From: Bradyrhizobium sp. ORS 278
Lineage (GTDB): Bacteria > Pseudomonadota > Alphaproteobacteria > Rhizobiales > Xanthobacteraceae
Length of the DNA: 64,000 nucleotides
Direction of reading: 5' to 3'
Assembly: GCF_000026145.1 (NCBI RefSeq)
Contig: NC_009445.1
Coordinates: 3,720,001 to 3,784,000, forward strand
Shown: in pieces, positions 1 to 64,000 of the stretch
Layout of the letters: each line of letters starts with the position of its first letter
Numbering within the stretch: position 1 is the stretch's first letter
The notes under the pieces: model-generated
The model's database searches: none
Told to the model about the DNA's origin: nothing
Seen by the model: the letters and a program-made list of their open reading frames with translations, nothing else
Made by a program: the position numbers and the translations under genes

Positions 1-3000
1 GCGACGTCATCGTGCGCGACCAGGACAATGCCATCGTCGCGAGCGCGCCCAAGGCCGAGGTCCGGCTCTCGGCCGCAGGCTTGCTGATGGGCCAGCTGCG
101 GGCCGAGAGCCTCAAGCTGGTCGACGCCGAACTCGCGATCCGGATCACGCCTGACGGCACCGTCACGGTGTCGACCGGAGAAAGTAGCAAGCCGCTCGCG
201 ACCGGCGTGGCTTCCAAGCGCGATGCAGGGCTGCCGCCGACGTTCCCGCGTCCGGGACAGGCGGCTGCGCCTGCACCGGGGACGCCACAGGCTGCTGCCC
301 CCCAGGCCGCGCCAGGGACTTCGCCGGCGGCGGCGCCAGCCTCTGCCGCGAGCGCCCCCAACGGTCTGCTGGCCGGGCTCGACTGGCTCGACAGCCTCAG
401 CCTGACCGGGCTCGACGGCCAGAACCTGAACGAGATCGGCCTGAAGAACGGCTCGCTGGTCGTCGACGACCAGCAGCGCGGCAACAAATGGACGTTCGAG
501 AATATCAGCCTCAGCCTGCGCCGGCCTTCCGGCGGCGGCGTCGCGCTCAGCCTCGGCGAGGAGGGCGCCAAGCCGTGGCTGCTGCGTGTCCTGGTCGGAC
601 CGCCGGCCAACGGCGTGCGCAGCGTCGACATCAAGGCCGACAAGGTCTCGACCAGCAACATCCTGCTGGCCTTGCGGCTGAAGGATCTGACCTACATGGC
701 GGATCTTCCTCTCACCGGCGAGATCAAGGGCGAGCTCGGCCGCGACGGGCTGCCGACCTATCTGCGCGGCAAGATCAACATCGGCGCCGGCAACATCATC
801 GACACCGACACGCCCGATTATCCGATGGCGGTCGATTCGGCCGAGATCAACATGGAGTGGGACGCCAGCCGGCGCACATTGGTGGCACCCTTCAAGGTGA
901 TCTCGGGCGCCAACCGCATCACGCTCAATGCCCATCTGGAGCCGCCGAATGACGGCGTCAACGACTGGCGCCTGAACCTGAGCGGCGGCACCATCCTGCT
1001 CGGCGCGATCGCCAACGATCCGCCGCTGATCTTCAACCGTATTTCGATCAATGTGCGGTTCGACACCGAAGGCAAGCGCGTGCTGCTGACGCAGGCCGAG
1101 GTCTCCAACGGGGAGATCGGAGTCGCCGGCACCGGAAGCGTCGACTACGCCGGCGAGCCGCGGCTCAAGCTCGGGTTCGCCGCGACGCCGATGCCGGCGC
1201 TGGCGATGAAGCGGCTCTGGCCGGCGCTCATCGTTCCCGAAGTGCGGGCCTGGGTGATCGAGCGCATCGATCGCGGCAACGTGCAGCGGATCGACATCGC
1301 GGTGAATTCGCCGACCCGCAACCTGCCGCGCAAGGGGCCGCCGATTCCCGACGACGGCCTCGACGTCAACGTGATCGCGACGAATGTCACGGTGCGTCCG
1401 GTCGACGGACTGCCCGCCGTGCGCGATGCCGACATGAAGGCGCATGTCACCGGGCGCACCGCGACGGTGACCGTCGGACAAGGCGTCGCCGACACCCCGG
1501 CCGGTCGCAAGCTGAATTTCTCCGATGTCGTGTTCGAAGTGCCGGACATGGCGCCGAAACCGTCGCCGTCGCGCGTGCGCATGCGCGTCGATGGTCCGGT
1601 CGCCGCCGCCGCCGAGATCCTCGCCTCGGACCGGCTGAACGACATGTCGGCGTTTCCGATCGATCCCGCGCAGATCAAGGGAACGTTTCAGGCCAACGTC
1701 AATCTCGCGATGCCGGTCAAGGGCGAACTGACCAAGGCCGACACCAACTACACGGTCACGGCGGAACTCAGCGGCTTTGCCGCGGACAAGCTGGTGATGA
1801 ATCAGAAGCTCGAGGCCAACACGCTCAAGATCGTTGCCAACACGCAGGGCCTCCAGGTCAAGGGCGACGTCAAGATCAACGGCCAGCCGGCGACGCTGGA
1901 CTATCGCAAGCCGGCCGAGGGCGACGCCGACATCCGGATGCAGGCGACGCTCGACGACGCCAGCCGGGCCAAGCTCGGCCTGGATCTCGGCTCCGCCATG
2001 ACGGGTGATGTGCCGTTGAAGCTCAATGGCAAGATCGCGGCAGCCGCCGATCGCGACAGCCGGATCGGAGTCGAGGCGGATCTTTCCAAGCTGAAGCTCG
2101 ACAATCTGCTGCCCGGCTGGGTCAAGACCCCGGGAAAGGCGGGGAAGGCCACCTTCAACGTCGTGGCGAAACCGCAATCGACCCGCTTCGAGGATATCAA
2201 TATCGAAGGCGGCGGCGTCTCGATCAAGGGCTCGCTCGAGATCGACCAGAATGGCGACCTGATGAACGCCAACTTCCCGACCTACTCGCCGTCCGAAGGC
2301 GACAAGACGCAGATCAAGGCCGAGCGCGGCCAGGACGGCGTGCTGAAGCTGACGATGCGGGGTGACGTGTTCGACGGTCGTGGCTTCCTGAAGTCGGCGA
2401 TCTCCGGCACCAACAAGGATGCCGACAAGAACAAGTCGCGCTCGAACGTCGATTTCGACGCCGAGATCAAGCTCGGCGCGGTCGCCGGTTTCAACGGCGA
2501 GGCGCTGCGCGGCGTCGACGCCAAGGTCTCACGCCGCGGCGGCGCCTTCAAGGCGTTCACCCTCAGCGGCAAGGTCGGCCGCGACACGCCTGTGACGGCT
2601 GATCTGCGCGTCGGCCGCGAGGCGGATCAGCGCGGCCGGCGGCAGGGCCGCGAGGTGATCTATCTCACGACCAACGATGCCGGCGCGCTGCTGCGCTTCG
2701 CCGACACCTACTCCAAGGTGCAGGGCGGACAGCTCGAGCTCGCCCTGGAGCCGCCGACCGCCGATCCCGGCCCCAAGGAGGGGCTGATCAACATGCGCGA
2801 TTTCACCGTGCGGGGTGAGCAGCAGCTCGACCGCGCGGTGGCGGGAGGGACGCAGGGCGGCGGCCAGGGCAGCGGCATCGGCTTCACGGCCCTGCGCGCC
2901 GAGTTCACCCGCCAGCCGGGGCTGATGTCGTTCCGCGACGGCATCGTCCAGGGACCAACCATAGGCCTGACGATCGAAGGCAACATCGACTACAACAACA

Positions 3001-3266
3001 ACCAGGTGCGGATGAACGGCACCATCGTGCCGGCCTACGGCCTCAACAACATCTTCGGTCAGATCCCGTTCTTCGGTCTGATCCTCGGCAACGGCAACAA
3101 GGAAGGCCTGATCGGCGTGACCTACGAAGTGGTGGGCACGCCGAGCGCGCCGGTCATGCGCGTCAATCCGATCTCGGCGATGGCGCCGGGCGTCTTCAGG
3201 AACATCTTCCAGTTCAACACCGGCAGGCAGACCTATCCGCCCGCGGAGATCGCGCCGAACAACTAA
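1..3266 (+). CDS. AsmA-like / DUF3971 domain protein (5' truncated by window edge)
   Basis: The frame is open from the first in-frame codon (position 3), so the N-terminus lies outside the window; 1087 residues are visible. The visible start belongs to the DUF3971 region. An Ala/Pro-rich linker follows at about residues 75-115, then long beta-rich repeats, and the C-terminus (about 940-1085) has the AsmA2 pattern with a GLNNIFGQIPFFGLILGN-type stretch. Proteins of this family (YhdP, TamB and AsmA relatives) are anchored in the inner membrane and span the periplasm; relatives help move phospholipid to the outer membrane. The exact role here is inferred from the family only. It converges on the MFS gene with a gap of 12 bases. 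Confidence 0.85.
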   Translation, partial: DVIVRDQDNAIVASAPKAEVRLSAAGLLMGQLRAESLKLVDAELAIRITPDGTVTVSTGESSKPLATGVASKRDAGLPPTFPRPGQAAAPAPGTPQAAAPQAAPGTSPAAAPASAASAPNGLLAGLDWLDSLSLTGLDGQNLNEIGLKNGSLVVDDQQRGNKWTFENISLSLRRPSGGGVALSLGEEGAKPWLLRVLVGPPANGVRSVDIKADKVSTSNILLALRLKDLTYMADLPLTGEIKGELGRDGLPTYLRGKINIGAGNIIDTDTPDYPMAVDSAEINMEWDASRRTLVAPFKVISGANRITLNAHLEPPNDGVNDWRLNLSGGTILLGAIANDPPLIFNRISINVRFDTEGKRVLLTQAEVSNGEIGVAGTGSVDYAGEPRLKLGFAATPMPALAMKRLWPALIVPEVRAWVIERIDRGNVQRIDIAVNSPTRNLPRKGPPIPDDGLDVNVIATNVTVRPVDGLPAVRDADMKAHVTGRTATVTVGQGVADTPAGRKLNFSDVVFEVPDMAPKPSPSRVRMRVDGPVAAAAEILASDRLNDMSAFPIDPAQIKGTFQANVNLAMPVKGELTKADTNYTVTAELSGFAADKLVMNQKLEANTLKIVANTQGLQVKGDVKINGQPATLDYRKPAEGDADIRMQATLDDASRAKLGLDLGSAMTGDVPLKLNGKIAAAADRDSRIGVEADLSKLKLDNLLPGWVKTPGKAGKATFNVVAKPQSTRFEDINIEGGGVSIKGSLEIDQNGDLMNANFPTYSPSEGDKTQIKAERGQDGVLKLTMRGDVFDGRGFLKSAISGTNKDADKNKSRSNVDFDAEIKLGAVAGFNGEALRGVDAKVSRRGGAFKAFTLSGKVGRDTPVTADLRVGREADQRGRRQGREVIYLTTNDAGALLRFADTYSKVQGGQLELALEPPTADPGPKEGLINMRDFTVRGEQQLDRAVAGGTQGGGQGSGIGFTALRAEFTRQPGLMSFRDGIVQGPTIGLTIEGNIDYNNNQVRMNGTIVPAYGLNNIFGQIPFFGLILGNGNKEGLIGVTYEVVGTPSAPVMRVNPISAMAPGVFRNIFQFNTGRQTYPPAEIAPNN

Positions 3267-3278
3267 GCCCGTGCCCGC

Positions 3279-4535
3279 TCAGTGCCGCAGCGCCGGCACC
3301 ACCAGGAACGGGATCATGCCGATGACGACGCTGACAAGCGCGAGCAGGATGACCGCGTCATAGCCATGTGTGAGATCGTGGATGACGCCGCCGCTCCATG
3401 ATCCCAGCGCCGAGCCGAGCCCGCTGCCGATGGTGATGGTGCCGTAGATCGTGCCGAGCCGCTTGCCGCGGAAGATCTTCATCGCGGTCGCCGACAACAG
3501 CGGACCGCGCGAGCCGATCATGCTGCCGAAACAGACGACGAAGCCGCCGAGCAGAAAGATGTTGGGCCAGAATTGCAGCGCCCACAGCATCAGAATGCCC
3601 GCGATCGAGACCGCATAGGAGAACAGCACCGATGGCCGGCGCCCGATCAGCCCGTCGAGTGCGGACACGCCGAGCATGCCGAACAGCAGCACGACGCCTG
3701 AAAAACCCCAGGCGGTCGCGGCTTGCAGCGGCGCGAAGCCGGCATCGATCAGGTAGGCGACGACCTGCGGCGCGATCGCATACATGCCGATGGCGGTGAA
3801 AAAGAAGGTCGCGAACAGCGCCCAGAAGGCGTGATGGCGCAGTGCGCGAGACAACGTCCATACGTCGTCGGCGAGCTCATCGGCGATCGGCCTGGCGATG
3901 TGAGGCGCGCCGGCGGCGAAAAGCCGCCAGGGCAGGAGCGCGAGCGGCACCAGCAGGAGGAAGGCGGCGGCGCCGAAGGTCTGGTAGGCGCTGCGCCAGC
4001 CGATCGCATCGATCAGGAGCTGCGAGCCCGGCAGCAGCAGCAGCACGCCGGCGCCGGTCGCCGAATAGATCACGGCCATGGCGGTCGAAAGCTTCGCGCT
4101 GAACCAGCGCCCGAGCAGGATCGAGTTCGGCACGTTGCCAATCAGCGCAATGCCGATGCCGACGCACAGCCCGATGCTGAGCTGAAATTGCCAAAGCGCC
4201 CGCGCATGCGCGGCCGCGGTGAAGGCCGAGCCCAGCAGCAGCAGCCCGAGCGCATAGACCGCGCGCGGTCCGGAATGATCGAACAGCCGGCCGATCAGCG
4301 GCGCGGCAAGGCCGCCCGCCAGCGCGGTCAGCGAATAGATCGAGACCACCTCGGCGCGGTCCCAGCCAAAGCTGTCGGAGATCGGTTTGAGGAAGACGGT
4401 GAAGCTTTCGCCGAGGCCGCGGCCGAGCACCGACAGCGCGAAGCACAGCCCGAGCACGACGAACCCCACGCGCGCCCGCGGCGGGCTTGCGGTTTCCTCG
4501 GCTTGCGCAGGCGCTGGTGGCGCGCTCTTGGTCAT
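3279..4535 (-). CDS. MFS transporter
   Basis: The product has 418 residues and about 12 hydrophobic segments. A charged loop between TM2 and TM3 (GRLFDHSGPRAVYALG) matches the MFS signature G-x3-D-x2-G-x-R. The overall pattern resembles the monocarboxylate/OFA branch of the superfamily. I chose the ATG at 4535; a TTG 12 codons upstream is open but has no ribosome-binding site. The substrate cannot be read from the sequence. The gene follows tyrS on the same strand after 57 bases and may be cotranscribed with it. Confidence 0.85.
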   Translation of the reverse strand: MTKSAPPAPAQAEETASPPRARVGFVVLGLCFALSVLGRGLGESFTVFLKPISDSFGWDRAEVVSIYSLTALAGGLAAPLIGRLFDHSGPRAVYALGLLLLGSAFTAAAHARALWQFQLSIGLCVGIGIALIGNVPNSILLGRWFSAKLSTAMAVIYSATGAGVLLLLPGSQLLIDAIGWRSAYQTFGAAAFLLLVPLALLPWRLFAAGAPHIARPIADELADDVWTLSRALRHHAFWALFATFFFTAIGMYAIAPQVVAYLIDAGFAPLQAATAWGFSGVVLLFGMLGVSALDGLIGRRPSVLFSYAVSIAGILMLWALQFWPNIFLLGGFVVCFGSMIGSRGPLLSATAMKIFRGKRLGTIYGTITIGSGLGSALGSWSGGVIHDLTHGYDAVILLALVSVVIGMIPFLVVPALRH

Positions 4536-4591
4536 GGCTACCAGGGAGCGCCGTCCGGCGCACCCTGACAAGGAGGCAAAAGCGAATGGCC

Positions 4592-5845
4592 CTATGCAGG
4601 CTTGACCAGCACGTGGCGCTTCTTGCCCAGCGACAGCTTGATCACGCCCTCGCTGGTCAGATCCGCCCGTGTCAGCGTCATCTTCTCGTCGGTGACCGCG
4701 ACGTCGTTGACGCGCAGGCCGCCGCCCTTGATCTGCCGCCGCGCCTCGCCGTTGGAGGCGACGAGCCCGGCCTTGACGAAGGCATTGAGCACGCCGAGAC
4801 CGGCGTCGAGCTCGCTCCTGGCGACCTCGACTTTCGGCAGGTTCTCGGCGATCGCGCCTTCCTCGAAGGTCCGGCGGGCAGTCTCGGCCGCGGTGCGCGC
4901 GGCCTCCCCGCCGTGCAGCAGCGTGGTCGCCGCATCCGCCAGCGCCTTCTTGGCCTCGTTGATCTCGGCTCCCTGGAGCGCGCCGAGCTTCTCGATCTCG
5001 GCCAGCGGCAGGGTCGTGAAGAGCTTGAGGAACTTGACGACGTCGGCGTCCTCGGTGTTGCGCCAGTACTGCCAGAACTCATACGGGCTGCACTGGTCGG
5101 CATTGAGCCAGATCGCGCCCTGCGCGGTCTTGCCCATCTTGGCGCCGGAGGCGGTGGTGAGCAGCGGCGTGGTCAGCGCAAACAGCTGCTCGGTGCCCAT
5201 GCGGCGGCCGAGCTCGACGCCGTTGACGATGTTGCCCCACTGGTCGGAGCCGCCCATCTGCAGCCGGCAGCCGGTGCGGCGTGACAGCTCGACGAAGTCG
5301 TAGGCCTGGCAGACCATGTAGTTGAACTCGATGAAGCTCATCTCTTGCTCGCGCTCGAGCCGCAGGCGCACGGAGTCCATGGTCAGCATTCGGTTAACCG
5401 AGAAGTGCCGGCCGATGTCGCGCAGCATCTCGATCCAGTTCAGCTTGGTCAGCCACTCGGCGTTGTCGAGCATGATGGCGTCGGTGGCGCCGTCGCCATA
5501 GCGCAGCACTTTTGCGAACACGCCGCGGATCGAGGCCTTGTTGGCCTCGATCTCCTCGACCGTGCGCATCGCCCGCGTCTCGTCCTTGCCGGAGGGGTCG
5601 CCGACCATGGTGGTGCCGCCGCCCATCAGGGTGATCGGCTTGTTCCCGGTCTGCTGCAGCCAGTACAGCATCATCATGGTCAGGAAGTTGCCGATGTGCA
5701 GCGAGCGTGCGGTGCAGTCATAGCCGACATAGGCAGTCGCCTGGCCCTTGGCGGCGAGCGTATCCAGGCCCTCGAAATCCGAGCACTGATGAATGAACCC
5801 GCGGCTCTGCAGCACGTTCAGGAAATCGGACTTGAAGCCAGTCAT
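4592..5845 (-). CDS. tyrS: tyrosyl-tRNA synthetase
   Basis: This is a class I aminoacyl-tRNA synthetase of 417 residues that charges tRNA-Tyr. The class I signature HIGN begins at residue 50. GSDQWGN follows in the tyrosine-binding half, and KMGKT stands in the place of the KMSKS loop near residue 235. The last ~65 residues form an S4-type RNA-binding domain with GLRVNDVAV. Length and order match bacterial TyrS. The gene is divergent from anmK, a pairing common in proteobacteria. Confidence 0.97.
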
Positions 5846-6042
5846 GGTCGGCGGACTCTGAGCATTTGTTTACGGTATTGGCCTGATGTCGCGGCCCGGT
5901 GCAGGAGAGCGGCTGCCGCCGGTCCAGGCGTTGTGGCATTATAGGACGCGCCCGGCTTGTACAAGGTCATGTGCAGGACGTCGGCGGGACCGCAAATCAG
6001 CCGCACTTTCAGGCGAGGCCAGGATTTTCAGGTTCGACGGCA

Positions 6043-7146
6043 ATGATTCTGACCGCACTTGGCCTCATGAGTGGCACCTCGCTGGATGGGGTGGACGTGG
6101 CCTTGATCGAGACTGACGGGCGGCAGATCAAGAGCCTCGGTCCGTCCGGTTATCGCCCCTATGGCCCCGCCGAGCGCAGCCTGCTGCGCCAGGCGCTGGC
6201 GGATGCCGTGCAGATCGAGCGCCGCGAGGCGCGGCCGGGGCGGGTGCGCGAGGCCGAGCAGGCGGTGACGCTGGCGCATGCCGAGGCGATCGCGGCCTTT
6301 CTCGCCCAGCACCGGCTCAAGCCTGAGGACATCGACATCATCGGCTTCCACGGCCAGACCGTGCTGCACCGGCCGGAGCGGCGGCTGACGGTCCAGATCG
6401 GGGACGCCGCGGCGCTCGCGAAAGCCGTCCATATCCCGGTGATGCATGATTTCCGCGCCGCGGATGTCGATTTCGGCGGGCAGGGCGCGCCCTTCGTGCC
6501 GGTCTATCACCGCGCGCTGGCGCAATCGCTGTCGCGTCCGGGCCCGATCGCGGTCGTCAACATCGGCGGCGTGTCCAACGTCACCTATATTGACGGCGAG
6601 GACGTGCTGATCGCCTGCGACACCGGCCCGGGCAATGCGCTGCTCGACGACTTCATGCACCGAACGACCGGGCAGGCATTCGATCAGGATGGCCGCGTGG
6701 CGGAGCAGGGCTCCCCGGACGAGACTTGGATTTCGAATGCTCTTGCGCTGCCGTTCTTCACGCGGCCGCCGCCGAAATCGCTCGATCGCAACGACTTCGC
6801 CGCGCTGCGGCTCGGCGACGTCTCTCCGGCCGATGGCGCCGCGACCCTGACTGCATTCACCGCAGCCGCCATCGCCCGCATCGTCCCGCTGCTGCCGAAG
6901 CCGCCAGCGAGCTGGATCGTCTGCGGCGGCGGCGCCCGCAACCTCACCATGATGCGGATGCTGCGGGAGCGGCTGGCGCCGGCGAGCGTCGAATCGGCGG
7001 ATGCGCTGGGCTGGTCGGCGGACGCCATCGAGGCCCAGGCGTTCGGCTTCCTAGCCGTGCGCGGCATGAAGGGCCTGCCGCTGAGCTATCCGACCACCAC
7101 GGGTGTCCCATTCCCCATGACCGGCGGGGTGATCGCGCGGCCCTGA
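6043..7146 (+). CDS. anmK: anhydro-N-acetylmuramic acid kinase
   Basis: AnmK phosphorylates and opens 1,6-anhydro-MurNAc to MurNAc-6-phosphate in cytoplasmic cell-wall recycling. The 367-residue product starts with the ATP-binding motif GLMSGTSLDGVD at residues 7-18. It also has GFHGQTVLHRP, the GGVSNVTYI segment, CDTGPGN and a C-terminal CGGGARN. The ATG at 6043 was chosen because the family motif begins directly after it; the frame is open further upstream but that part resembles no AnmK. It pairs functionally with the MltB-like transglycosylase at 53.8-55.0 kb, which makes anhydro-muropeptides. Confidence 0.96.
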   Translation: MILTALGLMSGTSLDGVDVALIETDGRQIKSLGPSGYRPYGPAERSLLRQALADAVQIERREARPGRVREAEQAVTLAHAEAIAAFLAQHRLKPEDIDIIGFHGQTVLHRPERRLTVQIGDAAALAKAVHIPVMHDFRAADVDFGGQGAPFVPVYHRALAQSLSRPGPIAVVNIGGVSNVTYIDGEDVLIACDTGPGNALLDDFMHRTTGQAFDQDGRVAEQGSPDETWISNALALPFFTRPPPKSLDRNDFAALRLGDVSPADGAATLTAFTAAAIARIVPLLPKPPASWIVCGGGARNLTMMRMLRERLAPASVESADALGWSADAIEAQAFGFLAVRGMKGLPLSYPTTTGVPFPMTGGVIARP

Positions 7147-7165
7147 TTCATGCATCTGCATTCAT

Positions 7166-7215
7166 CTTGACAGCTTCATGCAAAGGCATCTAGTTTGATG
7201 CATCTGCATCAAACT
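7166..7215 (+). promoter_or_regulatory. candidate promoter and palindromic operator of the GST gene
   Basis: A TTGACA box lies at 7167-7172, with TAGTTT at 7191-7196 as a possible -10 (18-base spacer). Overlapping and following the -10 is a perfect inverted repeat: AGTTTGATGCA at 7192-7202, two bases, then TGCATCAAACT at 7205-7215. The core ATGCATCTGCAT occurs at 7150-7161 and again at 7198-7209, exactly 48 bases apart. A related TTCATGCA half-site starts at 7175. This looks like a repressor operator array. No regulator gene is adjacent. Confidence 0.6.
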
Positions 7216-7227
7216 GCCGAGGATGTC

Positions 7228-7905
7228 ATGTCGCCGGTCCTGAAGCTGATCAGCCACAAGCTCTGCCCCTATGTGCAACGCGCCGTCATTGCGCTCAGCG
7301 AGAAGGGCGTCGCCTTCGAGCGGATCGACATCGATCTCGCCAACAAGCCCGACTGGTTCCTGAAGATCTCGCCGCTCGGCAAGGTGCCGGTGCTGGTGGT
7401 GCCCACGCCCCAGGGCGAGGTGGCGCTGTTCGAGAGCAACGTGATCTGCGAGTACATCGAGGACACGCAAGCAGGCGGCAAGCTGCATCCGCTGGGCGCG
7501 CTGGCCCGCGCGCAGCACCGCGCCTGGATGGAGTTCGGCTCGGCGATCCTCGGCGACCTCTGGGGTCTGGAGACGACGCAGGATGCTCAGGTGTTCGCGG
7601 CCAAGCGCGAGGCGCTGACGGCGAAGTTCGCCCGCGTCGAGGCGGCGCTGGGCGAGGGGCCGTACTTCGCCGGCGCGCCGTTCAGCCTGGTCGACGCGGT
7701 GTTCGCGCCGAGCTTCCGTTACTTCGATGTGTTCGATGCATACGGCGATCTCGGCATCTTCGCCGTGACGCCGAAGGTGCGAGCCTGGCGCGCTCAGCTC
7801 GCGCGGCGGCCGAGCGTGAAGACGGCTGTCAGCCACGAGTATCCGCAGCTGCTGCGCGCATTCCTGACGCGTCATGATGCGTATTTGTTGAAGCAGGCGG
7901 CGTAG
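7228..7905 (+). CDS. glutathione S-transferase family protein (omega/DHAR-like)
   Basis: The 225-residue product has an N-terminal thioredoxin-fold GST domain with CPYVQRA near residue 13. The active-site cysteine context is like that of omega and dehydroascorbate-reductase GSTs. KVPVLVV carries the cis-proline, and a glutathione-binding ESNVICEYI follows. A helical C-terminal GST domain completes it. The ATG at 7228 has GAGGA just upstream (7219-7223). Likely roles are thiol transfer or deglutathionylation in the cytoplasm. The gene probably responds to a repressor at the palindrome upstream. Confidence 0.9.
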   Translation: MSPVLKLISHKLCPYVQRAVIALSEKGVAFERIDIDLANKPDWFLKISPLGKVPVLVVPTPQGEVALFESNVICEYIEDTQAGGKLHPLGALARAQHRAWMEFGSAILGDLWGLETTQDAQVFAAKREALTAKFARVEAALGEGPYFAGAPFSLVDAVFAPSFRYFDVFDAYGDLGIFAVTPKVRAWRAQLARRPSVKTAVSHEYPQLLRAFLTRHDAYLLKQAA

Positions 7906-7945
7906 GGACTTTGTTGTCGCACCGCGTGCTCGCGCCACACCCACA

Positions 7946-8051
7946 GCTGTCATCGCCCGGCTTGACCGGGCGATCCAGTACTCCGAGCCACCGATGATCA
8001 GCCGAGAAACCGCGGCGTACTGGATCACCCGCTTTCGCGGGTGATGACAGC
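7946..8051. repeat. dispersed palindromic repeat, family 1, copy A
   Basis: A 106-base element bounded by GCTGTCATC (7946-7954) and GATGACAGC (8043-8051). Inside are hairpin arm 1 (CGCCCGG/CCGGGCG, 7954-7972), ATCCAGTA (7973-7980) paired with TACTGGAT (8018-8025), and arm 2 (CACCCGC/GCGGGTG, 8026-8043). The whole can fold as a cloverleaf-like structure. A second copy lies at 51630-51736. It sits 40 bases downstream of the GST stop codon. Confidence 0.9.
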
Positions 8052-8081
8052 GGTGGATGAGACGGAGAGTTCGTCAGGTGG

Positions 8082-8113
8082 ACTCGGGAGTTCGTAGACT
8101 CAGGAGTTCGTAG
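8082..8113. repeat. 16-base tandem duplication
   Basis: ACTCGGGAGTTCGTAG at 8082-8097 is followed directly by ACTCAGGAGTTCGTAG at 8098-8113, with one mismatch. The last bases overlap the left end of the family 2 repeat. Confidence 0.8.
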
Positions 8114-8256
8114 GGTGGGCAAAGCCGCAGATCGGCGCGAAGCGGCGTCGAAGGCGTGCCCACCGTCGGGTCCGCGCCGGCGGCTGGAATGGTGGGCACG
8201 GCGCGTTGCCACCATCCGTGTCGATGGAGCGTCGGATGCGCCTTTGCCCACCCTAC
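8110..8256. repeat. dispersed palindromic repeat, family 2, copy A
   Basis: The ends are a perfect 15-base inverted repeat, GTAGGGTGGGCAAAG (8110-8124) and CTTTGCCCACCCTAC (8242-8256). Nested inside is a second perfect 10-base inverted repeat, CGTGCCCACC (8155-8164) and GGTGGGCACG (8191-8200). A related shorter copy lies at 53747-53815. No coding function is apparent. Confidence 0.85.
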
Positions 8257-8275
8257 AGCGGCGAGGCTCTCGGCC

Positions 8276-8923
8276 TCACCTCACATTGGCCAGCCGCATG
8301 TCCAGATAGGCCGTGATGGTCTCCATCAGCGGCTCAAGCTTGCCGTCGAAGAAGTGGTTGGCGCCGGGGATGACCTGCTGGTCGATCACGATGCCTTTCT
8401 GCGTCTTCAGCTTCTCGACCAGCGTGTTGACGTCCTTGGGTGGCACCACCGCGTCCTTCTCGCCGTGCACGATCAGTCCCGAGGACGGGCAGGGCGCCAG
8501 GAACGAGAAGTCGTAGAGGTTGGCGGGCGGGGCGATCGAGATGAAGCCCTCGACCTCGGGGCGGCGCATCAGCAGCTGCATGCCGATCCAGGCGCCGAAC
8601 GAGAAGCCGGCGACCCAGCAGGCGCGCGCCTCGGGGTTGATGGTCTGCGCCCAGTCGAGCGCCGAGGCGGCGTCTGACAACTCACCCGTGCCGTGGTCGA
8701 ACGAGCCCTGGCTGCGGCCGACGCCGCGGAAATTGAAGCGCAGCACCGAGAAACCGCGATGCGCGAACGCGTAGTAGCACTGGTACACGATCTGATGGTT
8801 CATCGTGCCATGGAACTGCGGATGCGGATGCAGGATCATCGCGATCGGCGCGTTCTTCTGCTTCGCCGGATGGTAACGGCCCTCGAGGCGGCCGGCCGGA
8901 CCGTTGAAGATGACTTCAGGCAT
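8276..8923 (-). CDS. alpha/beta hydrolase family protein
   Basis: The 215-residue cytoplasmic product has the alpha/beta-hydrolase order. An oxyanion strand LHPHPQFHGTM is followed by FNFRGVGRSQG. The nucleophile elbow GFSFGA lies near residue 107. An acid-bearing HGEKDAVVPP segment and a histidine in GANHFF complete the triad. The family is widespread in Rhizobiales, but the substrate is not known to me. The start ATG has AAGGA about 8 bases upstream. Confidence 0.88.
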   Translation of the reverse strand: MPEVIFNGPAGRLEGRYHPAKQKNAPIAMILHPHPQFHGTMNHQIVYQCYYAFAHRGFSVLRFNFRGVGRSQGSFDHGTGELSDAASALDWAQTINPEARACWVAGFSFGAWIGMQLLMRRPEVEGFISIAPPANLYDFSFLAPCPSSGLIVHGEKDAVVPPKDVNTLVEKLKTQKGIVIDQQVIPGANHFFDGKLEPLMETITAYLDMRLANVR

Positions 8924-9170
8924 CAGAGAATCCTTGGCAGAGCATCGACCGACTTCGTCTGTGCTTCATCCGGCGCCTCGCCGACGAGTTCAGCAGGACA
9001 AGTGGTGATCGAGCACCGTCCGTTCGCTCGGACGGAGCGGTGCTGGCGTGACTGGAAGATGGCCTTCTAGCATGGAGCGCAGGGCAAAAAGCAAGGATTT
9101 TCAACGCCCGGAGATGGGGAGACGGGATGGCGCGCCGTGTCTTCGCGGTGATGCGCGCTCGCGCGCGAGA

Positions 9171-10097
9171 TCAGCCTGTTCTCTCCGGATCTCCCTGCAG
9201 CTGGTTGAAAGACTTGGAATTTTCCTTCTCTGGCGGCGCGGAGGCGGGGCTTGATGCGGACGTCCGCTCCAACTGGGCAACGGCGCTGCGATAACGCCGG
9301 CTGCCTTGGATGGACTGTCCGGTATCGAAGGTCAGGCTGAAGTCGCCCGTTGGCAGCACCGACAGCGCGGTCACCCGGGCGAGGTTGGCGAGCCGGCCGC
9401 GATGGATGCGAACGAGCCCGAAACGGGCGAGCTCGGTTTCGGCCGACGAGAGCGTGCCGCGGATCAAATGCTGCCGGCCGCCCGCCATGGTGTATTCGAT
9501 GTAATTGCCGGCGGAAGCGACCCACAGAATTTCGGCCGGCGCGATCCGGACCCGGTTCGTGCCGTCACGCAACCAGAGCGCGGCCGGGAGGGCGGTGTCG
9601 TCCTCCCGCTCCCGGGAGGGGCTCCGCTCGGTGCCTGCATGGTAGCCGTCCCACAGCCACAGCGTGGTGCTGATGATCAGCACGGTCATAATGTCCTTGC
9701 GGAACTCGTACAGGACCGTGGGCCAGGACAGGTTGAAATCGTAGCTGCCGCCCGCCGTCCAGATCAGCAGCTTGCGCAAGGCCACCATGCCCAGCATGTG
9801 CAGCGCCGAAAATACGAGAAGGGCTGCCGCGGCGAGGGTCGCGCGACGAACGACACCGGACGAGCTGCGAATCGATCGGACGGTGGCCACCAGCAAGGGC
9901 GTCAGCAGAATGACGAACAGGATGCTCGTCAATTCGAACATGAGCGGCTTTCCGACGTCGTAGGTAGCGCCCCGCCGGGCGGCATCATGGGCTGACGAAA
10001 AGGCGTTGATAATGGCGATGCCGACCGCGAGCGCGGCCGTGGTCGCATAAAAGATCCGATCATTCGGACGCAGGATCAGATCAGTCATCTTGCTCAT
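9171..10097 (-). CDS. membrane-bound LytTR DNA-binding transcriptional regulator
   Basis: The 308-residue product has about four predicted transmembrane segments in residues 10-150. A soluble LytTR domain follows at about 185-285 (WLRDGTNRVRIAPAEILWVASAG, then LVRIHRGRLANLARV and a final GSRRYR). LytTR proteins usually read direct repeats in promoters; here a membrane sensor replaces the receiver domain. The open frame extends 113 codons upstream, but that part looks like random GC-rich translation, so I start at the ATG at 10097. The divergent acyltransferase gene is a natural target candidate (inference). Confidence 0.85.
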   Translation of the reverse strand: MSKMTDLILRPNDRIFYATTAALAVGIAIINAFSSAHDAARRGATYDVGKPLMFELTSILFVILLTPLLVATVRSIRSSSGVVRRATLAAAALLVFSALHMLGMVALRKLLIWTAGGSYDFNLSWPTVLYEFRKDIMTVLIISTTLWLWDGYHAGTERSPSREREDDTALPAALWLRDGTNRVRIAPAEILWVASAGNYIEYTMAGGRQHLIRGTLSSAETELARFGLVRIHRGRLANLARVTALSVLPTGDFSLTFDTGQSIQGSRRYRSAVAQLERTSASSPASAPPEKENSKSFNQLQGDPERTG

Positions 10098-10487
10098 GGA
10101 CCGCACCCGCCGTCTCTGCCGCCGGGCGACGATACCACCATGTCGGCCGCTAGGCAGCATGCCTGCGCGATGACGGGGTGCCGGACAACGCTCAACGCCA
10201 ACCGGCCGCAAACGGAACTCCCGCCGCATGGCGCCGGATGGGCCGCGCGGATGGCACTGGTGCGGGCTGCTTTCAACCGGAAGGGTTGCAGCAGCGCCTG
10301 CCGAACTCACCGCTGATCCCCCAACGACCACCGCTCGTCCCCGCGCGCGGCACCTCGTCCCGCGGACCCGCGGACTGGTCCCGGGCCGGCTCGACGGCGG
10401 CCGCATCCCTGGCACTGTTCGTCTCGGGCATCTCATTCAGCTCCGGCGCCGTGGTCCCACACCGCGCCCGGCAAGGAGGCGAACATC
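10098..10487. other. 390-base divergent intergenic region
   Basis: This lies between the LytTR regulator and the acyltransferase gene, whose promoters must both be here. It is very GC-rich. I see no convincing ORF, terminator or clear LytTR direct-repeat pair by eye. A strong AAGGAGG (10470-10476 region) belongs to the acyltransferase start. Confidence 0.6.
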
Positions 10488-11687
10488 ATGTCGGCACCAC
10501 AGCAAGACTTCCCCTCGGAACGACGCATCGACCTCGATTGGGTCCGGATCGGGGCCTTCGGCCTGCTGATCCTCTACCACGTCGGCATGCTCTACGTATC
10601 CTGGGGCTTCCACATCAAGAGCGACCATCGGCTGGTCTGGCTCGAGCCGGTGATGCTGATCCTCAATCCCTGGCGATTGTCGCTGCTGTTCCTGGTGTCG
10701 GGCGTGGCGACGCGCTTCATGCTGGGGAAATACGACCGGCTGCCGCTGCTTGGCGCGCGCTCGGCGCGGCTGCTGGTTCCGCTCGTCTTCGGCATGCTGG
10801 TGATCGTGCCGCCGCAGTCCTACCTGCAGGTGGTCGAGAGCGTCGGCTACGCCAGCGGCTTCTCCGACTTCTACCTCCGGCACTATCTCAGCTTCTCTGT
10901 GAAGTTCTGCCCGGGGCCCTGCATCGTGATGCCGACCTGGAACCATCTCTGGTTCGTGCTCTATCTCTGGGTCTACACGGCGGCCACCATCGGCGTGCTG
11001 GCGGTGTGGCCGTCATTGCCCGACCGGCTCGGCGCGCGGCTTGATGCCATGCTGACCGGTCCGCGGCTGCTGATTCTGCCCTGCGTTCTATTCGCCGCCT
11101 GGCGCCTCGTCCTGTTGCCGCTGTTTCCGTCGACCCATGCGCTGGTCGGCGACTGGTACAACCACGCCGACTATGCGACGGCCTTCCTGATCGGCTTCCT
11201 GCTGGCGCGGGAGCAGCGTGTCTGGTCGACGCTGGAGCGCTGGCGCGGGATCGCGCTGGCGAGTGCGGCCGGCGTCTTCGCGGTCTTCATTTCGATCCGG
11301 GCCGGCTTCGGCCTCACGCTCGCGCCGGTGCCGGCGCTCAAGACCGTCGCGGGCGCCGCCTATGGCTGTTATCAATGGCTGGCGATGGCCGCGGTGCTTG
11401 GTCTGGCGCGCCACCTGGTGTCATCCGATGGGCCAGTGCGGCGCTATCTGACGGATGCGATGTTTCCCTATTACATCGTGCATCAGACCGCGATCATCAT
11501 CATCGCCCATGCCTTGCGGGGTCGCGGCCTGCCGGCCGGGCTGGAAGCGGGCATCATCATCGCGGGCACTGTCGCGGTCTGCGTGCTTACCTACGAGATG
11601 GTGCGGCGGATGAACTGGCTGCGCCCATTGTTCGGGTTGAAAATGGCGACCACCGCGCCGGTCAGGCCGGTTCAGCAACCGGCTTGA
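10488..11687 (+). CDS. acyltransferase 3 family integral membrane protein
   Basis: The 399-residue product has ten or so hydrophobic segments. It starts with RIDLDWVRIGAFGLLILYH, the typical acyltransferase-3 entry with Arg and His near the first helix. PTWNHLWFVLYL and a C-terminal FPYYIVHQT follow, which resemble OpgC-like and other O-acyltransferases acting on glucans or cell-surface polymers. The ATG has a strong AAGGAGG upstream. The acceptor cannot be deduced. Divergence from a LytTR regulator suggests membrane-signal control (inference). Confidence 0.88.
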   Translation: MSAPQQDFPSERRIDLDWVRIGAFGLLILYHVGMLYVSWGFHIKSDHRLVWLEPVMLILNPWRLSLLFLVSGVATRFMLGKYDRLPLLGARSARLLVPLVFGMLVIVPPQSYLQVVESVGYASGFSDFYLRHYLSFSVKFCPGPCIVMPTWNHLWFVLYLWVYTAATIGVLAVWPSLPDRLGARLDAMLTGPRLLILPCVLFAAWRLVLLPLFPSTHALVGDWYNHADYATAFLIGFLLAREQRVWSTLERWRGIALASAAGVFAVFISIRAGFGLTLAPVPALKTVAGAAYGCYQWLAMAAVLGLARHLVSSDGPVRRYLTDAMFPYYIVHQTAIIIIAHALRGRGLPAGLEAGIIIAGTVAVCVLTYEMVRRMNWLRPLFGLKMATTAPVRPVQQPA

Positions 11688-11737
11688 GGCGCAGTTCCGA
11701 TTGGCGTGGTCGCGCAAGGTGGTAAGTAAGAGAGGCC

Positions 11738-12901
11738 ATGCGCGATCGCGTCTATCTCGATTGGAATGCCACCACGCCGCTGCGTCCCGAGGCGCGCGCG
11801 GCGATGGTTGCGGCGTTCGACCTCGTCGGCAATCCGTCGTCGGTGCATGACGAGGGCCGCAAGGCACGGCGGGTGATGGAGGAGGCCCGCCCAGTGATCG
11901 CCCGCGGTCTTGGCACGGTGGCGCGCCGGGTCGTGTTCACCTCCGGCGGCACGGAGGCCAACACGCTGGCCCTGAGCCCAGGGATGAAGACGCCGGCCGG
12001 ACCGGTGGAGCGGCTCCTGGTATCGGCCGTGGAACATGCCTCGGTCCTGGCCGGCGGCCGGTTCGCGCCGGCGGCGATTGAGACGATCCCGGTGGATCGG
12101 TCCGGCCTGGTCGACCCCGGCCGGCTCGAAGCGCTCCTGGCCGGTGGTCCGCCGGCGCTGGTTTCGGTCATGGCCGCCAACAATGAGACCGGCGTGCTTC
12201 AACCGGTTTCGCAAGTCGCTGAGATCGTTCGCCGGGCCGGCGGCCTGCTGCACGTCGACGCGATCCAGGCGTTCGGCAAAATTCCGCTCGATATCAACCA
12301 GATGGGCGCAAATCTTGTGAGCATTTCCGCGCACAAGATCGGTGGCCCCAAAGGGAGCGGCGCGCTGGTGCTGGGCGATGCTGTGGATGACGTCATCCCG
12401 GTGCTGCGGGGCGGCGGGCAGGAGCGTGGGCGGCGGGCGGGAACCGAGAATCTTGCCGGGATCGCCGGGTTTGGCGCTGCGGCAGGCGCGGCTCTGACCG
12501 CCCTGGAGGCCGATCTTCCGCGGGTTACGGCGCTCCGGGATCGCCTGGAGGCAGGTCTCCGCCAGACGGCTGGCGTTACGGTGTTCTCATCCGATGCGCC
12601 GCGGCTGCCCAATACCACTCTGTTCACGGCGCCCGGGATGAAGGCCGAGACCGCCGTGATCGGCTTCGATCTCGAAGGTATTTCAGTATCTTCGGGCTCG
12701 GCCTGCTCTTCGGGCAAGGTCCAACCCTCTCACGTGCTGGAGGCGATGGGTGTCGGTCCTGCAGCCGCCCCGGGAGCGGTGCGCCTCAGTCTGGGCTGGT
12801 CCACGACGTCGGCGGAGGTCGATCGGGCCGTCGAGGCTTGGCGAAAGCTGTCGATGACCCTACTTAAGGGACGTGGCGAAACAGCGCTTGAGCAATTCTA
12901 A
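11738..12901 (+). CDS. cysteine desulfurase (IscS/NifS-type)
   Basis: This PLP enzyme of 387 residues removes sulfur from cysteine as a persulfide for Fe-S assembly. The PLP lysine lies in SAHKIGGPKGSGAL near residue 200. The catalytic cysteine is in GSACSSGK near residue 324. ERGRRAGTEN is also present. It heads the suf cluster, as in many alphaproteobacteria, but here no IscR/RirA-type regulator gene stands in front. It is a different subtype from SufS at 16.8-18.1 kb, so the cluster carries two desulfurases. AGAGAGG precedes the ATG. Confidence 0.93.
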   Translation: MRDRVYLDWNATTPLRPEARAAMVAAFDLVGNPSSVHDEGRKARRVMEEARPVIARGLGTVARRVVFTSGGTEANTLALSPGMKTPAGPVERLLVSAVEHASVLAGGRFAPAAIETIPVDRSGLVDPGRLEALLAGGPPALVSVMAANNETGVLQPVSQVAEIVRRAGGLLHVDAIQAFGKIPLDINQMGANLVSISAHKIGGPKGSGALVLGDAVDDVIPVLRGGGQERGRRAGTENLAGIAGFGAAAGAALTALEADLPRVTALRDRLEAGLRQTAGVTVFSSDAPRLPNTTLFTAPGMKAETAVIGFDLEGISVSSGSACSSGKVQPSHVLEAMGVGPAAAPGAVRLSLGWSTTSAEVDRAVEAWRKLSMTLLKGRGETALEQF

Positions 12902-12985
12902 GGGCGTGATTTCGTCTGCGAAACGTCGTAAGACGGTTCCGTAAGATGTCCACCGCGGTCCTTGAAACCGCGAGCGGAGGATGGA

Positions 12986-14481
<1,496 letters not shown>

Positions 14482-14482
<1 letters not shown>

Positions 14483-14712
14483 TGGTCGAACCCGACAATC
14501 TTGTTCTCGAGCATCTCCGGGCCATCCGGTCGGACATGAGCAAGATGGCGGATTGGATGCAGACCCTCAGCGTCGAAATGACGGCGATCCGCCAGCACCT
14601 CGCAGGTGTCGTGACTATCCAAGATCACGACCACCAGGATATTGCAGCAATAAAAGTTCGGCTCGACCGCATTGAAAAGCGTCTGGAGCTGATTGACCAG
14701 GATCAGGACTGA
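14482..14712 (+). CDS. small coiled-coil protein of unknown function inside the suf operon
   Basis: This is a 76-residue acidic protein. Its ATG overlaps the sufB stop (TGATG) and its stop lies 3 bases before sufC. The sequence runs DNLVLEHLRAIRSDMSKM, then a heptad-like region, and ends IKVRLDRIEKRLELIDQ, so it is probably helical and coiled-coil. I recognise similar short proteins in Rhizobiales as hypothetical, with no assigned function. Tight spacing implies translational coupling with sufB and sufC. It is absent from textbook suf operons. Confidence 0.85.
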
Positions 14713-14715
14713 CCC

Positions 14716-15468
14716 ATGGCACTACTCGAAATCAAGAACCTGCAGGTCCGCGTCGAGGAGCGCGAGATTCTCCACGGGCTGACGCTCACGATCGACGAAG
14801 GCAAGGTGCATGCGATCATGGGGCCGAACGGCTCCGGCAAGTCGACGCTCTCCCACGTCATCGCCGGCAAGCCGGGCTATGAGGTCACCGGCGGCGAGAT
14901 CCTGTTCAAGGGCGAGGACTTGCTCGCCATGGATCCGGACGAGCGTGCCGCCAAGGGTGTGTTTCTGGCGTTTCAGTATCCGGTGGAAATCCCCGGTGTC
15001 GCCACCATGACCTTCCTGCGCACCGCGCTCAACGCGCAGCGCAAGGCGCGTGGCGAGGAGGAATATTCGACCCCGGACTTCCTGAAGAAGGTCCGCGAAA
15101 TTTCCAAGCAGCTCAGCATTCCGCAGGACATGCTGAAGCGCGGCGTCAATGTCGGCTTCTCCGGCGGCGAGAAGAAGCGCAATGAGGTGCTGCAAATGGC
15201 GCTGTTCCAGCCGTCGCTCTGCATCCTCGACGAGATGGATTCTGGCCTCGACATCGACGCGCTGCGCATCGCCGCCGACGGCGTCAACGCGCTGCGCGCG
15301 CCCGAGCGCTCGATGATCGTGATCACCCACTATCAGCGGCTTTTGAACTACATCGTGCCCGACGTCGTTCACGTGATGTCGAAGGGCCGCGTCGTGAAGA
15401 GCGGCGGCAAGGAGCTCGCGCTCGAGCTGGAGGCGTCCGGCTACGCCCAGTTCGAGGACGCAGCCTGA
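14716..15468 (+). CDS. sufC: Fe-S cluster assembly ATPase SufC
   Basis: SufC is an ABC-type ATPase of 250 residues that works with SufB and SufD. Walker A is GPNGSGKST near residue 36. The ABC signature appears as FSGGEKKRNE near 150, and Walker B with the catalytic acid as CILDEMDSGLD near 175. It ends with the family pattern VHVMSKGRVVKSGGKELA. Length is normal. Confidence 0.97.
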   Translation: MALLEIKNLQVRVEEREILHGLTLTIDEGKVHAIMGPNGSGKSTLSHVIAGKPGYEVTGGEILFKGEDLLAMDPDERAAKGVFLAFQYPVEIPGVATMTFLRTALNAQRKARGEEEYSTPDFLKKVREISKQLSIPQDMLKRGVNVGFSGGEKKRNEVLQMALFQPSLCILDEMDSGLDIDALRIAADGVNALRAPERSMIVITHYQRLLNYIVPDVVHVMSKGRVVKSGGKELALELEASGYAQFEDAA

Positions 15469-15487
15469 GCCCGTGAATGGATCTGTG

Positions 15488-16810
15488 ATGAACGTAGCTC
15501 TGGTCAAGAACGACAGCGGTCCGGCGGCGAGCAGCGTGTTCGCTGCCGCCCAGGGCCGGCTGCCCGGCGCCGGCAAGGTTGTTGAGATCCGGCGCGAGGC
15601 CTTCGCGGCTTTCGAGCGCACCGGCCTGCCGCACCGGCGCATCGAGGAATGGAAGTACACGGACTTGCGCGCCCTCGTGCGCGAGGTGCTGCCGCTGGCC
15701 GGCGCGCCGGATGCGGCGGCATTGGCACGGGCGAAGGCTGCGATCGCACCGATTTCGATCGATGGCGCGGCCAAGCTGGTGCTGGTCGATGGTGTCGTCG
15801 CCGCCGAACTGTCCGATCTCGCCGCGCTGCCGGCGGGCGTGGGTGTTCGAACGCTTCGTGCAGTGCTGGACGAGGCATCGAACGAGGCTATCGGTGACCT
15901 GCTGTTGACCAAGGTCAGCGATCCCATGCTGTCGCTGAACGCGGCGCTCGCGACCGACGGCGTTGTCGTGACGGTTGCCGATGGTGCGCAACTGACTGAG
16001 CCGCTGCACCTGATCCATGTCGCCACGGCGTCGAAGGCCGCACGCTACAGCCGCTCGCATGTGAAGGTCGGGCAGGGCGCCCGCGCGACCCTGGTCGAGA
16101 CGTCGATCGCCGCCGAAGGCGTTGCCGCCTATCAGGCCAATGATGCCGCTGTCATCTGGGTCGGCGACGGCGCTCAGCTGTCGCATATCCGTCTGATGCG
16201 CGATGCCGCTGACGCGGTGAACGTCTCCTCCGAGCTGTTCACGGTCGGCGCCAAGTCGAAGCTCAGCCTGTTCAACATGACGAGCGGCGGCGCGGTCAGC
16301 CGGCTGCAGGCGTTCTTCACGCTCGCCGGCGAAGCCAGCGAGCTGATCGTCAACGGCGTCAACCTGCTGCGCGACAAGCAGCATGGCGATATGACCCTGG
16401 TGGTCGACCACGCCGTGCCCGGCTGCACCAGCCGCGAGAATTTTCGCGCGGTGCTGGACGATCGGGCGCATTCGGTGTTCCAGGGGCGCATCATCGTCCG
16501 CCAGGACGCGCAGCAGACCGACGGCAAGATGATGACGCGGGCCCTGCTGCTGTCCGACGAGGCCGAGGCCGACAGCAAGCCGGAGCTCGAGATCTTCGCC
16601 GACGACGTCTCCTGCGGCCACGGCGCGACCGCCGGCGCGCTCGACGAGAGCCTGCTGTTCTATCTGCGCGCCCGCGGACTGCCGGAAAAGCAGGCCCAGG
16701 CGCTGCTGATCCAGGCCTTCGTTGGCGAGGCAATCGAGGCAATCGAGGACGATGCTTTGCGCGAACGCGTCATCGCCGCCGCCGAGCACTGGCTGGAGTC
16801 CCGCGCATGA
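15488..16810 (+). CDS. sufD: Fe-S cluster assembly protein SufD
   Basis: SufD, about 440 residues, pairs with SufB in the SufBC2D complex. Landmarks are GLPHRRIEEWKYTDLRALV near the N-terminus and a beta-helix core. The C-terminal region carries KPELEIFADDVSCGHGAT and a LFYLRARGLPEKQAQALL helix. An in-frame GTG at 15473 is also possible, but I prefer the ATG at 15488. The stop overlaps the sufS start by four bases (ATGA). Confidence 0.95.
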   Translation: MNVALVKNDSGPAASSVFAAAQGRLPGAGKVVEIRREAFAAFERTGLPHRRIEEWKYTDLRALVREVLPLAGAPDAAALARAKAAIAPISIDGAAKLVLVDGVVAAELSDLAALPAGVGVRTLRAVLDEASNEAIGDLLLTKVSDPMLSLNAALATDGVVVTVADGAQLTEPLHLIHVATASKAARYSRSHVKVGQGARATLVETSIAAEGVAAYQANDAAVIWVGDGAQLSHIRLMRDAADAVNVSSELFTVGAKSKLSLFNMTSGGAVSRLQAFFTLAGEASELIVNGVNLLRDKQHGDMTLVVDHAVPGCTSRENFRAVLDDRAHSVFQGRIIVRQDAQQTDGKMMTRALLLSDEAEADSKPELEIFADDVSCGHGATAGALDESLLFYLRARGLPEKQAQALLIQAFVGEAIEAIEDDALRERVIAAAEHWLESRA

Positions 16811-18054
16811 GTACGCATCCGGCTGTAAGCAACGGCAGCTACGACGTCGCCCGCATCCGCGAGGATTTTCCGGCGCTGGCGCTGCAGGTGTACGGCAAGA
16901 AGCTTGTCTATCTCGACAACGCCGCCTCGGCGCAGAAGCCGCGCGCGGTGCTCGACCGCATGACGCAGGCCTACACCAGCGAATACGCCAACGTGCATCG
17001 CGGCCTGCACTATCTCGCCAATGCCGCGACGGAAGCCTATGAGGGCGGCCGCGAGCGCGTGACGCGCTTCCTCAATGCCAGGCGCAGCGAGGAGATCATC
17101 TTCACCCGCAACGCCACCGAGGCGATCAATCTCGTGGCGTCGTCGTGGGGCGCGCCGAACATCGGCGAGGGCGACGAAATCGTGCTCTCGATCATGGAGC
17201 ACCATTCCAACATCGTGCCGTGGCACTTCCTGCGGGAGCGTCAGGGCGCCGTGATCAAGTGGGCTCCGGTCGACGACGACGGCAACTTCCTGATCGACGA
17301 ATTCGAGAAGCTGCTGACGCCGCGGACCAAGATCGTCGCCATCACGCAGATGTCGAACATGCTGGGCACGCTCGTGCCGGTGAAGGAGGTCGTGCGGCTG
17401 GCGCATGCGCGCGGCATTCCCGTGCTGATCGATGGCAGCCAGGCCGCGGTGCATCTCGCGATCGACGTGCAGGACATCGACTGCGACTTCTACGTCTTCA
17501 CCGGCCACAAGCTCTACGGCCCGACCGGCATCGGCGTGCTCTACGGCAAATACGATCTGCTCGCCGCGATGCGTCCCTACAATGGCGGCGGCGAGATGAT
17601 CCGCGAGGTCTCGCGCGATGTCGTCACCTATGGCGATCCGCCTCACCGCTTCGAGGCGGGCACGCCGATGATCGTCGAGGCTGTCGGCCTGGGCGCTGCG
17701 ATTGACTACGTCAATTCGGTCGGCAAGGAGCGAATCGCCGCGCATGAGCACGACCTCGTGACCTATGCGCAGGAGCGGCTCCGCGAGATCAACGCGCTGC
17801 GGCTGATCGGCACCGCCAAGGGCAAGGGCCCGGTGATCTCGTTCGAGATGAAGGGCGCGCATGCGCACGATGTCGCGACCGTGATCGACCGCCAGGGCAT
17901 CGCGGTACGCGCGGGCACGCATTGCGTAATGCCGCTTTTGGAGAGATTCAACGTCACGGCGACCTGCCGCGCCTCGTTTGGCATGTACAATACGAGGGAA
18001 GAGGTCGATCAACTGGCACAGGCATTGATCAAGGCGCGGGATTTGTTTGCATGA
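16807..18054 (+). CDS. sufS: cysteine desulfurase SufS
   Basis: This is a group II cysteine desulfurase of 415 residues. It has the N-terminal KKLVYLDNAASAQKP, HHSN at the substrate site, the PLP lysine in FTGHKLYGPTG near residue 234, and the catalytic cysteine in RAGTHC near residue 373. It delivers persulfide sulfur to SufB. The start ATG overlaps the sufD stop and its stop overlaps sufT, so the genes are translationally coupled. No SufE/SufU partner lies in the window. Confidence 0.96.
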   Translation: MSTHPAVSNGSYDVARIREDFPALALQVYGKKLVYLDNAASAQKPRAVLDRMTQAYTSEYANVHRGLHYLANAATEAYEGGRERVTRFLNARRSEEIIFTRNATEAINLVASSWGAPNIGEGDEIVLSIMEHHSNIVPWHFLRERQGAVIKWAPVDDDGNFLIDEFEKLLTPRTKIVAITQMSNMLGTLVPVKEVVRLAHARGIPVLIDGSQAAVHLAIDVQDIDCDFYVFTGHKLYGPTGIGVLYGKYDLLAAMRPYNGGGEMIREVSRDVVTYGDPPHRFEAGTPMIVEAVGLGAAIDYVNSVGKERIAAHEHDLVTYAQERLREINALRLIGTAKGKGPVISFEMKGAHAHDVATVIDRQGIAVRAGTHCVMPLLERFNVTATCRASFGMYNTREEVDQLAQALIKARDLFA

Positions 18055-18422
18055 CCGACACGGCCGACGTCAAAACGCAGTCCGTCGAAACCCACTCGGC
18101 TTTGCCGCCGGAGGAAACCGAACGGTTGTCCACGGAGATCATCGCCGCGCTCAAGACGGTGTTCGATCCGGAGATTCCGGCTGACATCTACGAGCTCGGC
18201 CTGATCTATAAGGTCGACATCAAGGATGACCGCAGCGTCGACGTTGTCATGACCCTGACGACGCCGAACTGCCCGGCGGCCGGCGAACTGCCGACGATGG
18301 TGGAGAACGCCATTGCCAGCGTCCCTGGTGTGGGCGTGGTGAGCGTCAACATCGTCTGGGAGCCGCAATGGACGCCGGACCGGATGAGCGACGAGGCCCG
18401 CCTCGTGCTCAACATGTGGTGA
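18051..18422 (+). CDS. sufT: SUF-system MIP18/DUF59 protein SufT
   Basis: The 123-residue product has a MIP18 (DUF59) core, VFDPEIPADIYELGLIY, followed by TTPNCPAAGELP with the conserved cysteine, and VNIVWEPQWTPDRMS. SufT-like proteins aid maturation or transfer of Fe-S clusters. The ATG overlaps the sufS stop (ATGA). The open frame extends upstream, but the overlap start is the natural one. Confidence 0.92.
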   Translation: MTDTADVKTQSVETHSALPPEETERLSTEIIAALKTVFDPEIPADIYELGLIYKVDIKDDRSVDVVMTLTTPNCPAAGELPTMVENAIASVPGVGVVSVNIVWEPQWTPDRMSDEARLVLNMW

Positions 18423-18474
18423 GGCACGAAGTTTGAATGACGGGCGGGATTGATTGACCGCCGGGATTGACCAG

Positions 18475-18873
18475 ATGACCGATATGACCAATACGCCAGT
18501 CGCCAGCAAGCCGAAGCCGCGGCCCCGTCCGCAGGTGATGCGGCTGACAGACGCCGCGGCCACTCGTATCCGCGAGCTGACGCAGCGCGCCGAGTCCGAG
18601 ATCATCGGACTGCGTGTCGGCGTGAAGAACGGCGGCTGCGCCGGCCAGTCCTACACGGTGGAATATGCCCATGACATCCGGCCGACCGACGAGGTCGTCG
18701 AGGACAAGGGTGTCAAGATCCTGGTCGACCCCAAGGCCGTGCTGTTCCTGCTCGGCACCGAAATGGACTACCAGACCGACAAGATGCAGGCGCAGTTCGT
18801 CTTCAACAATCCGAACCAGATCAGCGCCTGCGGCTGCGGCGAGTCGGTGCAACTGAAGCCTGCCGAAGTCTGA
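18475..18873 (+). CDS. sufA: A-type Fe-S carrier SufA/IscA-like
   Basis: This is an A-type carrier of 132 residues with a Pro/Lys-rich N-terminal extension of about 20 residues. The three cluster-binding cysteines are in KNGGCAGQSY and SACGCGES, the usual C-x(n)-C-x-C spacing. It receives clusters from SufBCD and passes them to apoproteins. It ends the suf operon. The ATG at 18475 was preferred over an upstream in-frame TTG. Confidence 0.94.
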   Translation: MTDMTNTPVASKPKPRPRPQVMRLTDAAATRIRELTQRAESEIIGLRVGVKNGGCAGQSYTVEYAHDIRPTDEVVEDKGVKILVDPKAVLFLLGTEMDYQTDKMQAQFVFNNPNQISACGCGESVQLKPAEV

Positions 18874-18993
18874 GCGTCGCTTTCCAGCCAGGGCGGGTCC
18901 GGGACATTGTTGCGTTCCGGACATTGACACGCGCCGTCCTCCCGGCCAACAAATCCTGACGAGACCGGAATTTGTGGGCGGGAGCGCGTCGCG

Positions 18994-19530
18994 ATGGATC
19001 GCGAATTCCTGATCGATCTGTTTGCCGGCTTCGGACCGGTCACCATCCGGCGAATGTTCTCCGGCTTCGGCATCTCCGCCGACGGAATCAACTTCGCGCT
19101 GGCCTTGCGCAGTGGGCTTTACCTGCGCGCGGACGAAGCCAGCTACGACAAGTTCGAGGCCGCGGGATCCAAGCCGTTCTCCTATGAGACGCGCGCGCGG
19201 ACCATGACCGTGCGGTCGTATTGGCAGGTGCCGGCGCATCTGTTCGATGACACCGACGAGTTTGCCGTCTGGGCGCGAGAGGCGTTCGCCGCGGCTCAAA
19301 GCGCCGCGCTGAGCAAGCGGACGAGGAAGAAACGGGTGGCCGCGCGAAGCCCGGAGTCGCCGAAGAAGAAGACCACAGCGCCCAAACCCCAAACGACAAA
19401 GGCCAGGCCGGCAAAGGCTCGGAAGAGCGCCAAGGCGACAAGCAAAGGTGCTTCAGCAGGCCAGAGCAGCCGCGCAACCGGAGCCTCGGCGCGGAAAGCG
19501 CCGCGCAAGGCGGCGAAGCAGGCGCGGTGA
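18994..19530 (+). CDS. TfoX N-terminal domain protein with a basic tail
   Basis: Residues 1-100 match the TfoX/Sxy N-terminal domain (LFAGFGPVTIRRMFSGFGI, GLYLRADE, YWQVPAHLFDD). Residues 105-178 are a low-complexity Lys/Ala/Arg/Pro tail resembling histone-H1-like or AlgP-like DNA-binding tails. In gammaproteobacteria TfoX/Sxy regulates competence with CRP; in alphaproteobacteria the role is unknown. The tail suggests nucleic-acid binding (inference). It lies 120 bases after sufA and may or may not belong to that operon. Confidence 0.85.
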   Translation: MDREFLIDLFAGFGPVTIRRMFSGFGISADGINFALALRSGLYLRADEASYDKFEAAGSKPFSYETRARTMTVRSYWQVPAHLFDDTDEFAVWAREAFAAAQSAALSKRTRKKRVAARSPESPKKKTTAPKPQTTKARPAKARKSAKATSKGASAGQSSRATGASARKAPRKAAKQAR

Positions 19531-19564
19531 AAAGCCTAATCGCCGGACGAACGGCTTGCTTGCG

Positions 19565-20632
19565 TCAGGCGACCTGGCCGCGCGTCGCTGTCGCGTATTC
19601 GGGATCGCTCTCGCACACCACGCGATTGCGGCCGTTGTGCTTGGCGGCATAGAGGCAGGCGTCGGCGCGCTCGATCAGCGCGTCGGTGTCGTCGCCGGGG
19701 CGGAGCATGGAGACGCCGACCGAGATGGTCACGCGGCCCAGGATCTCGCCGGTCGACTTCTTCTTCAACTCTTTCGCGGTGACCGCGCGGCGAATCTGGT
19801 CGGCGACCGCCAGCGCCTGCCGCAGCGCCGTGTTCGGCAGCACCACCGCGAATTCTTCGCCGCCGTAACGCGCGGCGATGTCCTGCCCCTTGACCGCGTG
19901 CTTCAGCGTCAGGCCGACCAGGCGGAGCACCTGGTCGCCGGTGAGGTGACCGTAGGAGTCGTTGAACGACTTGAAATGGTCGATGTCGAACATCAGCAGC
20001 GACAAAGGCTGGTTGGTCGCAAGACCCGTCAGCACCGCCGTCTCGATCATGCGGTCGAAATACTTGCGGTTGCCAAGTCCGGTCAGCGGGTCGGTGAGGC
20101 TTTCGGCGCGAATGGCTTCCAGGCTGTGCTGCAGTCCGCTGATTTCATCCTTGGACAGCGACAGGCGCTCCTCGAGGATCCGGTTCGTCTCCCGCATCTG
20201 CTTGGTCGAATGCGCCAGTGCCTCGATGATGTCGACGAGCTGCTCGCGGCTGGTCGCAGAGGCGAGCATGCGATCGGCGCCGGCCAGGCTCGCATCGTAG
20301 CTCGCGGTGCGGCCGAGCGCGTCCGTGAGCATCCCCATGAGGTCGTCGATCTCGCCGACAACGCGCGCCCCGACCTTGTCGATGCGGTCTGACGCCTTCA
20401 GATGCGCGAGATAGGATTCGTAGAGCTGGTCGAGCTCGGACTGCGACAGCCGGCCGTTGCGCGCCAGCGTGCCGTTGATGATCTCGTTCAGCTGCGCATT
20501 GTAGCCGGTCGCGTAGACGTACCAGATCTCATAGTTGCGCGGATTGGCCGAGTGACGGAGTGTTTTAATCTGGCTGAGCGCGACTTCCGCGAAGGCCATC
20601 GTGCGTTCGTGTTCGTCAAGCGCATTGACCAC
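19565..20632 (-). CDS. diguanylate cyclase (GGDEF domain)
   Basis: The 355-residue cytoplasmic product has an N-terminal helical sensor-like region (about 1-185, with coiled coil before the catalytic domain). A GGDEF domain follows at about 190-345 with DPLTGLGNRKYFD and the active-site loop ARYGGEEF near residue 255. It would make cyclic di-GMP from two GTP. The inhibitory I-site position five residues upstream reads KGQD rather than RxxD, so product inhibition may be weak (inference). I start at the GTG at 20632, which has GGGGAG 9-14 bases upstream; no good ATG is available upstream. Confidence 0.92.
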   Translation of the reverse strand: MVNALDEHERTMAFAEVALSQIKTLRHSANPRNYEIWYVYATGYNAQLNEIINGTLARNGRLSQSELDQLYESYLAHLKASDRIDKVGARVVGEIDDLMGMLTDALGRTASYDASLAGADRMLASATSREQLVDIIEALAHSTKQMRETNRILEERLSLSKDEISGLQHSLEAIRAESLTDPLTGLGNRKYFDRMIETAVLTGLATNQPLSLLMFDIDHFKSFNDSYGHLTGDQVLRLVGLTLKHAVKGQDIAARYGGEEFAVVLPNTALRQALAVADQIRRAVTAKELKKKSTGEILGRVTISVGVSMLRPGDDTDALIERADACLYAAKHNGRNRVVCESDPEYATATRGQVA

Positions 20633-20992
20633 AACAGGTTCTCCCCAATCGCCCGCGTTGCCGTCACAGCAATGAAATAAACAATGCCGGCAAGCTAAAT
20701 GACGTTTGTGAACCGGGGGTAAATACGGCCGTAAAGTCACGGGCCAGCGCCATGCGTCGCTTCTACGCATGTCGTCATACTATATGCTCAGCAAGCTACA
20801 TAACAATCGCGCTTGCGTCTCGCGACGAGGTTACGCGGGCCAAATGCCATGCTGAGAGCAGAGCACACGAGCTGACGCGAGCTCCAGCGATGATCCGCAC
20901 GATGCCGAACTTGACCAATGTCATGTCGAGCGGACGGCGCGCGCCAACGAGGCTCCGGGCAACTCACCCTGAGTAGCCGGGAGCCCGGGTTT
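20633..20992. other. 360-base intergenic region between the diguanylate cyclase and the helicase
   Basis: It holds the promoter region of the diguanylate cyclase (relatively AT-rich part 20640-20740) and the 3' side of the helicase gene. An inverted CCGGG/CCCGG pair lies at about 20978-20989, without a U-tract. I see no credible gene. Confidence 0.5.
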
Positions 20993-22423
20993 TCAAGGCA
21001 GCGGGGCGCGGACCGGGCGCAGCAGAAAGGCCGGAAGATGCGAATGATCGGCCGGCTCGTTGTCGTGGTCACGTCGCGGCCGGCGGGATTCGTTGCGCGG
21101 CTGCTCATGACGTGCGTTCGGCGCCGGGTGCGGCGCCGCGGGCTGCGCCGCACGCGGAGAGGCTGCGGCCGGACGCGGCTCACGCTCGCGCGGCTCGCGA
21201 GCTTCGCGCTCACGCGGTGCCTTGCCGCGGCTGCGCCGCGAGCTGTCGCGCGGACGACGCTCACGCGCCTCGTCATCGCGCGAGGACTCCTGCACCTCGT
21301 AGTCGCCTTCGATGGTCGGGATGCTCTGCCCGATCAGCTTCTCGATTGCCGCAACGGATTTCTGATCCGGCGGAGAGACGATGGAGATCGCGGTACCGGT
21401 GCGGCCGGCGCGACCGGTGCGGCCGATGCGATGGACGTAGTCGTCCGAATGATGCGGCACGTCGAAATTGAAGACATGGCTGACTTCGGGAATGTCGAGA
21501 CCGCGCGCCGCCACGTCGGAGGCCACGAGCAGCGGCAGCTCGCCCTTGCGGAACTGATCGAGGGCGGCCATGCGCGCCGACTGGTCCATGTCGCCGTGCA
21601 GGGCGCCGACGCTGAAGCCGTGCTTCTGCAGCGACTTGTGAACGATGGCGACGTCGCGCTTGCGATTGCAGAAGATGATCGCGTTCTTGAGATCCTTGGC
21701 CTCGCGCAGCAGGCGGCGCAGCACCTCGCGCTTCTGATGCGCTTCGCGGCCCGAGGGGACCTGCAGCTGAGTCACCGTGACTGCGGTCGTGGCCGGCTTG
21801 GACACTTCGACCTTCTGCGGATTGTGCAGGAAGGCGTCGGTGATGCGCCGGATTTCCGGCGGCATGGTCGCGGTGAAGAACAGGGTCTGGCGGGTGAAGG
21901 GGACGAGCTTGCAGATGCGCTCGATGTCCGGAATGAAGCCCATGTCCAGCATGCGGTCGGCTTCGTCGATGACCAGGAGCTCGACGCCGGTGAGCAGGAG
22001 ACCGCCACGTTCCGTATGATCGAGCAGGCGGCCCGGCGTCGCGATCAGGACGTCCACGCCGCGCGTCAACTTCGCGTCCTGGTCGCCGAAGGAGACGCCG
22101 CCGATCAGGAGCGCGACGTTGAGCTTCTGTCCGGCGCCGTAACGGTCGAAGTTCTCTTTGACTTGAGCCGCCAATTCGCGGGTCGGCTCCAGGATGAGGG
22201 TGCGCGGCATGCGTGCGCGGGCGCGGCCCTTCTCGAGGATGGTCAGCATCGGCAGGACGAAAGCGGCGGTCTTGCCGGTGCCGGTCTGGGCGATGCCGAG
22301 CACGTCTCGCCGTGCCAGCACATGAGGAATCGCCTGTTCCTGAATGGGAGTAGGGGTGGTGTATCCGGTGGCCGCAACTGCAGCCAACACCTTGTCGGAC
22401 AAGCCGAGATTGGAAAAGGACAT
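20993..22423 (-). CDS. DEAD-box RNA helicase (RhlE-like)
   Basis: The 476-residue product contains all DEAD-box motifs in order: the Q motif in TTPTPIQEQAIPHVL, motif I AQTGTGKTAA (about 45), PTRELA, motif II DEAD in VIDEADRMLDMGF, motif III TATMP, then the second RecA domain with RGLDIP and HRIGRTGRAG. A charged, Arg/Pro-rich tail from about residue 390 (many RRPR and EPRERE units) is typical of RhlE-type helicases that work on ribosome biogenesis or RNA decay. The long upstream gap may form a regulated 5' UTR. Confidence 0.95.
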   Translation of the reverse strand: MSFSNLGLSDKVLAAVAATGYTTPTPIQEQAIPHVLARRDVLGIAQTGTGKTAAFVLPMLTILEKGRARARMPRTLILEPTRELAAQVKENFDRYGAGQKLNVALLIGGVSFGDQDAKLTRGVDVLIATPGRLLDHTERGGLLLTGVELLVIDEADRMLDMGFIPDIERICKLVPFTRQTLFFTATMPPEIRRITDAFLHNPQKVEVSKPATTAVTVTQLQVPSGREAHQKREVLRRLLREAKDLKNAIIFCNRKRDVAIVHKSLQKHGFSVGALHGDMDQSARMAALDQFRKGELPLLVASDVAARGLDIPEVSHVFNFDVPHHSDDYVHRIGRTGRAGRTGTAISIVSPPDQKSVAAIEKLIGQSIPTIEGDYEVQESSRDDEARERRPRDSSRRSRGKAPREREAREPREREPRPAAASPRAAQPAAPHPAPNARHEQPRNESRRPRRDHDNEPADHSHLPAFLLRPVRAPLP

Positions 22424-22741
22424 CGAGCCTCTGTGTCACGCGCCAACAGGCGACGGGGCGTCTGTTCGACGCCGCCGTTAGGAATCGAGGGGGTAAAATG
22501 CTGTGGCCGCGTACAACCCCGAAACGGCATGCTTTTGAAGCTGGGGGTTTTCTGACTGACGCAGACCCGCGGCCAGTGCTTGTGGAATCGAGTAGCGTTA
22601 CCAAGCCGCGATGAGCAGAAAATAGGGTGAAATTGCCCAAAGTCAATGGAGCCGAGGGGTGAAGCTCCGAAAAAGCTTAATGTTTTTGCCGAAAATGCAG
22701 GCACTTAGACCCGTCTTTGGCCCAAATCGAAAGGACAACGG
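22424..22741. other. 318-base divergent region with a possible long helicase 5' UTR
   Basis: This lies between the helicase (minus) and the TMEM175-like gene (plus). It is clearly more AT-rich near 22590-22700 than the surroundings, so promoters are probably there. If so, the helicase mRNA has a 5' UTR of well over 100 bases, as often seen for cold-induced helicases. I see no named RNA element and no ORF. Confidence 0.5.
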
Positions 22742-23329
22742 ATGTTTTCCAAGGCGCGGCTCGACACCCTGAGCGACAGCATCTTCGGGGTCGCCATGAC
22801 GCTGCTTGCGCTCGACGTCCGACTTCCCGACGATTTTCATCCCCGCGACGGCCAGGAGCTGATCGACGGCATCGTCAATCTCTGGCCGAAATTCTTTCCC
22901 TACGTGCTCAGCTTCGCCGTGCTGGGGTTGCGCTGGCTGGCGAATGTCCGGGTGCGGAGCCGCGCCGACGAGGTGCCGCGGGCGTATGTGCGATGGTGGC
23001 TGCTGTATCTGATGTTGATCACCTGCATTCCGTTCACCACCACCGTCGTCGGCCGCTTCGCGCATTTTGCGCCGGCCATCTGGCTGTATGCGGGGCACAC
23101 GCTGCTCATCGCGCTGATCAGCTGGCGGATGGTCGCAATGACCCCTCATCTCGAGCCCGGCGACCATCTCCGCGACCGCCAGGTGTCGACGATGATGCTG
23201 ATTGTGGCGTCGGCGTTGGCGATCCTGGTGAGCTTCGTCAATCCGACGCGGTCGCTATGGGCCTTCGCGCTGACGCTGCTCGCGCCCTTCATCCGGAGCT
23301 GGGAGAAGCAGCGGATGTCACCCGATTGA
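22742..23329 (+). CDS. DUF1211/TMEM175-family membrane protein (putative K+ channel)
   Basis: The 195-residue product has about six hydrophobic segments. It begins with RLDTLSDSIFGVAMTLLALD, the TMEM175/DUF1211 pore-helix signature, which is usually RxxxFSD. Here the Phe of FSD is Leu, a mild deviation. Bacterial relatives form potassium-permeable channels as tetramers of this unit. AAGGACAACGG precedes the ATG. The gene is followed 89 bases later by the secreted caspase-like gene. Confidence 0.85.
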   Translation: MFSKARLDTLSDSIFGVAMTLLALDVRLPDDFHPRDGQELIDGIVNLWPKFFPYVLSFAVLGLRWLANVRVRSRADEVPRAYVRWWLLYLMLITCIPFTTTVVGRFAHFAPAIWLYAGHTLLIALISWRMVAMTPHLEPGDHLRDRQVSTMMLIVASALAILVSFVNPTRSLWAFALTLLAPFIRSWEKQRMSPD

Positions 23330-23418
23330 ACCCCCTCTCGATCGATTTCGACTATGCCAAGAAGGTGGCGCCGGCTGGCCCGGAGGGGTATCCGGGCGAC
23401 CCAGGACAGGAACGACGG

Positions 23419-24918
23419 ATGCGCAGACCGATATTCAAGCTGATGCTGGCAGGGCTCGCGATCGCGGCGGCCGCGTTGACGCCGGCCTACGCGGAGAAGC
23501 GCGTCGCCCTCGTGGTCGGCAACAACGATTATCGCTACGTGCCGAAGCTGCAGAAGGCGGTCAACGACGCGCGCACGATGGGTGATACGCTGAAGCAGCT
23601 CGGCTTCAGCGTCATGGTCGCCGAGAACCTCAATCGCCAGCAATTCAGCCAGGCGCTGCTGGCGTTCGATAACGCCGTCGAGCCGGGCGACACCGCGTTC
23701 TTTTTCTACGCCGGCCACGGCTTCGAGATCGCCGGCCAGAACTTCCTGCTGCCGACCGACGTGCCGGCCGCGACCGAAGGGCAGGAGGAGCTGGTGCGCG
23801 ACGCCTCGGTCCTGGCCGACCGCATCATCGAGCGGCTGCAGAACAAGAAGGCGCGCACGTCGATTCTCGTGTTCGACGCCTGCCGCAACAATCCGTTCGA
23901 GCGCGCGGGCACGCGTGCGGTGGCCGGAGGCGGTGGGCTGGCGCCGATGACGCAGCTGCCGGAAGGCGTGTTCTCGGTGTTCTCCGCCGGCCCGCGGCAG
24001 ACCGCGCTCGACCGGCTCTCGAACGACGACGCCAATCCGAATTCGGTCTTCACCCGCACCTTCGCCAAGGAGCTGACGCAGCCCGGCGTCAATCTGGTGC
24101 AGGTCGCGCAACGCACGCGCCGCGTCGTCAGCGAGCTCGCCGAGACCGTGCGCCACAAGCAGATCCCGGTCTATTTCGACCAGATGGTGGACGATGTCTT
24201 CCTGAACGGCATGGCCAAGGGGCCGGCCGCGGCCGACAAGCCGGCCGAGACGCAGCAGAAGCTCGCAGCGCTGCCGCCCGTGTCCGCGCCGCCGCGGATT
24301 CCTCCGGCCAATGAGTCGTTGAACGCGCCGATCGCGATGTTCTCGCGCCATAATGGCGGCTGGACTATCACGTTCTCGATCGCCGATCCGACGCTGGGCA
24401 TTTCCTGGCGGATGGGCGACGCAGGCGAGTTCCGCGAGACCGGCTTCATGGATGTGCTGGATCCGCGCACGCGCAAGCGCATGCCCAATCCGTCGATCCA
24501 GCTGCCGGCCGACGCGCCCGCCGGCACCATCCAGGTGCGTTACGTCGACGCGTCGGGCGAGATGCAGGGACCGTTTCCGATCCGCTTCGAGCCGGAGGCG
24601 GCGCTGGTCCGTGACCAGCGCAAGATTCTCGACATGACCTCGACCAGCTGGCTGTCGTTCCGCGAGTTCAACGGGCTGCTGGTCTACTACACGCATCTGA
24701 TGTCGTATCGCTGCGCGATCCGCGAGGTGCGGATCGGCATCGATACGGCGGTGCCCGACAAGGTGCTGAACATGCCAGGCTGCGACATGAAGGATCCGAT
24801 CGCGATCCCGTCGAATGCGACGCCTTACCTCAAGCTGCCGCCGTCGACGCAGTTCGTCTCGGTCGAGCTGACCTATCGCGACGGCAGCGTCTCGGAGATC
24901 AAGAGCTTTCGGCGCTGA
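23419..24918 (+). CDS. secreted caspase-family (C14) protein
   Basis: The 499-residue product has a Sec signal peptide (about residues 1-25, ending PAYAEKRV). A caspase p20-like domain begins RVALVVGNNDYRYVPKL. The catalytic His100 lies in YAGHGFEI and Cys155 in FDACRNNPF, so the Cys/His dyad is intact. The C-terminal ~200 residues form a beta-rich domain without a name known to me. Such bacterial caspase homologues cleave after Arg/Lys in some cases, but the substrate is unknown. The start ATG has AGGA about 8 bases upstream; the frame is open further upstream but without a signal. Confidence 0.88.
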   Translation: MRRPIFKLMLAGLAIAAAALTPAYAEKRVALVVGNNDYRYVPKLQKAVNDARTMGDTLKQLGFSVMVAENLNRQQFSQALLAFDNAVEPGDTAFFFYAGHGFEIAGQNFLLPTDVPAATEGQEELVRDASVLADRIIERLQNKKARTSILVFDACRNNPFERAGTRAVAGGGGLAPMTQLPEGVFSVFSAGPRQTALDRLSNDDANPNSVFTRTFAKELTQPGVNLVQVAQRTRRVVSELAETVRHKQIPVYFDQMVDDVFLNGMAKGPAAADKPAETQQKLAALPPVSAPPRIPPANESLNAPIAMFSRHNGGWTITFSIADPTLGISWRMGDAGEFRETGFMDVLDPRTRKRMPNPSIQLPADAPAGTIQVRYVDASGEMQGPFPIRFEPEAALVRDQRKILDMTSTSWLSFREFNGLLVYYTHLMSYRCAIREVRIGIDTAVPDKVLNMPGCDMKDPIAIPSNATPYLKLPPSTQFVSVELTYRDGSVSEIKSFRR

Positions 24919-24927
24919 GGCGCCGCG

Positions 24928-25695
24928 TCAGGCCATGATCGAGTAGCCGCCGTCGACGGGAATCGCAGTGCCCGTGACGAAGTCCGAGGCCGAGGAGCTG
25001 AGGAAGGTGGCGATACCGGCGAAGTCGTCGATGTGGCCCCAGCGCGCAGCCGGCGTGCGCGCCAGCACCCGGTCATGCAGGCCATCGATCTGCTGGCGGG
25101 CGGCCCGCGTCAGATCGGTGTCGATCCAGCCCGGCAGAATCGCGTTGACCTGAATGTTGTCGGGCGCCCAGGCGCAGGCACAGGCGCGCGTATACTGCAC
25201 GATGCCGCCTTTGCTCGCTGCGTAGGCCGGCGCGAAGCTGGCGCCGAAGATCGACAGCATCGAGCCGATGTTGATGATCTTGCCGCCGCCATTGGCCTTG
25301 AGCGCGGGGTAGGCGGCCTTCGAGCACAGGAAGGCGCTGGTGAGATTGGTGTCGATCACCTCCTGCCATTCCTCGAGCTCGAGCAGATGCGGCGGCTTGC
25401 GGATGCTCATGCCGGCATTGTTGATCAGGATGTCGATCCGGCCGAGCGCCGCGGTGACACGCGCGACCATCGCGTCGACATCGTTCTTGTTGCGGACGTC
25501 GGCCGTCACAGCGATGGCGCGCACGCCGCGGCTGGCGAGATCGGCGATCGCCGCCTGCGACTTGGCCTCGTTGCGGCCGATGACGGCGATGTCGGCACCC
25601 GCATCGGCCAAGCCTCGGGCCATGCCAAGTCCGATCCCGCCGTTGCCTCCTGTCACGATCGCAACCTTGCCCCTCAGGTCGAAACGGCCTGTCAT
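24928..25695 (-). CDS. short-chain dehydrogenase/reductase
   Basis: This classical SDR has 255 residues. The cofactor motif is TGGNGGIG near residue 15, followed by NNAG, a catalytic Ser in INIGSMLS, and YAASK as the Tyr/Lys pair near residue 160. The ending FLSSSASDFVTGTAIPVDGG is typical of NAD(P)-dependent sugar or gluconate dehydrogenases (KduD/Gno-like). The substrate is not determined. Confidence 0.9.
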   Translation of the reverse strand: MTGRFDLRGKVAIVTGGNGGIGLGMARGLADAGADIAVIGRNEAKSQAAIADLASRGVRAIAVTADVRNKNDVDAMVARVTAALGRIDILINNAGMSIRKPPHLLELEEWQEVIDTNLTSAFLCSKAAYPALKANGGGKIINIGSMLSIFGASFAPAYAASKGGIVQYTRACACAWAPDNIQVNAILPGWIDTDLTRAARQQIDGLHDRVLARTPAARWGHIDDFAGIATFLSSSASDFVTGTAIPVDGGYSIMA

Positions 25696-25725
25696 GCATC
25701 GTCTCCAAATCGAGTGCGGATAAGG

Positions 25726-25911
25726 TCAGCAGGTGCCCTGCCAGATCATCACCAGCCCGAGCGCGCCCATGCCGACGCCATAGCCGGCCCATTGCAGTTG
25801 GTTGATCATGAAGCTCGTGCGCGGCCAGGCCACCACGCCGGTGCCCTGGCCGACCCAGAACAGGCCGACAGCAAGCAGAAGCAGGCCGCCCATCATCAAG
25901 AATTTCCGCAT
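25726..25911 (-). CDS. small two-helix membrane protein of unknown function
   Basis: The 61-residue product has two hydrophobic segments (about 4-20 and 38-58) joined by GQGTGVVAWPRTSFMINQ. Similar short proteins occur widely in Bradyrhizobiaceae as hypothetical. The start ATG has GGGAGGAG 6-13 bases upstream, which decides against the GTG two codons earlier. No function is assigned. Confidence 0.75.
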   Translation of the reverse strand: MRKFLMMGGLLLLAVGLFWVGQGTGVVAWPRTSFMINQLQWAGYGVGMGALGLVMIWQGTC

Positions 25912-26043
25912 GGCCACTCCTCCCTCATCGACGGCGCCACCGCATGGGAGACGCCGCTGCCGCCTTTTTTGTGAACGTGTTAGCAGCGGAAGCTAGCGGC
26001 GGACGGGCCTGATGACCAGCGTGTCGGAGCGGGGCCAAAAATA

Positions 26044-26070
26044 AAAAGCCCCGGATACACCGGGGCTTTT
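26044..26070 (-). terminator. rho-independent terminator of the outer-membrane protein gene
   Basis: A perfect 11-base stem, AAAAGCCCCGG (26044-26054) and CCGGGGCTTTT (26060-26070), encloses a 5-base loop. On the minus strand the stem ends in a T-run (TTTTTAT). It lies 64 bases beyond the stop codon at 26134. Confidence 0.9.
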
Positions 26071-26133
26071 CGCAGTGACATGGATCAGACCAGAGCGTGG
26101 ACCGCTCGATGGTAGATGCTCGCCTTTTGGCGA

Positions 26134-26913
26134 TCAATACTTGCCGACCGGTCCGGTCCAGTTGAAGCGGTAGACCAGCGAGGTGCTGATGGTCTGCACC
26201 CAGGGCTTGAAGGTCACGGTCTGGAACGGAGCAGCGGCGCCGACGGCCGTCTCCGGGAGGGTCACGCGGCTGTAATAGGCCGAGCGGTACTCGGTCTTCA
26301 TGAACCAGCCCGGCGCAGAGATGCCGAAGATGTTCAGGTTGTTCTCGACGCCGCCGCCGATGAACCAGCCGTCACGGTGGAAGGAGGGCGTGGTTGCCAC
26401 GGTCGCACCGCCGCCCGCGGCCAAAGTGGACAGGTTTGTGCCCGACCAATCGGATCCGGAGTAGCCGCCATTGACGTAGGAGAGAACGTTCGGCGCCACG
26501 AGGTAGCCGACGCGGATACCGGCTGCGTAGCTCGTGCGCAGCTTCTCACGGCCTTCGAGGGCGAAGTTCGGATCGGTCAGCGAGCCGCGAATATCACCGA
26601 ACTGGCCATCGGCGAACACGCCGGCCAGCCACGAGCCATTGAATTGCCAGTCGTAACCAGCACCGACCGTACCGAACCAGCCGTTGCCGCCGAGGCGCTG
26701 ATCGCGCGTGATCGCCAAACCGCCAACCGTTTTGACGTTGCTGTCGGCGTTCCACAGACCACCGCCGCCACCGCCGAAGATGTAGAAGCCGGTCCAGCTC
26801 GGCGCGACCGGCGCCATCGGAGCCTTCACGTAGGGGCGGGCAGCCAAATCAGCCGCCGACGCGGCCCCCGTCATCGCGACCACCGCGGTCAGAGCGAGCA
26901 AAAGCTTTTTCAT
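26134..26913 (-). CDS. outer-membrane beta-barrel protein (Omp25/Omp31-like porin family)
   Basis: The 259-residue product has a signal peptide, MKKLLLALTAVVAM through ASAADL. It then has PSWTGFYIFGGGGGGLW and alternating amphipathic strands to a C-terminal aromatic end (LVYRFNWTGPVGKY). This is the typical alphaproteobacterial Omp25/31 pattern. Role: structural protein or diffusion channel of the outer membrane. I chose the ATG at 26913 with GGGGAAT upstream. A clear terminator follows and parE's terminator precedes it, so it is a monocistronic unit. Confidence 0.92.
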   Translation of the reverse strand: MKKLLLALTAVVAMTGAASAADLAARPYVKAPMAPVAPSWTGFYIFGGGGGGLWNADSNVKTVGGLAITRDQRLGGNGWFGTVGAGYDWQFNGSWLAGVFADGQFGDIRGSLTDPNFALEGREKLRTSYAAGIRVGYLVAPNVLSYVNGGYSGSDWSGTNLSTLAAGGGATVATTPSFHRDGWFIGGGVENNLNIFGISAPGWFMKTEYRSAYYSRVTLPETAVGAAAPFQTVTFKPWVQTISTSLVYRFNWTGPVGKY

Positions 26914-27091
26914 ATTCAATTCCCCAAGAGATCGGCGGGTCGCGAGGACCGGAAAGCGGCGGCGATTCCCTCGCCAGTTGTGCCAGAACTATAGCCGATT
27001 GGTGCCCAAAAGCTGTTGCCGGGGGAGCACACCGGCGGGGAAAGTGCGCTGCGGGATGCGAGGCTCCGTGGTAACAAATTGTTTATAAAAG

Positions 27092-27126
27092 AAAAAAGCA
27101 GGCCCACGCGAACGCGTGGAACCTGC
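27092..27126 (-). terminator. rho-independent terminator of parE
   Basis: On the minus strand GCAGGTTCCACGCG pairs with CGCGTGGGCCTGC across a 2-base loop with one bulge. TTTTTTCTTTT follows directly. It lies about 28 bases beyond the parE stop. Confidence 0.9.
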
Positions 27127-27153
27127 AATCGATACGAGACATCGGGTCAAAAG

Positions 27154-29229
27154 CTAGACGTCGAGCAACTCGTCGCTGGCGAATTCCGCCTTTTCCGAGA
27201 TGAAGGCGAAACGCGCCTCGGCCTTGGTGCCCATCAGCCGCTCGACCGAGTCGGCGGTGCCATCGCGATCGTCGGCCAGCAGCATCACCCGGAGCAGGGT
27301 CCGCTTGGCCGGATCCATGGTGGTCTCCTTGAGCTGCGCCGGCATCATCTCGCCCAGGCCTTTGAAGCGGCCGATCTCGACCTTGGCATTGGCGTTGAAC
27401 TCGCGCCTCAAAAGCTCATCCCTGTGGGCGTCGTCGCGGGCGTAGAACGTCTTGCTGCCATGGGTGAGCCGGTACAGCGGCGGCACCGCCAGATAGAGGT
27501 GCCCCTCGTCGATCAGCCGCGGCATCTGCCGGTAGAAGAAGGTGATCAGCAGCGAGGCGATGTGGGCGCCGTCGACGTCGGCGTCGGTCATGATGATGAT
27601 GCGCTGGTAGCGCAGATCCTCTTCGCGGTACGACGTTCCGGTCCCGGCGCCGATCGCCATCACGAGGTCGGCGAGCTGGGCGTTGGCGGTCAGCTTGTCC
27701 TTGCCGGCGGAGGCGACGTTGAGGATCTTGCCGCGCAGCGGCAGCACCGCCTGCTTCTTGCGGTCGCGCGCCTGCTTGGCGCTGCCGCCGGCCGAATCGC
27801 CCTCGACGATGAACAGCTCGGAGCCTTCCGTCCCGGCGTCGGTGCAGTCGGCGAGTTTGCCGGGCAGGCGCAGCTTCTTGGTCGCGGTCTTGCGCGCCGT
27901 CTCCTTCTCCTGGCGGCGGCGGATGCGCTCCTCGGCGCGCTCGACGACGAAGTCGAGCAGCCTGTTCGCCTGCACCGGATTGCCCGACAGCCAGTGGTCG
28001 AACGGGTCCTTGACGGCCTGCTCGACGATGCGCTGCGCCTCGGCGGTCGCGAGTCGGTCCTTGGTCTGGCCCTGGAATTCCGGCTCGCGCACGAACACCG
28101 AGAGCATGATGGCGGCGCCCGCCATGATGTCCTCGGAGGTGATGTTGGCCGAGCGCTTGCCCTGGCCGACGCGCTCGGCATGGTCCTTCAGGCCGCGAAG
28201 GAGTGCGCTGCGGATGCCCGATTCGTGCGTGCCGCCGTCGGGCGTCGGGATGGTGTTGCAGTAGGACGACAAGAAGCCGTCGGCATCGGCCGTCCAGGCG
28301 ACCGCCCATTCGCAGCCGCCATGGCCGCCGGTGCGGCCGGACTTGCCGGCGAAGATGTCCGGATGGACCAGCGTGTCGGCATGGATCGCTGCGGCCAGAT
28401 AGTCCTTCAGGCCGCCCGGGAAGTGGAACGTCGCCTCGGGCTGGACGTCCTCGATGCCCTTGAGCAGCGACGGATCGCACTTCCAGCGGATCTCGACGCC
28501 GCCGAACAGATAGGCCTTGGAGCGGGCCATCTTGAACAGGCGCTGCGGCTTGAATGTCGCCTTGGCGCCGAAGATGGTCGGGTCGGGCTGGAAGCGCACC
28601 TTGGTGCCGCGGCGGTTGGGGGCCTTGCCGACCTCCTCGAGCTTGCCCTTGGGATGGCCGCGCTCGAAGATCATGCGGTAGAGCTTCTGGTTGCGCGCGA
28701 CCTCGACCTCGAGCCGGGTCGACAGCGCGTTCACCACGGAGATGCCGACGCCGTGCAAGCCGCCCGAGGTCTCGTAGACCTTGGAGTCGAACTTGCCGCC
28801 TGCATGCAGCGTGCACATGATGATCTCGAGCGCCGACTTCTTCGGAAACTTCGGATGCGGATCAATCGGAATGCCGCGGCCGTTGTCGGTCACGGTCAGG
28901 AAGCCCTGGGCGTCGAGTTCGACCTCGATGAAGGTGGCGTGGCCGGCCAGCGCCTCGTCCATCGAGTTGTCGATGACCTCTGCGAAGAGGTGGTGCAGCG
29001 CCTTCTCGTCGGTGCCGCCGATATACATGCCGGGGCGGCGGCGCACCGGCTCCAGGCCCTCGAGCACCTCGATGTCGCGGGCGGTATATTCGCCCTCGGA
29101 TCCGGCCGCGCGTGCGGCTGGCTTGGCTTGATGCTTGGTCTGGGCCTTGCCCTTGGCGGCGAACGCCGCCAGCGGGTCGGCGACCCCCTTGGCCTTGGCT
29201 TTTGCAGCTGATTTCAACGGCTTACCCAT
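27154..29229 (-). CDS. parE: DNA topoisomerase IV subunit B
   Basis: ParE is the ATPase subunit of topoisomerase IV, which decatenates daughter chromosomes. The 691-residue product has a Lys/Ala-rich N-terminal extension (about 1-40), then the GHKL ATPase with RRRPGMYIGGTD, EVIDNSMDEAL, DNGRGIP and GGLHGVGISVVNAL. The TOPRIM part has FIVEGDSAGGSA and IIMTDADVDGAHI. The C-terminus ends with GLGEMMPAQLKETTMDP, as in ParE. I start at the ATG at 29229; an upstream in-frame start adds an unlike sequence. A terminator follows. Confidence 0.95.
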   Translation of the reverse strand: MGKPLKSAAKAKAKGVADPLAAFAAKGKAQTKHQAKPAARAAGSEGEYTARDIEVLEGLEPVRRRPGMYIGGTDEKALHHLFAEVIDNSMDEALAGHATFIEVELDAQGFLTVTDNGRGIPIDPHPKFPKKSALEIIMCTLHAGGKFDSKVYETSGGLHGVGISVVNALSTRLEVEVARNQKLYRMIFERGHPKGKLEEVGKAPNRRGTKVRFQPDPTIFGAKATFKPQRLFKMARSKAYLFGGVEIRWKCDPSLLKGIEDVQPEATFHFPGGLKDYLAAAIHADTLVHPDIFAGKSGRTGGHGGCEWAVAWTADADGFLSSYCNTIPTPDGGTHESGIRSALLRGLKDHAERVGQGKRSANITSEDIMAGAAIMLSVFVREPEFQGQTKDRLATAEAQRIVEQAVKDPFDHWLSGNPVQANRLLDFVVERAEERIRRRQEKETARKTATKKLRLPGKLADCTDAGTEGSELFIVEGDSAGGSAKQARDRKKQAVLPLRGKILNVASAGKDKLTANAQLADLVMAIGAGTGTSYREEDLRYQRIIIMTDADVDGAHIASLLITFFYRQMPRLIDEGHLYLAVPPLYRLTHGSKTFYARDDAHRDELLRREFNANAKVEIGRFKGLGEMMPAQLKETTMDPAKRTLLRVMLLADDRDGTADSVERLMGTKAEARFAFISEKAEFASDELLDV

Positions 29230-29500
29230 AGAATCTTGATGTTGCGCTGGCGCAAGATGGAACGAATCGTTGCGCCTGACTATGCCATGCCCCGGCATAA
29301 AACAATGACCTGGGAACGCGGACCATCGCAGGGACTGGCTGCCGTTCGGCGGTTCCTTGCGCTGAACCGGCCGCGTTCACGCGCCGCAGCCGGTTGTTGT
29401 GACTTGAAGTTGCCCGGCTCCGTGGCGTACCAGTCTGCGGTAGGGAACCGCGAAAGGCTTCAAGCACTTACAGCCGGGTCGCAGGAAAGGCGTCGAGCAG

Positions 29501-30031
29501 ATGGAAGAGTTTGGCCGCGCGGTAGCCGAGTTCGTGCGCGACCATCAGGCCTGGGCTGCCCCGATCGTCCTGCTGCTGGCCTTCGGCGAGTCGCTGGCCT
29601 TCATCTCGCTGCTGATTCCGGCCTGGGGCGCGCTGGTCGCGATCGGCGCCCTGATTGGCGCCACCGGCATCAGCTTCTGGCCGGTCTGGCTGGCCGGTGG
29701 TCTCGGCGCGGCGCTGGGCGATTGGGTCTCCTATTGGTTCGGCTATCGCTACAAGGACCGCGTCGCCAGGATGTGGCCGCTGTCGCGCTACCCGGAGCTG
29801 CTGCCCCGCGGCGAGGCGTTCGTGCGCGACTGGGGCGTGCCGAGCATTTTCATCGGCCGGTTCTTCGGGCCGCTGCGCGCCTCGGTGCCGCTGGCGGCCG
29901 GCATCTTCGAGATGCCCTATGTGATGTTTCAGGTCGCCAATTTCGTGTCCGCGCTGGTCTGGTCGGCCGCGCTGCTGCTGTTCGGCGACGTGATCGGCCG
30001 CATCATGGAATGGCTGTGGCGCAGCGTGTGA
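29501..30031 (+). CDS. DedA/SNARE-associated family membrane protein
   Basis: The 176-residue product has several hydrophobic segments. The DedA core is visible as ESLAFISLLIPAWG, a re-entrant GxxxGD segment (LGAALGDWVSYWFGYRYK), and FIGRFFGPLRASVPLAAG. Members help maintain the membrane potential and translocate undecaprenyl phosphate or phospholipid across the inner membrane. The specific function here is inferred. GCAGGAAAGG precedes the ATG. Confidence 0.9.
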   Translation: MEEFGRAVAEFVRDHQAWAAPIVLLLAFGESLAFISLLIPAWGALVAIGALIGATGISFWPVWLAGGLGAALGDWVSYWFGYRYKDRVARMWPLSRYPELLPRGEAFVRDWGVPSIFIGRFFGPLRASVPLAAGIFEMPYVMFQVANFVSALVWSAALLLFGDVIGRIMEWLWRSV

Positions 30032-30052
30032 CGTGCGCCAGCCGCCTGCGAC

Positions 30053-30081
30053 CTTGACGCAGGAACCCCACGGCCTTATAC
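30053..30081 (+). promoter_or_regulatory. candidate promoter upstream of the PaiB-like gene
   Basis: CTTGAC at 30053-30058 and TTATAC at 30076-30081 are separated by exactly 17 bases, close to the alphaproteobacterial housekeeping consensus. The expected start of transcription is at about 30088-30092, which coincides with a short ORF start at 30092. Confidence 0.5.
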
Positions 30082-30264
30082 GCCTGCGCCCATGATCCAC
30101 GCAGCGACCAATATGATCGCCGGAATGCGCCGTCGTACCCCCGCGGTACGGGCGATGATCTGCGTTTGAGGTCACAGCCCTTGCCGCCGGATCCGGTCCC
30201 GCGGCAAATCCTCTTCTTGCAGCGCGATTGATCAGGCGGCTCCTTCGTCCAGCAGGAGTTTGCG

Positions 30265-30915
30265 ATGTACACGCCACCGCCTTTCAAGCCCGACCGCGCC
30301 GCGAGCCTCGGCTTCGCGGACGCGCGCGGCTTCGGCACGGTCTGCGCGTGGGACGGCACCAAGCCGATCGCATCGTCGCTGCCGTTCCATCTGGGCGCGC
30401 TGGCCGACGGCACGCCGCAGGCGTTCTTCCATGTCGCCCGCAACAATCCGCTGGCGAGGCTCGCCGACGGCGCGACGCCATGGCTGCTCGCGGTCAACGG
30501 TGCCGACGCCTACGTATCGGCCGACTGGTACGTCTCACCCGAGCAGGTGCCGACCTGGCTGTATCAGGCGGTGCACCTGACCGGCCCGGCTCGGCTGTTG
30601 TCGGACGCCGAGCTGGCGGCGCAGGCCGACGCGCTCAGCGCCAAGTTCGAGCAATGGCTGTTGCCGAAGCCGCCTTGGACCTCGGACAAGATGACCACGG
30701 GCCGGCTCGAGGCGATGCGCAAGGCGATCGTCGGCATCGTCATGACGATCGATGCGGTCGAGGGCAGCTTCAAGCTCAACCAGCACAAGTCCGAAGCCGA
30801 CTATGCGGCCGTGGCCACCCGGCTCGGCGAGCAGGCCGACATCGGTGCGCAACAGATTTCCTCTCTCATGCGGCAGGCGCGGCCCGAGGCCTTTGCCGGC
30901 GAACCCCAGACCTGA
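30265..30915 (+). CDS. FMN-binding PaiB-family protein
   Basis: The 216-residue product begins [19 protein letters not shown] and has ASSLPFHL and [10 protein letters not shown]. This is the PaiB fold, a split-barrel FMN-binding family annotated as negative transcriptional regulators in Bacillus. A helical ending follows ([19 protein letters not shown]), also typical. Real regulatory activity here is unproven. It sits 11 bases before argC, so the two may be cotranscribed. Confidence 0.88.
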
Positions 30916-30926
30916 AGGAGCGTGTG

Positions 30927-31916
30927 ATGTCCGTGATCGATAGCAACCCGCCGAAGGCACAGACCGCCACCGGCACCGCTGCCCGCTCCGTCTTCGTCGA
31001 CGGGGGCTCAGGGACGACGGGTCTCGGGATCGCCGAGCGGCTCGCGCATCAGAGCGACATCGTCGTGAAGACCATTGCTGACGACAAGCGCAAGGACCCG
31101 GCCGCCAAGCAAGAGCTGATGGCCGAGGTCGACCTCGTCATCCTCTGCCTGCCGGATGATGCGGCCAAGGAGACGGTCGCCCTGGTCGACAGCATGGGCG
31201 CGTCGGCGCCGAAGGTGCTGGATGCGTCGACCGCGTATCGCGTCGCGCCGGACTGGGCGTATGGTTTTCCCGAGCTTGCCGCCGACCAGGCCGACAAGAT
31301 CCGCAACGCGCGCAAGGTCTCCAACCCCGGCTGCTACCCGACCGGCGGTATCGCGCTGCTGCGGCCGCTGGTCGATGCGGGCCTCTTGCCGCAGGACTAT
31401 CCGATCATGGTGAACGCCGTCAGCGGCTATTCGGGCGGCGGCAAGACCATGATCGCGGCCTATGAGAACGGCACCGCGCCGCATTTCGAGCTCTATGGCC
31501 TCGGCTTGGAGCATAAGCACCTGCCGGAGCTGCAGCTCTATTCGAAGCTGACGCGGCGGCCGATCTTCATTCCCTCGGTCGGCAACTACCGCCAGGGCAT
31601 GCTGGTCTCGGTGCCGCTGCAACTCGAGACGCTGCCGGGCAAGCCGTCGGGAGCGGACCTGCATGCCGCCCTGGCGAAGCACTATGACGGCAGCAAATGC
31701 GTTTCGGTGATGCCGCTCGAGAGCGCGGCCAACACGAGCGGCAAGCTCGAGCCCGAAGGGCTCAACGAGACCAACCAGCTCGAGCTCTATGTCTTCGCCA
31801 GCGAGAAGCATCATCAGGCGGTGCTGGTGGCGCGGCTCGACAATCTCGGGAAGGGCGCCTCGGGTGCGGCCGTTCAGAACATGCGGCTGATGCTGGGTCT
31901 GCCCGATCTCGCCTGA
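30927..31916 (+). CDS. argC: N-acetyl-gamma-glutamyl-phosphate reductase
   Basis: ArgC reduces N-acetylglutamyl-phosphate to the semialdehyde in arginine synthesis. The 329-residue product has the NAD(P) motif [12 protein letters not shown], the catalytic cysteine in [14 protein letters not shown] near residue 137, and GYSGGGK. It matches the short type-2 ArgC subclass. The ATG at 30927 has GAAGGAG at 30913-30919. It is not next to other arg genes in this window. Confidence 0.94.
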
Positions 31917-31992
31917 GATCGGACGGAATCATCCGGCCGGACTTCTGCCGGCCGCCGCAGGGATGCACGGCCAGACATCGATGGGTAGACAC

Positions 31993-33219
31993 ATGACCAC
32001 CTATGACCTCAACGATCTGCCCGTTACCATCAACGATGTGCGCGCCGCTGCTGACACGATCAGCGGCGCGGTGCTCACCACGGCCTGCAACCAGAGCCGG
32101 ACGCTCGGCGAGATCTGCGGCTGCAACATCTGGCTGAAGTTCGAGAACCTGCAGTTCACGTCCTCCTTCAAGGAGCGCGGCGCGCTCAACCGGTTGAATG
32201 CGCTGTCGTCAGAGCAGAGAGAGCGCGGCGTGATCGCGATGTCCGCCGGCAATCACGCGCAGGGCGTCGCCTACAACGCGCGTCGCCTCGGCATTCCCGC
32301 AACCATCGTGATGCCCGTGGGCACGCCGATGGTGAAGGTGGAGAACACCCGCCGGCACGGCGCCGAGGTCGTGATCTCCGGCGCCACGCTGGAGGAAGCA
32401 GGCACGTTCGCGCGGGAGCACGGCGCGGCCCGCGGCATGACCATGATCCATCCGTATGACGATCCGCTGATCATTGCCGGGCAGGGGACGGTCGCGCTGG
32501 AGATGCTGGCCGTCGTTCCCGAGCTCGACACGCTGGTGGTGCCGATCGGCGGCGGCGGGCTGATCTCGGGCATCGCGGTCGCGGCGCGCGCGCTCAAGCC
32601 ATCGATGCGGATCGTCGGCGTGCAGGCCGAGCTCTATCCCTCGATGTACAATGCCATCAGCGGGCGGTCACTGCCGATGCGCGGCGATACGCTGGCGGAG
32701 GGCATCGCGGTGAAATCGCCGGGCCGGATCACGACCGAGATCATCCGGCATCTCGTCGACGAGATCCTGCTCGTCACCGAGCCGCAGATCGAGCGTGCGC
32801 TGGCCACCTTGATCTCGATCGAGAAGACCGTGGTCGAAGGCGCCGGCGCCGTCGGCCTTGCCGCGGTTCTCGCGCATCAGGATCAATTTGCGGGCCGCAA
32901 TGTCGGTCTCGTGCTGTGTGGAGGCAATATCGACACCCGGCTGATCGCCTCGGTGCTGACGCGCGAACTCGCCCGCGAAGGCCGGCTGACCCAGCTGTCG
33001 ATCGATATCGTCGATCGTCCGGGACAGCTCGCCGCGGTGTCCGCGCTGCTGGCCGATGCCGGCGCCAACATTATCGAGGTCTCGCATCAGCGCACGTTTT
33101 CCGACTTGCCCGCCAAGGCGACCTTGCTGGAACTGGTGATCGAGACCCGCGACCAGGCGCATCTCAACGAGGTGATGGACAGGCTGGTCGCAGCCGATTT
33201 CAAGGCGCGCTGCACCTGA
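31993..33219 (+). CDS. threonine ammonia-lyase with ACT domain
   Basis: This 408-residue PLP enzyme deaminates threonine to 2-oxobutanoate. The PLP lysine lies in FTSSFKERGAL near residue 60. The phosphate-binding glycine loop is GGGGLISG near residue 190. The last ~85 residues form one ACT domain (LSIDIVDRPGQLAAVSALL). One ACT domain fits the shorter catabolic/biodegradative-like form, not the long two-ACT IlvA. It is followed after 38 bases by the RNA ligase gene. Confidence 0.92.
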   Translation: MTTYDLNDLPVTINDVRAAADTISGAVLTTACNQSRTLGEICGCNIWLKFENLQFTSSFKERGALNRLNALSSEQRERGVIAMSAGNHAQGVAYNARRLGIPATIVMPVGTPMVKVENTRRHGAEVVISGATLEEAGTFAREHGAARGMTMIHPYDDPLIIAGQGTVALEMLAVVPELDTLVVPIGGGGLISGIAVAARALKPSMRIVGVQAELYPSMYNAISGRSLPMRGDTLAEGIAVKSPGRITTEIIRHLVDEILLVTEPQIERALATLISIEKTVVEGAGAVGLAAVLAHQDQFAGRNVGLVLCGGNIDTRLIASVLTRELAREGRLTQLSIDIVDRPGQLAAVSALLADAGANIIEVSHQRTFSDLPAKATLLELVIETRDQAHLNEVMDRLVAADFKARCT

Positions 33220-33257
33220 GCGAGCCTCCCACTGCTACCGATTTTGGAACGTCATCG

Positions 33258-34385
33258 ATGTTCAAGACCATTCGACACATCTCCGACGTCGAGCCTGCGG
33301 TCGCGGGCAAGAAGGAGATCCGCTTCCTCTCCCAGCCCAACGGCATCACGGTCGGCTGCTATCTGTTCATGGACTCCAAGACCTTCGACTCGCCGGAGGC
33401 GCTGGAGTGCCGCGGCATCGCGTTCGATCGCGCCGGCCGCATCGTATCGCGGCCGCTGCACAAGTTCTTCAATGTCGGCGAGAAGGAATGGCTGGCGCCC
33501 GACCGGCTGCTGTCCCGCGACGACATCGTCGCGATCTATGACAAGCTCGACGGCAGCATGGTCGCGACCGCCTGGGTCGATGGTCAGCTGACATGGCGGT
33601 CGAAGAAGTCGTTCAACTCGGATGTGGTCCGTCTGGCAGCACAGCTGATGGAGCAACCAAAATACGTCCGCATCAACGCCTTCGCCAAGGAGGTCGCGAG
33701 CGCCGGCATGACCGCGATCTTCGAGCTGACCCATCCGGAGGCGCGGATCGTCGTCGCGCAGGAGCAACCCGAGCTGTGGTTGCTGCATGTGCGCGACAAC
33801 GTCACCGGCCGGTATGTCATGCTCGATGGGGATCACGCCATTCATGAGCTCATCGCCCGCCACAGCGTCCCGCTGGTGCATCGGTTCGACGGACTGTCGC
33901 TTGCGGCCGCTATCGACTCGCTGGCTGACATGGAGGGCAGGGAAGGCTATGTCATCCAGTTCGCCAGTGGCGAGATGGTCAAGATCAAGTGCCCCTGGTA
34001 CGTGCGCATCCATCGCAGCCTGTCGTTCCTGCGCGAGCGCGACATCGCCACGCTCGCGCTCAAAGAGGAGCTGGACGACGTCAAGGGTCACCTGGTCGAA
34101 GCCGGCATTGACCTTGCCGCGGTGAATGAGGTCGAGGCGCGACTCAAAGGCATGCTCTCCGCGTTCCTGGATGAGATCGAGGCGATCTATCAGCGCGACC
34201 GCGATCTCGACCGCAAGAGCTTTGCGATCGCCAACAAGGAGCATCCGCTGTTCGGCCTGGCGATGCAGCGCTATCTCGGCAAGGAAGTCACCTTGCTCGA
34301 GTGGTATGGACGCACGCGGCTGAAGGACGATTTCAGCCTGCGTCCTCTGGTCAATGACACGCTGATCGACGCTCTCGACGGCTGA
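33258..34385 (+). CDS. T4 RNA ligase 1 (Rnl1/RnlA)-family RNA ligase
   Basis: The 375-residue product is close to the 374 residues of T4 Rnl1. The motifs stand in order: a conserved LECRGIAFDRAGRIVSRPLHKFFN; nucleotidyl-transferase motif I YDKLDGSM with candidate AMP-lysine K96; WRSKKSFNSD; motif III TAIFELTHPEARIV; LLHVRDNVTGRYV; motif IV EGYVIQF; motif V VKIKCPWYVRIH. A helical C-terminal domain follows. Such ligases join a 5'-phosphate to a 3'-OH RNA end using ATP; T4 Rnl1 repairs cleaved tRNA-Lys. No phage genes or kinase/phosphatase partner lie nearby. Family assignment is firm; the natural substrate is unknown. Confidence 0.93.
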   Translation: MFKTIRHISDVEPAVAGKKEIRFLSQPNGITVGCYLFMDSKTFDSPEALECRGIAFDRAGRIVSRPLHKFFNVGEKEWLAPDRLLSRDDIVAIYDKLDGSMVATAWVDGQLTWRSKKSFNSDVVRLAAQLMEQPKYVRINAFAKEVASAGMTAIFELTHPEARIVVAQEQPELWLLHVRDNVTGRYVMLDGDHAIHELIARHSVPLVHRFDGLSLAAAIDSLADMEGREGYVIQFASGEMVKIKCPWYVRIHRSLSFLRERDIATLALKEELDDVKGHLVEAGIDLAAVNEVEARLKGMLSAFLDEIEAIYQRDRDLDRKSFAIANKEHPLFGLAMQRYLGKEVTLLEWYGRTRLKDDFSLRPLVNDTLIDALDG

Positions 34386-34582
34386 CGTCGCTCCGCGGTG
34401 TCGCAGCACGCGTTCGCCCAGCGGTGCTCGCCTCGTCGCCCGGCGGCGTCCCGCTTCCCTTTTTTGTTCCGAATAAGCTTGCACAGGACACCGGAGGGAA
34501 CCCGCGCGTGCGCAGCGCAGCATCTTTGCTGCACGCGCGAAGCTCTCTTGTGAGGTTTTCAGGTCAGATTTTTAGTTGCGCA

Positions 34583-34597
34583 CCTCAATTTTTGAGG
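34583..34597 (+). promoter_or_regulatory. short palindrome upstream of the ABC transporter operon
   Basis: CCTCAA (34583-34588), three bases, then TTGAGG (34592-34597), a perfect 6-base inverted repeat 42 bases before the operon start. It could be an operator for the operon's own LacI-type regulator, though it lacks the central CG usual for that family. Confidence 0.3.
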
Positions 34598-34638
34598 ACA
34601 GGATTGCTTCAACAAAAAAGACGGTTGGGAGGATTCTG

Positions 34639-35898
34639 ATGAGACTGCTTGCGAAGCTTGGCCTCGCCGCGGCTGCATGCCTTGTTGGGGCGAGCGCCGT
34701 TCTAGCCGACACCACCGTCAAATGGCTGCACATCGAGGTCAACCCGGCCCAGGTGAAGATCTGGGAGGAGGTGGCGCGCGCTTATGAGGCGTCGCATCCG
34801 GGCACGAAGATCGAGATGCAGTTCCTGGAGAACGAGGCCTACAAGGCCAAGCTGCCGACCATCCTGCAATCGAAGGATCGCCCGAACATCATCTACAGCT
34901 GGGCCGGCGGCGTGCTGAAGGCGCAGATCGAGGCCGGCGTTCTCGAGGACATCACCGACCAGGTGAAGGGCTACAGCGACAGCATCACGCCGGCGGCGCT
35001 CGCCGCTTTCACCGACAAAGGCCGCGTCTACGGCCTGCCGATCGCACTCTCGCAGGTCGGCTTCGTCTGCAACAGGGAGCTGATGGCCAAGGCCAAGGTC
35101 GATCCTGCAGTCATCAAAACCTGGGATGATCTGCTGACCGCCGTCAAGACCTTGAAGGCTGCCGGCGTCACGCCGATCGTGGTGGGCGGCGCCGACAAAT
35201 GGCCGCTGCACTTCTACTGGACGCACCTCGCGGTGCGCCTCGGCGGCAAGCCGGCGTTCGAGGCGGCGCTCCGCGGCGAGAATGGCGGCTTCGCGGCCGA
35301 CACCTTCGTCAAATCCGGTGAGCTGTTCAAGCAATTGGTCGACCTCCAGCCGTTCCAGAACGGCTTCCTCGGCTTCAAGAACCCGCAGGCCGTCGGCTAT
35401 TTCGGTGACGGCAAGGCGGCCATGACGCTGGCGATCAGCTCGGTCTACAATCTGCAGCGGGCGCTCGCGGCCGACAAGGTGGGCTTGGGCGAGGACAAGA
35501 TCTGCTGGTTCGATTTCCCGACCGTCGCGGACGGCAAGGGCGCGCCGACGGACACGCTCGGCGGTATCACCGGCTGGCTCGTCACCAAGGGTTCGCCGAA
35601 GGAGGCGGTCGACTTCCTGAAATACTTCATCTCGAAGGATGTGCAGACGCGGCTTGCGGCGGGCAACTTCATTGTCCCGGTGGTGCAGGGCGCCGAAGCC
35701 GGCCTCACCAACTCCTTCATGAAGCAGATCGCGGCCAATCTGGCGAAGTCGAACTATCACCAGAACTTCTATGACCAGAGTCTGGGTCCGTCGGTCGGCC
35801 GCGTCGTCAATGACGTCAGCGCCGAGATTGCTGGCGGCAGCATGAGTCCGCAGGACGCCGCCAAGGCCATCGAAGCGGCGCGGAAACAGGGCAACTGA
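34639..35898 (+). CDS. sugar ABC transporter, substrate-binding protein (family 1)
   Basis: The 419-residue periplasmic protein has a signal peptide (to about residue 24, VLADTTVKW). The extracellular solute-binding family 1 pattern follows (EEVARAYEASHPGTKIEMQFLE, YGLPIALSQVGFVCNRELM). The ATG at 34639 has GGGAGGA 9 bases upstream. Family relatives bind di- or oligosaccharides; the ligand here is not proven. It is the first gene of a six-gene cluster. Confidence 0.92.
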   Translation: MRLLAKLGLAAAACLVGASAVLADTTVKWLHIEVNPAQVKIWEEVARAYEASHPGTKIEMQFLENEAYKAKLPTILQSKDRPNIIYSWAGGVLKAQIEAGVLEDITDQVKGYSDSITPAALAAFTDKGRVYGLPIALSQVGFVCNRELMAKAKVDPAVIKTWDDLLTAVKTLKAAGVTPIVVGGADKWPLHFYWTHLAVRLGGKPAFEAALRGENGGFAADTFVKSGELFKQLVDLQPFQNGFLGFKNPQAVGYFGDGKAAMTLAISSVYNLQRALAADKVGLGEDKICWFDFPTVADGKGAPTDTLGGITGWLVTKGSPKEAVDFLKYFISKDVQTRLAAGNFIVPVVQGAEAGLTNSFMKQIAANLAKSNYHQNFYDQSLGPSVGRVVNDVSAEIAGGSMSPQDAAKAIEAARKQGN

Positions 35899-35899
35899 C

Positions 35900-36841
35900 G
35901 TGGCGCGTCCGATCGCGAGTACCCCGGCCATGCAAGTTGCGCGGCCGAAGCTCGCCGCGCATGCCAGCCGCGGCCCGAGCTGGGATGGCCGATTTACGGT
36001 CATCGTCCTGTTCCTGCCGCCCGCGCTGCTGCTGTTCACGCTGTTCGTGGTGCTGCCGATAGGCGAGGCCGCCTGGTATTCCGGCTTCAACTGGAACGGG
36101 TTCGGCCGGCCGACGAACTGGATCGGATTCGACAACTATCGGTTCGTGCTGGAGACGCGCGCGTTCTGGCTCGCGCTGCGCAACAACGGCCTGATCATCG
36201 CGGTCTCGCTGTGCGTCCAGCTCCCGCTGGCGCTGACGCTGGCCCTGATGCTGGCGGAGCGGTTCCGCGGCGCGGTGGCGCTGCGCATGCTGTTCTTCAT
36301 GCCCTACATCCTCGCGGAAATCGCGACCGGACTGATCTTCAGCTTCGTCTATGACGGCGACTACGGGCTCGTCGCCTCGATCTGGCGCAGCTTCGGCGCC
36401 GAGCCGCCGCACCTGCTCGCTTCGACCGACACCGCGATGCTGGCGGTCTTGATCGTGATCGTCTGGAAGTATTTCGGCTTCCACATGATGCTGTTCATCG
36501 CGGCGCTGCAGAGCATCGACAGGAGCCTGATCGAGGCCGCCCGGATCGACGGAGCGACGCGGACGCAGAGCCTGCGCCACGTGGTCATTCCCTTGCTCCA
36601 TCCCACGATCCGGCTGTCCGTTTTCTTTGCCATCATCGGCTCGCTGCAGCTGTTCGATCTCGTCATGCCGCTGACCCGCGGCGGCCCGGCCGATTCCTCG
36701 AACACGATGGTCAGCTTCCTCTACAACAACGGCATCTCCCGCATGCGCGTGGGCTACGGCAGCGCCATCGGCGTCATCCTGTTCGTGATCTGCGTGACCT
36801 TTGCCTTCACCTACAAGCGATGGTTCATGCGCGATGAATAG
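35900..36841 (+). CDS. sugar ABC transporter permease 1
   Basis: The 313-residue inner-membrane permease has six hydrophobic segments. The EAA loop that docks the ATPase is EAARIDGATRTQSLRHVVIP. It starts with GTG one base after the preceding stop and overlaps the next gene, so translation is coupled. It forms the channel with the next permease. Confidence 0.92.
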   Translation: MARPIASTPAMQVARPKLAAHASRGPSWDGRFTVIVLFLPPALLLFTLFVVLPIGEAAWYSGFNWNGFGRPTNWIGFDNYRFVLETRAFWLALRNNGLIIAVSLCVQLPLALTLALMLAERFRGAVALRMLFFMPYILAEIATGLIFSFVYDGDYGLVASIWRSFGAEPPHLLASTDTAMLAVLIVIVWKYFGFHMMLFIAALQSIDRSLIEAARIDGATRTQSLRHVVIPLLHPTIRLSVFFAIIGSLQLFDLVMPLTRGGPADSSNTMVSFLYNNGISRMRVGYGSAIGVILFVICVTFAFTYKRWFMRDE

Positions 36842-37682
36842 GGCCGAGACCACAAGAGAGCCCTTTGATCCGGCGGTGCTGTTCAAGGCGGCATTCCTGA
36901 CGATCGTCGCCGTGTTCGTGCTGGTGCCGCTGCTGGCGACCGCCCTTGGCGGCTTCAAGTCGCTCGGCGAACTGCGCGTCAACCCGTTCGGCCTGCCGCA
37001 ACATTGGGAGTGGCAGAATTATGCGGACATCCTGTTCTCCGGCCGCTATTGGCAGTTGCTGCGCAACTCGCTGATCATCTCGACGCTCACGGTGTTCCTG
37101 ACCCTGATCGTCGCCTCGATGGCGGCGTTCACCTTTGCCCATGTCCGGTTCTTCGGCAGCTCGATGCTGCTGAGCTATCTGACGCTGGGCTTGCTGTTTC
37201 CAGCAGCCACCGCGGTACTGCCGCTGTTCATCAAGGTGCGCGATCTCGGCCTGCTCGATACCTATTTCGGCGTGGCGCTGCCGCAGGTCGCGTTCAGCCT
37301 CGCGATGAGCGTGCTGCTGCTGCGCCGCTTCTTCAAGGACATCCCTTACGAACTGCTCGAGGCGGCGCTGGTCGACGGCTGCAGCTACGTCAAATTCTTT
37401 CGCTACGTGACCTTGCCGCTGTCGCGGCCGATCCTCGCCACCGTCGGCACCATCACCTTCGTCAACAGCTGGAATGCCTATCTGCTGCCGCTCGTGATGC
37501 TCAACACCGATGCGCTATACCCCTGGCCGCTCGGCATCATGGTCTATCAGGGCGAGTATTCGTCCGAGTGGCACCTGATCCTCGCCTTCATCACCCTGAC
37601 CATCCTGCCCACCATCATCCTGTTTCTCCTGGCGCAGAAGCACATCGTCGCCGGCCTGACGTCGGGCGCGGTCAAGGGATGA
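36834..37682 (+). CDS. sugar ABC transporter permease 2
   Basis: The 282-residue permease of the MalG type has six hydrophobic segments and an EAA loop reading LLEAALVDGCSYVKFFRYVTLP. Its ATG overlaps the end of permease 1 by eight bases. No ATP-binding protein gene follows, so the importer must use an ATPase encoded elsewhere. Confidence 0.92.
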   Translation: MNRAETTREPFDPAVLFKAAFLTIVAVFVLVPLLATALGGFKSLGELRVNPFGLPQHWEWQNYADILFSGRYWQLLRNSLIISTLTVFLTLIVASMAAFTFAHVRFFGSSMLLSYLTLGLLFPAATAVLPLFIKVRDLGLLDTYFGVALPQVAFSLAMSVLLLRRFFKDIPYELLEAALVDGCSYVKFFRYVTLPLSRPILATVGTITFVNSWNAYLLPLVMLNTDALYPWPLGIMVYQGEYSSEWHLILAFITLTILPTIILFLLAQKHIVAGLTSGAVKG

Positions 37683-37704
37683 ACCAGATCTCACGGAGAA
37701 TGCT

Positions 37705-38802
37705 ATGAGACGCGTCGGTATCGGCATCATCGGATGCGGCAACATCAGCACCGCCTATCTGAAGGCGGCGCAGCGGTTCCCCGTCCTCGATATCAAGGCG
37801 CTCGCCGACATGCGCAGCGACGCGGCCGAGCGGCAGGGCGCAACCTTCGGCCTGCCGGGAATGCGGGTCGACCAGCTGCTCAAGCGCGACGACATCGAGA
37901 TCGTCATCAACCTCACCGTGCCGCTCGCCCATACCGATGTCAGCCTGGCGGTGTTGAATGCCGGCAAGCACGTTCATTCCGAGAAGCCGCTCGGCATCGA
38001 TGTGGCGGAAGCCCGCAAGGTGATCGAGCTCGCCGCGCAAAAAAATCTGCGCGTCGGCTGCGCGCCGGACACTTTTCTTGGCGGCGGGCATCAGACCGCG
38101 CGCAAGCTGATCGACGATGGCGCCATCGGAGCGCCCGTCGCCGGCAGCGTCTTTTTCGGCTGTCCGGGCCATGAGCGCTGGCATCCTGCACCCGGCTTCT
38201 ACTATCTTCGCGGCGGCGGGCCGATGCTCGATATGGGACCGTATTACATCACCGATCTCGTGCAGCTGCTCGGTCCGGTCGCGAGCGTGATGGGCTCGAC
38301 GGCGCGCCCGCGGGCCGAGCGCCTCGTCACCAGCCAGCCGATGAACGGCACGTTGATCCCGGTCGAGGTCGCGACCCATGTCGCGGGGACGCTCGAATTC
38401 GAGAGTGGTGCCGTCGTGTCGGTCACGATGAGCTTCGATGTCCCCAAACATCGGCACGCCCCGATCGAGATCTATGGCGATAAGGGCAGCATGCTGGTGC
38501 CTGATCCCAACCGCTTCGGCGGCGAGGTGCAGGTCGCCAAGACCGGCGGTGACTGGGAGACGATGCCGCTGACGCATGGCCATGTCGACGGTGAATTCCG
38601 TTCGATCGGGGTTGCCGACATGGCCACGGCGATCCTGAACGACCGCCCGCATCGCGCCAGCGGCGCGCTGGCCTTCCATGTCCTGGAAGTGATGGAGGCG
38701 TTCCAGACCTCCGCCAACGAGGGCCGGCGCGTCAAGATCGAGAGCCGCGTCGAGCGGCCGGCGGCGCTGCCGGCAGGACGCGAAACCGGACAGATCGACT
38801 GA
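37705..38802 (+). CDS. Gfo/Idh/MocA-family oxidoreductase (ThuB-like)
   Basis: The 365-residue product has the N-terminal NAD(P) motif GIIGCGNIST, then HVHSEKPLG with the catalytic lysine of the EKP motif. The Gfo/Idh/MocA C-terminal domain follows. In rhizobial thu operons the same kind of enzyme (ThuB) oxidises disaccharides to 3-keto forms with ThuA. Here the same neighbour order suggests a similar job (inference). CACGGAGAA precedes the ATG. Confidence 0.9.
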   Translation: MRRVGIGIIGCGNISTAYLKAAQRFPVLDIKALADMRSDAAERQGATFGLPGMRVDQLLKRDDIEIVINLTVPLAHTDVSLAVLNAGKHVHSEKPLGIDVAEARKVIELAAQKNLRVGCAPDTFLGGGHQTARKLIDDGAIGAPVAGSVFFGCPGHERWHPAPGFYYLRGGGPMLDMGPYYITDLVQLLGPVASVMGSTARPRAERLVTSQPMNGTLIPVEVATHVAGTLEFESGAVVSVTMSFDVPKHRHAPIEIYGDKGSMLVPDPNRFGGEVQVAKTGGDWETMPLTHGHVDGEFRSIGVADMATAILNDRPHRASGALAFHVLEVMEAFQTSANEGRRVKIESRVERPAALPAGRETGQID

Positions 38803-38812
38803 GGACAGATAG

Positions 38813-39457
38813 ATGCGCAAGGCAATGATTGTATGGGGCGGCTGGCCAGGACACGATCCCGATCTCTGTGCCTCGATGATCCGCGGCTGGCTCAAGGCGG
38901 AAGGGTTCGAGGTGCGGATCGAGACCTCGACCGCGGCGTTCGCCGATCCCGCGATTCATGATCTGTCGCTGATCATCCCGATCTACACCATGTCGAAGAT
39001 CGAAAAGGCTGAGGCTCTCAACCTCTGCGCGGCGGTACGCGGCGGCGTCGGTCTCGCCGGCCATCACGGTGGCATGGGCGACGCGTTCCGCGATTCGGTC
39101 GACTACCAGTTCATGTGCGGCGGCCAGTGGGTCGCCCATCCCGGCAACATCATCGACTACCGGGTCGACTTGACCAGGCCGGATGATCCCATCATGAAGG
39201 GATTGACGAGTTTCGAGCATCGATCCGAGCAGTATTACATGCATGTCGATCCGGCCAATGAGGTGCTGGCGACCACGACGTTCAGCGCCGAGCACGCGCC
39301 CTGGATCGAAGGGGTCGTGATGCCGGTGGTCTGGAAGAAACGGTATGGCGCGGGCAGGGTGTTCTATTCCTCGCTCGGTCATCGCGCCTATGAGCTCGAC
39401 GTGCCGGAGATCCGCACCCTGATGACCCGCGGCATGCTATGGGCGGCGCGCGCGTGA
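38813..39457 (+). CDS. ThuA-like domain protein
   Basis: The 214-residue product has the ThuA/class I glutamine-amidotransferase-like fold: IVWGGWPGHDPD, GGVGLAGHHGG, MCGGQWVAHPGN and a C-terminal RYGAGRVFYSSLGHRAYE. ThuA proteins take part in trehalose, maltitol and related 3-keto-sugar use; the catalytic cysteine of true amidotransferases is not at the usual place. It begins 10 bases after the oxidoreductase and overlaps the LacI gene. Confidence 0.9.
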   Translation: MRKAMIVWGGWPGHDPDLCASMIRGWLKAEGFEVRIETSTAAFADPAIHDLSLIIPIYTMSKIEKAEALNLCAAVRGGVGLAGHHGGMGDAFRDSVDYQFMCGGQWVAHPGNIIDYRVDLTRPDDPIMKGLTSFEHRSEQYYMHVDPANEVLATTTFSAEHAPWIEGVVMPVVWKKRYGAGRVFYSSLGHRAYELDVPEIRTLMTRGMLWAARA

Positions 39458-40503
39458 CACCCGGCGCGCCGCCGTCACCCGTCCGCGCGACGCTCGAGGA
39501 CGTCGCGCGCACGGCCGGCGTGTCGCTCGCCACCGTTGACCGCGTCATCAACCGGCGCGAGGGGGTGCGAGCCAAGACCATGGCGCGCGTCGAGGCGGCC
39601 GTCGCCAAACTCGGCTACCGGGCCGACGTGGCGGCCGCGCGGCTGGCGCGCGGGCAGAGTTTTCGCTTCGCCTTCGTACTGCCGACGGGCGGCAACAGCT
39701 TCATGACCAATCTGACCGAGCAGGTCAGGCACACGGCCGATTGGCTGGCCGGCCAGCGCGGCTTCATCGACATGGTCCATGTCGACGTGTTCGACCCCGA
39801 CCTGCTGGCCGGTGCCCTGGAAACGCTGTCGCCAGTCTATCAAGGCGTTGCCGTCATCGCGCTCGACCATCCCCGCGTCCGGGCCGCGATCGACGAGCTC
39901 ACCGGGCGCGGGGTCGCGGTCGTCACCCTGGTCTCGGACGCGCCGACCTCGCGCCGCCTGCATTACGTCGGCATCGACAACCCGGCCGCGGGGCGCACCG
40001 CCGCCACGCTGATGGGACGCTACCTGGGAGGCCGCTACGGCACCGTGGCGGTCATCGCCGGGTCGCTGTCGCTGCGCGACCACGCGGAGCGGCAGTTCGG
40101 CTTCAACCAAATCCTGTCCAGTGAATATCCCAACCTGCGCGCGCTGCCAGTCATCGAAGGCCGCGATGACAGCGAGCTGACGCGGGAGCTGACCGCGGCG
40201 CTGCTCGCCAAGCATGCCGATCTCAGCGGCATCTATTGCTGCGGCGCCGGTAACCGAGGCATCGCCGATGCGCTGGAGGCGTCGGGGCGCGCCCGCGACG
40301 TCGTGTGGATCACCCACGAGCTCACCCAGCACACGCGGCGGTTCCTGGTGCGCGGCACGCTGGACGCCATCATCAACCAGGATCCCGGCCACGAGGCCCG
40401 CTCTGCGGCGCGCGTCCTGCTGGCGCATTGCTCGGGGGAGCCGATCAGCCCCGATCAGGAGCGCATCCGCATCGACATCTTCCTGCGGGACAATCTGCCG
40501 TGA
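39454..40503 (+). CDS. LacI-family transcriptional regulator
   Basis: The N-terminal LacI helix-turn-helix reads TLEDVARTAGVSLATVDRVINRREGVRAKT. A periplasmic-binding-protein-like sugar domain follows (FAFVLPTGGNSFMTNL, then GIDNPAAGRTAATLMGRYL). About 349 residues from the GTG at 39454, which overlaps the ThuA stop (GTGA); an ATG at 39439 is the alternative and would overlap by 19 bases. It probably controls the ABC/ThuA operon it closes, comparable to ThuR. Confidence 0.9.
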   Translation: MTPGAPPSPVRATLEDVARTAGVSLATVDRVINRREGVRAKTMARVEAAVAKLGYRADVAAARLARGQSFRFAFVLPTGGNSFMTNLTEQVRHTADWLAGQRGFIDMVHVDVFDPDLLAGALETLSPVYQGVAVIALDHPRVRAAIDELTGRGVAVVTLVSDAPTSRRLHYVGIDNPAAGRTAATLMGRYLGGRYGTVAVIAGSLSLRDHAERQFGFNQILSSEYPNLRALPVIEGRDDSELTRELTAALLAKHADLSGIYCCGAGNRGIADALEASGRARDVVWITHELTQHTRRFLVRGTLDAIINQDPGHEARSAARVLLAHCSGEPISPDQERIRIDIFLRDNLP

Positions 40504-40506
40504 CGA

Positions 40507-40905
40507 TTACAGCCAGCCGAAGATCGCGATCGCCAGCAAGGCCTGCGCCGCGAAGCCGACCACGAAGGCCAGGGTGCGGAAGACCGGTAGGCCGAGGGCG
40601 TAGACGATCACATGGGCGACGCGCGACCAGAAATAGACGGCACAGGCGAGCACGGTCCATTTGGTGGAGTAGTCGATCGCGTTCAGGATCAGCACCAGCG
40701 GCGCGAAGATCACGAGGTTCTCGACCGCATTGTCGTGGGCGAACATCAACCGGGTCGCCCACGGCGCGTGCGGCTTGTCGTTGCGCGTGGGGTTGGCCAT
40801 GGCGCCGGTCAGGCCGCGGACCTGGCAGCGGTTCAGGATGTAGGGAACCCACAGCAGGCCGGTCAGAATGACCGTCAGCGTCAGCCAGAACAGTTCACGC
40901 GTCAT
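40507..40905 (-). CDS. MAPEG-family membrane protein
   Basis: The 132-residue product has four hydrophobic segments. The MAPEG pattern is visible as NRCQVRGLTGAMANP, then RLMFAHDNAVENLVIFAPLVLI, and YFWSRVAHVIVYALG. This is the glutathione-linked eicosanoid/MAPEG fold; the bacterial function is mostly unknown. It ends 3 bases after the convergent LacI gene. GAGGGGA precedes the ATG at 40905, which decides the start. Confidence 0.9.
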   Translation of the reverse strand: MTRELFWLTLTVILTGLLWVPYILNRCQVRGLTGAMANPTRNDKPHAPWATRLMFAHDNAVENLVIFAPLVLILNAIDYSTKWTVLACAVYFWSRVAHVIVYALGLPVFRTLAFVVGFAAQALLAIAIFGWL

Positions 40906-40925
40906 CGAGATCCCCTCAACTGATT

Positions 40926-40947
40926 CCGTCCCGTCCCGGCGGGACGG
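40926..40947 (-). other. strong stem-loop between phaC and the MAPEG gene
   Basis: CCGTCCCG (40926-40933) pairs with CGGGACGG (40940-40947) across a 6-base loop. No U-tract follows on the minus strand, so it could be a weak terminator of phaC or a 5' hairpin of the MAPEG mRNA. Confidence 0.4.
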
Positions 40948-40977
40948 AGCGGTTATAGTCAATTGCGGCTGACGGCG

Positions 40978-42783
40978 CTATGCGCGGACGCGGACATAGG
41001 AGCCCGGGGCATCCTCGATCGGAGGATAGGCCTCGCTGCCGACACTGCGGGCGGGAACCTGTTCCGGATCGAGCTGGCCGAGCCATTCGCGCCAGTCCGG
41101 CCACCACGAGCCCTTGTGCTCCTGAGCGCCCTTCATCCAGTCCTTGAGGGAAATGTCGTGGATCTGGTCGTTGGTCCAGTACTGGTATTTGCCGGAGGAG
41201 GGCGGATTGACCACACCGGCGATATGTCCGGAGCCCGACAGCACATACTTCACCGGCCCGCCGAAGAATTGCGAACCGTAGAGCACGGAGTCCGCCGGCG
41301 CGATATGGTCCTCGCGGGTGGCCAGGTTGTAGACGGGCACCTTGACCTTGGAGAGGTCGAGCAGCGTGTTGTCCAGCACCATGGTGCCCGTGGTCAGGCG
41401 ATTCTCCAGATAGCAGTTGCGAAGATAATAGGAATGATTGGCCGCCGACATCCGCGTGGCGTCCGAATTCCAGTGCAGCAGGTCGAACGCCTGCGGCGGT
41501 TGGCCCTTGAGGTAGTTGTTCACGACATAGGACCAGATCAGATCGTTCGACCTGAGCATGTTGAAGGCCATCGCCATCTTGCTGCCCTCGAGCACACCCG
41601 AGGCCTGCATGTCGCGCTCCAGCGCCGAAATCTGGGTCTCGTCGACGAACACCAGGAGATCGCCGGCATGGGTGAAGTCGACCTGCGCGGCGAGGAACGT
41701 CGCCGAGGTCACGCGCTGGCGGCGCTTGTCGGCGAGCCAGGCCAGCGTCGTCGCCAGCATGGTGCCGCCGACGCAATAGCCCATCGTGTGCACCTTCATC
41801 TCGCCCGTCACCTTCTCGATGACGTCCATCGCGGTGAGCGGACCTTCCTTCATGTAGTCTTCCCAGGTCTTGGTCCCCAGCTTCTTGTCGGGATTGACCC
41901 AGGAGATCACGAACACCGTGAGGCCCTGATCGACGCACCATTTGATGAAGGATTTTTCCGGCCTGAGGTCGAGGATGTAGAACTTGTTGATCCAGGGCGG
42001 CACGATCAACAGCGGCGTCCGCAGCACGGTTTCCGTCGTCGGCGCGTACTGGATCAGCTGCATCATCTCGTTCTGGAAGATCACCTTGCCTGGCGTCGTC
42101 GCCATGTTGACGCCGACCTCCAGATTGGCCGGATCGGATTGGCGGATCTTCAGCGTGCCCTTGCCGGCCTCGATGTCCTCGGCGAGCATCTGCATGCCGC
42201 GCACCAGATTGTCGCCGCTCGACGCAACGGTCTGCCGCATCACCTCCGGGTTGGTCATCACGAAGTTCGACGGCGCCAGCGCGTTGGTGATCTGGTTGAC
42301 GTAGAACTCGGCCTTCTTGCGCGTATGCGGATCGAGGCCTTCGGCATTGTGCACGAGGTCTTGCGCCCACTGGGTCGTCAGCAGATACGCCTGCATGACG
42401 AAATCGTAGAACTGGTTCGACTTCCACTCAGGATCGGCAAAGCGTTTGTCGCGCGGCGACGGCGAGATCGCCGGCGGCGCCTCCTCGCCGGCCAACCGTC
42501 GCGCCGCCGAGCCCCACAAGTCGAGATAGCCCTTGGCGAGCTTGGTTTGGATGTCGCTGGCGCGATCCTTGTCGGACAGCCAGTAGTCGGCGACTGCCGT
42601 GAACGACTTCACGACTTCGGTGAGTTCGGTCGGCGGACGGTCCTGAACCTCGCCGGTTTCGCGCGGTTTCAGATAGGCGGCGAGGGCCTTGCCGCTGCTC
42701 TCCATTGCTCTCGCGATATTCGTCGCGAAGGCTTCGGCGTCGAAGGTTTTTTGTGGATTGGTGTTGTTCGGGACGTCGGTCAT
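40978..42783 (-). CDS. phaC: class I poly(3-hydroxyalkanoate) synthase
   Basis: PhaC polymerises (R)-3-hydroxyacyl-CoA into storage polyester granules. The 601-residue product has an N-terminal helical domain with the PhaC_N pattern (AWKSNQF-like [17 protein letters not shown]). The lipase-like box is GYCVGG near residue 335 with the catalytic cysteine. [18 protein letters not shown], and a C-terminal [12 protein letters not shown] carrying the catalytic His, are also present. Size and order match class I synthases that work without PhaE or PhaR subunits. Confidence 0.96.
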
Positions 42784-42938
42784 GGCGGGCTCACACTATC
42801 GCGTCGGAATCGTTTCGTCACCGCGCGAGATCAACAATCCGAGAGTTTGGGGTTAATTCGATGTCCGTCTGTTGCGCTGCGAAAAATGCGCTTGCGTCGG
42901 CCATGGTGAACTCGTAGGCGGAGCGTCAAATACCTGTT

Positions 42939-42971
42939 CAACCAATCAATCTTTCGAGTGACAATTGGTTG
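42939..42971. promoter_or_regulatory. inverted repeat in the phaC/lipoprotein divergent region
   Basis: CAACCAAT (42939-42946) and ATTGGTTG (42964-42971) form an 8-base perfect inverted repeat with 17 bases between. A second short one, GCGGCA/TGCCGC, lies at 42976-42992. They may be operators or structured 5' ends of phaC or the lipoprotein gene. Confidence 0.35.
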
Positions 42972-43031
42972 TACTGCGGCAAAATGTGCCGCGTTGCGAT
43001 TGGCTGGTGTGGTGGCGGTGGGGGCTGTGGC

Positions 43032-43322
43032 GTGGCGCTGGTGAGCGGGAGCTGGAGGACGAGGGCGCGAGCCCTTGCGGCGGGCGTGGGGCTCTGCGCC
43101 GTCCTGTCCGGCTGCTCCAGCCAGATCGCAGATATGCCGTCGCTGGAGGCTGATGCCGCGGCGCGTCCAAAGGACCAGAGCGGATACCTGCCCGTGAACG
43201 ACGTGCCGCGCGACCGCGAAAGCCGGACCATGTCGTTGGAGGAGCGGACCCGGATCGAAAAGGAGCTGCAGGCCGCGCGCGATCGCCAGGCGTCGATCGG
43301 ATCGAGCGTCAGGGATCGCTGA
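43032..43322 (+). CDS. small putative lipoprotein
   Basis: About 96 residues. A basic N-terminus (SGSWRTRARALAAG) and a hydrophobic stretch end in the lipobox LSGC. A Cys-linked soluble part follows with SLEADAAARPKDQSGYLPVNDVP and an alpha-helical end (EERTRIEKELQAARDRQA). Similar short lipoproteins occur in Bradyrhizobium as hypothetical. The GTG at 43032 is my choice; a GTG at 43041 is possible. Confidence 0.7.
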   Translation: MALVSGSWRTRARALAAGVGLCAVLSGCSSQIADMPSLEADAAARPKDQSGYLPVNDVPRDRESRTMSLEERTRIEKELQAARDRQASIGSSVRDR

Positions 43323-43540
43323 GTGGCCAAGGCGCCGCGGGTACGGCCGCTGACGTAATTGTCTGGCATGGGGCGGCGTCCATGATAAAACACCGGAATC
43401 AACCGCACCCCCGCGTGTCGTCGCCAGCCAGGCCGCAAGGCTGTGCTAAGTTTTTGATCTAGCACGGATTACAGGGCAGCGCCGCCGCCGAGCCAGCGCT
43501 GCTGGCTGATCCGCCGCCGGTTGCCGGAGCCGAGAGACCC

Positions 43541-44761
43541 ATGGAAGATTTCTATCGCATCCGCCGTCTGCCGCCTTACGTGTTCGAGCAGGTCAACCGG
43601 GCCAAGGCGGCCGCGCGGAACGCCGGCGCCGACATCATCGACCTCGGCATGGGCAATCCTGACCTGCCGGCCCCCGCGCATGTGCTGGAGAAGCTCAAGG
43701 AGACCTTGGGCAAGCCGCGCACCGACCGTTACTCGGCGTCGCGCGGCATCGTCGGGCTGCGACGCGCCCAGGCGGCCTATTATGACCGCCGCTTCGGGGT
43801 GAAGCTCAATCCCGACACTCAGATCGTGGCGACGCTCGGCTCGAAGGAAGGCTTTGCCAACGTCGCGCAGGCCATCACCGCGCCGGGCGACGTGATCCTG
43901 TGCCCGAACCCGAGCTATCCGATCCACGCCTTCGGCTTCCTGATGGCGGGCGGCGTGATCCGCTCGGTTCCGGCGGAGCCGACGCCGCAATTCTTCGAAG
44001 CGGCCGAGCGGGCGATCATTCATTCGATCCCGAAGCCGCTGGCGCTGATCGTCTGCTACCCGAGCAATCCGACCGCCTATGTCGCGAGCCTCGACTTCTA
44101 TCGCGACCTCGTCGCATTCGCGAAGAAGCACGAGATCCTGATCCTGTCCGACCTCGCCTACGCCGAGGTCTATTTTGACGACAACAATCCGCCGCCGTCG
44201 GTGCTGCAGGTGCCGGGCGCGATGGACGTCGCGGTCGAGTTCACCTCGATGTCGAAGACCTATTCGATGGCCGGCTGGCGCATGGGCTTCGCCGTCGGCA
44301 ATGAGCGCATCATCGCGGCGCTGGCGCGCGTGAAGTCGTATCTCGACTACGGCGCGTTCACGCCGGTTCAGGTAGCAGCGACCGCGGCATTGAACGGCCC
44401 GGACGACTGCATCCGGGAGATGCGCGACGTCTACCGCAAGCGACGGGACACGCTGGTCGAGTCGTTCGGCCGCGCCGGCTGGGACATCCCGTCGCCGGAA
44501 GCCTCGATGTTTGCCTGGACGCCGCTGCCGGAGAAATTCAAGAGTCTCGGCAGCATGCAGTTCGCGACGCTGATGGTCGAGAAGTGCGGCGTCGCGGTCT
44601 CGCCGGGCGTCGGCTTCGGCGAGCATGGCGAAGGCTATGTCCGCATCGCGATGGTCGAGAACGAACAGCGTATCCGGCAGGCTGCGCGCGGCGTCCGCCG
44701 CTTCCTTGAAAGCGGCATCGAAACGTTGCACAACGTGGTTCCTCTCGCCAACCGGCGCTGA
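43541..44761 (+). CDS. class I/II PLP aminotransferase (AlaC/LL-DAP aminotransferase-like)
   Basis: The 406-residue product has the aminotransferase layout: DLGMGNPDLPAP, YPSNPTAYVAS, the PLP lysine in SMSKTYSMAGWRMGF near residue 240, and GVGFGEHGEGYVRIA with the substrate Arg near the end. AlaC-type enzymes make alanine from pyruvate with glutamate; an aspartate or diaminopimelate role is also possible. It lies 36 bases before hom and probably shares its operon. Confidence 0.92.
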   Translation: MEDFYRIRRLPPYVFEQVNRAKAAARNAGADIIDLGMGNPDLPAPAHVLEKLKETLGKPRTDRYSASRGIVGLRRAQAAYYDRRFGVKLNPDTQIVATLGSKEGFANVAQAITAPGDVILCPNPSYPIHAFGFLMAGGVIRSVPAEPTPQFFEAAERAIIHSIPKPLALIVCYPSNPTAYVASLDFYRDLVAFAKKHEILILSDLAYAEVYFDDNNPPPSVLQVPGAMDVAVEFTSMSKTYSMAGWRMGFAVGNERIIAALARVKSYLDYGAFTPVQVAATAALNGPDDCIREMRDVYRKRRDTLVESFGRAGWDIPSPEASMFAWTPLPEKFKSLGSMQFATLMVEKCGVAVSPGVGFGEHGEGYVRIAMVENEQRIRQAARGVRRFLESGIETLHNVVPLANRR

Positions 44762-44797
44762 GTCTCCCGTTGTCCTTGCTGCAGGTTCTTTGATTCC

Positions 44798-46114
44798 ATG
44801 GTCGCACCCCTGAGAGTGGGCATCGCGGGCCTCGGCACCGTGGGTGCCGAGGTCGTTCGTCTGATCGAGCGGCAGGGGCGCGTGCTCACCGAGCGGACGG
44901 GGCGTCCCGTGCAGGTCGTGGCGGTCACGGCGCGGTCGAAGAAGAAGCGCGCGATCGATCTCTCCGGGATCAAGTGGGCCAAGGATCCGCTGGCGCTCGC
45001 CAGCGACCCCGAAGTCGACTGTCTGGTCGAGCTGATGGGTGGTGCAGGTGATCCCGCGCTGTCGGCAATCGACACCGCGCTCAAGGCCGGCAAGTCGGTG
45101 GTGACCGCGAACAAGGCGCTGATCGCCAGGCACGGTCTGAAGCTCGCCAAGGCGGCCGAGAAGCACGGCGGCGCGCTGAATTTCGAGGCCGCTGTCTGCG
45201 CCGCGATTCCGGTCATCAAGACCCTGCGCGAAGGCCTCGCCGGCACCGGCATCAGCCGCGTCTACGGCATTCTCAATGGCACCTGCAACTACATCCTGAC
45301 CCGGATGGAGCAGGAAGGTCTGTCGTTCGACGAGTGCCTGGCGGACGCGCAGCGTCTCGGCTACGCCGAGGCCGATCCGTCGTTCGACATCCATGGCCAC
45401 GACACCGCGCAGAAGCTCGCGATCCTCGCGAGCCTCGCCTTCGGCACCCAGGTCGCGGAAAAATCCATCTACGTGGAAGGCATCTCCTCGATCGCCCCGG
45501 AGGATCTGAAGGCGGCCGCCGAGCTCGGCTACCGCGTCAAGCTGCTCGGCGTCGCCGTGCGCACGGCCAAGGGCATCGAGCAGCGCGTGCATCCGACCAT
45601 GGTGCCGAAATCGTCGTCGATCGCCCAGGTCATGGGCGTGACCAACGCGGTGACCATCGACGGCGAGGGCATTCCGCCGATCACTCTGGTCGGACCGGGA
45701 GCAGGGGGCGCGGCGACCGCGTCCGCGGTCCTGGCTGATATCGCCGATGTCGCGCGCGGTATCCGCGCGGCGCCGTTCGGACGACCGGTCGACAAGCTGC
45801 AGGCGACCGAGAAGGCGCCGATGGAGCGGCACGAAGGCGGCTACTACATCCGACTGATGGCCCGCGATCACGCCGGCACTGCCGCGACGATCGCCACGCG
45901 CCTCGCCGAGCAGAAGATCTCGATCGAGTCGATCGTGCAGCGCCATCCCAACGGCAGCGAGCCGCTGAAGACCGGCGCCAAGGGCGGGCCCGTGCCTGTG
46001 ATCCTGATCACCTATGCCACGCATGAGGACGCCGTGTACAAGGCGCTCCAGGCCGTGCAGCGCGACAAGGTGATCAGCGGCAAGCCGCAGGTGATCCGGA
46101 TCGAGAAGAATTAA
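44798..46114 (+). CDS. hom: homoserine dehydrogenase
   Basis: The 438-residue enzyme reduces aspartate semialdehyde to homoserine for threonine and methionine. It has the NAD(P) motif GIAGLGTVGAEV, a TANKALIA stretch, NGTCNYILTRME, and GYAEADPSFDIHGHDTAQKL of the substrate domain. A C-terminal ACT domain (YYIRLMARDHAGTAATIATRL) suits threonine feedback. Length and order match the bacterial monofunctional form. Confidence 0.96.
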   Translation: MVAPLRVGIAGLGTVGAEVVRLIERQGRVLTERTGRPVQVVAVTARSKKKRAIDLSGIKWAKDPLALASDPEVDCLVELMGGAGDPALSAIDTALKAGKSVVTANKALIARHGLKLAKAAEKHGGALNFEAAVCAAIPVIKTLREGLAGTGISRVYGILNGTCNYILTRMEQEGLSFDECLADAQRLGYAEADPSFDIHGHDTAQKLAILASLAFGTQVAEKSIYVEGISSIAPEDLKAAAELGYRVKLLGVAVRTAKGIEQRVHPTMVPKSSSIAQVMGVTNAVTIDGEGIPPITLVGPGAGGAATASAVLADIADVARGIRAAPFGRPVDKLQATEKAPMERHEGGYYIRLMARDHAGTAATIATRLAEQKISIESIVQRHPNGSEPLKTGAKGGPVPVILITYATHEDAVYKALQAVQRDKVISGKPQVIRIEKN

Positions 46115-46318
46115 TCTGGGATGCCCAGGGAACCGGTTGTCCCTGCTCAAACAAACGCGTGGCGTTTGGGCTAGGTTCATGCTCAAACCGGTGAAATCGA
46201 GTGGCGTGCAGCGGCCAACCGGGCCGGCCCGCTGAACCGTGAGCCGCCCCCGATGGCGGCTGCCGGCTGGTAGAATTTGATGGCGGAGATCCGCCTTGAC
46301 GTCTTGAGGAGTTGACCG

Positions 46319-47320
46319 ATGTCGACGCAGATTTCCGTCCCGCAACAATTGCTGCTCGAGCGCATCCTCACCTTGGAGCTGGTGCGCGTGACCGAGCGGG
46401 CGGCGGTGTCGGCGGCGCGTCTGCGCGGCCATGGTCAGGAGAAGCCGGCCGACCAGGCGGCGGTCGACGCGATGCGCCGCGAACTCAACAAGCTGCCGAT
46501 CGAGGGCACGATCGTGATCGGCGAGGGCGAGCGCGACGAGGCGCCGATGCTCTACATCGGCGAGAAGGTCGGCCTCAACGCCGGTCCCCGCGTGGACATC
46601 GCTGTTGACCCGCTTGAAGGCACCACCCTGTGCGCCAAGAACATGCCCGGTTCGATCGCCACCATGGCGATGGCGGACGGCGGCACCCTGCTGCACGCGC
46701 CGGACGTCTACATGCAGAAGATCGCCGTCGGTCCCGGCTACCAGAAGGGCGTGGTCGATCTCGATGCGACGCCCGCTGACAATGTTCGCCGTCTGGCCAA
46801 GGCCAAGGGCGTGGATACCTCGGCCATCACCGTGCTGGTTCTGGACCGTCCCCGTCACGCCGACATCATTCACGGCGTGCGCTCGACCGGCGCCGCCGTG
46901 CGCCTGATCACCGACGGTGACGTCGCCGGCGTGATCCATTGCGCCGATCCCGACAACACCGGCGTCGACATGTATCTCGGCACCGGCGGCGCGCCCGAGG
47001 GCGTGCTGGCCGCGGTGGCCCTGCGCTGCATCGGCGGCCAGATGCAGTGCCGCCTGATCCTCGACACCGAGGAGAAGCGCGAGCGCGCCCACAAGATGGG
47101 CGTCGGCGATCCCAAGATGATCTACGGCATCGAGGACATGGCCCGCGGCGACTGCTTGTTCGCGGCCACCGGCGTCACCACCGGCTCGCTGCTCTCCGGC
47201 GTCAAGTTCCGCAAGGACGGGGTGATCGAGACCGAGACCGTCGTGATGCGCTCGGTCACCGGCACCGTGCGCTACATCCGCGCCGAGCACCGCCAGCTGG
47301 AGAAGTTCCACCTCGACTGA
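46319..47320 (+). CDS. glpX: class II fructose-1,6-bisphosphatase
   Basis: The 333-residue enzyme hydrolyses fructose 1,6-bisphosphate in gluconeogenesis. It has IGEGERDEAPMLYIGEKVG and the metal-binding VDPLEGTTLCA, followed by TGGAPEGVLAAVALRCIGG and TGVTTGSLLSGVKF, all of the GlpX family. The hom-glpX order is common in Bradyrhizobiaceae. TTGAGGAG stands about 9 bases upstream of the ATG. Confidence 0.96.
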   Translation: MSTQISVPQQLLLERILTLELVRVTERAAVSAARLRGHGQEKPADQAAVDAMRRELNKLPIEGTIVIGEGERDEAPMLYIGEKVGLNAGPRVDIAVDPLEGTTLCAKNMPGSIATMAMADGGTLLHAPDVYMQKIAVGPGYQKGVVDLDATPADNVRRLAKAKGVDTSAITVLVLDRPRHADIIHGVRSTGAAVRLITDGDVAGVIHCADPDNTGVDMYLGTGGAPEGVLAAVALRCIGGQMQCRLILDTEEKRERAHKMGVGDPKMIYGIEDMARGDCLFAATGVTTGSLLSGVKFRKDGVIETETVVMRSVTGTVRYIRAEHRQLEKFHLD

Positions 47321-47335
47321 CGGCGGAGCGTCGCG

Positions 47336-48055
47336 ATGTCCGATCTCTCGATGGTCAAGGCGCTGGTGTTCGACGTGTTCGGCACCGTCGTCGACTGGCG
47401 CACCAGTCTGATCAACGATTTCACCGCGTGGTCGAAGAGCCGTGGGGTCGAAGGCGACTGGACCGCGCTTGTCGACGGCTGGCGCGGGCTCTATGTCGGC
47501 TCGATGGACGAGGTGCGCAAGCATCCGGAACGCGGCTACCTGATTCTCGACGTGCTGCACCGGCATTCGCTTGAGACGCTGGTCGCAAAGCTCGGCATCA
47601 CTGGACTGACCGAGGCCGATCTCGACTATCTGACCCGCGGCTGGCACCGGCTGCATCCGTGGGCCGACAGCGTCGCCGGGCTGACCCGGCTGAAATCCAG
47701 ATACATCATCTCGCCGCTCTCCAACGGCAATGTCGCACTGCTCACCAACATGGCGAAGTTCGCGGGTCTCCCCTGGGACCTCGTGCTCTCCGCCGAGCTG
47801 TTTCAGCACTACAAGCCCGACCCCGAGACCTATCTCGGCGCCGCGCGCCTCCTTGGTCTTTTGCCCGGCGAGGTCATGATGGTCGCCGCGCACAACAACG
47901 ATCTCGAAGCCGCGCAGCGTTACGGCCTGAAGACCGCCTTCGTCGCGCGTCCCACCGAATACGGCCCGCTGCAGAACCGCGACTTCGAGGCCACCGGCGC
48001 CTGGGACATCGTCGCCGCCGACTTCAACGGCATCGCTGATCGTCTGGGCTGCTGA
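47336..48055 (+). CDS. haloacid dehalogenase type II
   Basis: The 239-residue HAD-family product has the nucleophile motif I VFDVFGTVVDW near residue 10, SPLSNGN as motif II, KPDPETY as motif III with the conserved lysine, and VAAHNNDLEAA as motif IV. Family members hydrolyse 2-haloacids or act as general phosphatases. It starts 15 bases after glpX on the same strand. True dehalogenase activity is unproven. Confidence 0.9.
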   Translation: MSDLSMVKALVFDVFGTVVDWRTSLINDFTAWSKSRGVEGDWTALVDGWRGLYVGSMDEVRKHPERGYLILDVLHRHSLETLVAKLGITGLTEADLDYLTRGWHRLHPWADSVAGLTRLKSRYIISPLSNGNVALLTNMAKFAGLPWDLVLSAELFQHYKPDPETYLGAARLLGLLPGEVMMVAAHNNDLEAAQRYGLKTAFVARPTEYGPLQNRDFEATGAWDIVAADFNGIADRLGC

Positions 48056-48064
48056 GACATCGGC

Positions 48065-48331
48065 ATGGCCGTGGTGTTCGTCATCGAGGATGAAATCCAC
48101 GCCGAATGGCTCGGCAAGTTCGAGAGCTTCGAAGCCGCGATGGACGAGCTGCGAAGGCTTGCCACCATACCGTTTGGACAACATCCAAACCTTCCGCCGT
48201 GCATGGCCGGGGACGCATGCAAGCGCGAGTATCAGATCATCGAATTCGACGGCTGCTTCTCCAACTATGAGCGGCGAGGACCAGTTCTCACGATGTCGGC
48301 CCAGGGCGTGCAGTGGCTGACTCCTGATTAG
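48065..48331 (+). CDS. hypothetical protein
   Basis: The 88-residue product begins MAVVFVIEDEIHAEWLGKFESFEAAMDELRR-like and contains FGQHPNLPPCMAG and CKREYQIIEFD. I do not recognise it. It starts 9 bases after the HAD gene and its last four bases overlap the stop of the chemoreceptor-like gene on the other strand. Codon use matches the neighbours, so it looks real. Confidence 0.7.
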   Translation: MAVVFVIEDEIHAEWLGKFESFEAAMDELRRLATIPFGQHPNLPPCMAGDACKREYQIIEFDGCFSNYERRGPVLTMSAQGVQWLTPD

Positions 48332-49425
48332 CTTCCGCCCGACACGATCACGCCATACCAGCCGAGGCCCTTGTAGGTCTCGTAGCCGGGCGTGGCGTGG
48401 AAGGCGACCATGCGGCCCGACGCATCCTGATAGAAGCCGCTCCCTTTGCCATCGAGTTTGAGCGACACCCGCTCGCTGAGAATGCCCTGGCCGTCCGACG
48501 AGGCGATCACGCGGTGGCTGGAATCCACCAGCAGCGCGCGGGCTTTGTCGCTCTCGCTGACGCGCACCCCTTGCACGATCGCGCGCGCCTGCGCCTCCCA
48601 GTCGAAATGGATGGCGAGCACGCCGAGCGGCTTGCCATGCGCCTTGCCGTTCTCGCGCACCGAGGCGCAATAGGTCGCGACCTGGGCGTTGCCGAGCAGC
48701 GGCTGGCATTCGACGTCGCCGGCGACGTAGTCGTCGCCCGAGCGCAGGCCGCGCGCCTCGCGAAACCACTTGGTATCCGCGACGCTCTGGCCGACGACGT
48801 TGTAGCGATCGGCGCGGCCATTGGCGATGACCTTGCCCGAGGGATCGCACAGCCACAGATCGAGATAGACAGTATAAGCGGAGAGGATCACCGCGAGCCG
48901 TTCGGAGACGTGGGCGACCCGGTCGGCATCCGGCGCAGCGGCGCAATCGACCACCGCGGAGTCCGTCGCCCACCAGCGCACGTCACAGGTCCGCTCATAG
49001 AGGTTGCGGTCGATCAGCTCGATCGCGTTCAGCGCCAGATCGACCATGCGCTCGCCGCGCGCGCGCTCGGTCATCCGCTCGATCGAGCTCTTGAGGTTGC
49101 CGGTGCGGGTGGTGAGCTGGCCTTCCAGCTCGCGCGCGATGGTCTCGACCTGCTGGCCGACCGCGCGCACCTCCTGCGCCACGACGGCAAAGCCGGCGCC
49201 TTGCGCGCCGACCCGCGAGCTCTCGATCAGCGCGTTCAACGCCAGCATCTTCATCTGGTTGGTGATCTGCTGGATCGACTTGGTCTTCTCACAGGCGATC
49301 TGGTTGACCTCGCCGGTCAGTCGCGCGATCAGCGCCGAGACGTCGGTCTCGTCCTCGACGCGCGGCGCCTGTGATGGAACGATTCCGGGCGAGGACTTCA
49401 GATCAGGCGCAGTCAGCATCGGCAT
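48328..49425 (-). CDS. soluble MCP-like signalling protein with a C-terminal Cache-like domain
   Basis: The 365-residue product has the methyl-accepting chemotaxis hairpin tip at about residues 45-110: QITNQMKMLALNALIESSRVG, then GFAVVAQEVRAVG. The C-terminal half (about 150-345) looks like a Cache-type small-molecule sensor (LWLCDPSGKVIANG, VGQSVADTKWF, GVLAIHFDWEAQA). No transmembrane segment is visible. The order, signalling first and sensor second, is the reverse of usual chemoreceptors. The ATG at 49425 has GGAG 6 bases upstream, so I prefer it. Confidence 0.85.
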   Translation of the reverse strand: MPMLTAPDLKSSPGIVPSQAPRVEDETDVSALIARLTGEVNQIACEKTKSIQQITNQMKMLALNALIESSRVGAQGAGFAVVAQEVRAVGQQVETIARELEGQLTTRTGNLKSSIERMTERARGERMVDLALNAIELIDRNLYERTCDVRWWATDSAVVDCAAAPDADRVAHVSERLAVILSAYTVYLDLWLCDPSGKVIANGRADRYNVVGQSVADTKWFREARGLRSGDDYVAGDVECQPLLGNAQVATYCASVRENGKAHGKPLGVLAIHFDWEAQARAIVQGVRVSESDKARALLVDSSHRVIASSDGQGILSERVSLKLDGKGSGFYQDASGRMVAFHATPGYETYKGLGWYGVIVSGGS

Positions 49426-49558
49426 GTTCTCCACGTTGCTGCGCGCCTTCCGCGGCCTTGCGGACTCGCCGCGCAAGCAACCCTTCTTTTGATTGAAATT
49501 GAAAGGAGTTCGCCTAACGGCTGTTTAATGCACGCCCTTAGACATAGCTGAATTTTTA

Positions 49559-49598
49559 GGCAACTCCCCGTCGGTCCCGCAAAACGCCAGGAGTTGCC
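49559..49598. other. inverted repeat upstream of recJ
   Basis: GGCAACTCC (49559-49567) and GGAGTTGCC (49590-49598) form a perfect 9-base inverted repeat with 22 bases between, in the divergent region of recJ and the MCP-like gene. It may be an operator or a structured leader. Confidence 0.35.
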
Positions 49599-49715
49599 GG
49601 GATAAGTTGAGAATCCGGTGGGGTTTCCGTTGCGCGCCCTGATCCCCGAACCCCGTTGCTGTAGATTCGTCGCCTGATTCCGAATCAGCCTGCCGCCCAC
49701 GAGGCTTCGCGATCC

Positions 49716-51557
49716 ATGATGCTGTCCGCCGCCGCCTTGCCGACCAGCGCCCCCCAGGCGTTCCTCGGCGTGCGGCTGTCGCTGACCAACAAGCTGTGGC
49801 GCGACCGGCTGGATACGCGCGGAGCGGCGCGGGCGCTCGCCATCGTGCAGCGCTACCAGCTTCCGGAGATGCTGGCCCGGGTACTGGCCGGGCGCGATGT
49901 TGCGCTCGATGCCGTGCAGGACTTCCTCGACCCGACCATCCGCAAGCTGATGCCGGATCCGTTCACCGTGACGCAGATGGAAGCGGCGGCCCAGCGCATC
50001 GCCGACGCCGCGGTGAAAGGCGAGAAGGTTGCGATCTTCGGCGACTACGACGTCGACGGCGCCACCTCGGCCGCGCTGCTGGCCTGGCACCTGCGCCATT
50101 GCGGGCTCGATCCGCTGATCCACATTCCCGATCGCATCTTCGAGGGCTACGGCCCAAACACTGACGCCATCCGCGCGCTCGCCAATAAGGGTGCGACCCT
50201 GCTGGTGACCGTGGACTGCGGCACGACCAGCCTGGAGCCCTTGGCCGAGGCGCGGCGACTCGGCATGTCCGTGGTCGTCATCGACCACCACCAATGCGGC
50301 GAGGAGCTGCCGGAGGTCGAGGCGCTGGTCAATCCGAACCGGCCCGACGATCTCTCCGGTCTCGGTTATCTCGCCGCGGTCGGACTGACCTTTGTGACCC
50401 TGGTGGCGGTCAATCGAGAGCTGCGCAGCCGCGGCTTTTGGAGCGGCACGCGGCCGGAGCCGGACCTGCTGTCGATGCTGCATCACGTCGCGCTCGGCAC
50501 CGTCGCCGATGTCGCGCCGCTGATCGCGCTGAACCGCGCCTTCGTGGCCAAGGGGCTGATCGCGATGCGGCGGCGCGATCACGTCGGCCACACCGCGCTG
50601 ATGGATGTCGCGCGCCTGAACGGTCCGCCCGAGGCGTGGCATCTTGGCTTCATGCTCGGGCCGCGCATCAATGCCGGCGGCCGGATCGGCCGCGCCGATC
50701 TCGGCGTGCGGCTGCTGCTGGAGGGCGACGTTTCCGAAGCCGCGCGCATTGCCGCTGAGCTCGACCGGCTCAACACCGAGCGCCGCGTCATCGAGCAGCA
50801 GGCCGAAGCGCAGGCCGAGGCTGAGGCGCTGGCCTCGCTCGGCCTGGAGGACAAAGGCGCTGTCATCGTCACCGCGTCGGAAGGCTGGCATCCCGGGGTG
50901 GTCGGGCTGGTGGCGTCGCGGTTGAAGGAAAAGTTCGCGCGGCCGGCTTTCGCGATCGCGCTCGAGCCGGGCGGCATCGGCACGGGATCGGGGCGCTCCA
51001 TTCCCGGCGTCGATCTCGGCAAGGCGGTGCGTCACGCGGTGGAGCAGGGCCTGCTGATGAAGGGCGGCGGGCACGCGATGGCCGCCGGCGTCACCTTGCG
51101 CAAGGAGCGGCTGGCGGAGTTTCGCGCCTATCTGGAAAACGCGCTCGCCGCCGATGTCGCCGAGGCGCGGCACGTCAACGAGATCCTGATCGACGGCGCG
51201 ATCAGTGCGCGCGCTGCGACGCCGGAGCTGGTCAACACGCTCAACCGCGCCGGTCCGTTCGGCAGCGGCAATCCCGAGCCGATCGTGGCGCTGCCATCGC
51301 ATCAGCTGGTCTATGCCGACGAGGTCGGGCAGGCGCATCTCAAGCTGCGGTTCAAGTCCGGCGACGGCGCCACGGTGAATGCGATCGCGTTCCGCTCGGT
51401 CGGCCAGAGGCTCGGCAACGCTCTGGTGCAGCATCGCGGCCAGGTCCTGCATGTCGCGGGGACCCTGACGGTCGATCGCTACCAGGGCGTCGAGCGCGTG
51501 CAACTGCGCGTGCTCGATGTCGCCGTGCCGGATCACGGTCCGGCAATGATCAGGTAG
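49716..51557 (+). CDS. recJ: single-stranded-DNA exonuclease RecJ
   Basis: RecJ is a 5'-3' single-strand DNA exonuclease of recombination and mismatch repair. The 613-residue product has the DHH motifs: IFGDYDVDGATSAALL (DxD), LVTVDCGTTS, VVIDHHQCGEELP (DHH), and the DHHA1 part with GIGTGSGRSIPGVD and GGGHAMAAGV. An OB domain with VQHRGQVLHVAGTL closes it. Length is typical. The ATG at 49716 is followed by a second ATG, and either could serve. Confidence 0.96.
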   Translation: MMLSAAALPTSAPQAFLGVRLSLTNKLWRDRLDTRGAARALAIVQRYQLPEMLARVLAGRDVALDAVQDFLDPTIRKLMPDPFTVTQMEAAAQRIADAAVKGEKVAIFGDYDVDGATSAALLAWHLRHCGLDPLIHIPDRIFEGYGPNTDAIRALANKGATLLVTVDCGTTSLEPLAEARRLGMSVVVIDHHQCGEELPEVEALVNPNRPDDLSGLGYLAAVGLTFVTLVAVNRELRSRGFWSGTRPEPDLLSMLHHVALGTVADVAPLIALNRAFVAKGLIAMRRRDHVGHTALMDVARLNGPPEAWHLGFMLGPRINAGGRIGRADLGVRLLLEGDVSEAARIAAELDRLNTERRVIEQQAEAQAEAEALASLGLEDKGAVIVTASEGWHPGVVGLVASRLKEKFARPAFAIALEPGGIGTGSGRSIPGVDLGKAVRHAVEQGLLMKGGGHAMAAGVTLRKERLAEFRAYLENALAADVAEARHVNEILIDGAISARAATPELVNTLNRAGPFGSGNPEPIVALPSHQLVYADEVGQAHLKLRFKSGDGATVNAIAFRSVGQRLGNALVQHRGQVLHVAGTLTVDRYQGVERVQLRVLDVAVPDHGPAMIR

Positions 51558-51629
51558 CCTTTGGCCGGGGCGATCTGTTCGCATCGTCTCCTCAGCTCAG
51601 CGATGCATTCCGCTTTGGCGTTGATCACC

Positions 51630-51736
51630 GCTGTCATCGCCCGGCTTGACCGGGCGATCCAGTAGCCACTGCTGGTCATGATTGAGCCGATAGGCCGCGG
51701 AGTACTGGATCGCCCGCCTTCGCGGGCGATGACAGC
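51630..51736. repeat. dispersed palindromic repeat, family 1, copy B
   Basis: A 107-base second copy of the element at 7946-8051. It is bounded by GCTGTCATC (51630-51638) and GATGACAGC (51728-51736), with the same ATCCAGTA/TACTGGAT inner pairing. Arm 2 reads CGCCCGC/GCGGGCG (51711-51728), with a compensatory pair change against copy A. It lies 73 bases after the recJ stop. Confidence 0.9.
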
Positions 51737-51844
51737 GGAGAATGTTGCGACGTCATGCTTCCGATAAACACGCGTGAGTTGACGATCTCGCCGCGCAGAT
51801 GCGCCCGAGTGATGCCTGATCGAAACCCTCATCGATGAAAGAGG

Positions 51845-52270
51845 GCGCAGGGAATGCCGGGTGAAGGCCTCACCCATGGCCCGCCTGCAAACAAAAAGCA
51901 GGCGGCAGTCACCACAGGCAAAGCCGGTTCAACCGGCATTCCCTGCGCGATGGGCTTCACGCTTATACGCGATCTCCCCGGTGTCCGGCTTGGTAGCCAC
52001 CGTCGCCTCCGGGATCATCATCACCCCAGGGCTTGGCGCCAGCTTCGGGGCGCCAGGACCACGCGATTTCGCGTCCGCAACCCCGTCGTTCGTCGGCGCG
52101 CCAAGCACGCTGCGACACGATCGCGGCCACCGCATCCCATCCTCCACGTTCGTGACGATCGCGAAGCGTCCCTCTGATGAGGACAGGACCTGCATGTTAT
52201 TTCCGATTTTCGGAATAAAAGCAAGCGGGATTTTTGGCCGCCGGAAGCGCGCGCGAGCAGGTCGTTGAAA
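51845..52270. repeat. composite intergenic repeat with nested hairpins
   Basis: Perfect 16-base inverted repeats GCGCAGGGAATGCCGG (51845-51860) and CCGGCATTCCCTGCGC (51933-51948) enclose smaller hairpins, such as GCCTGC/GCAGGC around an A-rich loop. The continuing sequence to about 52270 can be translated on both strands without disruption, but the products look non-natural. I recognise the minus-strand reading (AKSRGPGAPKLAPS, MGEAFTRHSLRPL) from repeated spurious ORFs in Bradyrhizobium genomes, a memory that should be checked. Confidence 0.6.
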
Positions 52271-52304
52271 GGCTTCCCGAAATTCGCCTAGGCCGGATGC
52301 GGGC

Positions 52305-52706
52305 TCAGCGCCAGATCGGCTTGGGCCACTGATCAGGATTGAATTTCCGCGCTGGGCGCTGCGCCGGCGGACACGCGACATCGTCCGGCGCGGAGTAGAG
52401 CAGAATGGCCTCGAACGGCACATCGGGCGCCTCCGCCGCCCTGCCGGAGCAGGTGAGAGGCGTGCCCCTGCAGCACCCTTCGAGGCTGAGCGTCAGCTCG
52501 TCGGGGCCGAACAGCGACGGCTGTCCCGAGGCGTGGCGCCTGGTCTTGATGAGAGCGGTGAACCGGTCGCCCTGGGTCTTGTAGCTGCCGAAATAGCTGA
52601 GCACGGTATCGCCGCCACGGACGATGCCGCCCACCAACTCGACGATCCCCGTGCCCTGGCCTCGGGGCGTCTTGAACCAGGCGGAATAGGTGCCTTCTTT
52701 CATCAT
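52305..52706 (-). CDS. GrlR-family-like small protein
   Basis: The 133-residue product starts MKEGTYSAWFKTPRGQGTGIVEL and continues GGDTVLSYFGSYKTQGDRF and TRRHASGQPSLFG. This is the beta-barrel pattern of GrlR-like proteins of rhizobia. GrlR in enteropathogenic E. coli inhibits the regulator GrlA; in rhizobia no partner is known. Two adjacent ATGs (52706, 52703) could be used. The Pro-rich C-terminus (ACPPAQRPARKFNPDQWPKP) is probably flexible. Confidence 0.75.
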   Translation of the reverse strand: MMKEGTYSAWFKTPRGQGTGIVELVGGIVRGGDTVLSYFGSYKTQGDRFTALIKTRRHASGQPSLFGPDELTLSLEGCCRGTPLTCSGRAAEAPDVPFEAILLYSAPDDVACPPAQRPARKFNPDQWPKPIWR

Positions 52707-52933
52707 GGCGCTTACAGAACCTGCCGAATGGTCGCGGCATGGTTGTGCATCGCAAATTAAAGGAAAGTGAAAACGGCGGTCGCAAGGCGCGCAGAACTGC
52801 GAATTTATTCGTATGCGAATGGTCGTGGGTCGGAAACTCAGCCGGCGACCCTCAACCCGGGCCATGATGTGGTCGGACGGAACGTCGGTTCAGGTTATAA
52901 GGAACGAACCAAAGCCCTTTTGAAGGACACCAA

Positions 52934-53725
52934 ATGCCATCCGAACCCCGCTCGCCGCGTCTCGCCGTCCTGATCGACGCCGACAATGCCTCGGCCAAGA
53001 TCGTCGACGGATTGTTCGAGGAGATCGCCAAGATCGGGGAAGCCAGCGTGCGCCGGATCTATGGCGACTTCTCGAGCCCGCGCTCGAAGCCGTGGGCGGA
53101 CACGCTGGCGCGCCATGCGATCGTGCCGCAGCAGCAGTTCGCCTACACCACCGGCAAGAACGCGTCCGACATCACGCTGGTGATCGACGCGATGGACCTG
53201 CTGCACAGCGGCCGGTTCGACGGCTTCTGCCTGGTGTCATCCGACAGCGACTTCACCCGGCTCGCCGCGCGCATCCGCGAGCAGGGCATCGATGTGTTCG
53301 GCTTCGGTGAGCAGAAGACGCCGGAGAGTTTTCGGCAGGCCTGCCGCCGGTTCATCTACACGGAGAACCTGCGCAGCGATGCGGCGGGCAGCAAGGATGC
53401 GGACAGCGCGGCGGCGCCGAAGCCGTTGCAGCCGATCAGCGCGGCAACGCCTGTCATCAAGAAGGTCATCACGCAGATGGAGAGCGAGGACGGCTGGGTC
53501 GCGCTCGGCGAGGTCGGCAAGCAGTTGTCGAATCTCGTCTCCGACTTTGATCCGCGGACCTATGGCTGCCGCAAGCTCAGCGATCTCGTGCGCAAGACCG
53601 GCGCTTTCGAGATCGAGGAGCAGTCGAAGGGCGGCGGCTCGGTCAGGATTCGGGTGAAGGCTGCGAGCACGCCCCAGCCCAGGGCGAGGGCGACGAGGGG
53701 ACAGCGCGAGGCGGCCAAGCCGTAG
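52934..53725 (+). CDS. NYN-domain (PIN-like) nuclease with a LOTUS/OST-HTH domain
   Basis: The 263-residue product has an N-terminal NYN domain with acidic residues in VLIDADNASAKIVDGL, KNASDITLVIDAMDLL and LVSSDSDFTRLAARI, the usual metal-binding Asp set. A C-terminal LOTUS/OST-HTH domain follows (about 170-245: PVIKKVITQMESEDGWVALG, FDPRTYGCRKLSDLV). It is probably an RNA-acting enzyme or RNA-binding protein of the LabA type. AAGGA precedes the ATG. The 3' end abuts a family 2 repeat. Confidence 0.92.
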   Translation: MPSEPRSPRLAVLIDADNASAKIVDGLFEEIAKIGEASVRRIYGDFSSPRSKPWADTLARHAIVPQQQFAYTTGKNASDITLVIDAMDLLHSGRFDGFCLVSSDSDFTRLAARIREQGIDVFGFGEQKTPESFRQACRRFIYTENLRSDAAGSKDADSAAAPKPLQPISAATPVIKKVITQMESEDGWVALGEVGKQLSNLVSDFDPRTYGCRKLSDLVRKTGAFEIEEQSKGGGSVRIRVKAASTPQPRARATRGQREAAKP

Positions 53726-53746
53726 TTCAGCTTTTCCAGGATTGCG

Positions 53747-53815
53747 GAGGGTGGGCACGGCGCCACGACGATCTCGTAGGCGGCGAGAGCACAGCAGCGC
53801 CTTTGCCCACCCTAC
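53747..53815. repeat. dispersed palindromic repeat, family 2, copy B
   Basis: A 69-base element starting GGAGGGTGGGCACGGCG (53747-53763) and ending GCGCCTTTGCCCACCCTAC (53797-53815). It corresponds to the right half of copy A (8191-8256). It lies 21 bases after the NYN gene and 13 bases before the transglycosylase stop. Confidence 0.8.
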
Positions 53816-53828
53816 GAACCTTGAACTG

Positions 53829-55049
53829 TCAACCGCCCTGTCGCAGCTTCGTCAGCACCTTCAGGCCGCCATAGCCGTCGGCGGGCGTGAGGCCGGCCTT
53901 GGCCTGGAAGTCGCGGATCGCCTTCATCGTGTCGTTGCCGACGCGGCCGTCGGTGCCGCCGGTCGCGAAGCCGGCCGCGGTCAGGCGCTTCTGCATCTCC
54001 TGCACTTCGGCGAGCGTGAGCGCGCGCTCGGAGCCGGGGAAGGGCTGCAGGAAGGGCGGGGCGCCCAGGATGCGGTCGCCGAGATGGCAGATCGCGAGCG
54101 CGTAGCTCATCGCCGGATTGTAGGACTTCACCGAGTAGAAGTTCGGCCCCAGCAGGAAGGCCGGGCCGCCCTCGACCGGGATCCAGAGTTGCGCCGACGC
54201 GTTCGGTTGCGGAAACGGCTCGCCGTCGGCGCGGGTGACGCCGGCGGCCTGCCAGGCCGCGTAGGTCCTGCTGCCCGACATGTTGCCGGGCGCGCGCACC
54301 TCGTAGCCCCAATGCTCGCCGCGGTGATACTTGCCGCGGTTGACGAGATAGCGCGCGGTCGAGCCGAGCGCGTCGTCCGGCTTGCCGAAAGGCGAGATCT
54401 TGCCGTCGCCGTCATAGTCGAAGCCGACATTGAGCCAGACCTCCGGCATCCATTGCGTATGCCCCATCGCGCCGGCCCAGGAGCCGCGCATCTCCTCCGG
54501 CGTGCTCCAGCCGCGGTCGACAATTTTGAGCGCGTTGGTGAGCTCGGTCTCCCAATAGGCCTTGCGGCGCGGCTCGTTCCAGGCGAGCGCGGCGAGCGCC
54601 GGAAACACCGGGCGCATGTGGTTCTGCTGCACCAGCGGATCGCCATAGGCCGACTCGACGCCCCATAGCGCCAGCAGCGTGCCGCGCTCGACGCCGAAAT
54701 CCTTCTCGATTCGGGCGAACAGCGCCTCGTTCTGCTTCAGCGCGACCTTGCCGTTGATGACGCGCCAGTCGGAGACGCGGCGATTGACGTACTGCCAGAG
54801 CTGCTCCTTGAACTCCGGCTGATTGCGCAACTCCCTGAAGACAGTCATGTCGGGCTCGAGCCGCGCCATGACGCGCGTCCAGGTCGCCTGCGAGATGCCC
54901 TTGGCGAGCGCGCGGGCGCGGAAGCCATCGCGCCAGGCGTCGAATTCGGCCGGTGCGGCCAGTGCCGGCACGGCAGGCACGAGCAGCGCGGCGGCACCGA
55001 GGCCGGAGCGGAGCAGGGTGCGGCGGGTCGGGGAATCGGGCTGGGTCAT
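53829..55049 (-). CDS. lytic murein transglycosylase (MltB/SLT_2 type) with peptidoglycan-binding domain
   Basis: The 406-residue product carries a twin-arginine-like signal (TRRTLLRSGLGAAALLV). Its SLT_2 catalytic domain has the Glu in LWGVESAYGDP (E132), then GSWAGAMGHTQWMPE and the DYDGDGKI stretch. A C-terminal peptidoglycan-binding domain (about 340-400, GGTDGRVGNDTMKAIRDFQ) follows. It cleaves glycan strands to 1,6-anhydroMurNAc products in the periplasm, the substrates recycled by AnmK. Export by Tat rather than Sec is inferred from the motif. Confidence 0.93.
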   Translation of the reverse strand: MTQPDSPTRRTLLRSGLGAAALLVPAVPALAAPAEFDAWRDGFRARALAKGISQATWTRVMARLEPDMTVFRELRNQPEFKEQLWQYVNRRVSDWRVINGKVALKQNEALFARIEKDFGVERGTLLALWGVESAYGDPLVQQNHMRPVFPALAALAWNEPRRKAYWETELTNALKIVDRGWSTPEEMRGSWAGAMGHTQWMPEVWLNVGFDYDGDGKISPFGKPDDALGSTARYLVNRGKYHRGEHWGYEVRAPGNMSGSRTYAAWQAAGVTRADGEPFPQPNASAQLWIPVEGGPAFLLGPNFYSVKSYNPAMSYALAICHLGDRILGAPPFLQPFPGSERALTLAEVQEMQKRLTAAGFATGGTDGRVGNDTMKAIRDFQAKAGLTPADGYGGLKVLTKLRQGG

Positions 55050-55100
55050 GTCCGGCAGTCTAGCCGCTGCGGCCTGCGGACGGCAGACCCCCCGCAGCGC

Positions 55101-55631
55101 TCAATCCGGATGGAACTCGGCGGCGATGCGCGCCAGCCAGCGTCGAATCGTTGCGAGATCCCGCTGGCCGAGACCGGCGGCGAGGCGGCGCTCCAGCGCA
55201 GTCGCCTGGCGCCGCGCCCGCGTCAGCAGCGCGCGGCCGCGCGGGGTCAGGCTCCATTGCAGCATGCGGCCGTGCACCGGATGCGGCGTCCGGCGGATGG
55301 CGCCGTCACGCTCCAGATTTGCGATGATGACGTTGACGGTCTGCGGCGTCAGCACGGCGAGGCGGGCGCAGTCGGCGCCGGACAGGCCCGGATAGGCCTT
55401 CAACATCGTCAGCACCACGAATTGCGGATGGGTCAGACCGGTCGCGGTCAGGGCGCGCTCGAGCGACAGCCGGGCCGCCGCCTGCGCCTGGCGCAGCAGA
55501 TAGGCGAGATGTCCGTCCTCGCCGCGCTTGCCTTCGCCCGGGAGCGGCGGGCGGGCCGACGGCGGAGCCGCCGCCACGCGACGGCGCGGCGCTCGCCGCT
55601 GAACGGATCGGGTTGTCGTCTTGCGCGTCAT
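55101..55631 (-). CDS. MarR-family transcriptional regulator
   Basis: The 176-residue product has a basic N-terminal extension (about 1-40). A MarR winged helix-turn-helix follows: LTHPQFVVLTMLKAYPGLSGADCARLAVLTPQTVNVIIANLERDG, then a wing with RGRALLTRARRQA. It is divergent from the AhpD-like gene, with 48 bases between the start codons containing a palindrome, so it probably represses both. Confidence 0.92.
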   Translation of the reverse strand: MTRKTTTRSVQRRAPRRRVAAAPPSARPPLPGEGKRGEDGHLAYLLRQAQAAARLSLERALTATGLTHPQFVVLTMLKAYPGLSGADCARLAVLTPQTVNVIIANLERDGAIRRTPHPVHGRMLQWSLTPRGRALLTRARRQATALERRLAAGLGQRDLATIRRWLARIAAEFHPD

Positions 55632-55640
55632 ATCATAGCT

Positions 55641-55655
55641 CTGATAAATTATCAG
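55641..55655. promoter_or_regulatory. palindromic operator between the MarR and AhpD-like genes
   Basis: CTGATAA, one base, TTATCAG is a perfect palindrome (55641-55655) in the 48-base gap between the two start codons. A further CTGATAA half-site lies at 55660-55666. The position and symmetry fit a MarR operator. Confidence 0.7.
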
Positions 55656-55679
55656 AAGGCTGATAACATGAGATAAACA

Positions 55680-56150
55680 ATGTCACTTGCGCGCAGCGAC
55701 TACACGACGTTCCGGAGCCAGGCCCCGGAGCTGTACGAGGCGATCCTCGCAGTGAGCCAGCAGGCGGCCAAGGCCGGCCTCGACAAGCAGCTGCTCGAGC
55801 TCATCAAGATCCGCGCGTCTCAGATCAACGGCTGTGCATTCTGCGTGCAGCATCACGTGCTGCTGGCGGAGAGGCTCGGCGTCTCCGCCGACAAGATCAA
55901 TCTCGTGGTGGTTTGGCGCGAGGCGCCGCAATTTTCAGCCCGCGAACGCGCGGCGCTGGCCTTCACCGAGGCGCTCACGAGACTGGAGGACGGTGTCAGC
56001 GACGAGGTCTATGACGCGGCGCGCGCCGAATTCTCCGACACCGAGCTGGTGTTTCTGACCTCGGCGATCGGCGTGATCAATCTGTGGAACCGCTATGGCG
56101 TGGCGTTCCGCTGGACGCCGGCGGAGCGGCTGGCGCGCGCCACCGGCTGA
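55680..56150 (+). CDS. AhpD-like carboxymuconolactone decarboxylase family protein
   Basis: The 156-residue product has the alkylhydroperoxidase-like CxxC active site C52-AF-C55 followed by VQHH, with SQINGCAFC context as in AhpD and other peroxidase-type CMD proteins. The ending LVFLTSAIGVINLWNR is typical. It would reduce peroxides with a partner, or act as a decarboxylase; the peroxidase role is more likely from the CxxC. Regulation by the neighbouring MarR is likely. Confidence 0.9.
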   Translation: MSLARSDYTTFRSQAPELYEAILAVSQQAAKAGLDKQLLELIKIRASQINGCAFCVQHHVLLAERLGVSADKINLVVVWREAPQFSARERAALAFTEALTRLEDGVSDEVYDAARAEFSDTELVFLTSAIGVINLWNRYGVAFRWTPAERLARATG

Positions 56151-56209
56151 GGCCGATGGAACCTGGGCGGAGCGCTGCGTGTTGTGCCTTCATGTCAGAG
56201 GAGGCGTCC

Positions 56210-56392
56210 ATGACCGAGCCGAACGAGCCGCTCAAGCCCGACGATTTCCCGCTGGAGGCCGAGAAGGGCCGCGTCTGCCGCCGGGACGGCAAGACGATCG
56301 CGCGCACCGACACCGAGGCCATGGCCGACGAAATCGCCGAGCGCCTCAATACCGAGGAGCACCGTCGCGAAGAGGACAAGTGGTCGGCGTGA
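56210..56392 (+). CDS. small acidic protein of unknown function
   Basis: The 60-residue product begins MTEPNEPLKPDDFPLEAEKG and contains VCRRDGKTIARTDTEAMADEIAERLN. GAGGAGG lies just before the ATG at 56210, which decides the start. Similar short proteins occur in Bradyrhizobium with no known role. Confidence 0.75.
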   Translation: MTEPNEPLKPDDFPLEAEKGRVCRRDGKTIARTDTEAMADEIAERLNTEEHRREEDKWSA

Positions 56393-56461
56393 GGCGACGC
56401 TCTGGCGACGACAGCAGCAGATGTGGCCGAAGCAAACGTGATCGCTTACATATGATTGCGC

Positions 56462-56545
56462 CGTCATGCCCGAGCTTGTCATTAGCTTGTTCCGGGCTTG
56501 TCCTCTGCATCCACGTCGAGCTGAGCTCGTCGAACAACGTGGATG
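56462..56545. repeat. degenerate palindromic repeat
   Basis: CGTCATGCCCGAGCTTGTC at the start and an inverted pair CATCCACGT/ACGTGGATG near 56508-56545 resemble the common CGTCATGCCCGG...CATCCACGT repeat of Rhizobiales. Only part of the element is conserved here. I see no other copy in the window. Confidence 0.5.
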
Positions 56546-56619
56546 ACCGAGCCTTCGCCGCGCCGAAGTAACTCGTATCGTTTGAGCGCTGTAGCTCGAC
56601 CTCCTCAGCATGCTCCGCG

Positions 56620-56883
56620 TCAAAACGGATTCGCCGGCTGTGCGCGCTTCGGGCCTTCCGGCTTCGGTTCGATCGAGAGGCTGGAATCGGTCGGCATCAC
56701 GCGGGCGCCGGCGGCGCGGGCGACCTGCCCGGTCGTGGAGTGGCGGGCGGCCTCGGCGGATTTGATCTCGGGTGGATGCCAGCGGTCGCGAACCAGCATG
56801 ATGAGCGCGCTCACGCAGATCAGCGCGATCGCCGCTGAAGCCAGCGCCAGTCCGATTCTGTGGCGAGGCGTGCCTGTACCCAT
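56620..56883 (-). CDS. small single-pass membrane protein
   Basis: The 87-residue product has one hydrophobic segment (about residues 11-31, ALASAAIALICVSALIMLV). A charged Pro-rich tail rich in E and K follows. GGAGGA lies 7 bases upstream of the ATG. No family is recognised. Confidence 0.65.
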   Translation of the reverse strand: MGTGTPRHRIGLALASAAIALICVSALIMLVRDRWHPPEIKSAEAARHSTTGQVARAAGARVMPTDSSLSIEPKPEGPKRAQPANPF

Positions 56884-56955
56884 CCGTCATCCTCCATGCG
56901 GCGGATAACCCGCCGCCCGAGAGGTCGGTTCCGATCAAGCCGGCTGCGCGCGCGA

Positions 56956-58596
56956 TCAGTTCCGGTCGCGTCCGGCAGCGGCATCGGCGGCGGGGCCGAG
57001 CAGGGAGGGGCCTTGCGGGGGCGTGCTGATCGTCCCGGTGGTCGTGTTCACAGGCGGAGGAGGCGTGGCCGCCATCTCCACACCGACCTCGCGGCCGCGG
57101 CCGCCGATCAGTCGCTCATAGGCCGAGATCAGCGTCATATAGGGATTGACCCAGATCCAGCCGTCACGCGTGAACAATTGGACGTCGAAATGCAGATGGC
57201 GCGTGGTGCCGTTGGGGTGATCGAGATAGTTCGACACAACGCCGATCGGCTCGCCCTCGCGCAAGACGCGGCCGTTGAGCAAACCGTCATTGTCCATCGC
57301 GGTCGGGTTCATGTGCATGTAGCGGAAGCGGATGTGCTCGGTGCCGGTGTTGACCTGGATGATCGCGCCCTGCTGCCTGGCGCTCCGGATCACGACGCCG
57401 TCGCGGACCGCGAGCACGCGCTGCCGCCACGGATCGCAACCCTCGGGACCGTCGCGGCGCATCGGGCAGGTTCCAGGCCTGAGATCCTGGCCCTGATGGC
57501 CCAGGCCGCTGGCGCACTGGCCGACGTTGAAGTCGCGCGCCTCGCAGAAATTGTCGCGCCAGGGATATTGGCTCCAGGGCTGGTCGAGCTTGTCGCTGGC
57601 GCGCCTTCGGCCGAACGACTGCGAATGCACATAGGCGGGCGCGTCGAGCGGAAAGCGGATCTGCGAATAGGCGGTCGGATCGGCGCGGCCGCCCTGGCCG
57701 CGCGCGCCCGAGTTCATGACGATGTCGCCGACCGGACGATAGGTGAAATCGGGATCGAACGTCGCGGGCCGTTCGACGGCGACCGGCGTGATCGCCGGCG
57801 CGCTGCGGGACGGCTGTCCACCGGTGACGCGCAGCGCTTTCAGGAAACGCTCGGCGATCGGATAGGCTTCGCGGCAGGCCAGGCGCTTCGGCCGGGGTGC
57901 GCTGTCGAGGCACTGGATCGAGACCACATAGGGCACGCCGAAGCGGGTGAAGGCGTAGCGGACATAGCCCTCGCGGATGAAGCGGCGCAGATCGGGATAT
58001 TGCGCCGACAGCACCTTGACCGCCTCGCCCTTGCCGCCGGCGGGATCGGCAATGTCGTAGGTGATGATCGAGCCGGTGATCTGTATCTCGACGGGCCTCG
58101 CGAAGATGCGCGAGGGCAGGCCTGAGGTCACGTCCGGCGCGAGCGAGAACACCGCATCGTAGCCGGACGGACCGGCGTCGAACAGATCGGTCCGGAAGTC
58201 GGCCTGGTAGCGCGGCAAGGTCTGCGGATCGATCGCGCCGCGACGGCGGGCGCCGAGATAGGCCGACGTGTCGAACGGCAGCAGAACGGGGACCGGACTG
58301 CGTCCGATCCCCGTGAAGATGGCGGAGGTCACACCGTTGAGCTGGGCCAATGCGGGCCGCCCGCGCTGATCATCGCTGTCGACGCCGCGCGGGCGCGCTG
58401 CCGTCGCGAAGTCGGCGGCGACATCGGGGTCCGTATTGAGCTCGGAGCGAAGCTGGTCGAGCGCAGCCCGCCAGTCGGCGCGTTGCAGCGAGATGGCCGG
58501 CGGGGCGAAGGAGTCGGTCGCGCGCGCCCCGAAGGTCGCGGGCAGCGTGATCACCGCAGCAAGGGCCGCGGTGATAAAGGTGATCCTTGCCCCCAA
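56956..58596 (-). CDS. secreted M23-family peptidase
   Basis: The 546-residue product has a signal peptide (through about residue 26, FGARATDS). The LytM/M23 domain is at the C-terminus, with GLGHQGQDLRP carrying the first His and Asp of the zinc site, FRYMHMNP, and HLHFDVQLF with the last His. An ~300-residue N-terminal part of unknown fold precedes it. M23 enzymes cut peptidoglycan cross-bridges. The final Pro/Thr-rich tail is probably flexible. Confidence 0.9.
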   Translation of the reverse strand: MGARITFITAALAAVITLPATFGARATDSFAPPAISLQRADWRAALDQLRSELNTDPDVAADFATAARPRGVDSDDQRGRPALAQLNGVTSAIFTGIGRSPVPVLLPFDTSAYLGARRRGAIDPQTLPRYQADFRTDLFDAGPSGYDAVFSLAPDVTSGLPSRIFARPVEIQITGSIITYDIADPAGGKGEAVKVLSAQYPDLRRFIREGYVRYAFTRFGVPYVVSIQCLDSAPRPKRLACREAYPIAERFLKALRVTGGQPSRSAPAITPVAVERPATFDPDFTYRPVGDIVMNSGARGQGGRADPTAYSQIRFPLDAPAYVHSQSFGRRRASDKLDQPWSQYPWRDNFCEARDFNVGQCASGLGHQGQDLRPGTCPMRRDGPEGCDPWRQRVLAVRDGVVIRSARQQGAIIQVNTGTEHIRFRYMHMNPTAMDNDGLLNGRVLREGEPIGVVSNYLDHPNGTTRHLHFDVQLFTRDGWIWVNPYMTLISAYERLIGGRGREVGVEMAATPPPPVNTTTGTISTPPQGPSLLGPAADAAAGRDRN

Positions 58597-58647
58597 TCCC
58601 CCGCGCCCCCCGGCGTCAGATCATGCCATCTCCGCCTGCATCATGCG

Positions 58648-59214
58648 TCAGTCCTTGGCGCGCTCGCAATAGGAGCCGTCCTCGGTCATCACAACGATGC
58701 GGGTGCCGACGGTAATGTGCGGCGGCACGCCGGTGCGGACGCCGTTGGAGAGCACGGCCGGCTTGTACGATGACGACGCGGTCTGGCCCTTGGTGACCGG
58801 CTCGGTCTCGACGACCTCCAGCGTGACGCGCTGCGGCAGCGCGATCGAGACGGGGTTGGTGTCGTGCATCGACAGCTTGACGGTCATGTTCTCCTGGAGA
58901 TACGCCGCCTGCGTGCCGACGACGTCCTTCGGCACCTGGACCTGGTCGTAGGTCTCCGGGTTCATGAAGTGGAAGCCGTCCTGGTCTTCGTACAGGTAGG
59001 TGTAGTTGCGCTCTTCGATCGTGGCCTTCTCGACCTGGTCGGTGGTCTTGTAGCGCTCGGAGATCTTCACGCCGTCGCTGATTCGGCGCATTTCGATCTG
59101 GCTGACCGGGGTGCCCTTGCCGGGATGGATGTTCTCGGCGCTGACGACAACGTAAAGCTTGCCGTCTTGCTCAATGACGTTACCCTTGCGAATAGAGCTG
59201 GCGATGACTTTCAA
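58648..59214 (-). CDS. efp: elongation factor P
   Basis: EF-P relieves ribosome stalling at poly-proline. The 188 residues have the normal length: [25 protein letters not shown] with the modified lysine K33, and two OB-like domains ending [18 protein letters not shown]. The start is TTG at 59214, with AGGA about 11 bases upstream; no ATG in frame fits the family start. The modification genes epmA and epmB are divergent next door. Confidence 0.95.
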
Positions 59215-59337
59215 AGCTGTTTTTCCTGATCTTGGGGCCCGGCAACGGGCAGAGCCGGGCGGCGGTCGGACGCCGGGTGCGGTTTCGGGGCGCAACATAC
59301 TGATTTTGTCCGAGCTTGCCAGTCTTTTGGCGACCGC

Positions 59338-60393
59338 ATGACAGGCCAGGAGCCATCCCCGTCGCCCTGGTGGTCGCCGCAGCGACATGCCGATGTCAGG
59401 CCATTCCTGCAGGCCCGGGCCGCCATCACGCGCGCCCTTCGGGGGTGGTTCGAGGAGCAGGGGTTCACCGAGGTCGAAACCGGCATCCTCCAGCTGTCCC
59501 CAGGCAACGAGACCCATCTGCACGCGCCAGCGACCGCGCTGATGGCGGCTGACGGGGTCCAACATAAAAGGTACTTGAGAACCTCTCCGGAGTTTGCCTG
59601 CAAGAAGCTGCTGGCGGCGGGGGAGCGGCGGATCTTCGAATTTGCCCGGGTGTTCCGCGACCGCGAGCGCGGCGACCTGCATCTGCCCGAATTTACGATG
59701 CTGGAATGGTACCGGGCCGAGGCGCCGTACGACGCCATCATGGCCGACACCGTGGTGGTGATCGCCCATGCCGCGCAGGCCACCGGGATCAGGCAGTTCG
59801 CCTTCCGCGGCCGCACCGCCGATCCCTATGCCGAGCCCGAGCTGCTGACCGTGGCCGGCGCCTTCGAGCGTCATGCCGGCATCGACCTGCTGGCGACGAT
59901 CCGCGACCGGACCGGCGACCGCGACGCGCTGGCGGCGGCCGCGCGGGGCAAGATCCGCATCGGCGCGGACGACACCTGGTCGGACCTGTTCAGCAAGGTG
60001 CTGGTCGAGCACATCGAGCCGCAGCTGGGCAACAAGCGGGTGACGGTGCTGTATGAATATCCCTCGCCGGAGGCCGCGCTGGCGCGGGTCGCGGCGGATC
60101 CGCGCGTGGCCGAGCGGTTCGAGGTCTATGCCTGCGGCGTCGAGCTCGCCAATGGCTTCGGCGAGCTGACGGACGCGCTCGAGCAGCGGCGGCGGTTCGA
60201 ACTGGAGATGGCAGAGAAGCAGCGGCGCTATGGCGAGCGCTATCCGCTCGATGAGGATTTCCTCGCCGCCGTGGCCGCGATGCCGCAGGCGAGCGGGGTG
60301 GCGCTCGGCTTCGACCGGCTGGTGATGCTGGCGGCCGGCGCGGTCAGGATCGATCAGGTGGTTTGGACGCCGCCGGCAGGTGAGCAGCGATGA
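59338..60393 (+). CDS. epmA: EF-P--(R)-beta-lysine ligase EpmA
   Basis: EpmA (GenX/PoxA) attaches beta-lysine to EF-P. The 351-residue product is a class II lysyl-tRNA-synthetase-like core without the anticodon domain. Motif 2 is [30 protein letters not shown], and motif 3 is [14 protein letters not shown]. It overlaps epmB by four bases (ATGA) and is divergent from efp. Confidence 0.95.
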
Positions 60394-61484
60394 ACAGGAT
60401 CGAACGGCCGACGACGTTGCGCAGCGCGGCCGATCTCGTCGCACAAGGCCTGGCCGATCCGGGCGAGCAGGCGACGCTCGAACGCGTGGCGCAGCGTTAT
60501 GCTGTCGCGGTGACGACGCATCTGGCGGATCTGATCGACAGCGACGATCCCGACGATCCGATCGCGCGCCAGTTCGTGCCGTCGGCGGACGAGCTGGTCG
60601 GGGCGCCCGGCGAGCGCGGCGATCCCATCGGCGACGATGCGCATGCGCCGGTGCCGGGCATCGTGCACCGCTATCCGGACCGCGTGCTGCTCAAGCTGGT
60701 GCATGTCTGCGCGGTGTATTGCCGGTTCTGCTTTCGCCGCGAGATGGTCGGGCCGGGCAAGGACAACGCGCTGTCCGAGGACGCCTATTGCGGCGCGCTC
60801 GACTACATCCGCGCGCATGGCGAGATCTGGGAGGTGATCCTCACCGGCGGCGATCCGCTGATGCTGTCGCCGCGGCGGCTGGCGGAGATCATGGCCGATC
60901 TCGCGGCGATCGAGCACGTCAGGATCATCCGCATCCATACCCGGCTGCCGGTCGCCGATCCCGCCCGCATCACGCCGGGGCTGGTGGAGGCGCTGAAGGT
61001 GAAGGGCGCGGCCATTTGGGTCGCGCTGCACGCCAACCATCCGCGCGAGCTCAGCCCGGACGTGCGCGCCGCCTGCGCGCGGCTGGTCGACGCAGGCATT
61101 CCGCTGGTCAGCCAGTCGGTGCTGCTGCGTGGCGTCAATGACGACGCGGCGACCTTGGAGGCCTTGATGCGCGCCTTCGTCGAGACCCGCATCAAGCCCT
61201 ATTACCTGCACCATGGCGATCTCGCGCCCGGCACCGCGCATCTGCGCACCACCCTCGCCGAAGGACAGGCGCTGATTCGGGCGTTGCGCGGCCGGGTGTC
61301 CGGCCTCTGCCAGCCCGACTACGTGCTCGACATTCCCGGCGGGTACGGCAAGGCACCGGTCGGACCGCAATACATCACTGCCGAGGAATCTGTTGCGCAG
61401 GATCATGCCGCGGCTGCGCAAACGCGCTATCGTGTGGTTGACTATTGCGGCGAGGCGCACCTCTATCCGCCCGCTGGGGAATGA
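60390..61484 (+). CDS. epmB: EF-P beta-lysylation protein EpmB
   Basis: EpmB is a radical-SAM lysine 2,3-aminomutase homologue that makes (R)-beta-lysine for EpmA. The 364-residue product has the cluster motif C107-AVY-C111-RF-C114, a KamA-type [16 protein letters not shown] for PLP/lysine binding, and [10 protein letters not shown] near the end. It is shorter than true lysine aminomutases, as expected for EpmB. The start overlaps the epmA stop. Confidence 0.95.
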
Positions 61485-61520
61485 AGTGATCGGCTGATTC
61501 CGCTGACACGGAGGAGCAAC

Positions 61521-61799
61521 ATGAAGACACTTGCGATGAAGCCACTTCTGACGAAGACACTTCCGATCGCGATGGGGCTCCTGATCTTGGTCGCCAACGG
61601 CGCGGTGCTGGCGCAGGGCAGCGGCTCGGGCGGCGGGTCGAAAAGCGGTGCATCGTCTCAGGCGCCCGTCGGGCACCGTCAGGTCCGCCCGAGCGATCTG
61701 CCCAAGGCCGAGCAGGCCGAGGACAGCTCGATGAGCAGTGCGAGCAAGGAAGACCGCGAGCTCGACCGCAAGATCAAGAGCATCTGTCGCGGCTGCTGA
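61521..61799 (+). CDS. small secreted protein of unknown function
   Basis: The 92-residue product has a signal peptide (to about residue 31, NGAVLAQG). A Gly/Ser-rich stretch and a charged helix ending DRKIKSICRGC follow. It has two cysteines at the very end. No family is recognised. A bidirectional-type terminator follows. Confidence 0.7.
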   Translation: MKTLAMKPLLTKTLPIAMGLLILVANGAVLAQGSGSGGGSKSGASSQAPVGHRQVRPSDLPKAEQAEDSSMSSASKEDRELDRKIKSICRGC

Positions 61800-61805
61800 C
61801 ACCTT

Positions 61806-61838
61806 GCAAAGCGGCGCGCGCGAGGCGAGCCGCTTTGC
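61806..61838. terminator. terminator between the small secreted protein and the DAHP synthase gene
   Basis: GCAAAGCGGC (61806-61815) and GCCGCTTTGC (61829-61838) form a perfect 10-base stem. On the plus strand TGTTTG follows; on the minus strand AAGG follows. It sits between convergent genes and may serve both. Confidence 0.6.
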
Positions 61839-61851
61839 TGTTTGAAGCTTG

Positions 61852-62937
<1,086 letters not shown>

Positions 62938-62974
62938 GGCGGGCTCCTGTGTCGGGTGAAGGGCACCTGCCGGC

Positions 62975-63058
62975 AATAAAAAAGCCGCCAGGTCTGGCGG
63001 CTTGTTCGGATATCTTGCTGCAATGTGTCAGATTGAGCGCGATCCTCCCGCCGCCAGC
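62975..63058 (-). promoter_or_regulatory. predicted attenuator (terminator/antiterminator) upstream of DAHP synthase
   Basis: On the minus strand the stem GCCGCCAG (63001-62994) and CTGGCGGC (62991-62984) is followed by a U-run (62983-62975), a good intrinsic terminator 38 bases before the GTG. The left arm can instead pair with GCTGGCGGC at 63058-63050, inside leader codons 17-20. That segment can also pair with GCCGCCACCAGC at 63099-63088, leader codons 4-7. This gives mutually exclusive 1:2, 2:3 and 3:4 stems, as in the trp attenuator. Confidence 0.85.
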
Positions 63059-63108
63059 GAGCTGTCGTAGCTAAAGTACCAATAATAGCTGGTGGCGGCG
63101 TTGATCAT
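63028..63108 (-). CDS. aromatic leader peptide of the DAHP synthase gene
   Basis: This 26-residue ORF has residues 8-14 as YYWYFSY, so six of seven residues are aromatic (Tyr, Trp, Phe). It ends before the terminator hairpin. Ribosome stalling at these codons when charged tRNA is low would favour the antiterminator. A CTTGAC/CTATAT-like promoter lies immediately upstream, placing the transcription start at or next to the ATG at 63108. This suggests leaderless translation, as reported for the trp leader of Sinorhizobium. Sequence too short for statistical proof; the codon cluster and structures make it convincing. Confidence 0.85.
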   Translation of the reverse strand: MINAATSYYWYFSYDSSLAAGGSRSI

Positions 63109-63115
63109 GGAGGTC

Positions 63116-63144
63116 CTATAGCGGTCGCGGCGCGGATTGTCATC
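63116..63144 (-). promoter_or_regulatory. predicted promoter of the DAHP synthase leader transcript
   Basis: On the minus strand, GATGAC (63144-63139) and CTATAG (63121-63116) are 17 bases apart and fit the alphaproteobacterial CTTGAC-N17-CTATAT pattern. Seven bases separate the -10 from the leader ATG at 63108. Confidence 0.65.
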
Positions 63145-63167
63145 CCAAAAATGGAAACTCAGCTGCC

Positions 63168-63755
63168 TCAGGCGTTTCGCGCCGCGAGCGCCATGCCGAT
63201 CATCGACAGGCCGCCGAACAGCAGATTGATGCCGACCAGAAGGCCGATCGCCCAGGTTGCGGTGCCGGGCAGACCGGAAATGATGATGCCGGCTATGGCG
63301 ATATCGACGAGTCCTGAGATCGCGAGCCAGGACCAGCGGCCGGACAATTCGCGCCGGTGCTCGAGCGCGTACATGATGGTGGCGACGCCCTCGGCGAGGA
63401 AATAGACGCCGATCACGACGGTGAGGGTGAGCGTGCCCTGGATCGGCTGGGCCACCAGGATCAATCCGGCGAGGATGGCGAGCACCGCCGAGAGCAGCGA
63501 CCACCAGAAGCCGGGCATGCCGCGGGCCCAGAAGGTCAGCGCGAGGCCGGCGATGCCCGAGATCAAGAACATCCAGCCGAGGAAGATCGTGACCGCAAGG
63601 CTCGCCAGCGGGGTGAGAACCACGGCGAGCAGGCCGAGCACCGCCAGCAGGATGCCCTCGACGAGGAAGGCTTTCCAATGCGCGCGCACGGCCGCGCCCA
63701 TCCTCGACCTCACGCGCTCGAGCTCGGGCGGAATCGTATCCTGCGGTAGCGTCAT
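63168..63755 (-). CDS. HdeD-family membrane protein (DUF308)
   Basis: The 195-residue product has six hydrophobic segments in the HdeD/DUF308 pattern: FLVEGILLAVLGLLAVVLTP, FLGWMFLISGIAGLAL, and later GVYFLAEGVATIMYALEHR. HdeD contributes to acid resistance in E. coli; the alphaproteobacterial role is not established. It lies just upstream of the DAHP synthase leader on the same strand, but a promoter of its own precedes that leader. Confidence 0.88.
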   Translation of the reverse strand: MTLPQDTIPPELERVRSRMGAAVRAHWKAFLVEGILLAVLGLLAVVLTPLASLAVTIFLGWMFLISGIAGLALTFWARGMPGFWWSLLSAVLAILAGLILVAQPIQGTLTLTVVIGVYFLAEGVATIMYALEHRRELSGRWSWLAISGLVDIAIAGIIISGLPGTATWAIGLLVGINLLFGGLSMIGMALAARNA

Positions 63756-63880
63756 CGATCGTCACTCCGGCACGGTCGCGCGCTGGACGCGGCGCCTGCT
63801 GCTCACGCAGATGGTGTGGAACCACGGTCCGGACAAGCGCCCGAGCCGCGTTTCAATGCAATCCAGGCCTGCGGTGGGCC

Positions 63881-64000
63881 TTAGGCCGTGGTCCGCATCC
63901 GGTTGCGGCCGAACACATAGATGGTCGTTGTGACAATCAGGAGGGCCACGCCAAGGACGATCGCGGTGAGCCCGAGGGGAACAAGCACGCCGGCGATGTT
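63881..64000 (-). CDS. 3' fragment of a membrane protein gene (cut by window edge)
   Basis: The last 39 codons of a minus-strand gene are visible. They hold one hydrophobic segment (LTAIVLGVALLIVTTTIYVFG) and a basic end RNRMRTTA. The rest lies outside the window. The family cannot be named from this piece. Confidence 0.6.
   Translation of the reverse strand, partial: NIAGVLVPLGLTAIVLGVALLIVTTTIYVFGRNRMRTTA

Follow-up and report, generated by a model that had tools for sequence, protein, structure and literature searches.

A conserved candidate attenuator with a predicted leaderless, aromatic-rich leader peptide upstream of the DAHP synthase gene aroG in Bradyrhizobium and other Proteobacteria

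DAHP synthase acts as the valve at the entry to aromatic amino acid synthesis. Leaders mixing the codons of several end products are familiar from the multivalent ilv-type attenuators, for example that of ilvGMEDA in E. coli. An attenuator of a DAHP synthase gene has been described in C. glutamicum, aroR-aroF (Neshat et al. 2014, as reported in extracts of PMC11802643, PMC7356990 and PMC4046766), and a paper on Shewanella lists aroF in a table as 'Attenuator sensing tyr-tRNA', with reference to 1980 work on aroF-tyrA of E. coli. The view of the original prediction that no attenuator was described for this gene needs amending in this respect. Among rhizobia, the extracts of PMC7298713 and PMC10117765 describe a leaderless leader in Sinorhizobium trpL-trpE(G) (rnTrpL/peTrpL), for which functions in trans have been reported. 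No earlier report of an aroG attenuator of the family presented here was found in the open-licence PMC papers searched, and the portion available of the main text of Naville and Gautheret (PMC2965389) makes no mention of aroG, aroF, DAHP or aromatic. Given the C. glutamicum precedent, which is of the same kind, the aroG element is a new family of a kind already known.

The locus lies in a stretch of 64,000 nucleotides from Bradyrhizobium sp. ORS 278, analysed as a whole (hereafter the window, to which the coordinates below refer unless a genome position is given). Read letter by letter, the minus strand carries from 63144 to 62937 a promoter, a 26-codon leader ORF, an intrinsic terminator and the aroG ribosome-binding site, in the order originally predicted. 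The features are as follows.

63139-63144, minus strand: -35 element GATGAC, read from the sequence; a (T/C)GAC element is kept in relatives.
63116-63121, minus strand: -10 element CTATAG, separated from the -35 by a 17-nt spacer and lying 7 nt before the leader ATG.
63028-63108, minus strand: leader ORF MINAATSYYWYFSYDSSLAAGGSRSI, 26 codons and TGA, predicted to be leaderless; read from the sequence, with the frame kept to segment 2.
63067-63087, minus strand: control codons 8-14, Tyr Tyr Trp Tyr Phe Ser Tyr, read from the sequence and conserved in the genus.
63087-63099, minus strand: segment 1, GCCGCCACCAGCT, anti-antiterminator arm touching the first control codon, from its duplex energy with segment 2.
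63050-63058, minus strand: segment 2, GCTGGCGGC, 5' arm of the antiterminator within the leader ORF, from duplex and covariation.
63043-63048, minus strand: GGAGGA, a Shine-Dalgarno-like motif within the leader ORF, conserved in the genus.
62995-63003, minus strand: segment 3, AAGCCGCCA, 5' arm of the terminator and 3' arm of the antiterminator, from sequence and covariation.
62982-62990, minus strand: segment 4, TGGCGGCTT, 3' arm of the terminator, from sequence and covariation.
62978-62983, minus strand: U-tract of the terminator, six T, read from the sequence.
62944-62948, minus strand: AGGAG, ribosome-binding site of aroG, read from the sequence; an SD-like 4-mer is found there in the genus.
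61852-62937, minus strand: aroG, type I DAHP synthase (TIGR00034), with GTG start at 62937 and stop at 61852.

The leader runs from an ATG at 63108 to a TGA at 63030-63028. Its start had been placed about 8 bases after the -10 element, close to the 7 nt measured, and the aromatic run occupies residues 8-14 as predicted. All four complementary segments are present. Segment 1 extends to 63087, beyond its original limit, and an innermost G-C pair assigned to the terminator must be given up, as it would leave a 2-nt loop; the hairpin has 9 bp, is GC-rich, closes on the loop GACC and is followed by six T. The leader is the sole ORF of 8 to 45 aa (ATG, GTG or TTG start) in the 64-kb window with at least five Phe, Trp or Tyr per 7 codons. 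The aroG product matches TIGR00034 with 528 bits (cut-off 173.2, E 7.4e-159), and the AroG protein has a single match in its own genome of 7,456,587 bases. A type II DAHP synthase (PF01474) is encoded in the same genome (G000:C1:4894524-4895837, minus strand), which gives the entry step of the pathway two isozymes. Around the leader stop codon (63035-63021, minus strand), an inverted repeat CAAT...ATTG is kept in most of the Bradyrhizobium sequences displayed. The GGAGGA motif corresponds to codons 21 and 22, which are GGA in 45/46 and 46/46 distinct Bradyrhizobium ORFs, and lying near the leader stop it perhaps slows the ribosome.

We interpret the element as a ribosome-mediated transcription attenuator sensing charged aromatic tRNAs, with a probability of about 0.92. 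This reading draws on the anatomy, on the conservation of the frame and of the aromatic codons, on covariation in the 3:4 stem and, more weakly, in the 2:3 stem, and on the switching computed for the window. RNA polymerase would start at the leader ATG or within a nucleotide or two of it, and since the transcript would begin at or near the ATG, the ribosome would start on the 5' end without a Shine-Dalgarno site. When charged Tyr-, Trp- or Phe-tRNA is short, it would stall at codons 8-12 and cover segment 1, segments 2 and 3 would pair before segment 4 is made, and aroG would be transcribed. When these tRNAs are charged, the ribosome would reach the stop codon and segment 1 would recapture segment 2; with the 1:2 stem re-formed, the terminator 3:4 would form and transcription would end. 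From the sequence we infer this regulatory response of aroG to aromatic supply and its direction, as well as the leaderless start, the stalling and the weight of each amino acid.

Of 220 regions upstream of aroG in alpha-, beta- and gammaproteobacteria, 187 carry both leader and terminator. The aromatic-rich ORF that the original prediction expected in orthologues is kept, with the terminator, in 84/84 Bradyrhizobium and 11/11 Mesorhizobium-group regions (8 of these 11 from genus g60); two other sets have 50/71 and 42/54. The Bradyrhizobium regions, 82 of them distinct, come from 75 of the 111 matching genus genomes, from the order sample (3) and from elsewhere (6). An AroG match is present in 111 of the 117 genomes of the genus, in 40/249 genomes of the order Rhizobiales (five weak, below 25 bits, and 35 true), in 12/241 genomes of the class (including the own genome, four weak matches and 7 further true ones) and in 167/299 genomes of the phylum sample, at least one match there being weak; at least 80 named AroG loci were kept among the 592 stretches listed. 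The model R1, built from 65 aligned leaders, gives a full-length match directly upstream of all 35 true aroG genes of the 249-genome Rhizobiales sample, 13 of which were in the model. On these conservation counts and R1 matches a chance origin was rejected. The terminator core is in register in 180 of 182 distinct leader-to-gene stretches picked by script. The two exceptions are L099, which is not reckoned among the members, and L217, for which a wrong ORF had been picked; the true L217 leader is MAAKLYFYFFANLKLAEGDGC, with an R1 match at the same place. Finally, family f196 of the phylum sample has its own leader form, such as MQSRNFFAFYFWFSVPGGREARL, in all nine regions fetched.

The combination of leader and terminator is missing from 33 of the 220 regions. 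Eight of these are enteric loci (L097, L100, L101, L105 and L107-L110), and two others are cut by contig ends (L088 and L140, the latter still showing the 3' arm of the terminator). In L144 the terminator is kept behind an ORF with only two aromatic residues. In a midpoint-rooted AroG tree drawn without support values, leader bearers fill most of the alphaproteobacterial, Xanthomonadales and Burkholderiales branches, the enteric branch is without the leader, and a few bearers (L047, L085, L091 and L102) are placed among sequences lacking the element. In Candidatus Burkholderia humilis (L070), a Burkholderia-type leader with FYFYF continues out of the usual frame (LLASQAAGG) in front of a kept terminator, as if this leader were decaying.

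The distance from the ATG to segment 2 falls into one frame class in 69/69 Bradyrhizobium and 84/95 other sequences, and that from the stop codon to segment 3 falls into all three, a pattern of frame conservation that points to a translated leader. A riboswitch or T-box was rejected: none of the Rfam families attains its gathering score in the 12 aroG loci tested, and the frame conservation is accounted for only if the leader is translated. On the window, Phe_leader (RF01859) gives 22.8 bits and Trp_leader (RF00513) 18.3 bits, below their gathering scores of 55 and 41. Four leader peptides searched against NCBIfam and Pfam up to E 10 gave no match, excluding a named peptide family, and no plasmid homologue was found.

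Trp10 and Phe12 are invariant among the 46 distinct Bradyrhizobium ORFs; codon 9 is Phe or Tyr, codon 11 is Tyr save for one Asn, and codons 3, 4, 6 and 8 vary. All three of Phe, Trp and Tyr occur in 103 of the 127 distinct leader peptides, Phe with Tyr in 23 and Phe with Trp in one. The codons thus present suggest sensing of all three amino acids. Alternatively, the switch may in effect sense one amino acid, Phe or Tyr, and merely tolerate the other aromatic codons, a reading that we consider doubtful but of real weight: the extract of PMC11802643 reports that C. glutamicum aroR, with Phe-Tyr-Phe, raises transcription upon Phe limitation and that Tyr is without effect, and Trp is missing from 23 of the 80 distinct peptides of taxa other than Bradyrhizobium and the Mesorhizobium group, whereas the invariant Trp codon 10 in 46/46 Bradyrhizobium ORFs and the co-occurrence of F, W and Y in 103/127 peptides argue against a single sensor. 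In L071, L072 and L073 the leader stop lies close behind segment 2, which is read in another frame (..AVE). In the Oxalobacteraceae-type L071 and L073 the stop falls just past segment 2, so that the terminating ribosome itself would cover it; these three loci would reach the off state by another route.

The 194-nt RNA has a folding energy of -68.2 kcal/mol (z -2.56), a value as low as which is reached by 0 of 200 shuffles. The duplex of segments 1 and 2 reaches -22.2 kcal/mol (z -3.4) in the window, and this stem is strong in the window and in the Bradyrhizobium sequences displayed. In an alignment of 75 sequences, whose relatedness makes the shuffle tests overstate significance, segments 3 and 4 are paired in 98.3% of cells, with a covariation of 0.187 against 0.091 in shuffles (0/500), 44 cells changed on both sides against 10.9 (0/500), three pairs changed on both sides (7/500) and eight further pair types (10/500). 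With the same bias, the competing antiterminator 2:3, which uses the 5' arm of the terminator, covaries more weakly: it is paired in 79.2% of cells (0/500), with a covariation of 0.077 against 0.050 (0/500), 27 cells changed on both sides against 13.3 (0/500), four such pairs (24/500), and 11 further pair types, which are no excess over shuffles (126/500). The 1:2 stem has no covariation across taxa, being paired in 56.5% of cells against 57.6% in shuffles of the 75 sequences, with the same outcome on 65. A first alignment of 65 sequences agrees in cells and scores with that of 75; its pair and type counts for 3:4 and 2:3 stay within the shuffles (186, 59, 375 and 120 of 500). Moreover, among 77 distinct triples the flanking pairs are Watson-Crick at 0.929 for 3:4 (0.600 shuffled) and 0.545 for 2:3 (0.417 shuffled), and triple changes include L071 (T in segment 3, A in segment 4, A in segment 2) and L075 (G, C and C). 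Of the three mutually exclusive stems originally proposed, the terminator therefore shows the compensatory changes that were sought and the antiterminator shows them more weakly, whereas 1:2 lacks covariation across taxa.

When the window RNA is masked by a ribosome, the probability of 2:3 before segment 4 is made amounts to 0.12 without a ribosome, 0.03 with the ribosome at the stop codon, 1.00 with a stall at the first or middle aromatic codon and 0.48 at the last. Between the mid-run stall and the stop codon, the probability of 2:3 falls by more than 0.5 in only 9 of 18 representatives, three of the nine being Bradyrhizobium, and in L043, L046 and L075 the position of the masking ribosome, mid-run or at the stop codon, makes almost no difference. 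The complete RNA favours 3:4 in most states, so the choice between the stems must be kinetic.

These data also bear on another reading, by which the unit would mainly be a small-protein or small-RNA gene with its own terminator, its product acting elsewhere and readthrough into aroG being incidental. In its favour, the available part of PMC7298713 reports that rhizobial trpL RNA and peptide act in trans, and the last codons of the aroG leader, GSRSI, are near-invariant in the genus, synonymous sites included. We nevertheless regard it as very improbable: all 35 aroG genes sampled from the order have the element in front of them, the aromatic run is maintained despite variation at codons 3, 4, 6 and 8, and segments 2, 3 and 4 covary, which a plain terminator does not need.

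Promoter spacing is nearly fixed relative to the leader ATG. Among 93 distinct Bradyrhizobium and Mesorhizobium-group upstream sequences, the (T/C)GAC element has its end 30-32 nt upstream of the ATG in 92, the spacer between -10 and -35 is 17 nt in 90, and the -10 hexamer ends 7-9 nt before the ATG in 91 within the 1-14 nt searched. In a wider search scored against TATAAT from 3 to 45 nt upstream, the best -10 is separated from the ATG by 4-10 nt in 78/80 Bradyrhizobium, 10/11 Mesorhizobium-group, 28/33 other alphaproteobacterial and 13/14 Xanthomonadales sequences, and by 22-39 nt in 28/33 Betaproteobacteria, some loci having been assigned to the last two groups by leader similarity. An SD-like 4-mer stands before the leader ATG in 5/80 Bradyrhizobium, 0/91 sequences of the four other groups and 1/8 outside these groups. 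With the same motifs and window, such 4-mers precede the aroG match start in 79/80, 58/91 and 5/8, respectively, the 58 comprising 11/11 in the Mesorhizobium group, 24/33 in other alphaproteobacteria, 19/33 in Betaproteobacteria and 4/14 in Xanthomonadales; these counts may be lowered outside Bradyrhizobium, as the aroG start codon is fixed only in that genus.

The near-fixed distance and the absent Shine-Dalgarno site support the leaderless start originally predicted. Attenuation could also operate with transcription starting further upstream and an ordinary 5' UTR, and the distant -10 of most Betaproteobacteria implies that a 5' UTR is compatible with the system. For the leader of the window this is unlikely in view of the close -10 in most Bradyrhizobium, Mesorhizobium-group, other alphaproteobacterial and Xanthomonadales sequences and the scarcity of SD-like motifs before the leader ATG. 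We therefore predict from these patterns a leader that would be leaderless in alphaproteobacteria and Xanthomonadales and SD-less in Betaproteobacteria. The part available of the main text of a paper on B. japonicum transcription start sites (PMC4842269) makes no mention of aroG, attenuation or a leader peptide.

A second full element is present in the same genome (L277, G000:C1:4048628-4048758, minus strand; R1 E 2.1e-14). It has the promoter GATGAC-N17-CTATAG 8 nt before the ATG and keeps the genus-usual MITVAT, segment 2, the terminator and the first aroG codons. Its control run reads THRFGRWTHR instead of the aromatic run (TRRFWHFTHR in a relative), and the gene that follows codes for a 114-aa DUF1127 protein (PF06568, E 1.9e-10). 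It and the aroG element are the two full-length R1 matches at E below 1 in G000, the others being partial, among the 150 scored of 4436 first-look candidates. By DNA search, a near-full-length second copy is found in 3 of 156 genus genomes, namely the own genome, G065 (82%) and G098 (71%), and the other matches end at or before base 268 of 531. The second-copy leaders are MITVATHRFGRWTHRSSRAAGGSRAI and MITVATRRFWHFTHRNSLAAGGSC (relatives L295 and L296). The control runs of G000 and G065 are set apart by three changes, all synonymous, which suggests that this leader with its His and Arg codons is translated and under selection. The 1:2 stem of the second copy is weakened, and the computed 2:3 probability is 0.98 without a ribosome and 0.08 with a ribosome at the stop codon. 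The second copy may sense His or Arg. Tentatively, with odds that we put only a little below even, the aroG attenuator may be a movable and re-codable cassette, a copy of which moved before the DUF1127 gene in the clade of the window genome and had its run rewritten to His- and Arg-rich, yielding a new attenuator through which a gene for a small Arg-rich protein would respond to a different amino acid signal.

R1 also has side matches to aromatic leaders that, by protein reading, precede pheS-like (G700, G814, G711 and G773) and pheA-like (G828 and G646) genes; Rfam calls the two tested, G700 and G828, Phe_leader. Seventeen further R1 places were read. Besides the DUF1127 copy they comprise three Phe leaders and four sites upstream of a tyrosyl-tRNA synthetase-like gene; the remaining nine matches (L282, L283, L286 and L288-L293) are weak, look like ordinary terminators without an aromatic leader and were rejected. 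The four before the tyrosyl-tRNA synthetase-like gene (L278-L281, Rhizobiales f38; PF00579 tested for L278) have leader ORFs with a Tyr-rich run (F-V/A-YFYY) and the terminator GCCGCCGCGTCAGGCGGC; they look like a tyrS attenuator, and L278 has no Rfam match.

The aroG switch, unlisted so far, is conserved over three proteobacterial classes. Its leader would offer a mixed Phe/Tyr/Trp sensor for engineering, the wide set of Shine-Dalgarno-less leader ORFs lends itself to the study of leaderless translation coupled to transcription, and the DUF1127 duplicate would be a natural case of an attenuator with rewritten sensing codons. Compared with described systems, the element resembles C. glutamicum aroR-aroF in that a DAHP synthase gene is preceded by a ribosome-mediated attenuator whose leader mixes aromatic codons, whereas that system is actinobacterial and has Phe-Tyr-Phe only. 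With pheL-pheA and pheM-pheST (RF01859), which appear as side matches of R1, it shares an aromatic-rich leader ORF and a GC-rich terminator, but these leaders read Phe only and precede other genes. Sinorhizobium trpL-trpE(G) likewise has a leaderless ORF, here predicted, before an aromatic biosynthesis gene of a rhizobium, but it senses Trp through a leader of 14 aa, precedes another gene and has reported functions in trans. As in the ilvGMEDA-type attenuators, one leader would serve several end products of a branched pathway, there branched-chain and here aromatic amino acids. What is new beside these systems is the breadth of the family, the triple aromatic run, the SD-less start and the re-coded duplicate.
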